Assembly (NCBI RefSeq): GCF_006385685.1
Contig: NZ_VFRP01000010.1
Span: forward strand, 1 to 64,000
From: Amaricoccus solimangrovi
Lineage (GTDB): Bacteria > Pseudomonadota > Alphaproteobacteria > Rhodobacterales > Rhodobacteraceae
DNA: 64,000 nucleotides
Direction: 5' to 3'
Positions 1-64,000 of this stretch are shown in pieces. Below the pieces are notes generated by a model that saw only the letters and a list, made by a program, of their open reading frames with translations, ran no database searches and was not told the origin of the DNA. Position 1 is the stretch's first letter, and each line of letters starts with the position of its first letter. A program made the position numbers and the translations under genes.

Positions 1-93
1 TCGCCCATCGCCATGGAAGAGAAGCTCCGCTTCGCCATCCGCGAGGGCGGACGCACCGTCGGCGCCGGCGTCGTCTCCAAGATCATCGAGTAA
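1..93 (+). CDS. tuf: Elongation factor Tu, C-terminal end (partial)
   Basis: Only the last 30 codons and the TAA stop are inside the window. The residues [20 protein letters not shown] are the near-invariant C-terminus of EF-Tu, the GTPase that delivers aminoacyl-tRNA to the ribosome. Its position just before rpsJ matches the str-to-S10 junction of most proteobacteria (fusA-tuf-rpsJ). Confidence 0.95.
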
Positions 94-174
94 ATCGCCG
101 AGAGGCATCCCCGTGGCCGGGGCGGAAGTCCCGGCCACGCGACGTTTCAACCCTTGAGCCGAGAGGCGAATAAC

Positions 175-483
175 ATGCAAGGTCAGACTATCCGCATCCG
201 GCTGAAGGCCTTCGACTACCGTGTCCTGGATGCCAGCACCTCGGAGATCGTGAACACCGCGCGGCGCACCGGCGCGCGCGTGCGTGGCCCGATCCCGCTG
301 CCGAACAAGACCGAGAAATTCACCGTTCTGCGCGGGCCGCACATCGACAAGAAGAGCCGCGAGCAGTTCGAAATCCGGACGCACAAGCGTCTTCTCGACA
401 TCGTCGACCCGACGCCGCAGACGGTGGACGCGCTGATGAAGCTCGACCTCGCCGCCGGCGTCGACGTTGAAATCAAGCTCTGA
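175..483 (+). CDS. rpsJ: 30S ribosomal protein S10
   Basis: 102 aa, normal length for S10, which sits in the 30S head and also acts with Nus factors in antitermination. The core [14 protein letters not shown] and the [20 protein letters not shown] segment are typical. ATG at 175 is chosen over the in-frame TTG at 154 because it gives the family N-terminus [11 protein letters not shown]. First gene of the S10 cluster, 81 bp after tuf. Confidence 0.97.
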
Positions 484-496
484 GGGACTGGAAGAG

Positions 497-1327
497 ATGC
501 GTTCCGGAGTATTAGCAAGGAAGCTGGGCATGACCCGGCTGTTCATGGAAGACGGGAAGCAGATCCCCGTCACCGTTCTTCACATGGAGAACGTGCAGGT
601 CGTCGCGCAGCGGACCGGCGAGAAGGACGGCTATTCCGCCGTTCAGCTCGGCGCGGGCGCCGCGAAGGCCAAGCGCACCAGCGCGGCCATGCGCGGCCAC
701 TTCGCCGCCGCCAAGGTCGAGCCGAAGCGCAAGCTCGTCGAGTTCCGGGTCTCCCCCGAGAACCTGATCGAGGTGGGCGAGGAGATCACGGCGGACCACT
801 ACTTCGCCGGCCAGTACGTCGACATCGCGGGCACCTCGATCGGCAAGGGCTTCGCGGGCGGCATGAAGCGGCACAACTTCGGCGGTCTGCGGGCCTCCCA
901 CGGCGTGTCGATCAGCCACCGCTCGCACGGTTCGGTCGGGCAGTGCCAGGACCCGGGCAAGATCTTCAAGGGCAAGAAGATGGCCGGCCACATGGGTTCG
1001 GTGCGGGTCACGACGCAGAACCTCGAGGTCGTGCGCACCGATGCCGACCGCGGCCTGATCATGGTCAAGGGCGCGGTCCCCGGTTCGAAGGGCGGCTGGG
1101 TCACGATCAAGGACGCCGTGAAGAAGGCGACGCCCGACAACGTCATCCTGCCGGCGGCGCTCCGCTCGGCGGCGAAGGCGGCGCACGAGGCGGCGATGAA
1201 GGCGGCCGAGGAAGCGGCGGCGGCCGAGGCCGAGGCGGCGCGTCTGGCGGCCGAGGCCGAGCAGGCCGCGATCGAGGCGGCCGAGACCCCGAACACGGCT
1301 CCGGGAGAAGGGACCGAAGAGAAATGA
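497..1327 (+). CDS. rplC: 50S ribosomal protein L3 with long C-terminal tail
   Basis: 276 aa, clearly longer than E. coli L3 (about 209). The body starts [16 protein letters not shown] (ATG at 497, after GGAAGAG) and carries the conserved loop [26 protein letters not shown] that reaches towards the peptidyl-transferase centre. After about residue 215 comes an Ala/Glu-rich tail ([20 protein letters not shown], ending GEGTEEK), probably helical and surface exposed. Overlaps rplD by ATGA, suggesting translational coupling. Confidence 0.96.
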
Positions 1328-1944
1328 AGACCGATGTGATCAAGCTGGACGCGAGCGCGGCCGGGTCGATCGAGCTCGACGACTCGATCTTCGGCCTCGC
1401 GCCCCGCGCCGACATCCTGCACCGCGTCGTGCGCTGGCAGCTTGCGAAGCGCCAGCAGGGCACGCATTCGGTGCTCGGCAAGTCGGATGTGAGCTATTCG
1501 ACGAAGAAGATCTACCGCCAGAAGGGCACCGGCGGCGCGCGGCACGGTTCGCGCAAGGCGCCGACCTTCCGGCACGGCGGCACCTACAAGGGGCCGACGC
1601 CGCGCAGCCACGCGCATGATCTGACGAAGAAGTTCCGGGCCCTCGGCCTGAAGCACGCGCTCTCGGCCAAGGCCGGCGCGGGCAACCTCGTCGTGATCGA
1701 CACCGCCGAAGTCGCCGAGGCCAAGACGAAGTCGCTCGCCTCGACCCTGAAGAACCTGGGCTGGAAGCGCGTGCTCGTCATCGACGGCGCCGAGGTCAAC
1801 GCGGATTTCGCGCGGGCCGCGCGCAACATCGAGGGCGTGGACGTGCTGCCGAGCATCGGCGCGAATGTCTACGACATCCTGCGCCGCGACACGCTCGTGC
1901 TGACGAAGTCCGCCGTCGAAGCGCTGGAGGCGCGTCTGAAATGA
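1324..1944 (+). CDS. rplD: 50S ribosomal protein L4
   Basis: 206 aa, standard length. L4 lines the exit tunnel; in enterobacteria it also represses the S10 operon, which cannot be judged here. The loop [20 protein letters not shown], typical of the tunnel extension, is present. The ATG at 1324 overlaps the rplC stop by 4 nt, and the gene overlaps rplW by 4 nt at its end. Confidence 0.97.
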
Positions 1945-2237
1945 GCGTGAAGCCGGAACAGTACGACCTGATCCGCAGGCCGATCATCACCGAGAAGGCC
2001 ACCCTGGCCTCGGAGAGCGGCGCCGTGGTGTTCGAGGTCCAGATGAGCGCGACGAAGCCGCAGATCAAGGAAGCGGTGGAGAAGCTCTTCAATGTCAAGG
2101 TGAAGGCGGTCAACACCACCGTCACCAAGGGCAAGGTGAAGCGCTTCCGCGGCCGCCCGGGCACCCGGCGCGACGTGAAGAAGGCCTATGTGACGCTGGT
2201 CGAGGGAAACACCATCGACGTCAGCACGGGTCTCTGA
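1941..2237 (+). CDS. rplW: 50S ribosomal protein L23
   Basis: 98 aa. L23 sits at the tunnel exit and is the docking site for trigger factor and SRP. The family motifs [17 protein letters not shown] and [23 protein letters not shown] are present. Its start overlaps the rplD stop (ATGA). A 114-nt structured gap follows before rplB, so this may be the last gene of a translationally coupled rplC-rplD-rplW block. Confidence 0.97.
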
Positions 2238-2351
2238 TAAGGGGGCGCACCCCTCGGATCGACCGAGTCGCATGTCGCCGCCCCACCGGGCGGCGATTGA
2301 ATTGAAGAGATCCCCTTCCCGAGGGGACGGAAAGCAACGGAAGACAGCAAG
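2238..2351 (+). promoter_or_regulatory. Structured leader between rplW and rplB
   Basis: A 114-nt gap in a cluster otherwise packed to within 0-20 nt. It holds a 9-bp hairpin TCGCCGCCC-CACC-GGGCGGCGA (2275-2296) and a second, TCCCCT-TCCCG-AGGGGA (2311-2327), shortly before the rplB start. No T-run follows either stem, so a terminator is unlikely. A ribosomal-protein-binding leader or mRNA-processing site is possible. That function is inferred from structure only. Confidence 0.45.
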
Positions 2352-3188
2352 ATGGCGTTGAAATCGTACAATCCTACGACGCCGGGCCAGCGAGGGCTGG
2401 TTCTGATCGACCGTTCGGAGCTGTGGAAAGGCCGTCCGGTCAAGACCCTCACCGAGGGTCTGTCGAGCCAGGGCGGACGCAACAACACCGGGCGGATCAC
2501 GATGCGTCGGCGCGGCGGCGGGGCCAAGCGGCTCTACCGCATCGTGGACTTCAAGCGGCGCAAGTTCGATGTGCCCGGCAAGGTGATCCGGATCGAATAC
2601 GATCCGAACCGCACCGCCTTCATCGCGCTCATCGGCTACGCCGACGGCGAGCAGGCCTACATCCTGGCGCCCCAGCGGCTCGCCCCCGGTGACTCGGTGG
2701 TCGCCGCGGCCAAGGCCGACATCAAGCCGGGCAATGCGATGCCCTTCACCGCGATGCCGATCGGCACGATCGTCCACAATGTCGAGCTGAAGGCCGGCAA
2801 GGGTGGCCAGATCGCCCGCGCCGCCGGCACCTACGCGCAGTTCGTGGGCCGCGACGGCGGCTACGCGCAGATCCGTCTCTCCTCGGGCGAGCTCCGCATG
2901 GTGCGCCAGGAGTGCATGGCGACGGTCGGCGCGGTCTCGAACCCCGACAACTCGAACCAGAACCTCGGCAAGGCCGGCCGCTCGCGCCACCTCGGCCTGC
3001 GGCCCAAGGTTCGCGGCGTCGTCATGAACCCGATCGACCACCCGCACGGCGGCGGCGAAGGCCGCACCTCCGGCGGCCGTCATCCGGTCACCCCCTGGGG
3101 CCGTCCGACCAAGGGCGCGCGCACCCGTTCGAACAAGGCGACCGCGAAGTTCATCCTGCGCTCGCGTCACCAGAAGAAGAAGCGGTAA
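2352..3188 (+). CDS. rplB: 50S ribosomal protein L2
   Basis: 278 aa, standard. L2 supports the peptidyl-transferase centre and subunit association. The OB-fold/SH3 regions and the C-terminal signature [26 protein letters not shown], which includes the functionally important His, are intact. The N-terminus [20 protein letters not shown] is typical of alphaproteobacteria. It ends 9 nt before rpsS. Confidence 0.98.
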
Positions 3189-3197
3189 GGAGCCATC

Positions 3198-3476
3198 ATG
3201 TCACGTTCTGTCTGGAAGGGCCCCTTCGTCGACGCGTTCGTCCTGAAGAAGGCCGAGAAGGCCCGCGAATCGGGCCGCAACGAAGTCATCAAGATCTGGT
3301 CGCGCCGCTCGACGATCCTGCCGCAGTTCGTCGGCCTGACCTTCGGCGTCTACAACGGCAAGAAGCATATCCCGGTGAACGTCACCGAGGAGATGATCGG
3401 TCAGAAGTTCGGCGAGTACAGCCCGACCCGTACCTATTACGGGCACGCGGCCGACAAGAAAGCGAAGCGGAAGTAA
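3198..3476 (+). CDS. rpsS: 30S ribosomal protein S19
   Basis: 92 aa; S19 binds the 30S head near the A-site tRNA and contacts S13. The N-terminus [20 protein letters not shown] and motif [22 protein letters not shown] are diagnostic. It has a GGAG site (taaGGAGccatc) 7 nt before ATG and is followed 3 nt later by rplV. Confidence 0.98.
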
Positions 3477-3479
3477 GCC

Positions 3480-3863
3480 ATGTCCAAGGAGAAGAATCCC
3501 CGTCGCGTGGCTGACAACGAGGCGATGGCCGTGAGCCGGATGCTGCGTACCAGCCCGCAGAAGCTGAACCTCGTCGCCGCGATGATCCGGAACAAGCCGG
3601 TCGACAAGGCGCTCTCCGATCTGACCTTCTCGAAGAAGCGGATCGCCGAGGACGTCAAGAAGACGCTGCAGTCCGCGATCGCCAACGCCGAGAACAACCA
3701 CGGTCTCGACATCGACGAGCTGGTGGTGGCCGAGGCCTGGGTCGGCAAGAACATGGTCCTGAAGCGCGGCCGTCCGCGCGCCCGCGGCCGGTTCGGCAAG
3801 ATCCTGAAGCCGTTCAGCCAGGTCACGATCAAGGTTCGTCAGGTCAGCGAGGAGACCGCGTAA
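3480..3863 (+). CDS. rplV: 50S ribosomal protein L22
   Basis: 127 aa; L22 has a beta-hairpin lining the exit tunnel opposite L4. The core [25 protein letters not shown] is typical. The segment [27 protein letters not shown] is the basic hairpin and C-terminal strand. Its stop shares one base with the rpsC start, indicating coupling. Confidence 0.97.
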
Positions 3864-4585
3864 TGGGTCAGAAGATCAATCCGATCGGCCTGCGCCTGCA
3901 GGTCAACCGCACCTGGGACAGCCGCTGGTTCGCCGACGGCAAGGAATACGGCAAGCTGCTTCACGAGGACATCGCGATCCGCGACTACATCAAGAAGCAC
4001 GCCTCCCAGGCCGGCATCAGCCGCGTCGTGATCGAGCGTCCGCACCGCAAGTGCCGCGTGTCGATCCATGCCGCGCGTCCGGGCGTCATCATCGGCAAGA
4101 AGGGCGCGGACATCGAGACGCTGAGGAAGGCGCTCTCGAAGTTCACCAAGTCCGAACTGCACCTCAACATCGTCGAGGTCCGCAAGCCCGAGATCGACGC
4201 CGCGCTGGTGGCCGAGAACATCGCGCAGCAGCTCGAGCGCCGCGTTTCGTTCCGCCGCGCGATGAAGCGCGCCGTGCAGAACGCGATGCGCATGGGCGCG
4301 CTCGGCATCCGCGTGAACGTCGGCGGCCGCCTCGGCGGCGCCGAGATCGCGCGCACCGAGTGGTATCGCGAGGGCCGGGTGCCGCTGCACACGCTCCGCG
4401 CCGATATCGACTACGCGCTCGCCGAGGCCTCGACCGCCTATGGCATCATCGGGATCAAGGTCTGGATCTTCAAGGGCGAGATCCTCGAGCACGATCCGCA
4501 GGCCCGCGACCGTCGCCACGCCGAGTTGCAGGAAGGCGGCGGCATGCGTCCGCAGCGCCGCGACCGCGACCGCGACGCGCGCTGA
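3863..4585 (+). CDS. rpsC: 30S ribosomal protein S3
   Basis: 240 aa. S3 forms part of the mRNA entry channel and helicase. The N-terminus [20 protein letters not shown] and the type II KH motif [12 protein letters not shown] (about residue 73) are clear. A basic C-terminal tail ([12 protein letters not shown]) extends past the conserved core, as is common in this class. It overlaps rplV by 1 nt. Confidence 0.98.
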
Positions 4586-4604
4586 GCGGGGGAGATAGAG
4601 TAAG

Positions 4605-5018
4605 ATGCTTTCACCGAAGCGCACCAAGTTCCGCAAGCAGTTCAAGGGCCGCATCCATGGCGATGCCAAGGGCGGCACCGAGATCACCTTCGGCCACTAC
4701 GGCCTGAAGGCGACCGAGCCGGAACGCATCACCGCGCGTCAGATCGAGGCCGCCCGCCGCGCCCTGACCCGCCACATGAAGCGCCAGGGCCGCGTCTGGA
4801 TCCGCATCTTCCCGGACGTGCCGGTCACGAAGAAGCCGACCGAGGTCCGCATGGGCAAGGGCAAGGGTTCGGTCGAATTCTGGGCCGCCAAGGTCAAGCC
4901 CGGCCGGATCATGTTCGAGATCGAGGGCGTGAACGAGGAGGTCGCCAAGGAGGCGCTCCGCCTCGCCGCGATGAAGCTCCCGATCAAGTGCCGGTTCGTC
5001 GCCCGCGAAGACTGGTAA
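4605..5018 (+). CDS. rplP: 50S ribosomal protein L16
   Basis: 137 aa; L16 organises the A-site tRNA pocket. [19 protein letters not shown] and the [26 protein letters not shown] segment are diagnostic. In the usual gene order rpmC follows within a few bases. Here a terminator-like hairpin and a transporter gene come first, so rplP is probably the last gene of its transcript. Confidence 0.98.
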
Positions 5019-5044
5019 GAGGCCGGCGGATCGCCGTCCCTCGG

Positions 5045-5069
5045 AAGGCCCCGGGAGACCGGGGCCTTT
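5045..5069 (+). terminator. Rho-independent terminator-like hairpin after rplP
   Basis: Perfect 10-bp stem AAGGCCCCGG / CCGGGGCCTT around a GAGA tetraloop, followed by TTGTCGTTT. It starts 27 nt after the rplP stop. The stem arms are base-for-base those of the hairpin after adk at 15839-15863. The A-rich left and T-containing right flanks would allow action in both directions. Confidence 0.75.
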
Positions 5070-5206
5070 GTCGTTTCGATCCTCGGAACCGGCGGGCGCG
5101 GGTATCTTCGCGCGGCGCGTCGCGGTTGGGGGGAGCGGCCGAACGGATGGCGCGGACACTCGCTTTGCGCTAGGCTGATCCCGCGCGGCGACCGGGGGGA
5201 CGGCCG

Positions 5207-6721
5207 ATGAACTATCTCGCCAGATATCCGTCGGGGCTGCCCGCCCTGTTCCTCGTCGAGATGTGGGAACGGTTCAGCTACTACGGGATGCGCGCCATCC
5301 TCGTGCTGTTTCTCGTGGACAGGGCGGAGACCGGGGGGCTCGGCCTCGACACGGCCGAGGCCGCGGCGATCTACGGGCTCTATACCGCCTCGGTCTACAT
5401 CCTCGCGCTGCCCGGCGGCTGGATCGCGGACCGCTTCTGGGGCTGCCGCCGCGCGATCCTGACGGGCTCCGTCGCGATCATGACCGGCCATGTGCTGCTC
5501 GCCGTCTCCGGCGAAAGGGCGGCGGTCTTCTACCTCGGCCTCGTCGCCATCGCGCTCGGCACCGGCCTGCTGAAGCCCAACATCTCGACCATGGTCGGCA
5601 CGCTCTACGACAAGAACGACATCGGCGGGCGCGACGCGGGTTTCTCCTTCTTCTACATGGGCATCAATGTCGGGGCGATCCTCGGCGGGCTGATCGCCGG
5701 ATATCTCGGCGAGACATGGGGCTGGCACTGGGGCTTCGGCGCCGCGGCGGTCGCCATGGCGCTCGGCTTCGTCAATTTCGTCCATGCCACGCGAACCTCG
5801 CTCAAGGGCAAGGGCGCGCCGCCGCGCCACCACGCCCATCCCGACACGGCCACCGGACGCCGCGACCACCTGTTCACGGCGCTGATCGTGGGCGCCGTCG
5901 CGCTCGTCATCGCGGCCGCGGCGCTGACCGGCCGGATCGACCTCGGCGGCGCCCAGGGGCTCGCGCGGGCGATGGGGCTGGTGATCGTCGCGGTGGCGGT
6001 CGGTTTCTTCCTCAACATCTATCTCGCCGGCGACCTGACCGGGCCGGAGAAGCGGCGAATGATCGTGCTCGCGATCCTCTTCGTCGCCGCGGCGCTGTTC
6101 TGGTCGGGGTTCGAGCAGGCCGGCTCCTCGCTCAGCATCTTCGCGAACGATCTCACCCAGCGACAGTTCGGGAGCTTCCTTGTTCCCGCGTCGTGGTTCC
6201 AGAACCTCAACCCGTTCTTCATCATCGTGCTGACGCCGGTCTTCGCCGGCTTCTGGATCTATGCCGAGAAGCGCTGGGAGATCCCGGTGATGGTGAAGTT
6301 CGGGATCGCGCTCATCGTCATGGGGCTCGGCTACCTGCTGCTCGTGCCGGCCGCGGGGACGGCGGCGACGGGCGCCAAGGTCTCGCTCCTCTTCCTCGTC
6401 GGCACCTATTTCCTCCACACGGTCGCCGAACTCCTGCTGAGCCCGGTCGGGCTCAGCACCTTCTCGCGGCTGGCGCCGGAGCGGTTCGTGAGCCAGATGA
6501 TGGGCTTCTGGTTCGTCGCCGCCTCGCTCGGCAACCTGATGGCGGGGCTGCTCGCGGCCGGCATGGATACCGAACACGCCTCGGGCCTGCCCGAGGCCTT
6601 CTGGCGGATCTTCCTCACCAGCGCCGGTTTCGGTGTCGTGCTGCTCGTCCTCGCGCGGCCCGTCACCCGCTGGGCGCTCGGCGGGAGCGAGCGGCTGGAG
6701 GAGAGCGCCCCGGCGCGATAG
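5207..6721 (+). CDS. POT/PTR2-family proton-coupled peptide transporter
   Basis: 504 aa, the usual size for a bacterial proton-dependent oligopeptide transporter (14 TM). The N-terminal [15 protein letters not shown] is the ExxERFxYY proton-coupling motif of the family. The second PTR2 signature is at [14 protein letters not shown] (about residue 149). Predicted role is uptake of di- and tripeptides across the inner membrane. It sits between rplP and rpmC, after a terminator and with 161 nt before rpmC, so it interrupts the S10 cluster. Codon use looks like that of its neighbours, so transfer from a distant source is not indicated. The exact substrate is unknown. Confidence 0.9.
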
Positions 6722-6882
6722 CCTCCGCGCGCGCCGGCGAGACGCCGGGAGCCGCCGTTCCCGGCGTTTCGGCGTTGCATTTCCCCGCCGTTGCGGGTAC
6801 ACGGCCCGCTCACCATGAACTCCGCCAGAATCAGGGTGACCCAGCTTTGGGGGCCCTCTGGCGATGTTGAAAGGATAAACCG
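6722..6882 (+). promoter_or_regulatory. Gap before rpmC, possible promoter
   Basis: 161 nt separate the transporter from rpmC. A weak sigma70-like pair, TTGCAT at 6775-6780 and TACACG at 6798-6803 (17-nt spacer), would place a transcript start about 75 nt before rpmC. A fresh promoter is expected here if the hairpin after rplP terminates. The match is only fair. Confidence 0.3.
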
Positions 6883-7095
6883 ATGGCCACCAAATCGGCC
6901 GATCTGCGGGCGAAGACGCCCGACCAGCTGCGCGACCAGCTCGCCACCCTCAAGAAGGAATCGTTCAACCTGCGCTTCCAGCGGGCCACCGGCCAGCTCG
7001 AGAACACCGCGCGCATGGAAGCCGTCCGCCGCGACGCCGCCCGTGTCCTGACGATCCTGAACGAAAAGGCCGCCGCGGCGGCTTCGGAGGCCTGA
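6883..7095 (+). CDS. rpmC: 50S ribosomal protein L29
   Basis: 70 aa; small two-helix protein near the tunnel exit. The motif [32 protein letters not shown] is the L29 signature. Preceded by AAAGGATAAACCG as ribosome site. The C-terminus has an Ala-rich end ([10 protein letters not shown]). It restarts the ribosomal string after the inserted transporter and lies 3 nt before rpsQ. Confidence 0.97.
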
Positions 7096-7098
7096 GCC

Positions 7099-7347
7099 AT
7101 GCCCAAGCGTATTCTCCAGGGTACCGTGACCAGCGACAAGAACGACCAGACGGTCACCGTCCTCGTCGAGCGTCGCTTCACCCACCCGGTGATGAAGAAG
7201 ACCGTGCGTCAGTCGAAGAAGTATCGCGCGCACGATGCGAACAACCAGTTCAAGGTCGGCGACGTCGTGCGCATCCAGGAATGCGCGCCGGTGTCGAAGA
7301 CCAAGCGCTGGGAAGTGCTCGTCGAGACGGCGCGGGCGGAAGCCTGA
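7099..7347 (+). CDS. rpsQ: 30S ribosomal protein S17
   Basis: 82 aa; primary 16S-binding OB-fold protein. [34 protein letters not shown] and the [21 protein letters not shown] segment are typical. It lies 3 nt after rpmC. The 58-nt gap to rplN holds a small hairpin (GCGGGC-TTCGT-GCCCGC). Confidence 0.97.
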
Positions 7348-7405
7348 GTTCTCGGATTTTGACGAAACCGCGGGCTTCGTGCCCGCAGGTCGGGAGTAAC
7401 GACTT

Positions 7406-7774
7406 ATGATCCAGATGCAGACCAATCTGGATGTCGCTGACAACTCCGGCGCCCGCCGGGTTCAGTGCATCAAGGTTCTGGGCGGATCCAAGCGGAAGTA
7501 CGCCTCCGTCGGCGACATCATCGTGGTGTCGGTGAAGGAGGCCATTCCGCGTGGCCGCGTGAAGAAGGGCGACGTGCGCAAGGCCGTGGTCGTGCGCACC
7601 GCCAAGGAAGTCCGCCGCGAGGATGGCACCGCCATCCGCTTCGATCGCAACGCCGCCGTGATCCTCAACAACCAGAACGAGCCGGTCGGCACCCGCATCT
7701 TCGGGCCGGTCGTGCGCGAGCTGCGGGCGAAGAACTTCATGAAGATCATCTCGCTCGCGCCGGAGGTGCTGTGA
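7406..7774 (+). CDS. rplN: 50S ribosomal protein L14
   Basis: 122 aa, invariant family length. L14 contacts L19 and the 30S subunit and is the target of the silencing factor RsfS. It starts [25 protein letters not shown] and includes [26 protein letters not shown]. Its stop overlaps the rplX start (ATGA-type, 1-nt shared with TGATG). Confidence 0.98.
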
Positions 7775-8078
7775 TGGCCGCGAAACTCCGCAAGGGCGAC
7801 AAGGTCGTCGTGCTCGCCGGCAAGGACAAGGGCAAGCAGGGCGAGATCACCCGGGTTCTGCCGAAGGACAACAAGGCCGTGGTCGAGGGCGTGAACGTCG
7901 CCATCCGCCACCAGCGCCAGACGCAGGCGAGCCAGGGCGGCCGGATCCCGACCGCCATGCCGATCGACCTCAGCAATCTCGCGCTCCTTGACGCGAACGG
8001 CAAGGCCACCCGCGTCGGCTTCCGTCTGGAAGGCGACCAGAAGGTGCGTTTCGCCAAGACCACCGGGGAGGCGATCTG

Positions 8079-8079
<1 letters not shown>
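7774..8079 (+). CDS. rplX: 50S ribosomal protein L24
   Basis: 101 aa; assembly initiator for the 50S subunit with a KOW motif. The start at 7774 ([23 protein letters not shown]) is chosen because the KOW domain begins at once, and because of the coupled overlap with rplN. Upstream in-frame sequence lies inside rplN. It overlaps rplE by 1 nt. Confidence 0.97.
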
Positions 8080-8639
<560 letters not shown>

Positions 8640-8658
8640 CGCGGGGGAAAGGTTAGAG

Positions 8659-8964
8659 ATGGCCAAGGTTAGCATGATCAACCGCCAGAAGAAGCGTGAA
8701 GCTCTTGTGGCGAAATACGCGGACAAGCGCGCCGAGCTGAAGGCGATCGCCCGCGACGAATCCCGTCCGATGGAAGAGCGGTTCAAGGCGCAGCTCCGGC
8801 TCGCCAAGCTGCCGCGCAATTCCTCGGCGACGCGTCTTCACAACCGGTGCGAGGTCACCGGCCGTCCGAAGGCGTACTACCGCAAGCTCCGGATGTCGCG
8901 TATCGCGCTCCGCGACTTCGCCTCGCGGGGGCAGATCCCCGGCATGGTCAAGTCGAGCTGGTAA
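8659..8964 (+). CDS. rpsN: 30S ribosomal protein S14, zinc-independent type
   Basis: 101 aa, the long form without the CxxC zinc knuckles (one Cys only, in [17 protein letters not shown]). The C-terminus [22 protein letters not shown] is the S14 signature. It binds the 30S head next to S19 and S10. 12 nt before rpsH. Confidence 0.97.
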
Positions 8965-8976
8965 GGGGGAACGGAT

Positions 8977-9375
8977 ATGTCGATGAATGATCCCCTGGGC
9001 GATATGCTCACCCGCATCCGCAACGCCTCGATGCGCGGCAAGTCCACCGTCCGCACCCCGGCCTCGAAGATCCGCCGCTGGGTCCTCGACGTGCTGAAGG
9101 ACGAGGGCTACATCCGCGGCTACGAGGACGTGACCTCGGCGAAGGGCCTGCCCGAGATCGAGATCTCGCTGAAGTATTTCGACGGCGCCCCGGTCATCCG
9201 GGAACTGAAGCGCGTGTCGAAGCCGGGCCGCCGCGTCTATTCGGCCGCGAAGGAGATTCCGCAGATCCGCCAGGGTCTCGGCGTCGCCATCGTCTCGACC
9301 CCGAAGGGCGTGATGACCGACGCGCATGCGCGCACCGCCAATGTCGGCGGTGAAGTGCTGTGCATGGTGTTCTGA
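8977..9375 (+). CDS. rpsH: 30S ribosomal protein S8
   Basis: 132 aa; central-domain assembly protein, and the translational repressor of the spc operon in E. coli. [23 protein letters not shown] and the C-terminal [31 protein letters not shown] are typical. ATG at 8977 follows AAGGGGGAACGGAT. An ATG two codons later is an alternative start. Confidence 0.97.
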
Positions 9376-9385
9376 GGAGAGGGCA

Positions 9386-9919
9386 ATGTCTCGTATTGGG
9401 AAGAAACCGGTCGAGCTGCCTGGTGGCGTCAGCGCCACCGTCTCCGGCCAGACCGTCTCGGTGAAGGGGCCGAAGGGCACCCGCGAATTCACCGCGACCG
9501 ACGACGTGACGATCGCGCTGGCGGAGAACGCGGTGACGGTGACGCCGCGCGGCACCTCCAAGCGCGCGCGCCAGCAGTGGGGCATGTCCCGCACGCAGGT
9601 CGCGAACCTCGTCGACGGCGTGACCAAGGGCTTCAAGAAGGAAATGGACATCACCGGCGTCGGTTACCGCGCCGCCGTCCAGGGCAAGGTCCTGAAGCTC
9701 TCGCTCGGCTACTCGCATGACGTGGATTTCGCGATCCCGGAAGGCGTGACGATCACCACCCCGAAGCCGACCGAGATCATCGTCGAGGGCATCGACCAGC
9801 AGGTCGTCGGCCAGGTGGCGGCGAACATCCGTGAGTGGCGGAAGCCGGAACCCTACAAGGGCAAGGGCATCAAGTACCGCGACGAATTCATCTTCCGCAA
9901 GGAAGGCAAGAAGAAGTAA
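9386..9919 (+). CDS. rplF: 50S ribosomal protein L6
   Basis: 177 aa; two-domain protein near the factor-binding site. [31 protein letters not shown] and the C-terminal [24 protein letters not shown] are diagnostic. ATG at 9386 is preceded by GAGGAGAGGGCA, a strong ribosome site. Confidence 0.98.
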
Positions 9920-9930
9920 GGAGCGCTCAA

Positions 9931-10290
9931 ATGGCGAACAGCAAGAGAGAGTTGTTCCAGAAGCGCCGCCTGCGCGTCCGGAACAAGCTGCGGTCGATGG
10001 CCAATGGTCGTCCGCGCCTCAGCGTCCATCGGTCCTCGAAGAACATTTCCGTCCAGCTGATCGACGACGTCCAGGGCCGCACCCTGGCCGCCGCCTCGAC
10101 GATGGAGAAGGATCTGGGCTTCGTCGGCAAGAACAACGTCGAAGCGGCCGCGAAGATCGGCGCCGCGATCGCCGAGCGCGCGAAGGCCGCCGGCGTCGAG
10201 GAGGTCTATTTCGACCGCGGCGGTTTCCTCTTTCACGGGAAGGTCAAGGCGCTCGCCGACGCCGCCCGTGAAGGCGGTCTGAAGTTCTGA
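9931..10290 (+). CDS. rplR: 50S ribosomal protein L18
   Basis: 119 aa; binds 5S rRNA with L5. The ATG at 9931 follows TAAGGAGCGCTCAA and gives [21 protein letters not shown], the family N-terminus. The C-terminus [28 protein letters not shown] is typical. 11 nt later comes rpsE. Confidence 0.97.
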
Positions 10291-10301
10291 GGGAGACGAG
10301 A

Positions 10302-10877
10302 ATGGCAAGGGAAGACAATCGCCGGGATCGTCGCGACCGCGAGGAGAACCCGGAATTCGCCGACCGCCTGGTGGCGATCAACCGTGTGTCCAAGACCGTC
10401 AAGGGCGGAAAGCGCTTCGGTTTCGCCGCGCTCGTCGTCGTCGGCGACCAGAAGGGCCGCGTCGGTTACGGCAAGGGCAAGGCCCGCGAAGTGCCCGAGG
10501 CGATCCGCAAGGCGACCGAGCAGGCCAAGCGCCAGATGATCCGCGTGCCGCTGCGCGAGGGCCGGACGCTGCACCACGACATGGCCGGCCGTCACGGCGC
10601 GGGCAAGGTCGTGATGCGGGCGGCGCCCGCGGGTACCGGCATCATCGCCGGTGGTCCGATGCGCGCGGTCTTCGAGATGCTCGGCGTCCATGACGTCGTC
10701 TCGAAGTCGCTGGGCTCCCAGAACCCCTACAACATGATCCGCGCGACGATCGACGGGCTGCAGAGCCAGACCTCGCCGCGCCAGGTCGCGCAGCGCCGCG
10801 GCAAGAAGGTCGCGGACATCCTGCCGCGCACCGACGCGCCGGCGCCGGAGGCGACCGAAGTCGCCGCCGAGGCGTGA
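10302..10877 (+). CDS. rpsE: 30S ribosomal protein S5
   Basis: 191 aa; part of the mRNA entry site and important for decoding fidelity. An N-terminal basic stretch is followed by the double-stranded RNA-binding core ([33 protein letters not shown]). The C-terminal [12 protein letters not shown] tail is slightly acidic and variable in the class. Confidence 0.97.
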
Positions 10878-10888
10878 GGAGAGGGACA

Positions 10889-11074
10889 ATGGCAACCATC
10901 GTCGTCAAGCAGATCGGCTCGCCGATCCGCCGCCCCAAGATCCAGCGCGCCACGCTGGTCGGCCTCGGGCTGAACAAGCTGAACCGCACCCGCGAGCTGC
11001 CGGATACCCCGGCTGTGCGCGGCATGGTCGAGAGCATCCCGCATCTCGTGACCATCGTCGAAGAGCGCGCCTGA
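10889..11074 (+). CDS. rpmD: 50S ribosomal protein L30
   Basis: 61 aa. The ATG at 10889 follows GAGGAGAGGGACA and gives [31 protein letters not shown], the L30 N-terminus. Normally rplO follows directly. Here a terminator-like hairpin and two opposite-strand genes come first, so rpmD is probably the end of its transcript. Confidence 0.96.
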
Positions 11075-11099
11075 GCGCGCCTTCGGGTTCCGGATCCGG

Positions 11100-11128
11100 C
11101 CCGCGGCGGAGACGCCGCGGGTTTCTTC
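11100..11128 (+). terminator. Terminator-like hairpin after rpmD
   Basis: 9-bp perfect stem CCCGCGGCG / CGCCGCGGG with GAGA loop, followed by TTTCTTCGTTT, 26 nt after the rpmD stop. It lies between the convergent rpmD and carbonic anhydrase genes. It would end the rpmC-to-rpmD transcript. Confidence 0.75.
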
Positions 11129-11156
11129 GTTTCAGGGGGCGGGAAGTGCGCTCCGG

Positions 11157-11879
11157 TCACGCCTCGCCGAGGAAGCTCACGTGGCCGTCGTCGAGGTCGT
11201 AGACCGCGCCGACCACCTTCACCTTTCCCGCCGCGACGCCCTCGCGCACGATCGGGCTCTGGTCCGCGATGCTCGCGACCACGCGCCTCACGTTGGCGGC
11301 CACGGAATTGGCGATCAGGTCGCCCTCCATGCCGCGCGCGGCGAGGACCGCCGGCAGGATCGGCTCTACCATCTCGCCGATCCGCCCGGGAAACTCGGCA
11401 TTCTCCTCCACGACCCCGATGGCGGCCTGGACCGCGCCGCAGCGCTCATGCCCGAGCACGACCACCAGCGGCACGCCGAGGGGGCCGACCGCGTATTCGA
11501 TCGAGCCGAGCGCCGGAATGTCGACGGTGTTGCCGGCGACGCGGATGATGAAGAGCTCGCCCAGCCCCCGGCCGAACAGGAGTTCGGGTGAGACGCGGGA
11601 ATCGGAACAGCCGACCAGGACCGCGAAGGGCATCTGGCCCGCCGCCAGTTCCAGGCGCCGCTTGCGGCCGATCGCGCCCCGGTAGGGGGCGTCGGTCTCG
11701 AAACTCGCGTTGCCCTCCTTGAGCAGGGCCAGGGCCTCGTCGGCGGTGAGCTGCGTGGTCACGGGATGCGAGGCCGTGTGCGCGGCCTGTTCCGCGCGGG
11801 CGGTGCCCGCGGTCAGCGCGGCGAGGCCGGCGACGGACCCGAAAAGCGCGCCCCGGCGCGTGGTTCCGGAATGGCTCAT
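11157..11879 (-). CDS. Tat-exported beta-class carbonic anhydrase
   Basis: 240 aa. Interconverts CO2 and bicarbonate. The zinc site is complete: Cys91 and the Asp93-Arg95 dyad in GCSDSR, then His144 and Cys147 in GHERCGA. The N-terminus carries a twin-arginine signal (TRRGALFGSVAGLAALTAGTARA, Arg8-Arg9), so the folded enzyme is predicted to be periplasmic. It lies on the opposite strand inside the spc cluster, between rpmD and rplO. The family and fold are certain; the physiological role (CO2 capture, pH) is inferred. Confidence 0.92.
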   Translation of the reverse strand: MSHSGTTRRGALFGSVAGLAALTAGTARAEQAAHTASHPVTTQLTADEALALLKEGNASFETDAPYRGAIGRKRRLELAAGQMPFAVLVGCSDSRVSPELLFGRGLGELFIIRVAGNTVDIPALGSIEYAVGPLGVPLVVVLGHERCGAVQAAIGVVEENAEFPGRIGEMVEPILPAVLAARGMEGDLIANSVAANVRRVVASIADQSPIVREGVAAGKVKVVGAVYDLDDGHVSFLGEA

Positions 11880-12153
11880 GTGGCGTTTCCTTCTGTATCA
11901 TGCGTCGCGCCCTGGCGGAGCCCGGGGGCAGCCCCTCTAGGAGGGAACCGTCCCGTGAAGCGGTCGGGCGGGCGCGACGTGGTGTGTCGCTCCGCGCGGA
12001 ACGATACTGGCATGCCAGATGCCAGAAAAAGACACTGAGCACCCTCCGCGGCGATTTGTCGCATGCGGCGCGATGGCGCCGCGGCGCGCCGCCGTCACGA
12101 GGAAGCGAGAGTGATGTTCCGGCCCCGTCGTTGGAGTCGCGGGGGTGCGAGGA
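11880..12153. other. Gap upstream of the carbonic anhydrase gene
   Basis: About 274 bp with no convincing gene. It should contain the leftward promoter of the carbonic anhydrase and the 3' end of the methyltransferase transcript. The stretch around 12060-12105 is a dense run of CGCGGC-type short inverted repeats (GCGGCGC / GCGCCGC). I see no clear promoter hexamers. Confidence 0.4.
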
Positions 12154-12963
12154 TCATGGCATCGCGGTCACGACCAAGGCGCGGATCCGGCCCGAGACCG
12201 GTCCGGCGCCATATTCCCGCTCGACCGCCCGCGCCGCGTGCGCGGTCACCGCTTCCAGCGAGGCGCCGCGCGCCTCGAGTTCGTTGCGCATCGGCGTTCC
12301 CTGGCAGAAGGCCGTCGCCACGTCCCAGGCTCGCGGCGCGGCGCTGATCGCGTCGAGGAAGTCGACGGCCACGGAGCCGAAGCCGGCGGCGGCGAGATCG
12401 CTCCGGATCCGCTCCGGATCATGGTATCCGTGGGGCGTGCGCTCCAGAAAGCGCGGCGGGTCGTCGGGATAGAGCTCGTCGACGGCGCGCGTCACGCAAT
12501 GGGGCAGTTCGCTCAGTTCCAGCCGGTCCCAGGTGCTGAGGATGAAGCGCCCGCCCGGCCTCAGCACCCGCCGCGCCTCGCGGAAGCCCGCGACCCGGTC
12601 CGGGAAGAACATGACGCCGAACTGACAGCAGACCACGTCGAAGCTCGCCTCCTCGAAGGGCAGGGCGAGCGCGTCGGCCGCCTGCCAGACGAGGCGCGGA
12701 ACTTCCGGCTGGCGGCTTCGGGCATGGTCGAGCATCGGCTGGTTCAGGTCGGGGACCACGTAGCGGCACTCCGGCCCGAGCCGGGGCGCGAGCGCGCGGG
12801 TCACGACTCCGGTCCCCGCCGCGATCTCGAGCACCGCGGCCGGATCGCCCTCGGCCACCCGCGCGGCCATGTCCTCCGCGGCCGCCTCGAAGATCAGCGG
12901 TACGAGGAACCGGTCGTAGAGCGCGGGAATCGATCCCGCGAAGAGCTTGTCGCCTTCCTGCAT
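12154..12963 (-). CDS. Class I SAM-dependent methyltransferase
   Basis: 269 aa. The Rossmann glycine motif is VLEIAAGTGVVTRAL (about residues 44-58), with an acidic motif II (VVPDLNQPMLDHAR), motif III ADALALPFEEASFDVVCCQFGVMFF, and VLRPGGRFILSTWD. This is the UbiE/methyltransferase-11 type. No substrate can be inferred from the sequence. Together with the carbonic anhydrase it forms a leftward pair that splits rpmD from rplO. The pair is separated by 274 bp, so it need not be one operon. Confidence 0.85.
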   Translation of the reverse strand: MQEGDKLFAGSIPALYDRFLVPLIFEAAAEDMAARVAEGDPAAVLEIAAGTGVVTRALAPRLGPECRYVVPDLNQPMLDHARSRQPEVPRLVWQAADALALPFEEASFDVVCCQFGVMFFPDRVAGFREARRVLRPGGRFILSTWDRLELSELPHCVTRAVDELYPDDPPRFLERTPHGYHDPERIRSDLAAAGFGSVAVDFLDAISAAPRAWDVATAFCQGTPMRNELEARGASLEAVTAHAARAVEREYGAGPVSGRIRALVVTAMP

Positions 12964-13235
12964 CGCGGCCCCTCCGACATCGCCGTCATCCTAGCAGGTT
13001 TCGACGCCTGCGCGCGGAGATTTCGCGGCATCCCGCCGTCTCGCAACCGCGACCAGCGACGGCGGGGGGAGAGCCGTGACGAGGCGAGCGGTGTGGCGCG
13101 TGGGGCGCGGAATCCCTTGCGGCCGCGCCCGGCCCGGTGTATCGACCGCTTTCCCTCCGGGGACTCATTGACACCAGTGCCGTGGCCGCCCGCATTCGTC
13201 GCTCATGGGGCGCGTCCGGCCAGAGGAGAAGCGAC
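12964..13235 (+). promoter_or_regulatory. Divergent region upstream of rplO with promoter candidate
   Basis: 272 bp between the leftward methyltransferase and rplO. A TTGACA at 13168-13173 with CGCATT at 13191-13196 (17-nt spacer) could start an rplO-secY-adk transcript with a short leader. A second candidate is TTGCGG followed after 17 nt by TATCGA near 13118-13146. A promoter is expected because the upstream ribosomal transcript cannot read through two inverted genes efficiently. Confidence 0.4.
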
Positions 13236-13721
13236 ATGAAGCTGAACGAACTCCGGGACAATCCCGGCGCCTCCCCGTCGAAGAAGCGCGTGGCGCGCGG
13301 CCCGGGCTCGGGCAAGGGCAAGACCGCCGGCCGCGGCATCAAGGGCCAGAAGTCGCGCTCGGGCGTGGCGATCAACGCCTACGAGGGCGGCCAGATGCCG
13401 CTCTACATGCGGCTGCCGAAGCGCGGCTTCAACAAGCCGAACGCGAAGCATTTCGCCGTGATCAACCTCGGCATCCTGCAGAAGTTCGTCGAGGCGGGCA
13501 AGATCGACGCCGGCCAGCCGGTGACCGAGGAGATCCTCGTCGCCTCCGGCCTCGTCCGCCGCAAGCTCGACGGCGTGCGCCTGCTCGCCAAGGGCGAGAT
13601 CACCTCGGCGATCAACCTGACCGTGACCGGCGCCTCGCAGGCCGCCGTCGACGCGATCGCGAAGGCGGGCGGCAGCGTGACCGTCACCGGCGCGAAGGCC
13701 GAGGCCGCGGCGCAGGAATAA
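13236..13721 (+). CDS. rplO: 50S ribosomal protein L15
   Basis: 161 aa. The ATG at 13236 follows AGAGGAGAAGCGAC and gives [30 protein letters not shown], the L15 N-terminus. [33 protein letters not shown] is diagnostic. L15 binds 23S rRNA during late 50S assembly. It is separated from rpmD by about 2.1 kb of inserted opposite-strand DNA. Confidence 0.97.
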
Positions 13722-13824
13722 CGCTTGTGGCCGCTCCGGTGGCCGCATAAATCAGTGCTGTTTTCGCGCCGTCGGCTGCCCGGAAACCGGGTTCCGGCGG
13801 CGCTTCCACTTAAGGGGGCCTCGG

Positions 13825-15177
13825 ATGGCATCGGCAGCGGAACAGATGGCCGCCAACCTGAGCTGGAGCACCTTCGGCAAGGCGAAGGACCTGCAGAGCC
13901 GCATTCTCTTCGCGATCGGGCTGCTGGTCGTCTACCGGATCGGCACCTACATTCCGGTGCCGGGCATCGACGCCTCCCGGCTGCAGAGCTTCTTCCAGCA
14001 GCAGAGCGCCGGCATCGGCGGCATGCTCAACATGTTCACCGGCGGCGCCGTGTCGCGGATGGCGATCTTCTCGCTCGGGATCATGCCCTATATCTCGGCC
14101 TCCATCATCGTGCAGCTGCTGACCTCGATGGTGCCCTCGCTCGGCGCGCTGAAGAAGGAGGGCGAGGCCGGACGGAAGAAGATCAACCAGTACACCCGCT
14201 ACGGCACGGTGCTGCTCGCGACCTTCCAGGCCTACGGCCTCGCGGTCGGGCTCGAGAGCCAGGGGCTCGCGACGGATCCGGGCTGGTTCTTCCGCTTCGG
14301 CGTGATCATCACGCTCGTCGGCGGCACGATGTTCCTGATGTGGCTCGGCGAGCAGATCACCGCGCGCGGCATCGGCAACGGCATCTCGCTCATCATCTTC
14401 ACCGGCATCGTCGCGAACTTCCCGCACGCGTTGGCGCTCTTCTTCACGCAGGGCCGCTCCGGCGCCCTCTCCCCGGCGCTCATCCTCGGCGTGATGGTGC
14501 TCGTGGTCGCGGTGATCGCCTTCGTGGTCTTCATGGAGCGGGCGCTGCGCAAGATCCACATCCAGTATCCCAAGCGCCAGGTCGGGATGAAGATCTATGG
14601 CGGCGAGAGCTCGAACCTGCCGATCAAGGTGAACCCGGCGGGCGTGATCCCGGCGATCTTCGCCTCCTCGCTGCTGCTCCTGCCCGCGACGATCACCACC
14701 TTCGCCGGCTCGGCGGGGAGCGGGTCGGGCTGGCTCAGCTACGTCGCGGCCTACATGGGCCACGGCCAGCCGCTCTATCTCGTGCTCTTCGGCGCGCTGA
14801 TCGTCTTCTTCAGCTACTTCTATACGGCGAACGTCGCCTTCAAGTCGGACGACGTCGCGGACAATCTGAAGAAGCAGGGTGGCTTCATCCCGGGCATCCG
14901 GCCGGGACAGCAGACCATCGACCGTCTTGACTATATCGTCACGCGTATTCTCGTGATCGGTTCGGCCTATCTGGCGGCGGTCTGCATGCTGCCGGAGGTA
15001 CTCATCTCGCGGTTTTCGCTGCCTTTCTACTTCGGGGGCACTTCCCTTCTGATCGTCGTCTCGGTAACCATGGACACGATCACGCAGATACAGTCCCACA
15101 TGCTCGCGCACCAATACGAAGGACTGATCGAGAAATCGCGGCTTCGCGGGAAGGGACGAGGGAAACCGAGGCGATGA
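13825..15177 (+). CDS. secY: Sec translocon channel subunit SecY
   Basis: 450 aa, ten predicted TM segments. [29 protein letters not shown] is the alphaproteobacterial N-terminus. Conserved loops include [15 protein letters not shown] and the cytoplasmic [17 protein letters not shown]. The C-terminal cytoplasmic basic tail ([13 protein letters not shown]) fits the ribosome-docking face. The stop overlaps adk by ATGA, a conserved coupling. A 103-nt gap with an imperfect hairpin separates it from rplO. Confidence 0.97.
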
Positions 15178-15821
15178 ACATCATTCTGTTAGGCCCGCCC
15201 GGCGCCGGCAAGGGAACGCAGGCCCGGCGGCTGGTCGAGGAGCATGGCATGGTCCAGCTCTCCACCGGCGACATGCTCCGGGCGGCCAAGACCTCCGGCA
15301 CCGAGATGGGCAACAAGGTGGCCGAGGTGATGGCGCGGGGCGATCTCGTCACCGATGACATCGTGATCGGCCTGATCGCGGAGCAGCTCGACGGCGAGGC
15401 CGGCAAGCAGGGGCTGATCTTCGACGGCTTCCCGCGCACGCTCGCCCAGGCCGACGCGCTCGACAAGCTGCTCGCCGAGAAGGGCAAGACGCTCGACGCG
15501 GTGATCGAGATGAAGGTCGACGACGAGGTTCTCGTCGACCGCGTCTCCGGACGCTTCACCTGCGCCAAGTGCGGCGAGGTCTACCACGACACGACCAAGC
15601 CGACGAAGGCGGAGGGCGTCTGCGACGTCTGCGGCTCGACCGAATTCACGCGCCGCGCCGACGACAACGCCGAGGCGATCCGCGTGCGGCTCATGGCCTA
15701 CTACCGCTCGACCGCGCCGCTCATCGGCTACTACTACGCCAAGGGCAAGCTGGTCACCGTCGACGGACTCGCCGAGATCGAGACCGTGGCGAAGGAGATC
15801 AAGGCCGGCCTCGGCCTCTGA
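15174..15821 (+). CDS. adk: Adenylate kinase with zinc-binding LID
   Basis: 215 aa. Catalyses ATP + AMP = 2 ADP. P-loop [10 protein letters not shown] (residues 7-16) and [14 protein letters not shown] are present. The LID carries Cys130, Cys133, Cys150 and Cys153 (CAKC...CDVC), so it is the structural-zinc form. The start overlaps secY by 4 nt. A terminator-like hairpin follows. Confidence 0.97.
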
Positions 15822-15838
15822 GCCGGTCCCGATTCGAA

Positions 15839-15863
15839 AAGGCCCCGGGTGCGCCGGGGCCTT
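15839..15863 (+). terminator. Terminator-like hairpin after adk
   Basis: 10-bp perfect stem AAGGCCCCGG / CCGGGGCCTT with a GTGCG loop, 17 nt after the adk stop, then CTTGCG. Arms are identical to those after rplP at 5045-5068; only the loop differs. The T-run is weak, so efficiency is uncertain. Confidence 0.65.
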
Positions 15864-15967
15864 CTTGCGTGGCGGCGGCGCCGCGGGGGCCGGGACGGCC
15901 TTGTTTTCCCGCCGATCGTCGCCATTTCGGCCTTGTGGGCCGGCGTCAAAATCCGTGCCAACCGCTC

Positions 15968-15995
15968 TTGACGCCGGATTAGGTATTTCTATACT
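15968..15995 (+). promoter_or_regulatory. Strong sigma70-type promoter upstream of rpsM
   Basis: TTGACG at 15968-15973 and TATACT at 15990-15995 with a 16-nt spacer, the best promoter match in this cluster. It lies in an AT-richer patch after the adk terminator. Predicted start near 16002 gives a leader of about 160 nt to rpsM. Confidence 0.75.
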
Positions 15996-16000
15996 CCGCG

Positions 16001-16105
16001 CTCTCTCGAAAGAGAGTCGTTCCCCTTCCTTTCACCTCGGGGGACGCGGGATGCTTGGCCCAGGGATGAGGGTACTCGAAAGCCCGCCGTCGGGATCGGC
16101 GGGCT
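16001..16105 (+). promoter_or_regulatory. Structured leader of the rpsM operon
   Basis: Two hairpins lie in the presumed leader. One is CTCTCT-CGAA-AGAGAG (16001-16016), right at the predicted transcript start. The other is a 9-bp stem AGCCCGCCG / CGGCGGGCT with a 7-nt loop (16081-16105), 55 nt before the rpsM start. In other bacteria this operon is controlled by its own products (S4 or S13); whether these stems do that is unknown. Confidence 0.45.
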
Positions 16106-16159
16106 ATGGCTTTTGGATAGGGGCAGGCTGACGGCCCGAAGGATGAACGGAGCATAACC

Positions 16160-16528
16160 TTGGCGCGCATAGCTGGCGTTAACATTCCCACGAACAAGCG
16201 GGTGCAGATCGCACTCACCTACATCACCGGTATCGGCAACACGACCGCGAAGCAGATGTGCGAGGCTCTCGACATCGCCGACAATCGCCGTGTCAACGAC
16301 CTGACCGATGCCGAGGTGCTGAAGATCCGCGAGTATATCGACGCGAACCTGATGGTCGAGGGCGACCTTCGGCGCGAGACGTCGATGAACATCAAGCGGC
16401 TCATGGATCTCGGCTGCTACCGCGGCCTGCGCCACCGCCGGGGCCTCCCCGTGCGCGGCCAGCGCACGCATACCAACGCTCGCACGCGCAAGGGCCCCGC
16501 GAAGGCCATCGCCGGCAAGAAGAAGTAA
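16160..16528 (+). CDS. rpsM: 30S ribosomal protein S13 (TTG start)
   Basis: 122 aa; S13 forms bridges from the 30S head to the 50S and contacts P-site t[29 protein letters not shown] is the exact family N-terminus and it begins at TTG 16160. No ATG is available nearby in frame. CGGAG lies 8 nt upstream. Use of TTG for an abundant protein suggests deliberate damping of initiation. The C-terminus [24 protein letters not shown] is typical. Confidence 0.96.
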
Positions 16529-16540
16529 GGAGGCCGGACC

Positions 16541-16930
16541 ATGGCTCGCGAAAAGGCGCGTCTGAAGCGCAAGGAACGCAAGAACATCTCGACCGGCGTC
16601 TGCCACGTCAACGCCAGCTTCAACAACACGAAGATCCTGATCGCCGACGCGCAGGGCAATGCCATTGCCTGGTCGTCCGCCGGCACGATGGGCTTCAAGG
16701 GCTCGCGCAAGTCGACCCCCTACGCCGCCCAGATGGCCGCCGAGGACGCGGGCAAGAAGGCGCAGGAGCACGGCGTGCGCACGCTCGAGGTCGAGGTCCA
16801 GGGTCCGGGTTCGGGCCGCGAGAGCGCGCTGCGCGCCCTCTCCGCCGTCGGGTTCCAGATCACCGCGATCCGCGACGTGACGCCGATCGCGCACAACGGC
16901 TGCCGTCCGCCGAAGCGCCGCCGCGTCTGA
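16541..16930 (+). CDS. rpsK: 30S ribosomal protein S11
   Basis: 129 aa; platform protein near the E site and Shine-Dalgarno helix. [41 protein letters not shown] and the C-terminal [18 protein letters not shown] are diagnostic. Preceded by AAGGAGGCCGGACC. A hairpin lies between it and rpoA. Confidence 0.98.
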
Positions 16931-16944
16931 CGGACCAGTCCATT

Positions 16945-16983
16945 CGGGCCGCCGCTCCGCGATCGGAGCGCGCGGCCCGTTTT
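16945..16983 (+). terminator. Terminator-like hairpin between rpsK and rpoA
   Basis: A long two-part stem: CGGGCCGC / GCGGCCCG outside and CGCTCCG / CGGAGCG inside a 4-nt loop, one bulged C, followed by TTTTCGCGTTT. It would act as an intrinsic terminator or attenuator before rpoA. Because no strong promoter is evident in the remaining 65 nt, partial read-through is more likely than complete stop. Confidence 0.6.
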
Positions 16984-17048
16984 CGCGTTTCCCTCGGGCG
17001 TTCGCTGGCTACCGGGATCGGCCAGCGGACAGGAATGGAGGATAGAGC

Positions 17049-18068
17049 ATGCTGATCCACAAGAACTGGCAGGAGCTGATTCGGCCCACCGCCCTCGAAA
17101 TCAAGGTCGGCGCCGACCCCCTCCGTCAGGCCACCGCCGTCGCCGAGCCGCTGGAGCGGGGCTTCGGCCTGACGCTCGGCAACGCGCTGCGCCGCGTGCT
17201 CCTGTCCTCGCTCCAGGGCGCCGCGATCACCAGCGTGCAGATCGACGGCGTGCTGCATGAATTCTCGTCGGTGCCGGGCGTTCGCGAGGACGTGACCGAC
17301 ATCGTGCTGAACCTCAAGGGCGTCGCGCTCAAGATGGAGGTCGAGGGTCCGAAGCGGGTCGAGATCCGCGCCACCGGCCCCGGCGTCGTCACCGCCGGCG
17401 ACATCCAGGTGACGAACGGGATCGAGGTGCTGAACCGCGATCACGTGATCTGCCATCTCGACGACGGCGCCTCGCTCTTCATGGAACTGACCGTGGAGCA
17501 GGGCAAGGCCTACGTCCCGGCCGACCGCAACCGGCCAGAGGACGCGCCGATCGGCCTCATCTCGGTCGACGCGCTGTTCTCGCCGATCAAGAAGGTGAGC
17601 TACAAGGTCGAGCCGACCCGCGAGGGCCAGGTGCTCGATTACGACAAGCTCACGCTGAACGTCGAGACCGACGGCTCGGTGAAGCCCGAGGATGCGATCG
17701 CCTACGCGGCCCGCATCCTGCAGGACCAGCTCTCGGTCTTCGTCAACTTCGAGGAGCCGACCGCCGGCACCCGGATGGACGAGGCGGACGATCTCGAGTT
17801 CAACCCGCTCCTCCTGAAGAAGGTGGACGAGCTCGAGCTTTCGGTGCGTTCGGCGAACTGCCTGAAGAACGACAACATCGTCTATATCGGCGACCTGATC
17901 CAGAAGACCGAGGCGGAGATGCTCCGGACCCCGAACTTCGGCCGCAAGTCGCTGAACGAGATCAAGGAGGTCCTGACCACGATGGGCCTGCATCTCGGGA
18001 TGGAGATCGTCGACTGGCCGCCGGAGAACATCGAGGATCTCGCGAAGAAGTACGAGGACCAGTTCTAA
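17049..18068 (+). CDS. rpoA: RNA polymerase alpha subunit
   Basis: 339 aa, standard. The N-terminal dimerisation domain includes [39 protein letters not shown]. The C-terminal DNA-binding domain includes [48 protein letters not shown], whose helix-hairpin-helix contacts UP elements and activators. Preceded by AATGGAGGATAGAGC. Confidence 0.98.
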
Positions 18069-18134
18069 GGAGCAGGCGGACCGAAGTCCGCCCTACGGGC
18101 GCCGATGGGGGGCGGACCTTGGTCCGCCTGCTCC
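18069..18134. repeat. REP-like double palindrome between rpoA and rplQ
   Basis: Two copies of GGCGGAC-N4-GTCCGCC (18075-18092 with loop CGAA; 18111-18128 with loop CTTG) flanked by GGAGCA and TGCTCC. The whole unit forms a 24-nt-arm inverted repeat with two mismatches, and each arm can also fold alone. The first copy continues with CTACGG, as does the copy at 40844-40867 on the other strand. It begins one base after the rpoA stop. Confidence 0.7.
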
Positions 18135-18230
18135 CGGCGCCCGACGACCCCGGGCAATCCCGCCCCAAGGAGGCGGTCCCACGAGAGGGCCGCCGGACAA
18201 AGCACAACCTGAGACGATAGGAAGAACGAC

Positions 18231-18650
18231 ATGCGCCACGGCAACGGCTACCGCAAGCTGAACCGCACCCACGAGCATCGCAAGGCGATGTTCGCCAACA
18301 TGGTCTCCTCGCTCATCGAGCACGAGCAGATCAAGACCACGCTCCCGAAGGCCAAGGAGCTGAAGCGGATCGCGGACCGGATCATCACGCTCGGCAAGCG
18401 CGGCGACCTGAACTCGCGCCGCATCGCCAGCTCCGAGCTGCGTCAGGACGCGGCGGTGAAGAAGCTCTTCGACACGCTCGCGCCCCGCTACAAGGAGCGC
18501 AACGGCGGCTATACCCGTGTGCTGAAGGCCGGCTTCCGCTATGGCGACGCCGCGCCGATGGCGATCATCGAACTCGTGGATCGCGACCCGGCCGCGAAGG
18601 GCGCCGCCGACAAGGCCCGCGTCGAGGCGGAACTGGCCGCCGAGGCCTGA
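18231..18650 (+). CDS. rplQ: 50S ribosomal protein L17
   Basis: 139 aa; near the tunnel exit. [38 protein letters not shown] is the L17 signature. The C-terminus has an Ala/Glu-rich end typical of the class. It is separated from rpoA by 162 nt containing the REP-like unit, and closes the alpha cluster. Confidence 0.97.
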
Positions 18651-18675
18651 TCGCCCGATCCATCCGGTTTCGCGG

Positions 18676-18701
18676 AAGGCCGTCCTTCGGGGCGGCCTTT
18701 G
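18676..18701 (+). terminator. UUCG-loop terminator after rplQ
   Basis: 10-bp stem AAGGCCGTCC / GGGCGGCCTT (one G-T wobble) closed by a TTCG tetraloop, then TGGTCTTT. It is 26 nt after the rplQ stop and ends the alpha cluster. Confidence 0.75.
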
Positions 18702-18720
18702 GTCTTTCCGGGGGGAGGCG

Positions 18721-18740
18721 TGGCGGACCGCGATCCGCCG
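18721..18740. repeat. Diverged REP-like palindrome
   Basis: GGCGGAC-CGCG-ATCCGCC (18722-18739), one mismatch from the GGCGGAC-N4-GTCCGCC unit at 18075 and 40850. It lies just after the rplQ terminator and before the 3' end of the leftward acetyltransferase. It may be a decayed copy of the same element. Confidence 0.4.
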
Positions 18741-18747
18741 TCGGACC

Positions 18748-19257
18748 TCAGAGCGTGCGGTACATCACCAGCGCGTCGACGTCGCCGAGCCGGGGATGCG
18801 CGAAGGCGCCGGGCAGGCGCCCGACGGTCTCGAACCCCATCCTCTCCCAGAGCCGGATCGCCCCTTCGTTGGTCGAGACGACGAAGTTGAACTGCATCGC
18901 GCGGTAGCCGCGCGCGCGGGCGAGATCGAGCGAATGCGCGCACATGGCCCGCGCAACCCCTTGGCCCCGCGCCGCCGCGCCGGTCACGTAGCCGCAGTTG
19001 CAGACATGCGCGCCGCCCCCCGGCTGGTTCGCCCGCAGGTAATAGGTGCCGAGCGCCTCGCCGTCGCGCTCGGCGATGAAGGTCTCGCGATCGGGGCCGA
19101 GCCAGTAGGCGAGGGTTTCCGCCTCGGAGAAGTCGCTCGGGATCGTGTAGGTGTCTCCCGCCCGGACCATCGGTTCGAGGATCGACCAGAGCGCGGCGCG
19201 GTCGCGCGCCTCGGCGGGGCGGATGACGAGGGGAGAAGCAGGCATCGGCATGTCCAT
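18748..19257 (-). CDS. GNAT-family N-acetyltransferase
   Basis: 169 aa. The acetyl-CoA-binding loop is GYVTGAAARGQGVARAMCAHSLDLARARG (R-x-x-G-x-G/A type), followed by FNFVVSTNEGAIRLWERMGFETVGRLPGAF. Similar proteins acetylate amino acids or antibiotics; the substrate here is unknown. The start is uncertain. ATG at 19257 (MDMPMPASPLVIRPA) is preferred because the fold begins at LVIRPAEARDRAAL; an in-frame ATG at 19302 would add 15 residues. Confidence 0.85.
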   Translation of the reverse strand: MDMPMPASPLVIRPAEARDRAALWSILEPMVRAGDTYTIPSDFSEAETLAYWLGPDRETFIAERDGEALGTYYLRANQPGGGAHVCNCGYVTGAAARGQGVARAMCAHSLDLARARGYRAMQFNFVVSTNEGAIRLWERMGFETVGRLPGAFAHPRLGDVDALVMYRTL

Positions 19258-19350
19258 CTGAATCCTGGGGCGCACCTGCGCACAATGCGCGCGCGGCGGC
19301 AAGACGCGCGCCCTTCCCCCCGGCGAAGCCAGGCCCTAGATGTCCTGATC

Positions 19351-20721
19351 ATGGCCGACCTGTTCGACGACCTTCCCCCGCCCACGCCGAAGCCGCGCCG
19401 CGCCGCCGCCGCGCCGCCGCCCGCGGAGCCGCGCGCCCCCCGCCGCGAAGGGCCGCGGCCGCTCGCGGACCGGCTTCGCCCCGTCACGCTCGACGAGGTG
19501 GTGGGGCAGGATCACCTGCTCGGACCCGGCGCGCCGCTGCGACGCATGCTCGCCGAGGGCAAGCTCGGCTCGATCGTATTCTGGGGCCCGCCCGGGGTCG
19601 GCAAGACGACCATCGCGCGCCTGCTCGCCGATGCGACCGACCTCTCCTTCCAGCAGGTGAGCGCGATCTTCACCGGGGTCGCGGACCTGCGCAGGATCTT
19701 CGAGGCGGCGCGGATCCGGCACGACAACGGCAGGGCGACGCTGCTCTTCGTCGACGAGATCCACCGGTTCAACCGCGCGCAGCAGGATGCCTTCCTGCCG
19801 CTGATGGAGGACGGGACCATCGTCCTCGTCGGCGCGACGACCGAGAATCCCTCCTTCGAACTCAACGCGGCGCTCCTGTCGCGCGCGCGGGTGCTGACCC
19901 TGCGCCCGCTGGTACCCGAAGCCCTCGGAAAGCTCGCGGCTCGCGCGGAGGCGACCCTCGGCCATCCGCTGCCGCTGACGCCCGAGGCGCGGAGCCAGCT
20001 CTTCGAGATGGCCGATGGCGACGGGCGCGCTCTCCTCAACATGATCGAGCAGATCGCCGAGGCGCGCGAGACCCTCGATGCGACGGCGCTCGGCGAGCGG
20101 CTGAGCCGACGGGCGATGCGTTTCGACAAGTCGGGGGAGGAGCATTACAACCTCATCTCCGCCCTGCACAAATCGGTGCGCGGCTCGGATCCCGACGCCG
20201 CGCTCTACTGGTTCGCGCGCATGCTGCGGGGCGGCGAGGATCCGCGTTTCCTCGCCCGGCGGATCACCCGGATGGCGGTCGAGGACATCGGCCTCGCCGA
20301 TCCCGCCGCGCAGCGCCTCTGTCTCGACGCCTGGAACACCTACGAACGCCTCGGCTCACCCGAGGGGGAACTCGCGCTGGCGGAGGCGGTTATCTATCTG
20401 GCGCTCGCGCCGAAATCGAACGCCGCCTACACCGCCTACAAGTCGGCGGTCGCCCTGGCGGAGAAGACAGGGTCGCTGACGCCGCCGAAGCACATTCTGA
20501 ACGCGCCGACCCGGCTGATGAAGGACGAAGGATACGGCAAGGGCTACATCTACGATCACGATCTCGCCTCCGGTTTCTCCGGCCAGTCCTATTTTCCGGA
20601 GGAGATGGAGCGGCCCGCGCTCTACCGGCCGGCGGGACACGGGGTCGAGCAGGATCTGAGGCAAAGGCTGGACTTTCTGGCCGAGGAGCGTGAAAGACTG
20701 CGAGGTTCCGCCCCGGATTGA
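19351..20721 (+). CDS. rarA: Replication-associated recombination protein A (AAA+ ATPase)
   Basis: 456 aa, standard for RarA/MgsA. It acts at stalled replication forks and is related to clamp-loader ATPases. Proline-rich N-terminus, then RPLADRLRPVTLDEVVGQDHLLG, Walker A GPPGVGKTTIARLLA, Walker B LLFVDEIHRFNRAQQDAFL and sensor 1 GATTENPSFELN. C-terminal tetramerisation region includes SAVALAEKTGSLTPPKHILNAPT. It shares the strand with the two BLUF genes just downstream. Confidence 0.95.
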   Translation: MADLFDDLPPPTPKPRRAAAAPPPAEPRAPRREGPRPLADRLRPVTLDEVVGQDHLLGPGAPLRRMLAEGKLGSIVFWGPPGVGKTTIARLLADATDLSFQQVSAIFTGVADLRRIFEAARIRHDNGRATLLFVDEIHRFNRAQQDAFLPLMEDGTIVLVGATTENPSFELNAALLSRARVLTLRPLVPEALGKLAARAEATLGHPLPLTPEARSQLFEMADGDGRALLNMIEQIAEARETLDATALGERLSRRAMRFDKSGEEHYNLISALHKSVRGSDPDAALYWFARMLRGGEDPRFLARRITRMAVEDIGLADPAAQRLCLDAWNTYERLGSPEGELALAEAVIYLALAPKSNAAYTAYKSAVALAEKTGSLTPPKHILNAPTRLMKDEGYGKGYIYDHDLASGFSGQSYFPEEMERPALYRPAGHGVEQDLRQRLDFLAEERERLRGSAPD

Positions 20722-20762
20722 TCTGAAACGTGTCCTTGCACGCGGAGGAGGAAACCGGCCAG

Positions 20763-21161
20763 ATGGCGGCCAGAAACCCGAGGGCGACACGCCCCGTTCT
20801 GCGGCTCACCTATGTCAGCCGTGCTTCCCGCCCGCTCGATCCGGAGGAACTCGCCGCGATCGGCCGGGCGGGGGAGCGCCGGAACGCACCCCTCGAACTC
20901 ACGGGAATGCTGATGCACAGGGGAGGGCGCTTCTTCGCCGTGCTGGAGGGACCGGAACCGGCGGTGCTCGGGCGGATGGAAGTCATCATCACCGACCCCC
21001 GTCACCGCGACCTCCGGATCCTCAGCGAGCAGCGGGTGCCGACGCGGCGATTCGAGAACTGGACCTTCGCCGCGCTGCCGGCGGCGGGCGGGACCGAGGC
21101 GGAAAGCGCGCTGCTCGCCATGCTCGCCGGAGGTTTGCCGCTTGGCATGCCTGATGACTGA
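20763..21161 (+). CDS. Short BLUF-fold protein, photochemical Gln replaced by Ala
   Basis: 132 aa, little more than a single BLUF (flavin blue-light sensor) domain. Compared with AppA, Tyr17 (LTYVSRAS) matches Tyr21, Asn41 (RRNAPLELTG) matches Asn45 and Trp100 matches Trp104. The FFQWLEG position reads FFAVLEG, so the essential Gln63 is Ala59 (codon 20937-20939). Flavin binding is possible, but the normal photocycle should be lost. ATG at 20763 is chosen because GGAGGAGG lies 11 nt upstream; a GTG at 20730 is an alternative. A second BLUF gene follows. Confidence 0.85.
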   Translation: MAARNPRATRPVLRLTYVSRASRPLDPEELAAIGRAGERRNAPLELTGMLMHRGGRFFAVLEGPEPAVLGRMEVIITDPRHRDLRILSEQRVPTRRFENWTFAALPAAGGTEAESALLAMLAGGLPLGMPDD

Positions 21162-21221
21162 ATGCCGGATGGTCAAAATACCTCTCACGCGCGAAGGTTG
21201 CAGTGTGCTTCACCTGGACAC

Positions 21222-21250
21222 TTGACATAAAACTTTATCGAATAAAAACA
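21222..21250 (+). promoter_or_regulatory. AT-rich promoter candidate before the second BLUF gene
   Basis: TTGACA at 21222-21227 followed by an AT-rich run (ACTTTATCGAATAAAAACA) that is unusual in this GC-rich DNA. A precise -10 hexamer is not clear; the GAATAAAA patch is the best candidate. It suggests the second BLUF gene has its own promoter in the 209-nt gap. Confidence 0.4.
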
Positions 21251-21370
21251 TGGGCGCCGGAAGGGTTGTGGCTAATCGCATGACGCCACGTCGCCGTTTC
21301 GGAACAAAAATCGAGTGCCGGCCGCCTGGGTGACTGCCAGTCCCAAGTCGCCGCTTACGGGAGGGCGATC

Positions 21371-21817
21371 ATGGGGTGCGGCGGCGACGTCTCATTCGTT
21401 CACTTCAGCTTCGTGTCGCGGGTCGCCCCCGCCTTGCCGGAGGCCGCGCTGCGGCGGATCGCCCGCGCCGCGACCCGGCGCAACCGGGAGCTGGGCCTGA
21501 CGGGAGAGCTGCGCTTCGAGGGAAGCCGCTTCGCCCAGGTGATCGAAGGCCCCTGCGACGCGGTCATGGTCGTGGCCTGCGACATCCTGGCCGATCCCCG
21601 GCACCAGCGGATCGAGGTCCGGCGCTTCGAACCGGTCGAGAGCCGGAGCCACGCGGAATGGCAGGTGGTCGGGCTCGACGATTCGCAGCTGTTCTGCGCG
21701 CTGCGCGCCGCGAGCGCGACGCCGGCGGAGACCGCCGGACCGAGGATCGGCCGCCTCGCCGCCGTGGTGACGGAACCCCACGCCTCGCCGCGGGCGCTGG
21801 CCGACCGGCGCGCTTGA
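21371..21817 (+). CDS. Short BLUF-fold protein, photochemical Tyr replaced by Phe
   Basis: 148 aa: one BLUF domain (about residues 8-100) plus a short Ala/Pro-rich tail. Asn38 (RRNRELGLTG), Gln56 (RFAQVIEG) and Trp97 match the AppA pocket. The essential Tyr21 position is Phe14 (FSFVSRVA, codon 21410-21412). AppA Tyr-to-Phe variants bind flavin but do not signal, so this domain should also be light-inactive by the canonical route. It is the mirror image of its neighbour, which has the Tyr but not the Gln. ATG at 21371 follows GGGAGGGCGATC. Confidence 0.82.
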   Translation: MGCGGDVSFVHFSFVSRVAPALPEAALRRIARAATRRNRELGLTGELRFEGSRFAQVIEGPCDAVMVVACDILADPRHQRIEVRRFEPVESRSHAEWQVVGLDDSQLFCALRAASATPAETAGPRIGRLAAVVTEPHASPRALADRRA

Positions 21818-21918
21818 CATTCGGCCGCGCGCGGCGCCTTTGAACGCCTCGGGAAAAGGGGGCGAACGGTGGACGTGCGCGATCTGACAGGCCGGGTTCC
21901 GGTGGGCGCGGGGCCGCG

Positions 21919-22965
21919 ATGAGCGGGGTTCAGCGTATCCTGGTGACGCCGGACGAGGGCGAGCAGCGGCTGGACCGCTGGCTCCGCCGTCGCTATCCGC
22001 ATGTGCCGCAATCGCTGGTGGAACGGCTCTGCCGCAAGGGCGAGATCCGGGTCGACGGCGGGCGGGTCCGCGCCGCGACGAAGCTCGAGCCCGGCCAGGA
22101 GGTGCGCCTGCCGCCGCTGCCCGAGGCGGCGCAGGCCTCCGAGCGTCCCCGGGAGACGCGGATCTCGGAGGCGGACGCGGAGATGATGCGCGCGAGCGTC
22201 ATCTATCGCGACGCCGACGTGCTGGCGCTCAACAAGCCGCCGGGACTCGCGGTCCAGGGCGGCTCGGGGCAGAGCCGGCATGTCGACGCGCTGGCCGAGG
22301 CGCTGAGGTTCGAGCGAGAGGACAAGCCCCGCCTGGTCCACCGCCTCGACCGCGACACCTCCGGCGTGCTGCTCCTCGCGCGCAGCCCGAGGGCGGCGCA
22401 GGGGCTCGCGAAGGCCTTCCAGGCGCGGGACGCGCGCAAGATCTACTGGGCGGTGGTGGCCGGCAGGCCGGCGCCGGAACTCGGCACGATCCGCTACGGC
22501 CTCGTCAAGGCGCCGGGCCATGGCGCCGGCGGCGAGGGCGAGAAGATGCGGGTGGTCCCGCCCGATCAGGTCGCCGCGGTGGAAGGCGCGCGCCGCGCGA
22601 CGACGGACTACCGCGTGATCGAGGCCGCGGGAAACCGCGCCGCCTGGGTCGCGCTGGCGCCGATCACGGGCCGCACGCACCAGTTGCGCGCGCATATGGC
22701 GGCGATCGGGCATCCGATCATCGGCGACGGCAAGTACGGCGGCAACAGCCAGGTGAACGAGGGCGAGGGCTGGGGGGCGCAGCTCGGCGGCGGGATCAGC
22801 CGCAAGCTGCACCTGCACGCCCGTCATCTCGAGATCCGCCACCCCGTCACCGGCGCGCGGCTGAGCCTGACCGCTCCCTTGCCCGAGCACATGCGGCGGA
22901 CCTGGGACTTCTTTGGCTGGCGCGCCGAGGACGCCGCCAGCGATCCATTCGAGGAATTGAGATGA
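21919..22965 (+). CDS. rluC: 23S rRNA pseudouridine synthase, RluC type
   Basis: 348 aa. An N-terminal S4 RNA-binding domain (QRLDRWLRRRYPHVPQSLVERLCRKGEIRVDG) precedes the RluA-family catalytic domain with HRLDRDTSGVLLLAR, catalytic Asp144. GRTHQLRAHMAAIGHPIIGDGKYG is the family C-terminal motif. RluC makes pseudouridines 955, 2504 and 2580 in E. coli 23S rRNA. RluC versus RluD is judged from length and S4 layout. Overlaps the HAD gene by 4 nt. Confidence 0.88.
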   Translation: MSGVQRILVTPDEGEQRLDRWLRRRYPHVPQSLVERLCRKGEIRVDGGRVRAATKLEPGQEVRLPPLPEAAQASERPRETRISEADAEMMRASVIYRDADVLALNKPPGLAVQGGSGQSRHVDALAEALRFEREDKPRLVHRLDRDTSGVLLLARSPRAAQGLAKAFQARDARKIYWAVVAGRPAPELGTIRYGLVKAPGHGAGGEGEKMRVVPPDQVAAVEGARRATTDYRVIEAAGNRAAWVALAPITGRTHQLRAHMAAIGHPIIGDGKYGGNSQVNEGEGWGAQLGGGISRKLHLHARHLEIRHPVTGARLSLTAPLPEHMRRTWDFFGWRAEDAASDPFEELR

Positions 22966-23648
22966 CCGAGACGCAGCTTGTCGTCTTCGATGTCGACGGC
23001 ACGCTCATCGACAGCCAGCACCTGATCGTCGCGGCGATGGAGGAGGGATTCCGCGCCGAGGGGCTCGCGCCGCCGTCGCGCGCGGAGATCCTCGGGATCG
23101 TCGGCCTCTCGCTGCCGCGCGCGGTCGAGGCGCTGGCCCCGGAGCTTCCGGAGGCGACGCTGGAACGGCTCGCGGAGGGCTATCGCCAGGCCTTCGTCGC
23201 GGCGCGCGAGCGCGGCGGGGCGGAGGCGCACGCGCCGCTTTATCCGGGCGCGCGGGAGGCGCTCGACCGGCTGCGCGCCGATCCCGGCGTCCTGCTCGGC
23301 GTCGCGACCGGCAAGGCGCGGCGCGGGCTCGACCATGTGCTGGAGAGCCACGACCTGCGGGATCTCTTCGTGACGACGCAGACGGCGGACGAGCATCCCT
23401 CGAAGCCGCATCCCTCGATGCTCGAGACCGCGCTCGTCGAGACCGGGGCGCGGGCGGAGCGCGCGGTGATGGTCGGCGACACGGAATTCGACATCGCGAT
23501 GGGCCGGGCCGCGGGTTTCGCGACGATCGGCGTCGCCTGGGGCTATCATCCGCGCGCGCGGCTGGAGGCCGCCGGGGCCGACCGGGTGATCGAGGATTTC
23601 GCGGCGCTCGACGCCGCGCTGGCAGCGCTCCTGGGAGAGCGGGCATGA
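22962..23648 (+). CDS. HAD-superfamily phosphatase, phosphoglycolate phosphatase-like
   Basis: 228 aa. Motif I DVDGTLID (nucleophile Asp10, acid Asp12), motif II region GVATGKARRGLDH and motif IV MVGDTEFDIAMGRAAG show an active subfamily IA hydrolase with an alpha-helical cap. The substrate is uncertain; phosphoglycolate or a similar small phosphate ester is a guess from family. It is translationally coupled to rluC upstream and to the ATP12 gene downstream (ATGA overlaps on both sides). Confidence 0.85.
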   Translation: MTETQLVVFDVDGTLIDSQHLIVAAMEEGFRAEGLAPPSRAEILGIVGLSLPRAVEALAPELPEATLERLAEGYRQAFVAARERGGAEAHAPLYPGAREALDRLRADPGVLLGVATGKARRGLDHVLESHDLRDLFVTTQTADEHPSKPHPSMLETALVETGARAERAVMVGDTEFDIAMGRAAGFATIGVAWGYHPRARLEAAGADRVIEDFAALDAALAALLGERA

Positions 23649-24370
23649 GCTGGAAGCCGCGGCGGAAGTTCTGGGACGAGGTCAGCGTCGCGCCGGCGGA
23701 GGCGGGCCACACGGTCCGGCTCGATGCCCGCGAACTCCGGACCCCGGGCCAGGCGCCGCTCGTCGTCCCGACCGCCGCGCTCGCCGAGGCGATCGCCGGC
23801 GAATGGCGCGCGATCACCGGCGAGATCGATCCCGAGATCCTGCACTATACCAAGGCGGCCAATACCGCGATCGACCGTGTCTCGCGCGAGCGGGAGGCGG
23901 TGATCGACGCGATCGCCGCCTATGGCGACAGCGACCTGCTCTGCTATCGCGCGGAGGAGCCGGAAGGGCTGGCGGCGCGGCAGAAGGCCGCGTGGCAGCC
24001 CTGGCTCGACTGGGCGGAGGCGGCATTCGGCGCGGCGCTGGTTCCCGTCCGGGGCGTGATGCACCGCGCCCAGGACGCGGCGAGCCTCGCGGCGCTGCGG
24101 CGCGAGGTCGCCCGCTTCGACGCGCTCGGCCTCACCGCGCTCTACGATCTGGTGACGCTCTCCGGTTCGCTCGTTCTCGGGCTCGCCGTCGCCCGGGGCG
24201 CGCTCGCCGGCGCCGAGGCCTGGGAGATCTCGCGCCTCGACGAGATCTGGCAGGCCGAGCAATGGGGCGTCGATCTGGAGGCCGAGCAGGCGGCGGAGGT
24301 GCGCCGCGTGGCGTTCCTGCGCGCCGAAACGCTGCTCGGGCTGCTGGGGACCGACGAGATATCGTCCTGA
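23645..24370 (+). CDS. ATP12-family F1-ATPase assembly chaperone
   Basis: 241 aa. WKPRRKFWDEVSVAP, LDARELRTPGQAPLVVPTAALAEAIAGEW and HYTKAANTAIDRVSREREAVIDAIAAYGDSDLLCYRAEEP are the ATP12 signature. The mitochondrial homologue protects the F1 alpha subunit before assembly; a like role in alphaproteobacteria is inferred from homology. It is the last gene of the rluC-HAD-ATP12 block, with a 4-nt overlap upstream. Confidence 0.92.
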   Translation: MSWKPRRKFWDEVSVAPAEAGHTVRLDARELRTPGQAPLVVPTAALAEAIAGEWRAITGEIDPEILHYTKAANTAIDRVSREREAVIDAIAAYGDSDLLCYRAEEPEGLAARQKAAWQPWLDWAEAAFGAALVPVRGVMHRAQDAASLAALRREVARFDALGLTALYDLVTLSGSLVLGLAVARGALAGAEAWEISRLDEIWQAEQWGVDLEAEQAAEVRRVAFLRAETLLGLLGTDEISS

Positions 24371-24456
24371 TCTGCGCTAATACCACTCAAGCTTGTGCCC
24401 GGTTGCCTGAGGCGCGGACAGATCAGCGCGGGATTCATGGTCGCGCTGCCTTTTCC

Positions 24457-24485
24457 TTGACCTTTTGAACGGTCCTGTCAATTTT
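24457..24485 (+). promoter_or_regulatory. Promoter candidate upstream of aapJ
   Basis: TTGACC at 24457-24462 and AATTTT at 24480-24485 with a 17-nt spacer in the 197-nt gap before aapJ. The -35 is good, the -10 weak. An activator or sigma54 site was looked for (GG-N10-GC) without a convincing match. Confidence 0.35.
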
Positions 24486-24567
24486 CTGGCAACGCCCGCG
24501 GGGAAACCACCCCCGGGCCTTGCCCCTCGCGTCCAGGCTGGCGCGCGACAGAACCAAAAGGGTAGCC

Positions 24568-25584
24568 ATGAGACATTCTCTGATCCTCGGAACCACGCTC
24601 GCGCTGACGCTCGGGGCGGTGAGCGCGGCCTCGGCCGCGACGCTCGATGAAGTGAAGGCGCGTGGCACGCTCAAATGCGGCTCGAACCCCGGCCTCGCGG
24701 GCTTCGCGGCGCCCGACGCCAACGGCGTCTGGCACGGTTTCGACGTCGACGTGTGCTACGCGCTGGCCGCGGCCATCTTCGGCGATCCCGCGAAGGTCGA
24801 GTTCACGCCGCTCTCGGGCGAGACGCGCTTCACCGCGCTCGCCTCGGGCGAGGTCGACGTTCTGGTGCGCAACTCCACCTGGACCTTCTCCCGCGACGTC
24901 GACCTGAAGCTCGATTTCGTCGGCGTGAACTACTACGACGGGCAGGGCTTCATCGTCTCGAAGGATCTCGGCGTCACCTCGGCGAAGGAGCTCGACGGCG
25001 CCACGGTCTGCATCCAGACCGGCACCACGACCGAACTCAACCTCGCCGATTTCTTCAAGGCCAACGGCATGAGCTACCAGCCGGTGCCGATCCAGACCGA
25101 GGCCGAGGCGCGGCAGCAGTTCCTCGCCGGCGCCTGCGATTCCTATACGACCGACGCCTCCGGCCTCGCCGCCGTCCGCGCGACCTACCCGAACCCCGAG
25201 AACTACATCATCCTGCCCGAGATCATCTCGAAGGAGCCGCTCGGCCCGGCCGTGCGCCACGGCGACAACCAGTGGGGCGACATCGTCCGCTGGACATTCA
25301 ACGCCCTGGTCGAGGCCGAGGAACTCGGCGTGACCAAGGACAATCTCGACGAGATGAAGAATTCCGACAATCCGGAGATCCGCCGGCTGCTCGGTGTCGA
25401 GGGCAATCTCGGCGGCATGTTCGGGCTCAGCCCCGACTGGGCCTATAACGCCATCAAGGCGAACGGCAACTACGGCGAGATCTTCGCCGCCACGATCGGC
25501 GAGGGCACCCCGTCCAACCTCGCCCGCGGGCTGAACGCCCAGTGGAAGGACGGCGGCCTGATGTACTCGCCGCCGTTCCGCTGA
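24568..25584 (+). CDS. aapJ: General L-amino acid ABC transporter, periplasmic binding protein
   Basis: 338 aa. Signal peptide MRHSLILGTTLALTLGAVSAASA (ATG 24568), then the solute-binding fold: LKCGSNPGLAGFAAPDANGVWHGFDVDVCYALAAAIFGD and RNSTWTFSRDVDLKLDFVGVNYYDGQGF. This is AapJ of Rhizobium / BztA of Rhodobacter, which binds glutamate, glutamine, aspartate, asparagine and other L-amino acids. First gene of the four-gene operon aapJQMP. Confidence 0.94.
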   Translation: MRHSLILGTTLALTLGAVSAASAATLDEVKARGTLKCGSNPGLAGFAAPDANGVWHGFDVDVCYALAAAIFGDPAKVEFTPLSGETRFTALASGEVDVLVRNSTWTFSRDVDLKLDFVGVNYYDGQGFIVSKDLGVTSAKELDGATVCIQTGTTTELNLADFFKANGMSYQPVPIQTEAEARQQFLAGACDSYTTDASGLAAVRATYPNPENYIILPEIISKEPLGPAVRHGDNQWGDIVRWTFNALVEAEELGVTKDNLDEMKNSDNPEIRRLLGVEGNLGGMFGLSPDWAYNAIKANGNYGEIFAATIGEGTPSNLARGLNAQWKDGGLMYSPPFR

Positions 25585-25596
25585 TTCCGACGGCGG

Positions 25597-25624
25597 GCGG
25601 CCCGGGCGCACCTGCCCGGGCCGC
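25597..25624 (+). terminator. Intercistronic hairpin between aapJ and aapQ
   Basis: 11-bp perfect stem GCGGCCCGGGC / GCCCGGGCCGC with a GCACCT loop, no T-run. It lies 13 nt after the binding-protein stop. Such stems commonly protect the upstream mRNA or cause partial termination so that the binding protein is made in excess over the permeases. Confidence 0.6.
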
Positions 25625-25659
25625 GAATTCGAACCGGATTTCGCAGAGGGGGGTGTCGC

Positions 25660-26874
25660 ATGGCCATTACCGAGGCTCACAGCCGGGAGCCATTCCGTCT
25701 CGGGATGCTCCTCTACGACACGCGATACCGATCGATCACCATCCAGATCATCGCGCTGATCGCCGTCCTGACCTTCTTCGGCTGGATCGTGCACAACACG
25801 GTCGCCAACCTGCACGCGCTCGGCAAGACCTTCGATTTCGGCTTCCTCGGCCAGCGGGCCGGCTATGACATCAGCCAGACCCTGATCCCCTATACCAACG
25901 ACAGCACGCACGGGCGCGCCGCGCTGGTCGGGATCCTGAACACGCTGCTGGTCGCCTTCCTCGGCTGCGTCACCGCCACGATCATCGGCGTCTTCATGGG
26001 CGTGCTGCGCCTGTCGTCGAACTGGCTGATCGCCCGGCTCGCCTCCGTCTATGTCGAGATGTTCCGCAACGTGCCGGTCCTGCTCTGGATCCTGGCGCTG
26101 ATGGCGATCATCACCGACACGCTTCCGGCGCCGAGCGCCTTCCGGGGCGAGAATGCGAGCGCTTCGATGCTGTTCGGCGACACCGTCGCCCTGACCAACC
26201 GGGGCGCCTATGTCCCCTGGCCGATCTTCGGACCGGGCTGGCAGGTGGTGGCCGGTGTCTTCATCCTCTCGCTGATCGCGATCCTCCTCTTCCGCCGCTA
26301 CGCCCATGCGCGGCAGGAGGCGACGGGCCAGGCCCTGCCGGTCTTCTGGATCAGCCTCGCGCTCTTCTTCCTGCCCGCGCTCGCCGCGGACGCGGTGGTG
26401 GGCGCGGTCACCCTCGACGTCCCGACGCTGCAGCGGTTCAACTTCGAGGGGGGCGGCCTGATCGACAAGTCGCTGGTCGCGCTCTGGTTCGCCCTCGCCC
26501 TCTATACCGGCGCCTTCATCGCCGAGATCGTGCGCGGCGGCATCCAGGCGATCTCGCGCGGCCAGAGCGAGGCGGCGGGGGCGCTGGGGCTCCGGCCGAA
26601 CCGGATCATGAGCCTCGTGATCCTGCCGCAGGCGCTGCGGATCATCATCCCGCCCCTGATCTCGCAATACCTGAACCTGACGAAGAACTCGTCGCTCGCC
26701 ATCGTCGTCGGCTACGCGGACGTGCGCGCCACGCTCGGCGGCATCACGATGAACCAGACCGGGCGGGAGCTCGAATGCATGCTGCTGATGATGGGCTTCT
26801 ACCTGCTCATCAGCCTCGCGATCTCGAGCCTGATGAACTGGTACAACTCCTCCATCGCCCTGAAGGAGCGCTGA
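25660..26874 (+). CDS. aapQ: Amino acid ABC transporter permease AapQ
   Basis: 404 aa, the long form seen in Aap/Bzt systems. TM segments near residues 24-46 and 92-125 are followed by a variable region. The C-terminal permease core contains the EAA loop AEIVRGGIQAISRGQSEAAGALGLRP, which docks to the ATPase. It pairs with AapM, 1 nt downstream, in the inner membrane. Confidence 0.93.
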   Translation: MAITEAHSREPFRLGMLLYDTRYRSITIQIIALIAVLTFFGWIVHNTVANLHALGKTFDFGFLGQRAGYDISQTLIPYTNDSTHGRAALVGILNTLLVAFLGCVTATIIGVFMGVLRLSSNWLIARLASVYVEMFRNVPVLLWILALMAIITDTLPAPSAFRGENASASMLFGDTVALTNRGAYVPWPIFGPGWQVVAGVFILSLIAILLFRRYAHARQEATGQALPVFWISLALFFLPALAADAVVGAVTLDVPTLQRFNFEGGGLIDKSLVALWFALALYTGAFIAEIVRGGIQAISRGQSEAAGALGLRPNRIMSLVILPQALRIIIPPLISQYLNLTKNSSLAIVVGYADVRATLGGITMNQTGRELECMLLMMGFYLLISLAISSLMNWYNSSIALKER

Positions 26875-26875
26875 G

Positions 26876-28174
26876 ATGGCCAACCAAGCGATGCCCTTCA
26901 GCCGCTCCGAGATGCTGCCGCCCGAACCGCCCCCGGGCAGCGCGGTGGGCGTGGTCGGGTGGCTCCGCGCGAACCTCTTCTCCTCGATCGGCAACAGCAT
27001 CCTGACGATCTTGGCGCTCGCGCTGATCTGGCTGGTGCTGTCCCATGTCTGGCCATGGCTCGCCCACGCGGTCTGGAACGCCGACTCCTACGCCCAGTGC
27101 CGCCAGATCATCGCGGACACCTGGGGCCCCGACGCGGGCGGCGCCTGCCTCGCGGTGATCCGCGAGCGATGGAAGCAGTTCATGTTCGGCTTCTATCCGA
27201 TCGAGGCCTACTGGCGCCCGACGCTCGCCTTCATCCTGATGTTCGTGGCACTCGCGCCGATCCTGTTCTCGGCCCTGCCGCGGAAGATGCTGTGGTTCTC
27301 GCTGATCTTCCCCGGACTCGCCTACTGGCTGCTCTGGGGCGGGTCGATCTTCGTGCCGATCGTGATCTACGCCGGTTTCGCCGCCGGCTGGCTCGGCTTC
27401 CATCTCGGGGCGCGGGCGAGCGCCGCCTTCGTCGCGCCGCTGCTCGCCGCGGTATTCGCGCTCGTCTGGTGGTTCTTCATCGCCTCGCCGCTCATCAACC
27501 TGCTCCCCGACATCGGGCTCATGCCGGTGCAGTCGAAGCAGTTCGGCGGCTTCATGCTGTCGGTCACGATCGGCGTCACCGGCATCGCCTTCTCGCTGCC
27601 GCTCGGCGTGCTGCTGGCGCTCGGCCGGCGCTCCGACCTCGTCTTCGTGAAGGCGATCTGCGTCGGCTTCATCGAGTTCATCCGGGGCGTGCCGCTGATC
27701 GCGCTCTTGCTCGTCGCGTCGTTCCTGCTGAACATCTTCATGCCGCCGGGCACGAATTTCGACATCATCCTGCGCGTCATCATCATGGTCACGCTGTTCT
27801 CGGCCGCCTACATGGCCGAGGTGATCCGGGGCGGCCTCGCCGCGCTGCCGAGGGGCCAGTACGAGGGCGCGGACGCGCTCGGCCTGAATTTCTGGCAGGC
27901 GACGCGGCTCGTGATCATGCCGCAGGCGCTGAAGATCTCGATCCCCGGTATCGTCAACACCTTCATCGGGCTCTTCAAGGACACGACGCTGGTCGCGATC
28001 ATCGGCCTGCTGGACCCGATCGGGCTCATCACCTCGATCCGGGCCAACGCGGCCTGGAACGGCATGGTCTGGGAGCTCTACGGCTTCGTCGCCGTGCTCT
28101 TCTTCGTCTGCTGCTTCGGCATGTCGAAATATTCGCAGTATCTGGAGCGCAAGCTCCGCACCGACCATCGCTGA
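26876..28174 (+). CDS. aapM: Amino acid ABC transporter permease AapM
   Basis: 432 aa, BztC-like. It has several TM segments in the N-terminal half (about 40-60, 115-185) beyond the core permease domain. The EAA loop [30 protein letters not shown] is present. Forms the heterodimeric channel with AapQ. The gene ends 11 nt before aapP. Confidence 0.93.
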
Positions 28175-28185
28175 GGAGGCCCGCC

Positions 28186-28992
<807 letters not shown>

Positions 28993-29001
28993 GGCGCGCG
29001 G

Positions 29002-29020
29002 AGCGGGCCCCGGCCCGCTT
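29002..29020. terminator. Hairpin between convergent aapP and histidine phosphatase genes
   Basis: Stem AGCGGGC / GCCCGCT around a CCCG loop, in the 28-nt gap between two convergent stop codons. It has only a short T/C tail on the plus strand. A bidirectional terminator is the simplest reading. Confidence 0.5.
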
Positions 29021-29518
29021 CTACCGAGCGAGCCGCTTCGGGGTCATGAAGTCCACGAGCCGCCCCGAATGCCAGTCCACCGCGTCCCAGCCGGAGGCGA
29101 AGTCGATCACCGCCGTCGCGCAGGTCGGGAAGCGTTCGTAGTCCGGGTCGTCGGGCGGGAGGCCGAGCAGGCGGGTCGCGAAGGCGCCGATGCCCGGATT
29201 GTGTCCGACCATCAGCACCCTCTCGCCCCGGGCGCCCCGGAGCGCGCCGAGCATCACCGCCGTGTCGGCGAGATAGAGCGCGTCGAGGAAGCGCGCCGGC
29301 GGCGGAGTGGCTCCCTGGAACAGCCGGGCGAAGGTCTGGACCGCGCGGGCGGCGCTCGATACCAGCGCGGCCTCGGGTTCATGTCCCCCGGCCCGCAGCC
29401 AGGCCCCCATCGCGGGCGCGTCGCGTCGGCCGCGCTTGCCGAGCGGCCGGTCGAAATCCTCGAGTTCCGGGTCGTCCCAACTCGATTTCGCATGACGGAC
29501 GAGAATCAGCCGCGTCAT
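29021..29518 (-). CDS. SixA-like histidine phosphatase
   Basis: 165 aa. The motif ILVRHAKSSWDDP holds the phospho-accepting His9 of the RHG superfamily; the second catalytic His is in VLMVGHNPGI. Small single-domain members such as SixA dephosphorylate phosphohistidine proteins; the target here is unknown. ATG at 29518 overlaps the stop of the upstream FeS gene by 4 nt. It is last in the argB operon. Confidence 0.88.
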   Translation of the reverse strand: MTRLILVRHAKSSWDDPELEDFDRPLGKRGRRDAPAMGAWLRAGGHEPEAALVSSAARAVQTFARLFQGATPPPARFLDALYLADTAVMLGALRGARGERVLMVGHNPGIGAFATRLLGLPPDDPDYERFPTCATAVIDFASGWDAVDWHSGRLVDFMTPKRLAR

Positions 29519-30180
29519 CGGGCGGCTCCGGGATGGAAGGCGGTCATGTGGAACTCCGATTGCCGGGCCTCCCGCGCCCCGGCGCCGACCGGACAGGCGC
29601 GGCGCGCGGCGCAACCCCGGCTCAGGCAGTCGCGCCCGGCCTCGGTATCGAGATGGGCGTGGCAGCGGGCGATGTCGTAGCCCGCCGCGCCGAGCGCGTC
29701 GACCGGGCAGCCCCCCCGGCAGGGCGCCGCGCAGGCGGTGCAGGGCGGGCCGGCGGGGGGCGGGAGCGCGAGCCGGGGCGCGAGTGCGATCGCCCCCCGG
29801 AACGAGACGAAGAGCCCGGCGGTCCGGTGCACCAGCAGGCCGACCGGGGATTGCCAGACCTGCCCGCCGCGGCGCGCCCAGGCGATGAAGGGATGCCAGG
29901 GCGGCCCCCCGAAGGGAAAGAGCGCGAGACCGCCGAGCGCCTCCGCCTGCCCCCCGATCACCCGCGCCGACCAGCGGTCGAGCGGATCGGGGCGCCCGTC
30001 GGCGTATTCCGCCGAGGCGGAGAAGACGTTCCAGAACTCCGGCCCGGGGCCGAGCAGGACCAGCGTGCCGTGTCCCTCGGGCACCCCGTCGTCCGGCCCG
30101 GGGTGGAAGGCGTCGAGCGGGACGAGCCCGTCCGCCGCCACCCGGGCCGCGAGGGAGTCGAGCCCGGGGGCGGCCGCCAT
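29515..30180 (-). CDS. Ferredoxin-like iron-sulfur protein of unknown function
   Basis: 221 aa. The N-terminal two thirds (residues 1-140) lack recognised motifs. The C-terminal part has eight cysteines: Cys147, 150, 154, 158 (CTACAAPCRGGCP), Cys173, and Cys185, 190, 196 (CLSRGC..RRACP). This resembles 4Fe-4S domains of the QueG/ferredoxin group but with irregular spacing, so one or two clusters are possible. It sits 1 nt after argB and overlaps the histidine phosphatase, so the three are probably co-translated. Function not inferred. Confidence 0.75.
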   Translation of the reverse strand: MAAAPGLDSLAARVAADGLVPLDAFHPGPDDGVPEGHGTLVLLGPGPEFWNVFSASAEYADGRPDPLDRWSARVIGGQAEALGGLALFPFGGPPWHPFIAWARRGGQVWQSPVGLLVHRTAGLFVSFRGAIALAPRLALPPPAGPPCTACAAPCRGGCPVDALGAAGYDIARCHAHLDTEAGRDCLSRGCAARRACPVGAGAREARQSEFHMTAFHPGAAR

Positions 30181-30181
30181 C

Positions 30182-31078
30182 TCAGCCCCGGATCAGCGTG
30201 CCCGCGCCATGCGCGGTGAAGAGTTCGAGCAGCACCGCGTGGGGTGCCCGGCCGTCGAGGATCACCACGGCGCGTACCCCATCATCGATCGCGTCGAGCG
30301 CGGTCTGGGTCTTCGGGATCATCCCGCCGGCGATCACACCGGCCTCGGTCAGTTCGCGCACCTGTGGCGGGGTGATCTGGGTCAGAAGCTCGCCCTCGGC
30401 GTTCTTCACCCCCGCCACGTCGGTCAGCAGCAGCAGCCGGTCGGCCTTCATCGCGGCGGCGATGGCGCCGGCGGCGGTGTCGCCGTTCACGTTGAAGGTC
30501 TCGCCGTCGCGTCCCATCGCGACCGGCGCCACGACGGGAATGAAATCCGAGCGGAGGAAAGTGTGAAGCACCTCCGGATGCATCTCGACCGGCTTGCCGA
30601 CGAAGCCGAGATCGACCGTGACCTCCGCGCCGTCGCGCAGCACGGTGGCGAGATCCTTCTCGCAGATCATGAGATTGGCATCCTTGCCCGAGAGGCCGAC
30701 CGCCTTGCCGCCGGCGGTGTTGATCGCCTGCACGATGCGCTTGTTGATCCGGCCGGAGAGCACCATCTCGACCACCTCGACGGTGGCGGCGTCGCTCACG
30801 CGCTTGCCCTCGACGAATTCGGATCGGATCTCGAGCCGCCTCAGCATCTCGTTGATCATCGGTCCGCCGCCGTGGACGATGATCGGATGGACGTTGCACT
30901 GCTTCATCAGCACGACGTCGCGGGCGAAGTCGGCCATCGCCTCCTCGCTGCCCATCGCATGGCCACCGAGCTTGATCACGATGGTCGCGCCGTCATAGCG
31001 CTGGAGATAGGGCAGGGCCTCGCTCAGCGTGCGCGCGGTCGCGATCCAGTCGCGCGTATGGGCGGTCGATTTCTCCAC
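30182..31078 (-). CDS. argB: Acetylglutamate kinase
   Basis: 298 aa. Phosphorylates N-acetyl-L-glutamate in arginine synthesis. [26 protein letters not shown] and the [24 protein letters not shown] segment are diagnostic. GTG at 31078 is chosen: it is preceded by CCGGAGAGAGAC and gives the normal start [27 protein letters not shown], with an N-terminal helix typical of arginine-sensitive enzymes. First gene of a leftward three-gene operon. Confidence 0.95.
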
Positions 31079-31136
31079 GTCTCTCTCCGGGTCCGGGGCG
31101 CGGGCTCGCGCACGAGGAGTTGCGCGGGCCCCCGCG

Positions 31137-31165
31137 TTGCCAAGGGACGGGCGCGGGAATACAGT
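31137..31165 (+). promoter_or_regulatory. Promoter for the SPOR-like gene pair
   Basis: TTGCCA at 31137-31142 and TACAGT at 31160-31165 with a 17-nt spacer, 33 nt before the start at 31199. It lies in the divergent gap with argB. Confidence 0.55.
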
Positions 31166-31198
31166 CTCGCCGTCCAGCGGACAAGGAGATTGGCAGGA

Positions 31199-31729
31199 AT
31201 GGCCGCTCGTCACCAGATCCCGGCGCTCGCCGCCGCGATGATCATCCTCTGCGCCGCGGCGCCGAGCCGGGCGCAGGATCCGTCCAACCCGGACTGTCCC
31301 GAAAGATTCCAGCTCTACGAGACCGCGACGCATTCGGTCGCGGCGTTCGGCAATCAGCAATCGCGCACGGTGGCGCCGCGGGTCAGGGCGGCGGCCCGGT
31401 GGCTCCGGATGGCGAACTGCCTCACCTTCTCCGATCAGCTGGCGCCGATGAGCGCGCTCGGGCCGGAAGCGGGTCTCGCCGCGCGGACGCCCTCGGGGCC
31501 GGTGATCCCGCCGACGGATCTGCATGTCGGCATCGTGACCAGCACCGCCGACGAGACCCGCGCGATCACCTTCTTCGCCGCGCAGGGTCTACGGGCCCGG
31601 GGGATCGGCGCGCCCTATCTCGGGCGGCGGATCTATGTCGGCCCGTTCACGACGGCCGGCGCGCTCGAAGGCGGCGCGGCGCTCGCCCGGGCGGCCGGCT
31701 TCGCCTATCCCTATCCGGGCAAGATGTGA
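31199..31729 (+). CDS. Secreted protein with C-terminal SPOR-like domain
   Basis: 176 aa. Signal peptide of about 25 residues ([16 protein letters not shown]). Two Cys (in NPDCPER and MANCLTF) could form a disulfide. The last 70 residues ([25 protein letters not shown] ... [20 protein letters not shown]) have the pattern of a SPOR peptidoglycan-binding fold. The same pattern occurs in the next gene, so the two are paralogues. ATG at 31199 follows AAGGAGATTGGCAGGA. A cell-wall role is inferred from the fold only. Confidence 0.7.
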
Positions 31730-31739
31730 GGGAAAGCGG

Positions 31740-32306
31740 ATGCGCGCCGGAACGGTCCTCGTCCTGATCGCGGGACTTCTGCCTCTGCTTGGCTGCGCCA
31801 GCCTGCCGCCCCGGCCGCCGCGCGGCGATCCGGCGAACTGCCGCGTACTGTTCCAGAACTACGACCGGGCGGCGAGCCTGTTCCAGCCCTATACCTACAG
31901 CGCCCGGCTCGACGGCCGCTCGACCCAGACCCCGGCGCTGAGCGTCGCGAGCAATGCCATCATCAGCAACGGCTGCCTGACCACCACCGCGGATCTCAAG
32001 GGGCTCGAATCGCTCCAGATGAAGCTCGGGCCGCGCAAGCCCGCGGAGTCCGGCGCGCCGATCCCGCCGACGGCGGTGCATGTCGGCATCCTCACCGGCG
32101 GCTTCAGCGACGCGGGCCGCGCGACCGCCTTCTTCCAGAGCCAGGGCTACGAGACGCGGACGATCGGCGCGGAGAAGCTCGGGCGCCGGCTCTACATCGG
32201 GCCGGTCAGGAGCGAGGGCGCGCTCGACCAGGCGATCGCGCTCGCGGCCGAGGCTGGCTTTCCGAGCGCCTACCCGTCCGACCTGTTCCACTTCTGGAAG
32301 TACTGA
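31740..32306 (+). CDS. Lipoprotein with C-terminal SPOR-like domain
   Basis: 188 aa. The signal MRAGTVLVLIAGLLPLLGC ends in a lipobox (LLGC, Cys19), so outer-membrane anchoring is likely. The C-terminal domain VHVGILTGGFSDAGRATAFFQSQGYETRTIGAEKLGRRLYIGP matches the paralogue upstream. Two later Cys (NCRVLF, NGCLTT) match the two in the neighbour. It starts 10 nt after the first gene, so both are co-transcribed. Confidence 0.7.
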   Translation: MRAGTVLVLIAGLLPLLGCASLPPRPPRGDPANCRVLFQNYDRAASLFQPYTYSARLDGRSTQTPALSVASNAIISNGCLTTTADLKGLESLQMKLGPRKPAESGAPIPPTAVHVGILTGGFSDAGRATAFFQSQGYETRTIGAEKLGRRLYIGPVRSEGALDQAIALAAEAGFPSAYPSDLFHFWKY

Positions 32307-32321
32307 GAGGCCGGCGGCGCG

Positions 32322-32777
32322 TCAGCGGTCCCAGGCGGCGAGCGCTGCCTCGTCCTCGTCGCGGGCCGCGACCCAGTGCGCGCCGTCGGGCCGGGTTTCC
32401 TTCTTCCAGAACGGCGCGCGGGATTTCAGGTAGTCCATCAGGAATTCCGCCGCCGCGAAGGCCGCCGCGCGGGATTCCGACGCGGTGGCGACCATCATGA
32501 TCTGGTCGCCGGGGTGGAGCAGGCCGTGGCGATGGATGATGAGGCTGGCGCGCAGCGGCCAGCGCGCCGCCGCCTCGGCCTCGATCGCGCCGAGCGCTCT
32601 GAGCGTCATCGCGGGATAGTGTTCGAGCTCCAGCGCGCTGATCGCCCCCGCCCCGGCGGTGACGTCGCGCACGAGCCCGGTGAAGCTCACCAGCGCGCCG
32701 ATATCGGTGCGACCGGCACGGAGCGCCGCGAGTTCGGCGCCAAGGTCGAAATCCTCCGCCTGGACCCGGACCGACAC
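32322..32777 (-). CDS. moaE: Molybdopterin synthase large subunit
   Basis: 151 aa. With MoaD it adds the dithiolene sulfurs to precursor Z in molybdenum cofactor synthesis. SFTGLVRDVTAGAG, LELEHYPAMTLRALGAIEAEA, IIHRHGLLHPGDQIMMVAT and the active-site Lys segment YLKSRAPFWKKE are present. Last gene of the leftward uvrC-pgsA-moaD-moaE string, 5 nt after moaD. Confidence 0.95.
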   Translation of the reverse strand: MSVRVQAEDFDLGAELAALRAGRTDIGALVSFTGLVRDVTAGAGAISALELEHYPAMTLRALGAIEAEAAARWPLRASLIIHRHGLLHPGDQIMMVATASESRAAAFAAAEFLMDYLKSRAPFWKKETRPDGAHWVAARDEDEAALAAWDR

Positions 32778-32782
32778 CTTGC

Positions 32783-33034
32783 TCAGCCGCCCGTCATCGG
32801 CGGGAAGAAGGCCACTTCCCGCGCGCCGGCGAGGGGCGCCGCGAGATCGGCCAGTTCCTGGTCGACCGCGACCCGCACGGCGCGCATGTCCGAAAAGGCG
32901 AGCGCGTAGCGCGGCTCGCGTTCGCGCAGTTCGGCGACGAGATCGGCGACGGTCGCCGCGGAGGTTTCCACCCGCTCCTCCGATTCTCCGATGCGTTCCC
33001 GGAGCCAGGCGAAATAGAGGACGGTCAGACTCAC
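32783..33034 (-). CDS. moaD: Molybdopterin synthase small subunit
   Basis: 83 aa, ubiquitin-like sulfur carrier. The C-terminal Gly-Gly (PMTGG) that becomes the thiocarboxylate is at the exact end. VLYFAWLRERIGESEERVE is the family N-terminus. Its start overlaps the pgsA stop by 4 nt, coupling it to phospholipid synthesis genes by position only. Confidence 0.95.
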   Translation of the reverse strand: MSLTVLYFAWLRERIGESEERVETSAATVADLVAELREREPRYALAFSDMRAVRVAVDQELADLAAPLAGAREVAFFPPMTGG

Positions 33035-33648
33035 CGCTTGCGGTCCCTCAGGAAGGGCAGCGCCTTCATCAGATAGTCGATGCCGGTCATGAGCGTCAGC
33101 AGCCCCGCCACCCAGATGAGCAGCAGCCCGCCGTTCTCGAGCAGCCAGCCGAGCCAGTTGTGGAGCCAGTGGCTGTACCAGTACTGCCCGTGCCGCCGGT
33201 CATATTCGAAGACGCCCGCGAGCAGCAGCACCGGGATCGCGACCATCTGCGCCGTGGTCTTCCACTTCGCGAGATTGGTGACCTTGAGCCGGCCGGCGCG
33301 GGAGCCGAGGAATTCGCGCAGGCCCGAGACGAAGACCTCGCGCAGCAGGATGAAGGCGACCGGCACGAGGATCAGGCCCTTTATCCCGGAAATGCCGACG
33401 ATCACGGCGAGCGCGATCACCACCATCGCCTTGTCCGCGATCGGATCGAGCATCCGGCCGAAGTTCGATTCCTGCTTCCAGGCGCGGGCGAGGCGCCCGT
33501 CGATATAGTCGGTCAGCGCGGCGAGGATGAAGAGCGCGATCGCGACCCAGTCGGCCGCGGGCCGCGGGAACACGACGAAGGCGAGCGCGACTCCCGGCGC
33601 GGCCAGAAGGCGCAGCACTGTCAGGATATTCGGAATCGTCCAACGCAT
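33031..33648 (-). CDS. pgsA: CDP-diacylglycerol-glycerol-3-phosphate 3-phosphatidyltransferase
   Basis: 205 aa, integral membrane. Makes phosphatidylglycerol phosphate. The CDP-alcohol phosphatidyltransferase motif DG-x2-AR-x8-G-x3-D-x3-D is seen in DYIDGRLARAWKQESNFGRMLDPIADK. MRWTIPNILTVLRLLAAP is the usual N-terminus. It lies 53 nt after uvrC, an order conserved in many bacteria. Confidence 0.95.
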   Translation of the reverse strand: MRWTIPNILTVLRLLAAPGVALAFVVFPRPAADWVAIALFILAALTDYIDGRLARAWKQESNFGRMLDPIADKAMVVIALAVIVGISGIKGLILVPVAFILLREVFVSGLREFLGSRAGRLKVTNLAKWKTTAQMVAIPVLLLAGVFEYDRRHGQYWYSHWLHNWLGWLLENGGLLLIWVAGLLTLMTGIDYLMKALPFLRDRKR

Positions 33649-33701
33649 CGCAGCAACCGTCCCCCGGGCGGATCCGGAACCGCCCCTTCCTATGTAGCGA
33701 A

Positions 33702-35600
33702 TTAGCGCTCTCCATGGAAGAAGCCATAGATCTGCTCGGCCAGCGCGTCCGAGATTCCGGGCGCCGCGCGCAGGTCCGCGAGGCCCGCGCGCGCGACGGC
33801 CTTGGCGGAGCCGAAATGCGCGAGCAGCGCGCGCTTGCGCGCCGCGCCGACCCCCGGCACCTCGTCGAGCGGCGTGGCCCGCGTCTGCGCCGCGCGCCGG
33901 GTCCGGTGCGCGCCGATCGCGAAACGGTGCGCCTCGTCGCGCAGGCGCTGGATGAAGTAGAGCACCGGGTCTCGGTAGGGCAGCGCGCGCGGCGGCTGGC
34001 CCGGGACGTGGAATTCCTCCTTGCCCGCGTCGCGGTCCACGCCCTTGGCGACGCCGATCAGCGCCACGTCCTCGACGCCGAGATCGGCGAGCGCCGCCTC
34101 GGCCGCGGCGACCTGGCCCGCGCCGCCGTCGATCAGCACCAGATCGGGCCAGGCGTCGCTCCGCCGGTCCGGATCCTCCTTCACGAGGCGCGAGAAGCGG
34201 CGCGTCAGCACCTCGCGCATCATCCCGAAATCGTCGCCCGGGGTAAGCTCGGTGGAGCGGATGTTGAACTTGCGGTACTGCGACTTCACGAAGCCCTCCG
34301 GCCCCGCGACGATCATGCCACCGACCGCGTTCGTGCCCATGATGTGGCTGTTGTCGTAGACCTCGATCCGCCCGGGCGCCCCGTCGAGTCCGAAGGCCTC
34401 CGCCAGCCCTTCGAGCAGCGCCTGCTGGCTCGCGCTCTCGGCCATGCGCCGCGCCAGCGCCTCGCGCGCGTTGCGCGCCGCGTGCTCGACGAGCCGCGCC
34501 TTTTCGCCGCGTTGGGGCAGAGCGAGCTCCACCTTGCGGCCAAGCTCCGCGGTCAGCGCATCGGCCAGCAGGTCGGGGTTGTCGGGAGCGTGGCTCATCA
34601 GGATGAGCCGGGGCGGGGTCTTGTTGCCGTAGAACTGTCCGAGGAATGCCTCGAGGATCTCGCCCGGCTCGGCGCCCGAGCCGGTGCGCGGGAAATAGGC
34701 GCGGTTGCCCCAGTTCTGATGCGCGCGGATGAAGAAGACCTGCACGCAGGCGTGCCCCCCCTCCTGATGCAGCGCGACGACATCCGCCTCCTCCACGCCC
34801 TCGGGATTGATCCCCTGGTTCGCCTGGACGGTGGTCAGCGCGCGGATCCGGTCGCGCAGCGCCGCGGCGCGCTCGAATTCCATCGCCGCGCTCGCCTGTG
34901 CCATCTCCGCCGCGAGATGCTCCTGCACCTTGGTCGAGCGGCCGCGCAGGAAGTCGGTCGCATCCTCGACCAGCGCCGCGTAATCGGCCTCGCCGATCAG
35001 CCCGACGCAGGGCGCGCTGCACCGCCGGATCTGGTAGAGCAGGCAGGGCCGGGTGCGGGCATCGAATGTCGCGTCGGAGCAGGAGCGCAGCAGGAAGGCC
35101 TTCTGCAGCTGGTTCAGCGTCCGGGTGACGCTGCCCGCCGAGGCGAAGGGGCCGAAATACTGGCCGGGCTGGCGGCGCATGCCGCGGTGCTTCTCGATCC
35201 GGGGATAGGGATGATCCCCGGTGACGAGAATGTTCGGAAAGCTCTTGTCGTCGCGGAGCAGGACGTTATAGCGAGGGCGCAGCTGCTTGATGAGATTCTG
35301 TTCGAGCAGCAGGGCTTCCGTCTCGGTCTCCGTGGTCAGGAACATCATCGACGCCGTGGCGCCGATCATTCTACTTATGCGCGAATTGTGCCCGGTCGGC
35401 TTGGCGTAGGAAGCCACGCGCCGCTTCAGGTTCCGCGCCTTGCCGACATAGAGAACCTCGCCTTTCGCATCGAGCATCCGGTAGACGCCGGGGCGCTCCT
35501 CGAGCCGCCGCAGATAGTCGCGGATCACGAGATGGCCGGTCGGCGCCGCCGCCGCGCCGGCCCCTTCCTCGATGAATCCGCTCTCCGTCTGCTCCGTCAC
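33702..35600 (-). CDS. uvrC: Excinuclease ABC subunit C
   Basis: 632 aa. Makes the incisions in nucleotide excision repair. The GIY-YIG domain is [25 protein letters not shown] (about residues 38-62). A UVR motif follows near residue 215 ([22 protein letters not shown]), then the RNase H-like domain ([20 protein letters not shown]), and tandem helix-hairpin-helix motifs ([16 protein letters not shown] ... [17 protein letters not shown]). First of the leftward uvrC-pgsA-moaDE string. Confidence 0.96.
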
Positions 35601-35928
35601 CCGCCCGTCTCCATTGGTACGATTGATTCCCGACCTCGCTGCGCCCGGCCGCCCGGATTTTCAAGCGCAAAGCTTTCCACCGTTTCGGTGCATAACCATG
35701 TGGAAAACTTGGTGGCTTCCCGGTTTTTCATTGGAAAACAAGGCCCTTCCTCCATATGGTCAAATTTTAACCACTTTTGCAAGCGGCTGATTTTCCTGCG
35801 GATTTTTTATGGCCAACGGTAAAATTATGGAATCGTTGACAGAATCAACACGCTTTTGTGACGCCGCCAACGGGGTGGAAAAGTCAACGGGCGGGGCCGC
35901 GTGGCGGCCGTTTCCAGGCCGCCCAAGC
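35601..35928. other. AT-rich gap upstream of uvrC
   Basis: 328 bp without a gene, markedly AT-richer than its surroundings from about 35690 to 35860. It must contain the uvrC promoter; on the minus strand TTGCAA (35776-35781) with CCATAT or CATATG 17-18 nt on is a candidate. It also has TGTGGAAAA (35699-35707), one base from a DnaA box, TTAACCAC (35768-35775) and a GTTGA-N5-TCAAC inverted repeat (35835-35849). I saw no LexA-type site. Confidence 0.5.
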
Positions 35929-36711
35929 CTATTCCAGACCACGCACATCCGGTGTTCTCCAGCCCAGATGCTGCCCGCCATCCACGCAGAGCAACTGCCC
36001 GGTGAAGCCCGGGGAGTCGAGGATGAAGCGCAGCGCCGTCCGGATTTCCTCCGGATTGGAGCCGCGTTCCAGGATGGTGTTCGCACGCTGCCCGGCGAAG
36101 TGCGCGGCCGACTGGCGCGCGGCGATCAGCGTCGGCCCGGGACCGATCGCATTGACGCGGACATGGGGCGCGAGCCCCTGCGCCGCGGTCCGCGTCAGCG
36201 CCCAGAGACCCATCTTTGCAATCGTATAGGTTGTGAACTCGGGCGTGAGCTTCAGCACGCGCTGGTCGATCATGTTGACGACCGAGGCGCGGGCGACCGG
36301 CTCGCCCCGGGCATCCTCGACCGCGCGCGGCGCCTGGGCGGCGAAGGCCTGGATGAGTTCGAAGGGCGCGCGCAGATTGGCGCCGATGTTGCGGTCCCAG
36401 CTTTCCCAGGTCGCGGTCGCGATCCGGTCATGGTCGAAGATCGAGGCGTTGTTCACGAGCACCGTCAGCGGCCGCCCGAGCGCGGTGGCCGCGCGCGCCA
36501 CCAGCGAGCCCGTCTCCGCCCGGTCGAGCAGGTCGGCGCCGAGCGCCACGGCGCGCAACCCCTCGTCCCGGAACTCGGCCGCCAGCGCCTCGGCCTCCTC
36601 GGCGCCGGTGTGGTAGTGGATCGCGAGGTCGAGGCCGCGCTCGGCGAGTTCGCGCGCCATCGCGCGGCCGAGGCGCCGCGCGCCACCAGTGACGAGGGCC
36701 GCTCCTGTCAT
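35929..36711 (-). CDS. SDR oxidoreductase, pteridine reductase/FolM-like
   Basis: 260 aa. Rossmann motif TGGARRLGRAMARELAERG has the TG-x3-R-x-G form of pteridine reductases rather than the usual TG-x3-G-x-G. NNAS is present, and the catalytic YTIAK (Tyr-x3-Lys) is intact. The usual Ser position reads Asp in VVNMIDQRV, again as in pteridine reductases. Probable NADPH-dependent dihydrobiopterin or dihydromonapterin reduction; substrate inferred from motifs. Confidence 0.82.
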   Translation of the reverse strand: MTGAALVTGGARRLGRAMARELAERGLDLAIHYHTGAEEAEALAAEFRDEGLRAVALGADLLDRAETGSLVARAATALGRPLTVLVNNASIFDHDRIATATWESWDRNIGANLRAPFELIQAFAAQAPRAVEDARGEPVARASVVNMIDQRVLKLTPEFTTYTIAKMGLWALTRTAAQGLAPHVRVNAIGPGPTLIAARQSAAHFAGQRANTILERGSNPEEIRTALRFILDSPGFTGQLLCVDGGQHLGWRTPDVRGLE

Positions 36712-36728
36712 CGTGCCATCTCCGGAAT

Positions 36729-36923
36729 TCAGCGCCCCGACGGGCAGCCAGGCGTGGGGCATCGTCCGTCGCCGAGCCGGTAGGCTCCGCAGACGGGGCA
36801 TTTGCGCGCGGTCTCGACCCGCCGCTTCCCGCCGGAAGCCGCCGGGGGGCGGGGCAGGACCGACCGGATCACCATGCCGACGAGGAGCCCGATCAGAATG
36901 ACCGTGGTCGCGACCTTCAGCAT
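36729..36923 (-). CDS. Small membrane-anchored zinc-ribbon protein
   Basis: 64 aa. One N-terminal TM helix (ATTVILIGLLVGMVIRSVL) followed by a basic linker and four cysteines in CPVC-x9-C-x4-C (Cys42, 45, 55, 60), a probable zinc ribbon. Its start codon shares one base with the stop of the S49 peptidase gene, so it is translated right after it. No function is assigned. Between it and the SDR gene are 17 nt. Confidence 0.65.
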   Translation of the reverse strand: MLKVATTVILIGLLVGMVIRSVLPRPPAASGGKRRVETARKCPVCGAYRLGDGRCPTPGCPSGR

Positions 36924-37759
36924 CAGGGCGCCCGCGTGCCGAACCGCGCCCAGAGCGCGCCATCCTCGAGCCGCGCCATCGTCTCCGAGACGCCCGGAAG
37001 GCCGAGGCGGCGCAGCAGCGGACGTCGCGGCGCCATCGGCTGGAACCGGACCTTCTCGCCATAGAGCGCCTTCATGGTCGGGACGAGATGGCCGAGCGCG
37101 TCGGCGAGGCCAAGCTCGATCGCCTGCTCGCCGAGCCAGAAGTCGCCGGTGAAGAGCCCGTCCTCCCTGAGGAGCGCGCCCCGGCGCGAGCGGACCTGAT
37201 CGATGAAATTGCGGTGGATCACCGCCTGAAGACCCTCGAGCCGGGCGACATCCTCCGCCCGCTCCGGCCGGAACGGATCGAGCATGCTCTTGTCGGTGCC
37301 CGCCGTGTGCACCCGCCGCTCGATCCCGTGGCGGGCGATGAAGTCCTGGAAGCCGAAGCTCGCCGAGATCACCCCGATCGAGCCGAGGATGCTGTTGCGG
37401 TCGACATGGATCCTGTCCGCGGCGGTGGCGAGCCAGTAGCCGCCGGAAGCGGCGACGTCCTCGACGAAGGCGTGGACCGGGATCTTCTTCTCGTCCGCGA
37501 GGCGGCGGATGCGCGCGGCGATCAGGCTCGACTGGGCGGGACTGCCGCCGGGCGAGTTGATCGCGATCGCCACCGCCTTCGGCCCGCCCCGGGTGAAGGC
37601 GGCCTCGATCAGCGGCGCCAGCGCCGCGTCGTTCAGCGCGGCCCCGCCGAGCCGGCCGCCGCCGCCGATCACCCCTTCCAGGCGCAGCACGGTGACGAGG
37701 GGGCGGCGCCCCCGGAAGCGGCTGAGGATGTTCTCGAACATGCGCGTGATCCCGATCAT
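36923..37759 (-). CDS. S49-family serine peptidase, SppA/SohB-like
   Basis: 278 aa. INSPGGSPAQSSLIAARIRRL and VAASGGYWLATAADRI carry the nucleophile Ser105; the general-base Lys is probably Lys157 in GTDKSMLDPF. These enzymes cut signal-peptide remnants or membrane proteins. No N-terminal TM is obvious, unlike E. coli SppA. The start could be six codons later (MFENILSRF). Followed directly by a small zinc-ribbon membrane protein. Confidence 0.9.
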   Translation of the reverse strand: MIGITRMFENILSRFRGRRPLVTVLRLEGVIGGGGRLGGAALNDAALAPLIEAAFTRGGPKAVAIAINSPGGSPAQSSLIAARIRRLADEKKIPVHAFVEDVAASGGYWLATAADRIHVDRNSILGSIGVISASFGFQDFIARHGIERRVHTAGTDKSMLDPFRPERAEDVARLEGLQAVIHRNFIDQVRSRRGALLREDGLFTGDFWLGEQAIELGLADALGHLVPTMKALYGEKVRFQPMAPRRPLLRRLGLPGVSETMARLEDGALWARFGTRAP

Positions 37760-37824
37760 CGCCCCGATTTAGGCGCGCGGCCCCGAGCGGGCAAGGGGCG
37801 CCGCGCCCGGCTCATGTGCCCGGA

Positions 37825-38643
37825 TCAAGCGGCGGGTGGCTGGCTGTGGAGCGCCCAGCCGCCGACGCCCGAGCGGAAGCGCGCCCGCGCGGCGGGCCGG
37901 AAAACGGCCGCCCCTTCCGGCGCGACGTAGCGGTCGACGATCAGTTCGTCCGGGGAGAAGCTCAGCAGGTTGAAGTCGTTCTCCTCGCCGCGTAGCCGGT
38001 TCGAGAGCCCGGTTCCGGCCTGCACCTGGACGAGCCCGGCCCGCCCTTCCCGATGCGCGAAGGGTTCCGCCCGCCAGCTGTGCAGATGGCCCGAAAGCAC
38101 GACGTCGGCGCCCGCCGCGGCGAGCGCGTCGACCGCGCGTTCGGCCCCGCGGGTCAGCGCCTTGCGCTCGTCGGGAAGATGTTCGAGCGGGTGGTGCATC
38201 ACGATCACGCGCGCCCGGTCCGGCGGAGTCCGCGCCAGCACCCGGCGAACGCGGGACAGCGCCCGGCGCGCGACCCAGCCGCGCTGCCAGACGAAGGGAT
38301 TGACGCTGTTGACGCCGACCAGCGTCATCTCGTCGTCCGACCAGACCGGTTCGAGATCGCGGCCGAAGGCCTCGCGATAGCGTCGCCAGGGCCGGAGCAG
38401 CCGGCTCACCGGCCGGTCGAGCGGCACGTCGTGATTGCCCGGCACGATCAGGCAGGGCGCCTCCAGCCGCTGGACGAAGGCGCGGGCGGCCGCGAACTGC
38501 CGCCGACGCGCGCGCTGGGTCAGGTCGCCCGAGATCGCGATGGCGTCGGGGGCGAGGTCGTTGACGGCGGCGATCAGCGGCTCCAGCAGTTCGGGCCGGT
38601 CGCGGCCGAAATGCAGGTCGGAGAGATGGACGAGGCGGCGCAT
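37825..38643 (-). CDS. Calcineurin-like metallophosphoesterase
   Basis: 272 aa. All five metallophosphoesterase blocks are present: LSDLHFG (Asp9, His11), SGDLTQ (Asp40), GNHD (Asn70, His71), VMHHPLEHLP and SGHLHSW. Binds two metals. This cytoplasmic type often hydrolyses cyclic nucleotides or other phosphodiesters; the substrate is unknown. Three nt downstream of the lipid kinase gene, so probably co-transcribed with it. Confidence 0.88.
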   Translation of the reverse strand: MRRLVHLSDLHFGRDRPELLEPLIAAVNDLAPDAIAISGDLTQRARRRQFAAARAFVQRLEAPCLIVPGNHDVPLDRPVSRLLRPWRRYREAFGRDLEPVWSDDEMTLVGVNSVNPFVWQRGWVARRALSRVRRVLARTPPDRARVIVMHHPLEHLPDERKALTRGAERAVDALAAAGADVVLSGHLHSWRAEPFAHREGRAGLVQVQAGTGLSNRLRGEENDFNLLSFSPDELIVDRYVAPEGAAVFRPAARARFRSGVGGWALHSQPPAA

Positions 38644-38646
38644 GGC

Positions 38647-39585
38647 TCAGGCGACCTTCTCGCCGGAGGATTCGCGCTGCTCCGCGCGCGGCACGAGCAC
38701 CGTCAGCCCCGCCCGGCGCATCTCGAAGCGGAAGGGCGCGTCCATCCGCGACCGCTCGCCGTCGCGCGCGACGAGGCGGGTTCGCCGCGCCGTCTCGATC
38801 ACGATCTCCCGGCCGCAGACCAGTTCGAAATCGCGGTCGGGCTTCAGCCGGCCGAGGCCGAGGCCGAGCGCGAAGCCGATCAGTTCGCGCGGCGTGCCGT
38901 CGGGGGCGAGGAACAGCGCGAACTGGCCGTCGCGCACGCAATCCGCGCCCGCGAGGCTGAACTGCTCGAGCTGGTAGGCGTTCGAGGCGACGAAGGCGAG
39001 GGGCGTGCGCGCGCGCCGGACCTCGCCATCGACGCTCACGCGCAGCACCATCGGCGCGCGGCTGTCGGCGAGGGTGACGAAGACCGACCAGAAGGCGGCG
39101 AGCCGGCTGCGCCCGAAGCGCCTGTAGATCCCCTCGCGCCGCTCGAGAATGCGCGCATAGGCGCCGAGGCTCGCGTTGTTGAGGAAGACCTGGCCGTTGA
39201 CCGAGCCGATGTCGATCGCCTTCGGCACGCCCTCGACCAGCACCCGGACCTTCTCCTCTGTCGATTCGGGCAGGTCGAGCGAGCGGGCGAAATAGTTGAA
39301 CGTGCCGAAGGACAGCACGCCCATGCGCGCCTTCGTCCCGGCGAGGCCCTGGGCGACGCCCGAGAGCGTCCCGTCGCCGCCGCAGGCGACCACGGTCTCG
39401 AAGCCTTGCTCGACGGCGCGGCGGGCCTCCGCCGCGATGTCGGTGCCGGGTTTCACGCGCAGCAGGTCGAACCGGCCGGGGTAGCGGCCGAATTCCGTCT
39501 CGAGTTCCTCGATCAGCGCCGGTCCCCGACGCTTGCCCGAACCGATGTTCAGGATGACGCGGATGTCAGGTTTCTGGGGTTTCAC
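38647..39585 (-). CDS. Diacylglycerol kinase-family lipid kinase
   Basis: 312 aa. The nucleotide-binding motif VVACGGDGTLSGVAQGL and the LSFGTFNYFARSLDLP segment are typical of the DAGK catalytic domain (YegS/BmrU group). Likely phosphorylates a lipid headgroup such as diacylglycerol. It forms a two-gene leftward unit with the metallophosphoesterase, pairing a lipid kinase with a phosphoesterase. Confidence 0.85.
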   Translation of the reverse strand: MKPQKPDIRVILNIGSGKRRGPALIEELETEFGRYPGRFDLLRVKPGTDIAAEARRAVEQGFETVVACGGDGTLSGVAQGLAGTKARMGVLSFGTFNYFARSLDLPESTEEKVRVLVEGVPKAIDIGSVNGQVFLNNASLGAYARILERREGIYRRFGRSRLAAFWSVFVTLADSRAPMVLRVSVDGEVRRARTPLAFVASNAYQLEQFSLAGADCVRDGQFALFLAPDGTPRELIGFALGLGLGRLKPDRDFELVCGREIVIETARRTRLVARDGERSRMDAPFRFEMRRAGLTVLVPRAEQRESSGEKVA

Positions 39586-39712
39586 GGGAGAGAGCTCACG
39601 GTTTGCATCGGGGCTTCAATGCGCGGCGGAGGGTTTTGGTTGCATCGCGGCCATTGCATTCGGCGCCCCGGCGGGGGAGCAAGGAGCGGGGAATCCGCGC
39701 GGGGGAAGGGCG

Positions 39713-40849
39713 ATGGAACGGCCGTTGGCGGGGTTGCGGGTGCTCGAACTCGCGCGGGTGCTGGCGGGGCCCTGGATCGGGCAGACGCTCGCCGATCTCG
39801 GCGCCGACGTCGTGAAGGTCGAGAGCCCCGGCGGCGACGAGACGCGCGGCTGGGGGCCGCCCTTCGCCCCGGACGGCGCCGCCGCCTATTTCCACGCCGC
39901 CAACCGCAACAAGCGCGGCATGACGCTCGACTTTCGCGACGCCGGCGACCGTGCGCTGGCTCTCCGGCTCGCCGCGGCGGCCGATGTGGTGATCGAAAAC
40001 TTCAAGGTCGGCGGGCTGGTGAAATTCGGGCTCGACCACGCCTCCGTCGCCGCGCTCAATCCGCGCGTCGTCTATGTCTCGGTCACGGGCTTCGGCCAGG
40101 ACGGCCCGCTCGCCGCCCGCCCGGGCTATGACTTCATCATCCAGGGCATGGGCGGGATCATGGACCTGACCGGGGAGCCGGACGGCCCGCCGGAAAAGGC
40201 GGGCGTCGCCTTCGCCGATCTCTTCACCGGCCTCTATGGCGTGATCGCGGTGCAGGCCGCGCTCGCGCTCCGCGAGCGGACCGGGGCGGGGCAATGGATC
40301 GACATGGCGCTCTTCGACACGCAGCTCGCGGTGCTCGCGAACCAGGCGGCCAACCACCTGATCGGCGGTGCGACGCCCCGGCGGCTCGGCAACGCGCATC
40401 CCAATATCGTGCCCTATCAGGTCTTCGCCGCCTCGGACGCGCCGCTCGTGCTCGCCTGCGGCAACGACGCGCAGTTCGCGCGGCTTTGCGCGGGGCTCGG
40501 CCTCGCCGAGGATCCGCGCTTCGCCACCAACCGGGGCCGGGTCGGGCATCGCGCCGAGGTCGTGGCGCTGCTGGCCGCGCGGATCGCGGAGCTGCCGCGG
40601 GCCGAGGCGCTCGCGATCATGGACCGGGCCGGCGTGCCGGCCGGGCCGATCAACACCGTCGCCGAGGCCTTCGCCGAGCCGCAGGCGCTGGCGCGCGGGA
40701 TCGCGCGCGACATCGGCGGCTCGCGCGCGCCGCGGCCGCCGATGCGCTTCTCCGCCGCCGAACTCGCCGCCGACCGCCCGCCGCCCCGCCTCGACGAGCA
40801 CGGCCCCGCGATCCGCGCCGCCCTCGCCTCCGGACAGGACTGGCCGTAG
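39713..40849 (+). CDS. Class III (CaiB/BaiF) CoA-transferase
   Basis: 378 aa. The catalytic Asp169 is in VAFADLFTGLYG at the exact position known for formyl- and succinyl-CoA transferases of this family. VLELARVLAGPWIGQTLADLGADVVKVESPGGDETR and the NRNKRGMTLDFR segment are diagnostic. It moves CoA between carboxylic acids; the acid pair is unknown. ATG at 39713 follows GGGGGAAGGGCG. Its stop codon lies inside a REP-like repeat. Confidence 0.92.
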   Translation: MERPLAGLRVLELARVLAGPWIGQTLADLGADVVKVESPGGDETRGWGPPFAPDGAAAYFHAANRNKRGMTLDFRDAGDRALALRLAAAADVVIENFKVGGLVKFGLDHASVAALNPRVVYVSVTGFGQDGPLAARPGYDFIIQGMGGIMDLTGEPDGPPEKAGVAFADLFTGLYGVIAVQAALALRERTGAGQWIDMALFDTQLAVLANQAANHLIGGATPRRLGNAHPNIVPYQVFAASDAPLVLACGNDAQFARLCAGLGLAEDPRFATNRGRVGHRAEVVALLAARIAELPRAEALAIMDRAGVPAGPINTVAEAFAEPQALARGIARDIGGSRAPRPPMRFSAAELAADRPPPRLDEHGPAIRAALASGQDWP

Positions 40850-40867
40850 GGCGGACATCTGTCCGCC
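40844..40867. repeat. REP-like palindrome overlapping the CoA-transferase stop
   Basis: CCGTAG followed by GGCGGAC-ATCT-GTCCGCC (40850-40867). The TAG of CCGTAG is the stop codon. Read on the minus strand it is GGCGGAC-N4-GTCCGCC-CTACGG, matching the unit at 18075-18098 in every stem base and in the CTACGG flank; only the 4-nt loop differs. This shared flank argues for a dispersed repeat rather than chance. Confidence 0.65.
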
Positions 40868-40888
40868 ATCCGGCGCGGGAAGCGTCCC

Positions 40889-41821
40889 CTACGGCAGCGG
40901 AATGAATTCCGCCTCGTCGCCCGGGGGCAGGCGGAAGCGGCCATGCTGGAAGTCGCCCGCGCGCCAGGCTTCCTTCGCCGCCTCGATCCGCTCCTGCGAG
41001 GAGGCGACGAAGTTCCAGTAGATGTAGCGCGGCCCGCCCATCGTCGCGCCGCCGAGCAGGATGAGCCGCGCCCCCTCCGGCCCGGCACGGAGCCCGATCC
41101 GGTCGCGGGGGCGGAAGACCAGCATCCGGTCGCTCTCGAAGGTCTGTCCCGCCACATCGATCGAGCCGCGCGCGACATAGGCGCCCCGGTCCTCGTGGTC
41201 GTCGGGCAGCGGCAGGATCGCGCCGGGGGCGAGTTCGACATCGAGATAGAACATTTCCGACGAGGTCGTGACCGGCGCCCGCTGGCCATAGGCGTGGCCG
41301 AGGATCAGCCGCGCCCGGATCCCCTCCGCGTCCAGCATCGGCAGGCTGTCGCGCCCGGCATGCTCGAACCGCGCGGGTGCGTCCTCCGCGGATTCGGGCA
41401 GCGCGACCCAGGTCTGGATCCCGAACATCCGGCTGGGATTCGCCCGCGCCTCCGCCGTGGTGCGTTCGGAATGCGTGACGCCCTGGCCCGCGGTCATCCA
41501 GTTCACGTCGCCCGGGTGGATCAGCTGGTCGGCGCCGGTCGAATCGCGGTGCCGGAAGGCGCCGTCGAAGAGATAGGTCACGGTCGCGAGCCCGATATGC
41601 GGATGCGGCCGCACGTCGATCCCGCCGCCGGTCAGGAATTCGACTGGCCCGATCTGGTCGAAGAAGATGAAGGGGCCGACCATCTGGCGCTTCGCCGAGG
41701 GCAGCGCGCGGCGCACCTCGAAGCCGCCGAGATCGCGCGCGCGCGGGATGATCAGCGTCTCGATCGACTCCATCGCGGTCGCATCGGGGCAGATCGGGTC
41801 GAGTGTCGGGTTCCAGCTCAT
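40889..41821 (-). CDS. Pirin-family protein
   Basis: 310 aa, a double-cupin. The metal ligands of pirins are all present: His73 and His75 in RPHPHIG, His117 and Glu119 in GVTHSE. Some pirins have quercetin 2,3-dioxygenase activity; others regulate or respond to stress. It is the last gene of a leftward group with a VOC dioxygenase, a hydrolase and a small GNAT, which suggests handling of aromatic or quinone compounds. Confidence 0.93.
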   Translation of the reverse strand: MSWNPTLDPICPDATAMESIETLIIPRARDLGGFEVRRALPSAKRQMVGPFIFFDQIGPVEFLTGGGIDVRPHPHIGLATVTYLFDGAFRHRDSTGADQLIHPGDVNWMTAGQGVTHSERTTAEARANPSRMFGIQTWVALPESAEDAPARFEHAGRDSLPMLDAEGIRARLILGHAYGQRAPVTTSSEMFYLDVELAPGAILPLPDDHEDRGAYVARGSIDVAGQTFESDRMLVFRPRDRIGLRAGPEGARLILLGGATMGGPRYIYWNFVASSQERIEAAKEAWRAGDFQHGRFRLPPGDEAEFIPLP

Positions 41822-41879
41822 TGGCAGTCCTCCGCTTCGGGATCGGCCTGTCCGGGCCGCTTCTCCCGGGCGCGCGGGG

Positions 41880-42173
41880 TCACGCGCTCAGGACATCGCT
41901 CCAGTCGGGGTGGCGGCGAAACTGCGCCGCCACGAAGGAGCAGAGCGGCACGATCTTCCGCCCTGCCAGCCGCGCGTCGGCGACCGCGCGCCTTGCGAGC
42001 GCCGCGCCGACGCCCCGGCCCTCGAAGGCCCGGGGGACGCCGGTGTGATCGACGATCCAGAGATCGCCGGCCTTCGAGAAGGTGAGTTCCGCCTCGGCGC
42101 CGTCCAGATGATAGACGTAGCGGCCGCGCGTGTCGTTCTCTTCCAGCGTGATCGCCCCGGGCTCTCGTGTCAT
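41880..42173 (-). CDS. Small GNAT-like acetyltransferase (YjdJ/NATD1 type)
   Basis: 97 aa, the short GNAT form with an acetyl-CoA loop [40 protein letters not shown]. The HTGVP and FEGRGVG signatures match the COG2388 group, which occurs from bacteria to human NATD1. Substrate unknown. It overlaps the upstream hydrolase by 4 nt (ATGA). Confidence 0.85.
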   Translation of the reverse strand: MTREPGAITLEENDTRGRYVYHLDGAEAELTFSKAGDLWIVDHTGVPRAFEGRGVGAALARRAVADARLAGRKIVPLCSFVAAQFRRHPDWSDVLSA

Positions 42174-42799
42174 GCGGCCGTCCTTCCTCGTTCCCGCTCC
42201 AGGAACCGCGAGATGGCGGTGATCTCGCTCCGGTCAACCTCGTGGCCGCCCGGATGCCAGTGGAGCGTCGTCGGCGCCCCCTGGTCCTCGAACCAGCGGG
42301 CGAGCCGGGCGGTGAGCGGCGCGGGGCAGATCGGATCGCGCTCACCGGCGGTGATCAGCACGCGCGTCGCGATCGGGACCGGCGCCGGCTCCCAGGGGAT
42401 CAGCGGATGCAGGAGCACGGCGGCGTCGAAGAGGTCCGGCCGCGCGAGGATCACGCTCGCGAGAATGTTCGCGCCGTTGGAATAGCCGAGCCCGATGACC
42501 GGTCCGCCCCCCTCCGCCTTCCGCGCGGCGACGAAATCCGCCATCCGCGTGGTCCGCGCCGCGAGGTCGTCCATGTCGTAGACGCCCTCGGCCGCGCGGC
42601 GGAAGAAGCGCGGCGCGCCGCCCTCCGACACGTCGCCGCGCGGCGCGATCAGCCGCGCGCCGGGCAGGAGCTGGCGGGCGAGCGGCGTGAACTGCCGTTC
42701 GTCGCCGCCGGTCCCGTGGAAGAGAAGGAACGTGGGCGCGCCCTCGCTCCCCGCCTCCTCGGCATAGGCGTAGCCGTCGGCCCTCCGGAGCGCGCTCAT
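42170..42799 (-). CDS. Alpha/beta hydrolase, MhqD-like carboxylesterase
   Basis: 209 aa. The nucleophile Ser107 is in GLGYSNGANI. The oxyanion region is FLLFHGTGGDERQF. The other triad members are Asp in TAGERDPICP and His in HPGGHEVD. Bacillus MhqD hydrolyses products of hydroquinone detoxification. It overlaps the preceding VOC dioxygenase gene by 4 nt, which recalls the linked mhqE/mhqD pair. Confidence 0.88.
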   Translation of the reverse strand: MSALRRADGYAYAEEAGSEGAPTFLLFHGTGGDERQFTPLARQLLPGARLIAPRGDVSEGGAPRFFRRAAEGVYDMDDLAARTTRMADFVAARKAEGGGPVIGLGYSNGANILASVILARPDLFDAAVLLHPLIPWEPAPVPIATRVLITAGERDPICPAPLTARLARWFEDQGAPTTLHWHPGGHEVDRSEITAISRFLERERGRTAA

Positions 42800-43722
42800 G
42801 ACAGCGGCTCCAGATGCTGCTCGAGGAACGGCCGCAGATGCGCGTGCTGCCGGGGCAGCCGCAGCGCCTCGCCGAGATGGGCGGTGTCCTCGTCCCGGTC
42901 GAAGCCGGGCTCGTTCGTCGCCACCTCGAAGAGCACGCCGCCGGGGGTCCGGAAGTAGATCGCCCAGAAGTAGTCCCGGTCGATCACCGGCGTCACCTGA
43001 TAGCCGGTGTCGAGGAGCGCGCGGCGCACCTCGAGCTGCGCCGCGCGGTCGGGCACGGCGAAGGCGATGTGATGCACCGAGCCCGCGCCGAGCTGCGCCC
43101 GGGGCGCGCCGGGCAGCGTCTCGACATCGACGATGTCGGCGCCGTTGCCGCCCGGGATCACGAAGCGGGTCACGCCATCGCGCCGCTCCGCCGCCTCGTA
43201 GCCCATGAAGCGCAGCAGTTCCCCGGTCGCGCCCTGGTCGCGGAGCCGGAGCGCGGCCCCCTGGAAGCCCCGGATCGCCACCTCCTCCGGCACGCCGCCC
43301 TCCGTCCAGGGCGCGCGGTCGTCCTCCGCCTCGACGAGTGCGAATTCGTCGCCGTCGGGGCCCTTGAAGCGCAGGCGCCTCTCGCCGAAATGCGTTTCCT
43401 CGACGAGGCCCGTCGCGCCTAGCGTGGACAGCCGGTCGCGCCAGAAGCCGAGCGCGCCTTCCGGCACGGCGAAGGCGGTCAGCCCGACCTCGCCGGCGCC
43501 GGGCTTGCGCGGCCCGATCCCGGGGAACGGAAAATAGGTCATCACCGATCCCGGCGTGCCGGCGGCGTCGCCGTAATAGAGGTGGTAGACGTCCGGCGCG
43601 TCGAAATTCACCGTCTTCTTGACGCGCCGCAGGCCCAGCGTCCCGGTGAAGAACCGGTTGTTCTCCGCCGCGGCCGAGGCCATCGAGGTCACATGATGCA
43701 GTCCCTTGATCTGATCGAGCAT
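42796..43722 (-). CDS. Ring-cleaving dioxygenase, VOC family (MhqO/MhqE-like)
   Basis: 308 aa, two vicinal-oxygen-chelate modules. Metal ligands are likely His9/His10 in GLHHVTS, a His in GSVHHIAFAVPD and Glu in GGVLFEVATNEPGF. MhqO-type enzymes act on methylhydroquinone-like substrates. ATG at 43722 is chosen because GGAGGATGTC precedes it; an ATG four codons earlier is possible. First gene of the leftward detoxification group, with a palindrome 43 nt upstream. Confidence 0.88.
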   Translation of the reverse strand: MLDQIKGLHHVTSMASAAAENNRFFTGTLGLRRVKKTVNFDAPDVYHLYYGDAAGTPGSVMTYFPFPGIGPRKPGAGEVGLTAFAVPEGALGFWRDRLSTLGATGLVEETHFGERRLRFKGPDGDEFALVEAEDDRAPWTEGGVPEEVAIRGFQGAALRLRDQGATGELLRFMGYEAAERRDGVTRFVIPGGNGADIVDVETLPGAPRAQLGAGSVHHIAFAVPDRAAQLEVRRALLDTGYQVTPVIDRDYFWAIYFRTPGGVLFEVATNEPGFDRDEDTAHLGEALRLPRQHAHLRPFLEQHLEPLS

Positions 43723-43764
43723 GACATCCTCCATCGAATGCGTTGTCCCGAAGATAGAGGGCCG

Positions 43765-43777
43765 TGTTTCGGAAACA
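43765..43777. promoter_or_regulatory. TGTTTC-G-GAAACA palindrome, putative operator
   Basis: Perfect 6-bp arms around a central G, upstream of the VOC dioxygenase gene and inside an AT-richer stretch that runs to about 43855. The place and symmetry suit a MarR- or TetR-type repressor. No regulator gene lies next to it. The 43735-44051 gap has no convincing gene. Confidence 0.5.
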
Positions 43778-44051
43778 AAGCGCCGAAACGTCACATGATT
43801 GTCTCCGAATTTCACAAGAGATCGGCAAATTTCCGCCGATTTACCGCGCCTTAAGTCCGCGGGGGCTATTCCGGTCCGGCGTCGCGCCGGGAACGGGGCG
43901 GAGCGGATCGAACGGCCGGTGTTTTCCGAGTAACTGGTTCGGCCGGGGCAACCCGCCGCTTTCGGGTCGAACGATCGGGATGGGGGAGTTCGCGGGGAGC
44001 CCCGCCCATCCCGTTGCTTCGCCCGCCTTGGCGCGGCGCACCCCGCCGCGG

Positions 44052-45089
44052 TCAGGCGGCGCGGCGCGCCAGCGCGCGGAAGACCGCCTGCGGCGTGAGG
44101 GTTCCGACCGCGCGGCCGTCGGGATCGGTGACGGCGAGCGGCGCCTCGCTCTCGGCGAAATGGCGGAGCGCCTCGCGAAGCGGCAGGTCGGCCGGCACGC
44201 TCGGTCCCGGCCCGGCCATGCCCGCGCCCGGCTCCATCACATCCTCCGCCCGGAGCACGCTCAGCGGATTGAGATGCGCGACGAAATCCGCGACGTATTC
44301 GTTGGCCGGCCGCAGCACGATGTCCTCGGGCTTGCCGGTCTGCACGATCCGCCCGCCCTCCATGATCGAGATCGTGTTGCCGATCTTCACCGCCTCCTCG
44401 AGGTCGTGGCTCACGAAGACGATCGTGCAGTGGATCTTCTCCTGCAGCTGAAGGAGTTCGTCCTGCAGCCGGGTCCGGATCAGCGGGTCGAGCGCGGAGA
44501 AGGGCTCGTCCATCAGCAGGATCTCGGCGTCGGTCGCGAAGGCGCGGGCGAGGCCGACGCGCTGCTGCATGCCGCCGGAGAGTTCGGAGACCTTCTTGTC
44601 GCCCCAGTCGCCGAGGTTGACCGTGCCGAGCACCTCGCGCGCCTTCGCCATCCGCTCCTCGCGGCCGACGCCCGCGAGTTCGAGCCCGAGCGCCACGTTC
44701 TCGAGCACCGTGCGCCAAGGCAGCAGGCCGAACTGCTGGAAGACCATCGCGACGCCGCCCCGGCGCAGCCCGCGCATCGCCTGCGCGCCGCAGGTCGCGA
44801 CGTCGACCGGCTGGCCGTCCTTGCCCCGCACGACGAGCGCGCCGCGCGTCACCGGATTGAGTCCGTTGACCGCGCGCAGCAGCGTGGACTTGCCGGAGCC
44901 CGAGAGGCCCATCAGCACGCTGATCTCGCCCCTCCGCACGTCGAGCGAGCAGTTGTGCACGCCGAGCACCTGGCCGGTCGCCTGCTGAATCTCGCTCCGG
45001 CTCTTGCCGCGGTCCATCAGCGGCAGCGCCTCGTCCGGCTCGCCGCCGAAGACGATGCTGACGTTGTCGAACTTGATCATCGGTTCCAT
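44052..45089 (-). CDS. choV: Choline ABC transporter ATP-binding protein ChoV
   Basis: 345 aa. ProV/ChoV-type ATPase: N-terminal extension with a short insertion (LMDRGKSRSEIQQATGQVLGV), Walker A GLSGSGKST, signature LSGGMQQR, Walker B ILLMDEPFSALDP, and a C-terminal CBS-like region (VMEPGAGM ... AVTDPDGRAVGTLTPQAV). Powers choline uptake with ChoW and ChoX. Last gene of the leftward choXWV operon. Confidence 0.93.
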   Translation of the reverse strand: MEPMIKFDNVSIVFGGEPDEALPLMDRGKSRSEIQQATGQVLGVHNCSLDVRRGEISVLMGLSGSGKSTLLRAVNGLNPVTRGALVVRGKDGQPVDVATCGAQAMRGLRRGGVAMVFQQFGLLPWRTVLENVALGLELAGVGREERMAKAREVLGTVNLGDWGDKKVSELSGGMQQRVGLARAFATDAEILLMDEPFSALDPLIRTRLQDELLQLQEKIHCTIVFVSHDLEEAVKIGNTISIMEGGRIVQTGKPEDIVLRPANEYVADFVAHLNPLSVLRAEDVMEPGAGMAGPGPSVPADLPLREALRHFAESEAPLAVTDPDGRAVGTLTPQAVFRALARRAA

Positions 45090-45099
45090 CGCCGCCTCC

Positions 45100-45921
45100 T
45101 CAGTCGCGCCGGAAGACGCGGTCGAGCACGATCGCGACCACGACGATGACGAGCCCCGCCTCGAAGCCGAGCGCGGTGTTCACGGTGTTGAGCGCGCGCA
45201 CCACCGGCACGCCGAGCCCGTCGGCGCCGACAAGCGCCGCGATCACCACCATCGAGAGCGACAGCATGATCGTCTGCGTCAGCCCGGCCATGATCTGCGG
45301 CAGCGCGTAGGGCAGTTCGACCTTGCGCAGCAGCTGCCCCGGCGTCGCGCCGAAGGAGAGCCCCGCCTCCTTCAGTTCCTTCGGCGTGGAATTGACGCCG
45401 AGATAGGTCAGCCGGATCGGCGCCGGGATCACGAAGATCGTCGTCGCGATCAGCCCCGGCACCATGCCGATGCCGAAGAAGACGATGGCCGGGATCAGAT
45501 AGACGAAGGTCGGCAGCGTCTGCATCAGGTCGAGGAGCGGCCGGAGCCAGCTGTAGAATCGCGGATGATGCGCGGCGTAGATGCCGATCGGAACGCCGAG
45601 CCCCATGCAGACGATGACCGAGCAGAGCACGAGGGTCAGCGTCTGCGTCGTCTCCTCCCAGTAGTCCTGGTTGAGGATGAAGAGGAACCCCAGCACAACG
45701 AGCGCGACCGTGGTCCAGGAGCGTTGCAGGTACCAGGCGAGCGCGGCGAAGATCGCGACCACGACCAGCGCCGGGGGCGCCTGCAGCGCCCACTGGATCC
45801 AGTCGATGAGCCAGTTCACGATGTTCGCGAGGCCGTCGAAGAACCACGCGCCGTTGATCGTCAGCCAGTCGACGACGGTGCTCGCGATGTCGCCGACCGG
45901 GATTTTCGGAATACTCTCCAT
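45100..45921 (-). CDS. choW: Choline ABC transporter permease ChoW
   Basis: 273 aa, about seven TM segments. The EAA-type loop is GVNSTPKELKEAGLSFGATPGQLLRKVELPYALPQI. N-terminal leader MESIPKIPVGDIASTVVDWLTINGAWFFDG is typical of ProW/ChoW. It lies 10 nt before choV and 4 nt after choX, so the three are one operon. Confidence 0.93.
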   Translation of the reverse strand: MESIPKIPVGDIASTVVDWLTINGAWFFDGLANIVNWLIDWIQWALQAPPALVVVAIFAALAWYLQRSWTTVALVVLGFLFILNQDYWEETTQTLTLVLCSVIVCMGLGVPIGIYAAHHPRFYSWLRPLLDLMQTLPTFVYLIPAIVFFGIGMVPGLIATTIFVIPAPIRLTYLGVNSTPKELKEAGLSFGATPGQLLRKVELPYALPQIMAGLTQTIMLSLSMVVIAALVGADGLGVPVVRALNTVNTALGFEAGLVIVVVAIVLDRVFRRD

Positions 45922-45925
45922 CCGC

Positions 45926-46870
45926 TCACGCGCCCAGCGCGGACTTGACCGCCGCGGCCGCGTCGCCGCCGTCGCGCGTCGTCACGCCTTCGAGCCAGGG
46001 CGTGACCGCGTCGGGATGGGCCTTCAGCCATTCGGCGGCGGCGGCCTCCGGCTTCTCGCCGTCGTCGGTGATCTTGCCCATGATCGTGCCCTCCATCTCG
46101 ACCGTGAAATCGAGGTTCTTCAGGAACTGGCCGACGTTCGGGCATTCCGTCACATAGCCGGCGCGGGTGTTGGTATGGACCTTCGCCTCGCCGAAATTCG
46201 GCCCGAACACGTCGTCGCCCCCGGTCAGGTAGGTCATCTTCAGGTTCTGGTTCATCGGATGCGGCGCCCAGCCGAGGAAGACGATCCCCTTGCCCTGCCG
46301 CTCCGCGCGCGCGGCCTGCGCGAGCATTCCCTGTTCCGAGCTTTCCACGAGCTCGAAGTCGCCCAGCCCGTACTTGTCCTCCTTGATCATGTCGAGGATC
46401 AGGCGGTTGCCGTCGTTGCCCGGCTCGATCCCGTAGATCTTGTGGTTCAGTTCGTCGCCGAACTTCGCGATGTCGGAGAAATCCTTCAGTCCCTCGGCGG
46501 CGAGACTGTCGGAAACCGCGAGCGTGTATTTCGCGCCCTCGAGATTCACCCGCACCGAATCGACCGTGCCGTCCTTCAGGAACGGTTCCACGTCCCCGGC
46601 CATGGTCGGCATCCAGTTGCCGAGGAAGACGTCGACATCGCCCCGCGCGAGGCTCGCGTAGGTCACGGGCACCGAGAGCAGATCGACGCTCGTCTCGTAG
46701 CCGAGCGCGTCGAGGATCGTGCGCGCGGTCGCCGTCGTCGCGGTGATATCCGTCCAGCCCACATCGGAAAACCGCACCTTGGCGCAACTTTCGGGCTCGG
46801 CGGCGAGGCTCGGGGGCGCGGCGAGGAAGGGGAGGGCGGCGATGGCAAGAGCGGTCAGGGTATGCTTCAT
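45926..46870 (-). CDS. choX: Choline-binding periplasmic protein ChoX
   Basis: 314 aa; signal peptide of about 23 residues (LAIAALPFLAAPPSLAA). Every ligand of Sinorhizobium ChoX is found with a constant offset of four: the aromatic box Trp39, Trp86, Tyr115, Trp201, plus Asp41 and Asn152 (family 43, 90, 119, 205, 45, 156). This supports choline as the true ligand, not betaine or carnitine. Start at 46870 gives the signal peptide; divergent from betI. Confidence 0.95.
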   Translation of the reverse strand: MKHTLTALAIAALPFLAAPPSLAAEPESCAKVRFSDVGWTDITATTATARTILDALGYETSVDLLSVPVTYASLARGDVDVFLGNWMPTMAGDVEPFLKDGTVDSVRVNLEGAKYTLAVSDSLAAEGLKDFSDIAKFGDELNHKIYGIEPGNDGNRLILDMIKEDKYGLGDFELVESSEQGMLAQAARAERQGKGIVFLGWAPHPMNQNLKMTYLTGGDDVFGPNFGEAKVHTNTRAGYVTECPNVGQFLKNLDFTVEMEGTIMGKITDDGEKPEAAAAEWLKAHPDAVTPWLEGVTTRDGGDAAAAVKSALGA

Positions 46871-46953
46871 TCGACAGGCTCCCGTGGCTTGCGGCGCGGG
46901 GCGGGGCGGGATTCCTGGACCCGTGCCGTCTCCTTTACGCTCGCGTGAATTCG

Positions 46954-46982
46954 TTGACCCGGGCAAGGAAAACCTTTATTGA
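46954..46982 (+). promoter_or_regulatory. betI promoter overlapping the BetI operator
   Basis: TTGACC at 46954-46959 and TATTGA at 46977-46982 with a 17-nt spacer. The -10 lies inside the palindrome at 46975-46998, so bound BetI would block RNA polymerase. The start codon at 47017 is 34 nt on, after GAGGAGGGGCC. Confidence 0.6.
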
Positions 46983-46998
46983 TTGATCAGTCAATAAA
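46975..46998. promoter_or_regulatory. BetI-type operator
   Basis: 24-bp palindrome TTTATTGA-T-TGATCA-G-TCAATAAA, perfect except one symmetric pair. Its TTGA and TCAA half-sites match the BetI box of other bacteria. It sits between choX and betI and could control both directions: choline relieves BetI repression in known systems. Confidence 0.8.
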
Positions 46999-47016
46999 CT
47001 TTTTCGAGGAGGGGCC

Positions 47017-47625
47017 ATGTCTCCCCGTATCGCCGTGACGGAAATGCGACGGCGCGCGCTGATCGGCGCCGCGCTGCGCGAGATATCCGACCGGGGCACG
47101 CTCGATGTCACCGTGGCCCAGATCGCCAGCCGCGCGGGCGTCTCCTCCGCCCTCGCGCACCATTATTTCGGCGGCAAGGAGGATCTGATCCTCGCGACGA
47201 TGCGCCATCTCCTCGCGGAATTCGCCGACGGCGTGCGCGAGCGGCTGCGGCAGGCCGCGACGCCGCGCGAGCGGCTTTCCGCGATCATCGCGGGCAGTTT
47301 CGGCGAGGACCAGTTCCATCAGGCGACGATCACCGCCTGGCTCACCTTCTATGCCAAGGCGCTCTCCTCGCCCGGGGCCGCGCGGCTGCTCGCGATCTAC
47401 CAGCGCCGCCTGCACACCAACCTGCGCCATGCGCTGCGCGGCCTCGTGCCCGCGGCCGATGTCGACCGCGTGGCCGAGGCGATGGGCGCGCTGATCGACG
47501 GCGTCTATCTGCGCGAGGCGCTGCGCGGGCGCGTCGTCGCGCCCGAGGCGGCCATCGCCATCGTCGAGGATTACGTAGATTGCCATCTCGCCCGAACCAT
47601 CGACCGGCCGGAGGTCTCCGCATGA
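47017..47625 (+). CDS. betI: Choline-responsive TetR-family repressor BetI
   Basis: 202 aa. N-terminal TetR helix-turn-helix [27 protein letters not shown], preceded by [17 protein letters not shown] as in other BetI. The C-terminal ligand domain includes [33 protein letters not shown]. It represses the bet genes until choline is present. Overlaps betB by 4 nt. Confidence 0.95.
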
Positions 47626-49094
47626 GCCAGCACGACGTTCAGCCCCGGGGCTCCCACTGGATCGGCGGCGCGCTTCTCGCGGGGGAAGGGGGCGCGGCGC
47701 TGCCCGTGCTCTATCCCGCCACCGGCGAGGTGATCGCGACGCTCGCCGAGGCGACGCCGGCCGTGATCGACGCGGCGGTCGCGAGCGCGCGCGAGGGCTT
47801 CACCGTCTGGTCCCGCACCCCGCCGGCCGAGCGCGGCCGCGTGCTGCGCCGGGCCGCGGACATCATCCGCGCGCGCGGGGCCGAGCTTGCCCGGCTCGAG
47901 ACGCTCGACACCGGCAAGCCGATCCAGGAGACCGAGGTCGCCGACTGGCCCTCGGGCGCCGACGCGCTCGAATATTTCGGCGCGCTCGCGGCGACCATGA
48001 CCGGCGAGATGATCGATCTCGGCGGCGATTTCGTCTATACCCGGCGCGAACCGCTCGGCATCTGCGCCGGGATCGGCGCCTGGAACTACCCGAGCCAGAT
48101 CGCCTGCTGGAAGGCCGCGCCCGCGCTCGCCTGCGGCAATGCGATGATCTTCAAGCCCTCGGAGGTCACGCCGCTCGGCGCGCTGAAACTCGGGGAGATC
48201 CTGAGGGAGGCCGGGCTGCCCGACGGTGTCTTCAACGTGGTCCAGGGCACCGGCCCGGTCGGGGCCGCGCTCGTCTCCCACCCGATGATCTCCAAGGTCT
48301 CCGTCACCGGCTCGGTCGGCACGGGCAAGCGCGTCTACGCCGGGGCCGCGGCGAGCCTGAAGCACGTCACGCTGGAGCTCGGCGGCAAGTCGCCGCTGAT
48401 CGTCTTCGACGACGCCGACATCGATTCGGCGATCGGCGGCGCGATGCTCGGCAACTTCTACTCCTCCGGCCAGATCTGCTCGAACGGCACCCGCGTCTTC
48501 GTGCAGGACGGCGTGCGCGCGCGCTTCCTGACCCGCCTCGCGGAACGGGCCGAGGCGATCCGGATGGGCGACCCGCTCGATCCGGCGACGCAGATGGGGC
48601 CGCTCGTCTCCGCCGCGCAGGGGGAGAGGGTGATGGACTACATCGCGAAGGGGCAGGCGGAGGGCGCCTGGCTGCTGACCGGCGGCGCGCGCGCGGCGAT
48701 GCAGGGTTTCGACGGCGGCTTCTTCGTCCAGCCCACGGTCTTCGCCGAGGTCACCGACGACATGACCATCGCGCGGGAGGAGATCTTCGGCCCCGTGATG
48801 AGCGTGCTCGGCTTCGCCGAGGAGGAGGAAGTGATCGCGCGCGCGAATGCGACGGATTTCGGCCTCGCCGCCGGCGTCTTCACCGCCGACCTCGCCCGCG
48901 CGCATCGCGTCGTGGGCCAGCTTCGCGCCGGCGCCACCTGGATCAACACCTACAACCTGACGCCCGTCGAGGCGCCCTTCGGCGGCGTCAAGGGCAGCGG
49001 GATCGGCCGGGAGAACGGCCACGCCGCGCTGGAACACTATAGCCAGGTAAAGTCCGTCTATGTCGGAACCGGCCCGGTGGAGGCACCCTACTGA
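47622..49094 (+). CDS. betB: Betaine-aldehyde dehydrogenase
   Basis: 490 aa. Oxidises betaine aldehyde to glycine betaine with NAD(P)+. Catalytic Cys286 in [13 protein letters not shown], Glu in [11 protein letters not shown] and the Rossmann region [14 protein letters not shown] are intact. ATG at 47622 overlaps the betI stop; GGAGGTCTCCGC precedes it. Adjacent to a GST gene by 1 nt. Confidence 0.95.
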
Positions 49095-49750
49095 TGAACA
49101 AACCCGCGATCACCATCCTCGGCCGCGCCACCTCGATGAACGTGCAGGCGGTGCTCTGGGGGCTCGACGAACTCGGCCTCGCCTTCGAGCGGCGCGACTA
49201 CGGCCACCATTTCGGCGGCACCGACACGCCCGAGTTCCGGGCGATGAACCCGAACGGCCTCGTGCCCGTCATGACCGACGGCGAGGTGACGATGTTCGAG
49301 AGCGGCGCGATCCTGCGCTATCTCGCCGCCCGCCACGGCCGCGCGCCGTTCTGGCCGCATGATCCGGTCAAGCGCGCCCCGGTCGAGATGTGGGCCGAAT
49401 GGGGCAAGGTGACGATGCAGGCGCATTTCACCGCGCCGATCTTCTACCCGCTCTATTTCGTGCGCGCCGAACACCGGAACGCGGCCGCGGTCGAGGCGGC
49501 GCTCCGGACCTTCGACGCCGATCTCGCGATCCTCGAGGAACAGCTCGGCGACCGGCCCTACGTCACCGGCGACCACTTCACCCTGGCCGACATCATGATC
49601 GGCCAGTCGCTCTATCGCTATTTCACCATGGACATCCACCGCGAGCATCGTCCGGTCCTGTCCGCCTACTACAGCCGCCTCACGGACCGGCCCGGCTACC
49701 AGCGGCGTGTCATGCTCGATTACTCCTCGCTCAAGGTGCACGGCGCGTAA
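49094..49750 (+). CDS. Glutathione S-transferase-like protein inside the bet operon
   Basis: 218 aa. Thioredoxin-fold N-terminal domain ([37 protein letters not shown], then [27 protein letters not shown] with the glutathione-binding ESGAI) and helical C-terminal domain. Both ends share one base with the flanking betB and betA genes, so it is made as part of the operon. A role in dealing with aldehyde intermediates is a guess from position. Confidence 0.88.
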
Positions 49751-51399
49751 TGGAAGCGGATTTCGTGATCATCGGCTCGGGCTCCGCCGGCTCGGCCATG
49801 GCGTATCGTCTGGGCGAGGACGGGACCACATCCGTCCTCGTGCTGGAATTCGGCGGTTCCGACATCGGCCCCTTCATCCAGATGCCGGCCGCGCTTTCCT
49901 ATCCGATGAACATGGCGCGCTACGACTGGGGCTTCCAGACCGAGCCGGAGCCCCATCTCGGCGGCCGGAGGCTCGCGACGCCGCGCGGCAAGGTGCTCGG
50001 CGGCTCCTCCTCGATCAACGGCATGGTCTATGTCCGGGGCCACGCGCGCGACTTCGACCACTGGGCCGAGAGCGGCGCGTCCGGCTGGTCCCACGCCGAC
50101 GTGCTGCCGTATTTCAAGCGGATGGAAAGCTGGCACGGCGGCCATTCGGCGCTGCGCGGCACCTCCGGGCCGCTCCATGTGACGCGGGGGCCGCGGCGCA
50201 ATCCGCTCTACCACAGTTTCGTCGAGGCGGGCGCGCAGGCGGGGTTCGAGCTCACCTACGACTACAACGGCCAGAAGCAGGAAGGCTTCGGCGCGATGGA
50301 ACAGACGGTCTGGCACGGCCGCCGCTGGTCCGCCGCCAACGCCTATCTGCGCCCGGCGATGCGGCGCGGCAATGTGAAGGTCCATCGCTGCCTCGCCGAG
50401 CGCGTGGTGATCGAGGACGGCCGCGCCGTCGGCGTCGAGGTCAGCCGCGACGGCGCGAAGGAGATCATCCGCGCCCGGCGCGAGGTGATCGTCGCCGCCT
50501 CCTCGATCAACACGCCGAAGATCCTGATGCTGTCGGGGATCGGCCCCGGGGCGCATCTCGCCGAGCACGGGATTCCCCTCGTCGCCGACCGTCCGGGCGT
50601 GGGCGCGAACCTGCAGGACCACCTGGAGCTCTACATCCAGCAGAAGAGCCTGCAGCCGATCACGCTCTACCGCTACTACAACTACCCGGCGATGGCGCGG
50701 ATCGGGATGCAGTGGCTGCTCGCCAAGGTCGGGCTCGGCACGTCGAACCAGTTCGAATCGGCCGCCTTCGTCCGTTCGGCCCCGGGCGTCGACTACCCCG
50801 ACATCCAGTACCACTTCCTGCCGCTCGCCGTGCGCTACGACGGCAAGTCGGCGGTCAAGGGTCACGGGTTCCAGGCGCATGTCGGCCCGATGCGCTCCCC
50901 CTCGCGCGGGACGGTGCGCCTCGCCTCCGCCGATCCCGCCGCCGCGCCCCGGATCCTCTTCAACTACATGAGCCACGAGAAGGACTGGGCCGACTTCCGG
51001 CACTGCATCCGGCTGACGCGCGAACTCTTCGCCCAGCCCGCCTTCGCCCCCTATTCCGGCGACGAGATCCAGCCGGGCGCGGCGGTGCAGTCCGACGACG
51101 AACTCGACGGCTTCATCCGCGAACATGTCGAGAGCGCCTATCACCCCTGCGGCACCGCCCGGATCGGGGCCAAGGACGATCCGATGGCGGTGGTCGATCC
51201 CGAATGCCGGGTGATCGGCGTCGCGGGCCTGCGCGTCGCGGACAGTTCGATCTTCCCGAGGGTGACGAACGGCAACCTCAACGCCCCCTCGATCATGGTG
51301 GGCGAGAAGGCGGCCGACCACATCCTCGGCCGGACGCCGCTCGCCCCGCTCGACGGCAAGCCCTGGATCAACCCGCGCTGGCGCGAGAGCGACCGCTGA
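49750..51399 (+). CDS. betA: Choline dehydrogenase
   Basis: 549 aa GMC oxidoreductase. FAD-binding Rossmann motif [18 protein letters not shown] at the N-terminus, GMC signature [19 protein letters not shown], and the C-terminal [13 protein letters not shown] with catalytic His. Oxidises choline to betaine aldehyde at the membrane. ATG at 49750 shares a base with the GST stop. Ends the betI-betB-GST-betA operon. Confidence 0.95.
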
Positions 51400-51476
51400 G
51401 CCCGGACGGGCGCGTTGACTCCGCTCCGCGCGCCCGTCCAGGATGAGCCGCGCGGGGAGGGCGAGGGACGGGCGGC

Positions 51477-51962
51477 TTGGACATCATCGACCATCCCTAT
51501 CTCGAATTCGCCTTCGGCGTCCTCGGGCTCATCTTCGTGATCTTCATCCATGGCGTCGGCGTGCGCCGGATCGCGCGCTGGTTCAGCGCGCGCTGGGCGC
51601 GGATCGGGCCGGGCGCCGGCCAGTGGAGCGTCAACCTGCTCTTCGCCAGCGTGATCGCCGCGCTGGTGCTCCTTCACCTCGTCGAGACGCTCGCCGTCGC
51701 GCTCGTGCTCACCGCCGCGCGCATCATCCCGGTGTTCCGCGACGCCTATTACTACGCGCTCGAGAGCTACACGACGCTCGGCTCCACGCTCGTGGCGGCG
51801 CCCGAGGGCTGGCGGCTGACCGGGCCGCTCATTGCCATGGCCGGTCTCTTCACCTTCGGCTGGACCGCCTCGGTCCTCGTCAGCGTGATGACCGACATCA
51901 GCCGGCTGGACCGGGCCGAGGCCGTCAGGAAGGTCCGGGACCACGCCGCGGGCGAGGATTGA
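51477..51962 (+). CDS. Two-pore-helix potassium channel-like membrane protein
   Basis: 161 aa. Predicted TM helices at about 8-28, 50-75 and 112-135, with a re-entrant pore segment ALESYTTLGSTLV between the last two. This is the place of the TVGYG filter of K+ channels, but the glycine-tyrosine is lost, so selectivity is doubtful. The start is TTG at 51477 with no earlier in-frame ATG. Lies 77 nt after betA. Confidence 0.65.
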   Translation: MDIIDHPYLEFAFGVLGLIFVIFIHGVGVRRIARWFSARWARIGPGAGQWSVNLLFASVIAALVLLHLVETLAVALVLTAARIIPVFRDAYYYALESYTTLGSTLVAAPEGWRLTGPLIAMAGLFTFGWTASVLVSVMTDISRLDRAEAVRKVRDHAAGED

Positions 51963-51974
51963 GCCCCGCCCGCG

Positions 51975-52883
51975 TCACGCCTCCGGCGGGCCGAAGGCGC
52001 CATGGGACTCGCGCACGATCTCGGCGAGGAAATCGCTCATCACCCGGACCCGGCCGACGTCGCGCAGATCCTCGTGGATCGCCGTCCAGTACGACCGCGT
52101 GACCCGGTGCTCGCGGAGGACGGGGACGAGTTCGGGATGCGAGCGCGCGAGATAGTCGTGCAGCACCCCGATCCCGGCCCCGGCCCGCACCGCCTCGACC
52201 TGGCCGATGGCGCTCGAGATCTCGAAGCGCGACCGCCAGCTGCGCAGGAAGCTGGCGGAATAGCTGAGCGCCGGCGCGGTGATCAGATCCTCGACGTAGC
52301 CGACGAGATCGTGCCCGGCGAGTTCCGAAAGGCCCTCGGGCGCGCCCCGGCGTGCGAGATAGTCTCGCGAGGCGTAGAGGCCGAGGCTATAGTCGGTGAG
52401 CTTCCGGGCGATGAGGCGCCCGCGGTCCGGCCGTCCGACCAGGATCGCGACATCGGCCTCGCGCCGGGAGAGCGAGAAGCCGCGCGGCGTGGGGACGAGC
52501 TGGATGCGCAGGTCTGGATGCCGTTCGCCGAGCCGGGCGAGCCGGGGCGCGAGGAAGGCCACGCCGAACCCGTCCGGCGCGCCGACGCGCACCACGCCCG
52601 CCACCCCGCCCTCGGCGCCGCGCAGCCGCGCCTGGCGCGCGATGAGCTCCGCCTCCACCCGCTCCAGCGTCTCGAGCAGTTCCTGCCCCGCCTCGGTCAG
52701 ATCCGAGCCATGCGTGCGCCGGACCAGCAGCTTCGCGCCGATCGCCGCCTCGAGCGCGCCCATCCGGCGGCTCAGCGTCGCCTGGTTCAGTCCGAGCGCC
52801 CGGGCCGCCGCGAGGATCTGTCCCGCCCGCGCCACCGCGAGGAACAGCCGGCAATCGTCCCAGTTCAGGCCGGATTCGCTCAT
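51975..52883 (-). CDS. LysR-family regulator divergent from mmsA
   Basis: 302 aa. HTH LNWDDCRLFLAVARAGQILAAARALGLNQATLSRRMGALEAAIGAKLL, then a LysR effector domain. Divergent from mmsA with about 100 nt between, so it probably controls mmsA or itself. The start is uncertain: ATG 52883 is preferred, ATG 52901 adds six residues. Effector unknown. Confidence 0.88.
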   Translation of the reverse strand: MSESGLNWDDCRLFLAVARAGQILAAARALGLNQATLSRRMGALEAAIGAKLLVRRTHGSDLTEAGQELLETLERVEAELIARQARLRGAEGGVAGVVRVGAPDGFGVAFLAPRLARLGERHPDLRIQLVPTPRGFSLSRREADVAILVGRPDRGRLIARKLTDYSLGLYASRDYLARRGAPEGLSELAGHDLVGYVEDLITAPALSYSASFLRSWRSRFEISSAIGQVEAVRAGAGIGVLHDYLARSHPELVPVLREHRVTRSYWTAIHEDLRDVGRVRVMSDFLAEIVRESHGAFGPPEA

Positions 52884-52981
52884 GATGTCGATTTTATGCA
52901 TATCAGTTCGCGCATTCCGGGTGATTGCATGATGATTTCGATAATGTCACTTCGGCACGCAGAAACTCAAGGAGGAACCCG

Positions 52982-54481
52982 ATGACCGAGATCAACAACT
53001 ACGTCGGCGGCGAGGAAGTGGCCGGCACGTCCGGCCGGTTCGCGGATGTGTTCAACCCGGCGACGGGCCAGGCGGAGAAGCGCGTCGCGCTCGCCACGAC
53101 CGCCGAGGTCGACGCCGTGGTCGCGAATGCGAAGGCCGCCTGGCCGAAGTGGGCCAAGACGCCGCCGCTGCGCCGCGCGCGCATCCTCGACAAGTTCAAG
53201 TTCCTCCTCCAGGAAAACGCCGACCGCATCGCCGAGGCGATCTCCGCCGAGCACGGCAAGACCCATGACGACGCGCTCGGCGAGGTGACCCGCGGCCTCG
53301 AGGTGGTCGAATTCGCCGTCGGCATCCCGCATCTCCTGAAGGGCGAGATCACCGAGAACGTCGGCACCAATGTCGACAGCCACTCGCTGCGCCAGCCGCT
53401 CGGCGTCGTCGCCGGCATCACGCCGTTCAACTTCCCCTGCATGGTGCCGATGTGGATGTTCCCCGTCGCGCTCGCCTGCGGCAACTGCTTCGTGCTGAAG
53501 CCCTCGGAGCGCGATCCGTCCCCCTCGCTCATCATCGCCGAACTGCTGACGAAGGCCGGCCTGCCGGCGGGCGTCTTCAACGTCGTCCATGGCGACAAGG
53601 AGGCGGTCGACGCGCTGCTGCACAACCCGGACGTGAAGGCGGTGAGCTTCGTCGGCTCCACCCCGATCGCGCGCTACATCTACGCGACCGGCACCGCGAA
53701 CGGAAAGCGCGTCCAGGCGCTCGGCGGCGCGAAGAACCACATGGTCATCATGCCCGACGCCGACCTCGACATGGCGGTCTCGGCGCTGATGGGCGCGGCC
53801 TACGGCTCGGCGGGCGAGCGCTGCATGGCGATTTCGGTCGCGGTGCCGGTGGGCGAGGAGACCGCGAACCGGCTCATCGACAAGCTCGTGCCGCAGATCG
53901 AATCGCTCAAGATCGGCCCGGCGGCCGACCGCGCCTCCGAGATGGGACCGGTCGTGACCGCCCAGCATCTGGCGAAGATCCGGGGCTACATCGACCAGGG
54001 CGAGAAGGAAGGCGCGAAACTCGTCGTCGACGGCCGCGACTTCAAGGCGCCGCAGGGCTACGAGGGCGGCTATTTCATCGGCGGCACGCTCTTCGACGGC
54101 GTGACCTCCGACATGACGATCTGGAAGGAGGAGATCTTCGGCCCCGTCCTCGGCATCGCCCGCGCCAAGGACTATTCCGAGGCCGTGGACCTGATCGGCA
54201 AGCACGAATACGGCAACGGCGTCGCGATCTTCACCCGCGACGGCGACTCGGCCCGCGCCTTCGCCCATGACATCGAGGTGGGCATGGTCGGCGTCAACGT
54301 GCCGATCCCGGTGCCGATGGCGTTCCACTCCTTCGGCGGCTGGAAGGCCTCGCTCTTCGGCGACCACCACATGCACGGGCCGGAAGGCGTGCGCTTCTAC
54401 ACCCGGCTGAAGACGATCACGACCCGCTGGCCCACGGGCATGCGCGCGGTCTCCGAATTCGTCATGCCGACGATGGGCTGA
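52982..54481 (+). CDS. mmsA: Methylmalonate-semialdehyde dehydrogenase (acylating)
   Basis: 499 aa. Converts methylmalonate or malonate semialdehyde to propionyl- or acetyl-CoA in valine, inositol or thymine breakdown. Catalytic Cys281 in [27 protein letters not shown] and [21 protein letters not shown] are diagnostic. ATG at 52982 follows AAGGAGGAACCCG. Single gene with a terminator; other valine-pathway genes are not nearby. Confidence 0.95.
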
Positions 54482-54518
54482 GCCTCCGGGCTCTCTCCCT
54501 CTCCAGGACCAACTCTAT

Positions 54519-54546
54519 GCCCCGGAGCACCGCTCCGGGGCCTTTT
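54519..54546 (+). terminator. Rho-independent terminator after mmsA
   Basis: 10-bp stem GCCCCGGAGC / GCTCCGGGGC with an ACC loop and CTTTTCG tail, 37 nt after the mmsA stop. A clear intrinsic terminator. Confidence 0.85.
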
Positions 54547-54665
54547 CGTTCGGGCGGTGGCGCCGCGCGACGCCGCGCCCAAGTACTTGCCATCCGCGGG
54601 TTTTCGGGCGCAGGCTCGCGAAACGAGCGACCGGAGCCAGCCGGCCGCCTTCCCGGGGGAGAACA

Positions 54666-56042
54666 ATGGACCAAATCACACCGGCCTACGGCACGGCGAC
54701 GCTGCTCCTGATCGCCGCCGCCGCCGTCGCGCTCCTGCTCGTCCTCATCCTGCGCTTCCGGCTGCACGCCTTCGTCGCGCTGACGCTGGTGAGCCTGCTC
54801 ACCGCCCTCGTCACCGGCGTCGCCTTCAAGGACATCGTGCCGACGCTGCTCACGGGCTTCGGCTCCACGCTCGCCTCGGTCGCGCTGCTCGTCGGCTTCG
54901 GCGCGATGATCGGACGGCTCCTGCAGGTGACCGGCGGCGCGCAGGTGCTCGCGGACCGGCTGATCGCCGCCTTCGGCGAGCATCGCGCCCCGCTCGCGCT
55001 CGGCGTCGCCTCGCTGCTCTTCGGCTTTCCGATCTTCTTCGACGCCGGGCTCGTCGTGATGCTGCCGATCATCTTCTCGGTCGCCTCCCGGCTCGGCGGT
55101 TCGGTGCTCAGGTACGCCTTCCCGGCGGCCGGCGCCTTCGCGGTCATGCACGCCTTCGTGCCGCCGCACCCCGGCCCCGTCGCCGCCGGCGACCTGCTCG
55201 GCGCCGATCTCGGGCTGCTCGTGCTCGTCGGCCTCGTGATCGGCCTGCCGACCTGGTTCTTCGGCGCCTACCTCTACGGCCTCTGGGTGGGCCGGCGTTT
55301 CGACCTCCCCGTCCCGAAACTGATGAGCGGCGGTAACCTGCCCGCCCTCGCCGGTCCGCCGCCGAGCTTCGGCACGGTGATGTCCGTCCTGCTGCTCCCG
55401 CTCGCGCTCATCTTCCTCAACACCGGCCTCAACACCCTCGCCACCGCCGGGCTCGTCCCGGGCGACGCGGTCTGGGTCAACCTGCTGCGCATGATCGGCC
55501 AGACGCCGGTCGCGCTCCTGATCACCGTGCTCTTCGCGATGCGGGTGCTCGGCCGGGGCCATGGCGGCGTCGAGATCGAGAAGATCATGGACGGCGCGCT
55601 CGGCCCGGTCTGCGCGATCATCCTCGTGACCGGCGCCGGCGGCATGTTCGGCGGCGTGCTCCGCGCCTCGGGCATCGGTCAGGCGCTCGCGGGCAGCCTG
55701 TCGTCGATCGGCCTGCCGCTCATCGTCGCGGCCTTCCTGATCGCAACCGCGCTGCGTGTCGCGCAGGGTTCGGCCACGGTCGCGCTCACCACCACCGCCG
55801 GGCTGCTCGCCCCCACCGTCGCCGCGACCTCCGGCCTCTCGGCGCTCGACCATTGCTTCCTCGTGATCGCCATCGCCTGCGGTTCGACCGTGCTCAGCCA
55901 TGTGAACGATTCGGGCTTCTGGCTGGTCGGCCGCTTCCTCGAGATGGACGAGAAGACGACGCTCAGGACCTGGACGGTGATGGAGACGCTGCTGGGGACG
56001 ATCGGCTTCGCGATCGCGCTCGTCGGCTGGTGGCTGCTGTGA
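54666..56042 (+). CDS. gntP: GntP-family gluconate/organic-acid permease
   Basis: 458 aa, about 12-14 TM. GntP signatures PGPVAAGDLLGADLGLLVLVGLVIGLPTWFFG and FGFPIFFDAGLVVMLPIIF are present. Likely H+ symport of gluconate; the adjacent gluconokinase gene, overlapping by 4 nt, supports that over other sugar acids. GGGGGAGAACA precedes the ATG. Confidence 0.9.
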   Translation: MDQITPAYGTATLLLIAAAAVALLLVLILRFRLHAFVALTLVSLLTALVTGVAFKDIVPTLLTGFGSTLASVALLVGFGAMIGRLLQVTGGAQVLADRLIAAFGEHRAPLALGVASLLFGFPIFFDAGLVVMLPIIFSVASRLGGSVLRYAFPAAGAFAVMHAFVPPHPGPVAAGDLLGADLGLLVLVGLVIGLPTWFFGAYLYGLWVGRRFDLPVPKLMSGGNLPALAGPPPSFGTVMSVLLLPLALIFLNTGLNTLATAGLVPGDAVWVNLLRMIGQTPVALLITVLFAMRVLGRGHGGVEIEKIMDGALGPVCAIILVTGAGGMFGGVLRASGIGQALAGSLSSIGLPLIVAAFLIATALRVAQGSATVALTTTAGLLAPTVAATSGLSALDHCFLVIAIACGSTVLSHVNDSGFWLVGRFLEMDEKTTLRTWTVMETLLGTIGFAIALVGWWLL

Positions 56043-56557
56043 GCGAGACCGCGGACAGGCCCGCGCATATCGTCGTGATGGGCGTTTCGGGCAGCGGCAA
56101 GACGACGGTCGGGGAGGCGCTGGCCGCCGCCCTCGGCTGGCGCTTCGTCGAGGGCGACAGCTTCCACCCGCCGCGCAACGTCGAGAAGATGGCCGCCGGC
56201 CATCCGCTGGACGACGCCGACCGCCGCCCCTGGCTCGAGGCGCTCGCGGCAGAGATCGCGAAGGACGACGCGGCGGGCCGGTCCTCGGTCATCGGCTGCT
56301 CGGCGCTCAAACGGTCCTATCGCGACATCCTGCGCTCCGGCGCCCCGGACGTGCGCTTCCTCCACGTCCATGGCGACCGGACGCTGCTCGCCGAGCGCGT
56401 CTCGCACCGGCCGGGGCATTTCTTTCCGGCGGCGCTGCTCGAGTCGCAGCTCGCGACGCTGGAGCCGCTCGGGCCGGACGAGCGGGGCGTCGTCGTCGAC
56501 ATCGCGGCGCCCGTCGCGGAGATGGTCGCGGAGGCGCGCGCCGATTTCGGCCTCTGA
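56039..56557 (+). CDS. gntK: Gluconokinase
   Basis: 172 aa. Makes 6-phosphogluconate for the Entner-Doudoroff pathway. P-loop MGVSGSGKTTVGEALA, GDSFHPPRNVEKMAAGHPLDDADR and CSALKRSYRDILR are the thermoresistant-gluconokinase signature. GTG at 56039 overlaps the gntP stop; the first ATG would begin inside the P-loop strand and is too late. Confidence 0.94.
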   Translation: MSETADRPAHIVVMGVSGSGKTTVGEALAAALGWRFVEGDSFHPPRNVEKMAAGHPLDDADRRPWLEALAAEIAKDDAAGRSSVIGCSALKRSYRDILRSGAPDVRFLHVHGDRTLLAERVSHRPGHFFPAALLESQLATLEPLGPDERGVVVDIAAPVAEMVAEARADFGL

Positions 56558-56573
56558 CGGAGGGGCGGAGGGC

Positions 56574-57362
56574 TCAGCCGTGAGCGCCGGCCGCCAGTTC
56601 CCGCACGAAGCCCAGCACCTGCTCGGGGGCGTCGCCGCGCCCGATCCGGTCCACGATCGCGGAGCCGACCACCGCGCCGTCGGCCACGCCCGCGATCTCG
56701 CGCGCGGAGTCGGCCGTCTTGATCCCGAAGCCGACGCAGACCGGCAGATCCGTCCCCGCCTTGATCCGCGCCACCTCCGGCGCGACCATCTCCGCGTTCG
56801 CGGAGGCCGAGCCGGTGATGCCGGTGATCGAGACGTAATAGACGAAGCCCGAGGTGTTGCTCAGCACCTTCGGCAGCCGCCGGTCGTCGGTCGTCGGCGT
56901 CGCGAGGCGGATGAAGTCGATTCCGGCGGCCTGGGCGGGCAGGCAGAGCTCGTCATCCTCCTCGGGCGGCAGGTCGACGACGATGAGCCCGTCCACGCCG
57001 GCCTCGACCGCCTCGGCGAGGAATTTCTCCACGCCCCGCGAATAGATCGGGTTGTAGTAGCCCATCAGCACGATCGGCGTCTCGGCGTCGCCCTCGCGGA
57101 ACTTCCGGACCATCGCGAGCGTCCGGCTCATCGTCTGCCCGGCCGCGAGCGCGCGCTGGCCGGCGAGCTGGATCGCCGGCCCGTCCGCCATCGGGTCGGT
57201 GAAGGGCATGCCGATCTCGATCACGTCGGCCCCCGCGGCCGGCAGGCCGGCGAGGATCGCCTCGAAGGTCCCGGCGTCGGGATCGCCCGCCATCACGAAG
57301 GTGACGAAGGCCTTGCGGCCCTCGGCCCTCAGTTTCGCGAAACGCGCCTCGATCCGTGTCAT
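56574..57362 (-). CDS. trpA: Tryptophan synthase alpha chain
   Basis: 262 aa. Cleaves indole-3-glycerol phosphate to indole. Catalytic Glu49 (ADVIEIG) and Asp60 (PFTDPMADG) are at the same numbers as in E. coli. Phosphate loop [27 protein letters not shown] is intact. It stands without trpB or trpF in the window; divergent from ychF. Confidence 0.95.
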
Positions 57363-57430
57363 GCCGCTCTCCCAGTCGATCGGTCCCCGTGAATGCCGCG
57401 CGCGGCGCCGAAACGCAATGGGCGCGCGGC

Positions 57431-57459
57431 TTGACGGACCCCACGCCGGGGCCATAGAT
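57431..57459 (+). promoter_or_regulatory. ychF promoter
   Basis: TTGACG at 57431-57436 and ATAGAT at 57454-57459 with 17-nt spacing (CATAGA at 16 nt also possible), 28 nt before the ychF ATG, in the divergent gap with trpA. Confidence 0.6.
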
Positions 57460-57487
57460 GCGCCGCGCGCGCAAGAGGAGACGAGAG

Positions 57488-58585
57488 ATGGGGTTCAAGA
57501 CTGGAATCGTGGGACTGCCCAATGTCGGCAAGTCCACGCTCTTCAACGCGCTGACGCGGACCGCCGCGGCCCAGGCGGCGAATTTCCCCTTCTGCACGAT
57601 CGAACCCAACGTGGGCGAGGTGAGCGTGCCCGACGACCGGCTCGACCGGCTCGCGGCGATCGCGAAGTCGAAGCAGATCATCCCGACGCGGATGACCTTC
57701 GTCGACATCGCGGGCCTCGTGCGCGGCGCCTCGAAGGGGGAGGGGCTCGGCAACCAGTTCCTCGCCAACATCCGCGAATGCGACGCGATCGCCCATGTGC
57801 TGCGTTGCTTCGAAGGCGGCGACGTCACCCATGTCGAGGGCCGGGTCGATCCGGTCGCCGATGCCGAGACGGTCGAGACCGAGCTGATGCTGGCCGATCT
57901 CGAGAGCGTCGAGAAGCGCCTCGCGGGGCTCCAGCGCAAGCTGAAGGGTGGCGACAAGGAAGCCGCCGACCAGGCGCGGCTTCTCGAAGCGGCGAAGGCC
58001 GTGCTCGAGGATGGCCGCCCCGCGCGCATGGTCGAGGTGGCGGAGGACGACGCGCGGACCTGGCGGCTCCTGCAGCTCCTGACCGCGAAGCCGGTGCTCT
58101 ACGTCTGCAACGTCGACGAGGAGCACGCGGCGGAGGGGAACGAACATTCCGCCGCGGTCGCGCGGATGGCGGCGGAGCAGGGCGCGGCCTCGGTCGTGAT
58201 CTCGGCCGCGATCGAGGAGGAGATCGCCCAGCTCGACGATGCCGAGCGCGCCGATTTTCTCGAGTCGCTCGGCCTCCACGAGGCGGGCCTCGACCGGCTG
58301 ATCAAGGCGGGCTACGCGCTCCTCGGCCTCAGGACCTATTTCACCGTCGGCCCGAAGGAGGCCCGCGCCTGGACGATTCCGGACGGTGCCAGCGCGCCAC
58401 AGGCGGCGGGGGTCATCCACGGCGATTTCGAGCGCGGCTTCATCCGGGCCGAGACCATCGCCTTCGACGACTACGTGGCACTCGGCGGCGAGCAGGGGGC
58501 GAAGGAGGCGGGCAAGATGCGCGCCGAGGGGAAGGCCTACCGGGTCGCCGACGGCGACGTGCTGCATTTCCTCTTCAACGCCTGA
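57488..58585 (+). CDS. ychF: Redox-responsive ATPase YchF (OLA1 family)
   Basis: 365 aa. G1 [16 protein letters not shown]3 [20 protein letters not shown]. The G4 motif reads NVDE instead of NKxD, the known reason this Obg-group protein prefers ATP. C-terminal TGS domain ([29 protein letters not shown]). Binds ribosomes and affects stress response. ATG at 57488 follows AAGAGGAGACGAG. Confidence 0.96.
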
Positions 58586-58587
58586 GC

Positions 58588-59097
58588 ATGACGGGCAGCC
58601 TGACGTTCGTCCTCGGCGGCGCCCGCTCGGGCAAGAGCCGCCACGGCGAGGCGCTGATCGCCGAACACCCCGCGCCCTGGCACTACATCGCCACCGCCGA
58701 GGCGCTCGACGCCGAGATGGGCGCGCGCATCGCCGCGCACCGCGCCCGCCGGGATGCGCGCTGGATCACCGCCGAGGCGCCGCGCGACGTCGCGGGCGCG
58801 CTCGGCGCGATCCCGGACGGCGCGCCGGTCCTCGTCGACTGCCTGACGCTCTGGCTCTCGAACCTGCTGCTCGCGGAGGCCGATCTCGAAGCCGAGACCG
58901 GGCGCCTCGTGGAAATCCTCGCGGCGCCGCGCGGACCCTGGGTCGCGATCGCGAACGAGGTGGGGCTAGGCATCGTGCCGGAAAACGCGCTGGCGCGCCG
59001 CTTCCGCGACGCGGCCGGCGTCCTGAACCAGCGGCTGGCGGCGCGCGCCGACCGGGTCATCCTGACCGTCGCGGGCATCCCGATCCGGGCGCGATAG
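58588..59097 (+). CDS. cobU: Adenosylcobinamide kinase / guanylyltransferase
   Basis: 169 aa. P-loop LGGARSGKSRHGEAL; the guanylyl-accepting His is probably in RIAAHRARRDARW. VLVDCLTLWLSNLL and ANEVGLGIVPENALARRFRDAAGVLNQRLA are family motifs. Works in cobalamin nucleotide-loop assembly. 2 nt after ychF; no other cob genes in the window and no cobalamin riboswitch recognised. Confidence 0.94.
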   Translation: MTGSLTFVLGGARSGKSRHGEALIAEHPAPWHYIATAEALDAEMGARIAAHRARRDARWITAEAPRDVAGALGAIPDGAPVLVDCLTLWLSNLLLAEADLEAETGRLVEILAAPRGPWVAIANEVGLGIVPENALARRFRDAAGVLNQRLAARADRVILTVAGIPIRAR

Positions 59098-59422
59098 AGA
59101 AAGGCCCTCCGGGCGGTGGCGCCGCGTCCGGCGCTCCGCGCGTGGCAAGGCCGCGCCCGCGGCGCGCTTCGGGATCTTCGCCCGTGGCCGGGGCGCTTCG
59201 CTCCGAGGCACGACGCCGAACCCGCCGGCTGTTCGCCGTGCCGGGTGCTCGGCCAGGGCTCGCTTCTTCCTCATGTTTCATATGGGCATGAAATCTATCG
59301 GGCAGTCCGCGCCGGAGCCGTCAGGCTCCGGAACGAGGGGCCCCGCCAACAGGCGGGGAGAAACCGGACTCGCGGCCAAAGGGCCGCTCCGCCCGATCAG
59401 GGCCGAAGGCCCGGATCGCCCG
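59098..59422. other. Structured gap between convergent cobU and histidine kinase genes
   Basis: 325 bp without a supported gene. Four hairpins sit in a row: CCGGAGCC-GTCA-GGCTCCGG (59312-59331), CCCCGCC-AACA-GGCGGGG (59341-59358), GCGGCC-AAAG-GGCCGC (59372-59387) and CGATC-A-GGGCC-GAA-GGCCC-G-GATCG (59394-59418). The last ends just before the kinase stop and may terminate it. Three of four have A-rich 4-nt loops or similar. No T-runs. A structured RNA or repeat unit is possible. Confidence 0.5.
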
Positions 59423-60802
59423 TCACGACGCGTCGGGCAGGTAGAGCCGGAAGACCGTCCCCTCCGGTCCCGTCGAGGCGAGGCCGAGCGATCCGCCATG
59501 ACCCTTGGCGATCTCGGAGGCGATCACCAGCCCGAGCCCCGAGCCGCCCTGGCGGGCGCCGCCCCGGAAGGGCTGGAACAGGTTCTCGCGTGCCTTGGGC
59601 GGCAGGCCGGGACCGGTATCGGCGACGGTGATCACGGTGCCCGCGCCTTCGCGGCTGGCCGCGATCACGACCTCGCCGGTCTTGCCCGCCCCGTCGATCG
59701 CCTGGGCGGCGTTGCGCACGAGGTTGGTCAGCACCCGGAACAGCTGGTCGGCATCGGCGCGCGCGCTCACCTCCGGCGCGACGCTGGCCCGGATCGAGAC
59801 CTTCTCGCCGGCTAGGAGGCATTCGTTGTGCACCACCTCCTCGATCAGCGGCGCGAGGCGCAGGGTCTCGAGCGTGGGCGGCGGCTCCTCGGCGCGGCCG
59901 AAGGCGAGCGTGCGTTCGCAGAGCGCGATGGCGCGGGAGAGGGAGTTGACCAGCTTCGGCGCGCTGCGCTTCACCGCCGGGTCGGAACTCATCTCGATCC
60001 GGTCGGCGAGGAGCTGGGCTGTGGTGAGCAGGTTGCGCAGGTCGTGGCTGATCTTCGCCACGGCGCCGCCCAGCTGGGCCAGCCGATCCTTCTGGCGCAG
60101 GAGCGCGGTCAGCTGGATCTGGAGGTCGCGCAGCGCGGCCTCGGCCTCGCGCAGTTCGGCCGCGCCGCTCCGGGGCTCGATGACCCGGCCCGCGTCCTCG
60201 GGATTGGCGCGGTAATGCGACATGTTCGCCACCACCCGCCGGACCGGGCGCACGATGAACCAGCGCACCGCGAGATACATGAGCAGCGCGACGCCGATCG
60301 AGATCGCGAGCGAGGTGTAAAGTATCCGGAGCGCGTAGTTCACCATCGCCGCGCGGAGCGGTCCCTCGTACATCGTGATCTCGATCACGTTCTCCGACTG
60401 CCGGGCCTGGCCGATCACCATGATCACCCGGTTGCCGGGCACGAGGAAGACGCGCATCGCCGCCCGCGCGAGCTGGAGATCCGAGGCGGCCGTCAGGTCG
60501 TAGGTCTGCGAGACCCGGGGCGGGTTCTCCACCCGCAGCGCCATCTCGCGCACCTGCGGCCGGCGAAGCGCGATGGTGAGCACCTGGGCGTTGTCGAGAA
60601 GCTGCTTCTCGAGATCGGGCGCGGGCACGTCCCCGGGCGTCGCCAGCACGGCGAGCGCCGCCTGCTGCGAGAGCTCGAGCTGGTTCTGCAGGTAGTTCTG
60701 GCGGAACCGGGACACCGCGGGCACGAAGAACAGCGCCTCGACGATGACAAGGAAGATCGCGGCGAGCCCGAGAAAGCGACGCGACAGCGTGTTGAAGAAC
60801 AT
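59423..60802 (-). CDS. Orphan membrane sensor histidine kinase
   Basis: 459 aa. TM1 about 10-30, periplasmic domain about 31-155, TM2 about 160-182, HAMP, then HisKA with phospho-acceptor His253 ([11 protein letters not shown]). The ATPase domain has N ([10 protein letters not shown]), G1 (DTGPGLPP), F (FQPF) and G2 (GGSGLGLVI) boxes. No response regulator is adjacent. The ligand is unknown. Confidence 0.9.
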
Positions 60803-61132
60803 ATGGCTTTCCGCGCAGGTCCCTTCCGTCCCGAGCGCCCCCTTCCGCCCCGGCCTCTGACTCGCGCGAAATCTAGGGCTTCCGGCTCAGGGGAACAAGG
60901 GACCCCGGCGCGGGTGATTCGGCGCCGGGCGGGCGCCGCGCCGGGCGGGCACGGATTTTTCCGTCCGTCCGCCCCCTTCCGGGGCATTATCCGGGCGCGG
61001 AACGAATTGACTTCCCCCCGCCCGGTCCCTATAGGCAGGGCTTCGAATTTTCGGGGTTCCACGCGCCGGGCTCGTCCGGGGTGGGGAGCCTTTGGCCGGG
61101 TGAACCTCCGGCGCAGTCTGGAGATGGCGAAG
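60803..61132 (+). promoter_or_regulatory. rpmH promoter region
   Basis: 330 bp between the leftward kinase and rpmH. TTGACT at 61007-61012 and TATAGG at 61030-61035 with a 17-nt spacer form a strong sigma70 promoter about 95 nt before rpmH. The AT-rich, kinase-proximal part probably holds the kinase promoter, not identified. No other gene seen. Confidence 0.7.
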
Positions 61133-61270
61133 ATGAGCAAGCGTACCTATCAGCCGAGCAACCTGGTGCGGAAGCGCCGCCACGGGTTCCGCGCCCGCAT
61201 GGCGACCAAGAACGGCCGGATCATCCTGAACCGCCGCCGGGCGCAGGGCCGCAAGCGCCTGTCCGCCTGA
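61133..61270 (+). CDS. rpmH: 50S ribosomal protein L34
   Basis: 45 aa. [44 protein letters not shown] is almost the whole protein and is diagnostic. ATG at 61133 is chosen because it is one codon before the family MKRTYQP start and GGAG lies 10 nt upstream. An ATG three codons earlier is possible. Confidence 0.96.
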
Positions 61271-61293
61271 GCGGACGGGGCGCGCGCGAACCG

Positions 61294-61728
61294 ATGACGG
61301 CGCCCGTCGCGACGACGCAGGCGCCCGACGGCGAGGCATCCGCCGCGCCGGCCCCGGGGCCGGGCGCGGCCTTCGCCGTTCTGCGCCAGCGGTCCGAATT
61401 CGTCGCCGCGTCGAAGGCCCGGCGCACCTCGCGCGCGGGGCTGAACCTGCAGGCGCGCCGCCGCGGCGCCGGGGAACCGGCCGAGGGGGTGCGCGTCGGT
61501 TTCACCTGTTCGAAGAAGGTCGGCAACGCCGTCGCCCGCAACCGGGCGAAGCGGCGGCTGCGCGCCGCCGCCGCCGCGGTGCTGCCCGAGGCCGGGCGGC
61601 CGGGCTGGGACTATGTGCTGATCGGCCGGCCGGAGGCGACCGCCGCCCGTCCCTGGCCGGACCTGCTCGACGATCTCAGGGACGGTCTGGCGCAGCTTCA
61701 CCAGGGCAGGGGAGCCCCCCCGCGATGA
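61294..61728 (+). CDS. rnpA: Ribonuclease P protein component
   Basis: 144 aa. The RNR motif is [26 protein letters not shown] and the C-terminal [18 protein letters not shown] fit. It has an N-terminal Ala/Pro-rich extension of about 25 residues ([20 protein letters not shown]) before the core. It helps mature tRNA 5' ends. Overlaps yidD by 4 nt. Confidence 0.94.
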
Positions 61729-61982
61729 CCGCGCGCCGCGCCGCGCGGGCGCTCCCGGCGATGGGGCCGCTGGCCTTCCTCCTCGCGCTGCCGGTCCGGG
61801 CCTATCGTCTCGTCCTTTCTCCCTGGGTCGGGATGCACTGCCGCTTTCACCCGACCTGCTCGGCCTACGCGCTGGAGGCGCTGGCCCGGCATGGCGCCTT
61901 CCGGGGCGCCTGGCTCGCGGCGCGCCGGATCGCGCGCTGCCACCCCTGGGGCGGGTCCGGGATCGACGAGGTGCCGAGGTAG
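61725..61982 (+). CDS. yidD: Membrane protein insertion efficiency factor YidD
   Basis: 85 aa. [39 protein letters not shown] is the YidD signature with its invariant Cys, and [13 protein letters not shown] its end. Supports YidC-mediated insertion. ATGA overlap with rnpA. The usual next gene, yidC, is absent; ttcA follows 2 nt later. Confidence 0.93.
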
Positions 61983-61984
61983 CG

Positions 61985-62797
61985 ATGTTCGACGAGACCG
62001 AAATCCATCCGCTGTTTCACGGCGCTCCGGACACGACCGAGTTCCGGAAGCTCCGCAAGCGGATCGTGCGCCAGACGCGCGAGGCGATCGAGACCTATGG
62101 CATGATCCGCCGCGGCGACCGCTGGCTGGTCTGCCTCTCCGGCGGCAAGGACAGCTACACGCTGCTCGCCGCGCTCGTGGAACTGAAGTGGCGCGGCCTG
62201 CTGCCGGTCGATCTGCTCGCCTGCAATCTCGACCAGGGCCAGCCGGGCTTTCCGGCGACGGTGCTGCCCGAGTTCCTGACCCGGATGGGCGTGCCGCACC
62301 GGATCGAGTACCAGGACACCTATTCGATCGTGATCGACAAGGTGCCGGCGAAAAAGACCTATTGCGCGCTTTGCTCGCGGCTCCGGCGCGGCAATCTCTA
62401 CCGGATCGCGCGCGAGGAGGGCTGCGCCGCCGTCGTGCTCGGCCACCACCGCGACGACGTGATCGAGACCTTCCTGCTGAACCTCTTCCACGGCGGCAAG
62501 CTCGCGGCGATGCCGCCGAAACTCCTGAACGACGAGGGCGATCTCTACGTGCACCGCCCGCTCGCCCTCGTCGCCGAGGCCGATTGCGAGAAGTTCGCGC
62601 GGTCGATGAACTACCCGATCATCCCCTGCGACCTCTGCGGCAGCCAGGACGGGCTGCAGCGCCAGCGGATCAAGCGCATGGTCGACGAATGGGAGGCGCG
62701 GAGCCCCGGCCGCCGCCAGATCCTGTTCCGCGCGCTGACCCAGGTGAACGCGAGCCACCTGCTCGACCCGGCCCTCTTCGACTTCAAGGGCCTCTGA
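61985..62797 (+). CDS. ttcA: tRNA 2-thiocytidine synthetase
   Basis: 270 aa. Thiolates cytidine 32 of tRNAs. PP-loop [12 protein letters not shown]; the two Cys pairs that hold the 4Fe-4S cluster are YCALC (Cys near 122, 125), and Cys in IIPCDLCGS may add ligands. [14 protein letters not shown] is the family motif. Starts 2 nt after yidD, giving rpmH-rnpA-yidD-ttcA. Confidence 0.94.
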
Positions 62798-62900
62798 GCG
62801 CGGGCGCTCCGGCTGCGGCGCGGCGTTCACCTTCAATGCGGCGCATTCCGCCCCCGGCGGATTAACGCTTGTTCACCCCCCGCGGGCCTAGCGTGCCGGC

Positions 62901-64000
62901 ATGGAGAACGAGCCTGACATTCCCGTCCCACCCGATCCGCGCGCGCTCTTCCGCCGCGTGCTCGGGGCCACGGTCGGCGCGCTGGGCGTCATCGCGCTTA
63001 CCCTCGCCATCGGGGCGCGCGCGCCGCTCGCCGGGCAGGCGGGCGCCAGGCGCGCGCTCGAGGCCGCGCGCGCGGAGACCGAGACGGCGCATGCGCTGCT
63101 CGGCGAGATCGCCACGCCAGTTCCCTTCGGTCATCGCGGGGGGCTCGACGCGCGGGTAGCGGCGCTCCGCGCGGCGGGGCTGCTCTCGGAAACGGCGGCC
63201 GGCGGCTTCTTCGCGATGTCGCACGATCTCACCGACCGGCCCGAGGCGCGGGCGCGGCTCGGCGCGCTCCTGACGACCGCGGTGCTGCCCGAGACCGACA
63301 GGCGGGCGCGGGAGGCCCTGGCCGGTCTCGCGGCGGCGGAGGCGCGCTGGGCGCGGCTTCTGCTCCTGCTCGCCGGCGGCGGCGCGCTGGCGGCGGGGGG
63401 GCTCCTGCTCTTCGTCGCGCTGCCCGCGGGAAGGCGGATCCGGGCCTGGGCGGCGCGGGCGGGCGAGGCCGAGCGCGAGAACCGGTTCCGCCTGCTTCAC
63501 GATCCGGTGACGGGGATGCCGAACGGCACCTTCCTGCGCGCGCATCTCGGCCGGCTCGTCGCGGGCGCGGACCGCGAGGCGACGCAGACGGCGGTGCTCC
63601 GGCTCGACATCGACAGGTTCGGGATGCTGCGCGACACGCTCGGCCCGCGCACCAGCGACGAGATCCTGCGCATGGTCGCGCGGCGGCTGCGCAACACGCT
63701 GCGCGCGGGGGATTTCGCCGCGCACATGGGCCATGACGATTTCGTCCTCGTCGCGAGCGGCCTCGCCGACGCCGGCGCGGCCGCCGCGATCGCCGCGCGG
63801 ACCCAGGCGGCGCTGTCGAAGCCCTTCGCGATCCGGGGCGGCACACAGCGGATCGCGACCAGCATCGGCGTCACCCTCGTCTCCGACGACGCGCCAGACA
63901 CCGAACGGGTGCTCGCCAACGCCGAGATCGCCCTCGCCGCCGCCGAGGCCGCGAACGGCGCCTGCGTGGTACGCTATTTCCGCGACGAGCTGCGCGTCGA
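62901..64000 (+). CDS. Membrane protein with degenerate GGDEF domain (partial, 3' end missing)
   Basis: Open to the right edge, at least 366 codons. ATG 62901. TM1 about 21-40, periplasmic coiled region, TM2 about 152-174. Then a GGDEF domain begins at RFRLLHDPVTGMPNGTFL. The signature loop is GHDDF (residues 277-281, 63729-63743) where GG[DE]EF is needed, so cyclic-di-GMP synthesis is unlikely. Such domains are often followed by an active EAL phosphodiesterase, which would lie beyond the window. Confidence 0.82.
   Translation, partial: MENEPDIPVPPDPRALFRRVLGATVGALGVIALTLAIGARAPLAGQAGARRALEAARAETETAHALLGEIATPVPFGHRGGLDARVAALRAAGLLSETAAGGFFAMSHDLTDRPEARARLGALLTTAVLPETDRRAREALAGLAAAEARWARLLLLLAGGGALAAGGLLLFVALPAGRRIRAWAARAGEAERENRFRLLHDPVTGMPNGTFLRAHLGRLVAGADREATQTAVLRLDIDRFGMLRDTLGPRTSDEILRMVARRLRNTLRAGDFAAHMGHDDFVLVASGLADAGAAAAIAARTQAALSKPFAIRGGTQRIATSIGVTLVSDDAPDTERVLANAEIALAAAEAANGACVVRYFRDELRV

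Follow-up and report, generated by a model that had tools for sequence, protein, structure and literature searches.

What job is left to two adjacent BLUF proteins when neither of them holds a complete photochemical Tyr/Gln pair? The two genes, referred to here as A and B, lie side by side in a 64,000-nucleotide stretch of the Amaricoccus solimangrovi genome, the whole of which we call the window. In a BLUF domain the photochemical Tyr and Gln both belong to one flavin pocket, and such domains are often defined by this pair, a definition outside which the window proteins fall. The pattern of a published BLUF survey (PMC4844311) demands both Tyr and Gln, and it is matched by neither A nor B. 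A preliminary description of the locus read the two losses as complementary, with the Tyr kept in A and the Gln in B, and proposed a conserved tandem pair with an otherwise intact pocket and a new job.

Results

Gene A (20763..21161, + strand; 132 aa, start codon ATG at 20763) was assigned from its open reading frame, Pfam, structural model and alignment, and is preceded by a ribosome-binding-like site, GGAGGAGG (20744..20751, +). Gene B (21371..21817, +; 148 aa, start codon ATG at 21371) was assigned on the same four grounds and follows a site of the same kind, GGGAGGG (21359..21365, +). The upstream neighbour of A is an open reading frame of the rarA type (19351..20721, +), and the gene downstream of B, from its open reading frame and from locus comparison, is a pseudouridine synthase gene of the rluC type (21919..22965, +). 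On re-reading the sequence, the frames, coordinates and codons of both BLUF genes were as the preliminary description gave them, and the substitutions themselves were confirmed: A has the photochemical Tyr (Tyr17, codon 20811-20813, +) and Ala59 (GCC, 20937..20939, +) at the Gln slot, and B has Phe14 (TTC, 21410..21412, +) at the Tyr slot and the photochemical Gln (Gln56, codon 21536-21538, +). Two features of functional BLUF proteins are absent from both, namely Tyr and Gln in one domain (A is Tyr17/Ala59 and B is Phe14/Gln56) and the strand-5 Met for signal transfer, at whose slot the sequence and alignment place Phe102 in A (21066..21068, +) and Val99 in B (21665..21667, +). The claim that the pocket is otherwise intact was not borne out: A has Asn41, Asp78, Arg80, His81 and Trp100, and B has Asn38, Asp75, Arg77, His78 and Trp97, so that Asn, Asp-x-Arg-His and Trp are present in both window proteins, but the strand-5 Met is gone in both. 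A sequencing error at the odd codons is unlikely: separate assemblies agree in placing a small amino acid where the Gln would stand in 10/10 A proteins, and Phe where the Tyr would stand in 4/9 B proteins.

Both proteins score well above the cut-off of 25 bits for the Pfam BLUF family (PF04940; 84.8 bits for A and 70.4 bits for B), the Pfam search gave no further domain in either, and they are the exactly two BLUF matches in their own genome (135 contigs); among 8 relatives scored, 7 were above the cut-off and A of genome G067 was below it (17.4 bits). The AlphaFold2 models (pLDDT 88.7 for A and 81.0 for B) have the BLUF fold and one C-terminal helix, with the tail of B scoring low after residue 116 and having no confident fold. 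The best Foldseek match of both models is AppA 1yrx (E = 1.1e-10 for A and 1.5e-9 for B), the PDB lists also include Tll0078/TePixD, Slr1694, OaPAC and BlrB, and the TePixD Y8F structure 8i98 is in the top ten for each. Sequence and predicted fold together place A and B in the BLUF family.

Family profile searches covered 394 genomes, one per genus except for the window's own genus, which is represented by 11 genomes including the window's. The A-B tandem is present in 8 genomes from three genera, in the same order and at the same locus between rarA and crcB/rluC (crcB being a fluoride channel gene): five of the 11 genomes of the window's genus (G000, which is the window's, G003, G006, G008 and G009), G067 from a second genus, and G373 and G460 from a third, the pairs of G067, G373 and G460 being recognised by residues, adjacency and locus. 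A is found without B in G001 and G004, and B without A in G461, the third sampled member of the genus of G373 and G460. Some BLUF gene is present in 9 of the 11 genomes of the window's genus; neither A nor B is found in 4/11 (G002, G005, G007 and G010), of which G002 and G010 have other BLUFs with Tyr/Gln. The proposal of a conserved tandem was thus borne out by order and locus in 8 genomes and 3 genera, and the co-occurrence of its members held in those genomes and broke down where A (G001, G004) or B (G461) stands alone. We conclude that A and B are a real, old gene pair; an accident of a single genome was rejected, as the pair is found across several genomes and genera. One scan for viral relatives of the pair returned none.

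Among the matches listed for the 394 genomes, adjacent BLUFs (≤1.5 kb) occur in G000, G067, G373 and G360 only, and the three BLUFs of G360 lie at a locus other than rarA-rluC. This locus (L216, G360:C1:1269500-1277000) has three BLUF matches within ~2 kb, one of them with an internal stop, and Phe replaces Trp in two of the three. Two of the searches, those with the profiles A4 and A5, cannot prove the pair absent from other genera, because their top three matches were in the profiles themselves and because A of G460, which was outside the profiles, scored 76 bits, as canonical BLUFs also do.

G002, G007 and G010 have the simple order rarA-crcB-rluC, which is also found, at the best rarA matches, in 25/28 further genera, crcB or rluC being missing from the stretch examined in the remaining 3/28. 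By tblastn and profile search, no BLUF gene was found at the rarA locus in 29 other loci (the 28 genera and G002). All 10 loci with A have a rarA homologue directly upstream of it (G000, G001, G003, G004, G006, G008, G009, G067, G373 and G460). The order is rarA-A-B-crcB-rluC in G009, G067, G373 and G460, and rarA-A-B-rluC, with crcB not between, in G000, G003, G006 and G008 (the last spread over two contigs); G001 has rarA-A-rluC, and G004 has rarA-A and rluC on separate contigs. In the window, the interval from B to rluC (21817-21919) gave no crcB homologue, nor was one found before rluC in G001, G003, G006 and G008. Two loci from two other genera (L254 and L263) carry ~1 kb of additional sequence, with no BLUF gene in it, between rarA and crcB, and judged from these the rarA-crcB site may be tolerant of insertions.

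Residues at the photochemical slots were counted from a common profile alignment of 10 A proteins and 9 B proteins. At the Gln slot, 7 of the A proteins have Gly, 2 have Ala and 1 has Ser, with Gln in 0/10; at the Tyr slot, 5 have Tyr, 4 have Phe and 1 has Trp. The Trp belongs to A of G006 (L008), which has Gly at the Gln slot. Among the B proteins, 4 carry Phe/Gln, all four from genomes of the window's genus, another 4 carry Tyr/Gln, and 1 carries Tyr/Glu. The strict pattern of the window, A with Tyr and no Gln beside B with Phe/Gln, is found in 3/8 pairs (G000, G003 and G008). The other combinations include A Tyr/Gly with B Tyr/Gln in G009, A Phe/Gly or Phe/Ser with B Tyr/Gln in G373 and G460, and A Phe/Ala with B Tyr/Glu in G067. 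Complementary loss as a conserved feature was therefore not borne out, and relatives with the canonical Tyr and Gln in one gene, which the preliminary description had itself named as evidence against it, were found in B (4/9). Judged from these alignments, the complementary Tyr/Gln symmetry is a local snapshot and not the conserved feature; the Gln loss in A is old, since it is common to all A proteins examined, and the Phe of B is derived within the window's genus. We also considered whether two subunits might complement each other's Tyr and Gln in trans; the two residues belong to one flavin pocket, and pairs with other residue combinations exist. Phe is found in both A and B in 0/8 pairs, and we do not claim a trade of the Tyr between the two genes, the pattern being clade-bound (hand-computed chance without phylogeny, 5/70).

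For background we surveyed 154 other BLUFs among the matches listed, almost all of them from genomes of the same family: 147 have Tyr/Gln, 6 are without Tyr or Gln, and 1 is cut off. The broken pairs are Tyr/His (L024), Ile/Glu (L031), Tyr/Arg (L102), Phe/Gln (L108), His/Gln (L124) and Tyr/Gly (L188, with the pocket Asn gone too). The strand-5 Met, at the position two after the Trp, is Met in 143/154 of these BLUFs (among the matches listed; three of the 11 not scored Met are unreadable there). It is absent from 10/10 A proteins (G067 and G373 judged on a separate alignment), and among the 9 B proteins it is lost in 8 and displaced in 1: the slot is Val in G000, G003, G006 and G008 (G008 from a separate contig piece), Ser in G009, Phe in G067, Leu in G460 and Cys in G461, and G373 has a Met one residue downstream of it. 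Of the six broken-pair BLUFs elsewhere, L024, L108 and L124 have lost the strand-5 Met and L031, L102 and L188 have it. L108, with Phe/Gln and Val, has the residue set of window B. Elsewhere in the pocket, A is without Asn in G067 and G460, without Asp-Arg-His in G067 and G373, and without Trp in G067, G373 and G460; the A proteins of G067, G373 and G460 may be without flavin binding.

In a tree of 173 BLUFs (few columns, bootstrap unsettled, duplicates of the A/B loci left out), the A proteins fall to one side of a branch with 97/92 support, the branch leading to A of G067 being very long, and B forms a single fork (90/83) within the Tyr/Gln proteins. A and B are not sisters in this tree, and a recent tandem duplication into complementary copies is not supported. 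On the B tree the four Phe/Gln proteins form a group (97/57) that excludes the Tyr/Gln B of G009, whereas the rarA+rluC tree instead groups G000, G001, G008 and G009 (92/98); since the two trees differ, one or two Tyr-to-Phe changes are possible in B. In the rarA+rluC tree (38 rows, midpoint root; short rows o_G120, o_G250, o_G399, G461 and G005 left out), carriers sit close to the base among the rows sampled, with support of 100/99 for the window's genus and 100/100 for G373+G460, followed by G067 grouped with one non-carrier (96/91). The simplest reading is vertical descent with losses, horizontal transfer being also possible.

The frame is open over the BLUF domain in 19/19 genes, for B of G008 only up to the contig end. 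Within its open frame, A of G008 (L005) has no ATG, GTG or TTG before the BLUF domain, and the sole candidate start of A in G009 is an ATG 68 codons upstream of the domain; in these two genes the start may be absent or of an unusual kind, the assembly may be at fault, or the gene may be decaying. Third codon positions are the most divergent in 21/21 comparisons of A (7 of 10 genes) and in 5/6 of B (4 of 9), as would be expected for coding genes under some constraint. This contrast of codon positions was used instead of dN/dS because pS is too high (0.47-0.65 in 21/21 A and 0.45-0.57 in 6/6 B comparisons, in a GC-rich genome). Core identity within the genus is 36-57% for A and 35-53% for B, as compared with 61-64% when three copies of a canonical BLUF from the genus are set against each other, and by this measure A and B diverge faster than the canonical BLUF. 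The distances of A track those of B beyond rarA+rluC (partial r = 0.55, permutation p = 0.035, 7 pairs, G008, whose B is split over two contigs, being left out), a weak mirror test that is suggestive only of co-divergence.

From the stop of A to the start of B, both codons included, there are 23-41 bases in G067, G373 and G460, and 81 to 215 bases in the window's genus. The A-B spacer holds TTGAC in 5/5 pairs of the window's genus, in the window as TTGACA (21222..21227, +), a motif that we picked after inspection; with that same choice of motif, its presence in 5/5 spacers was reached in 0/5000 mononucleotide shuffles. No site emerged when 20600-22000 was scanned with a promoter consensus. The spacer TTGAC is perhaps a promoter for B.

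Discussion

Laboratory mutants of other BLUF proteins bear on what the natural substitutions would do. PMC7005313 describes that replacement of Y21 or Q63 in AppA abolishes the red shift, and that AppA Y21F/Y56F/W64F retains flavin, is photoinactive and is light-adapted-like. PixD Y8F is described as locked in the light-signalling state, and PixD M93A as functionally locked in the signalling state, its spectrum still shifting without conformational change (PMC5899715). PMC6695109 describes Slr1694 Q50A and AppA Q63E as pseudo-lit, BlsA Q51A cells as lit-like in their behaviour in the dark, and BlsA Y7A cells as dark-like. Finally, PMC10799861 describes AppA Y21F as incapable of photoactivation, with Trp giving up an electron to the excited flavin.

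We infer a permanent signalling state for the natural pair because Gln-to-Ala, Tyr-to-Phe and Met-to-Ala each hold PixD lit-like (as Gln-to-Glu does AppA); by analogy with these mutants, the window pair is most likely uncoupled from light and constitutively signalling. Both window proteins would fold and bind flavin, to judge from the presence of Asn and Asp-x-Arg-His, and both would be unable to make the light-driven hydrogen-bond switch. The strand-5 Met, which couples the flavin pocket to output, is lost or displaced in both lines. The substitutions found in A (Gln to Ala and Met to Phe) and in B (Tyr to Phe and Met to Val) are of the kinds that hold BLUFs in the signalling conformation, such that the seemingly complementary losses would have equal effect. 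These results suggest an old sensor module that is now partly or wholly uncoupled from light, and a light-independent job for the pair can fairly be inferred. The best explanation, which we favour with clear reservations, would be that A and B are permanently in the signalling conformation and act as a light-independent regulator, together or on a shared partner. The broader proposal, put forward more tentatively still, is that evolution installed lit-locking kinds of substitution in both proteins, giving a permanent light-independent module, possibly a heteromer, that descended mostly vertically in a reaction-centre-less relative of Rhodobacter.

Several points stand against a lit-locked pair. 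BlsA Y7A is dark-like (PMC6695109), though the replacement there is Ala and not Phe; the natural residues (Gly, Ser, Val, and Phe at the Met slot) differ from those of the mutants assayed; the A proteins of G067, G373 and G460 are short of further pocket residues; and both genes diverge fast, 4/11 of the genus have neither, and the A starts of G008 and G009 are irregular. The chief rival is decay, in which a former photoreceptor pair was lost by drift and the odd residues reflect relaxed constraint. Fast divergence of both genes, the mixed Tyr slot of A, the lone A of G001 and G004, the lone B of G461, the genomes of the genus with neither gene (4/11), A of G008 without ATG, GTG or TTG before its domain, and the lack of a reaction-centre match in the own genome all speak for drift. 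We nevertheless regard decay as somewhat unlikely, in that 19/19 frames are open over the domain parts examined, third codon positions are the most divergent in 21/21 A and 5/6 B comparisons, locus and order are retained over three genera, and TTGAC, though picked after inspection, stands in 5/5 spacers of the genus.

A division of labour is conceivable in which B is or was the light sensor, A is a dead subunit shaping the oligomer, and B has become blind only in the window's group. Such an arrangement would account for Tyr/Gln in 4/9 B proteins, of which those of G009, G373 and G460 have a Gln-less A next to them, and for the 23-41 bases between A stop and B start in G067, G373 and G460, as in one transcript. 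We think it rather improbable, however, as the Tyr/Gln B proteins are also without the strand-5 Met (Ser, Leu, Cys) or have it displaced, window B is without the Tyr, and PixD M93A shifts its spectrum without conformational change (PMC5899715).

The pair might alternatively sense redox state or a ligand, the oxidation state of the flavin being read out with Trp as electron donor and not through a Tyr/Gln switch. The window proteins do have Asn, Asp-x-Arg-His and Trp, and excited flavin takes an electron from Trp in Tyr-to-Phe mutants (PMC10799861); but Asn is gone in A of G067 and G460, Asp-Arg-His in A of G067 and G373, and Trp in A of G067, G373 and G460, which makes such a sensor a distinctly unlikely one. 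That A and B are unrelated neighbours sharing a locus by chance, with no joint function, would fit their separate positions in the BLUF tree and the finding of each without the other, and is very improbable given the same order and locus in 8 genomes, the tight spacing in three and the weak co-divergence.

In the literature searched, which comprised titles and abstract openings with subscription papers mostly outside, no natural BLUF pair of this kind is described. A pair kept in three genera while lacking the usual photochemistry would be a natural exit from light sensing with the signalling surface retained, and would supply possibly lit-locked natural proteins in which the route of the BLUF signal out of the flavin pocket could be studied.

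Comparison with known systems

Among known systems, PixD (Slr1694; Tll0078/TePixD) is, like A and B, a short BLUF with a C-terminal helix, and it matches them in sequence and fold. Its mutants Y8F, Q50A and M93A carry the same kinds of change as the natural proteins, whereas wild-type PixD, unlike A and B, has Tyr8, Gln50 and Met93 and is photoactive. PixD works through PixE, and among the open reading frames overlapping 18000-25000 no PixE-type response regulator was recognised by eye; PixD is also not known to be paired with a Gln-less BLUF.

The BLUF domain of AppA, the best structural match, differs from A and B in having Tyr21 and Gln63. AppA also has Met106 and a PpsR-linked C-terminal part. 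The AppA/PpsR system controls photosynthesis genes, whereas the own genome of the pair has no match to the reaction-centre family Photo_RC (PF00124, the one family searched for; a control matched Synechococcus elongatus). BlrB (2byc), a short BLUF, is the PDB entry that matches B best in sequence (E = 4.3e-13) and differs from window B in having Tyr, Gln and Met at all three slots. A further parallel lies outside the family, in LOV receptors without the active-site glutamine: these too are flavin light sensors missing a residue held essential (PMC9098866), with the difference that they have the LOV fold and form a covalent flavin-cysteine adduct.
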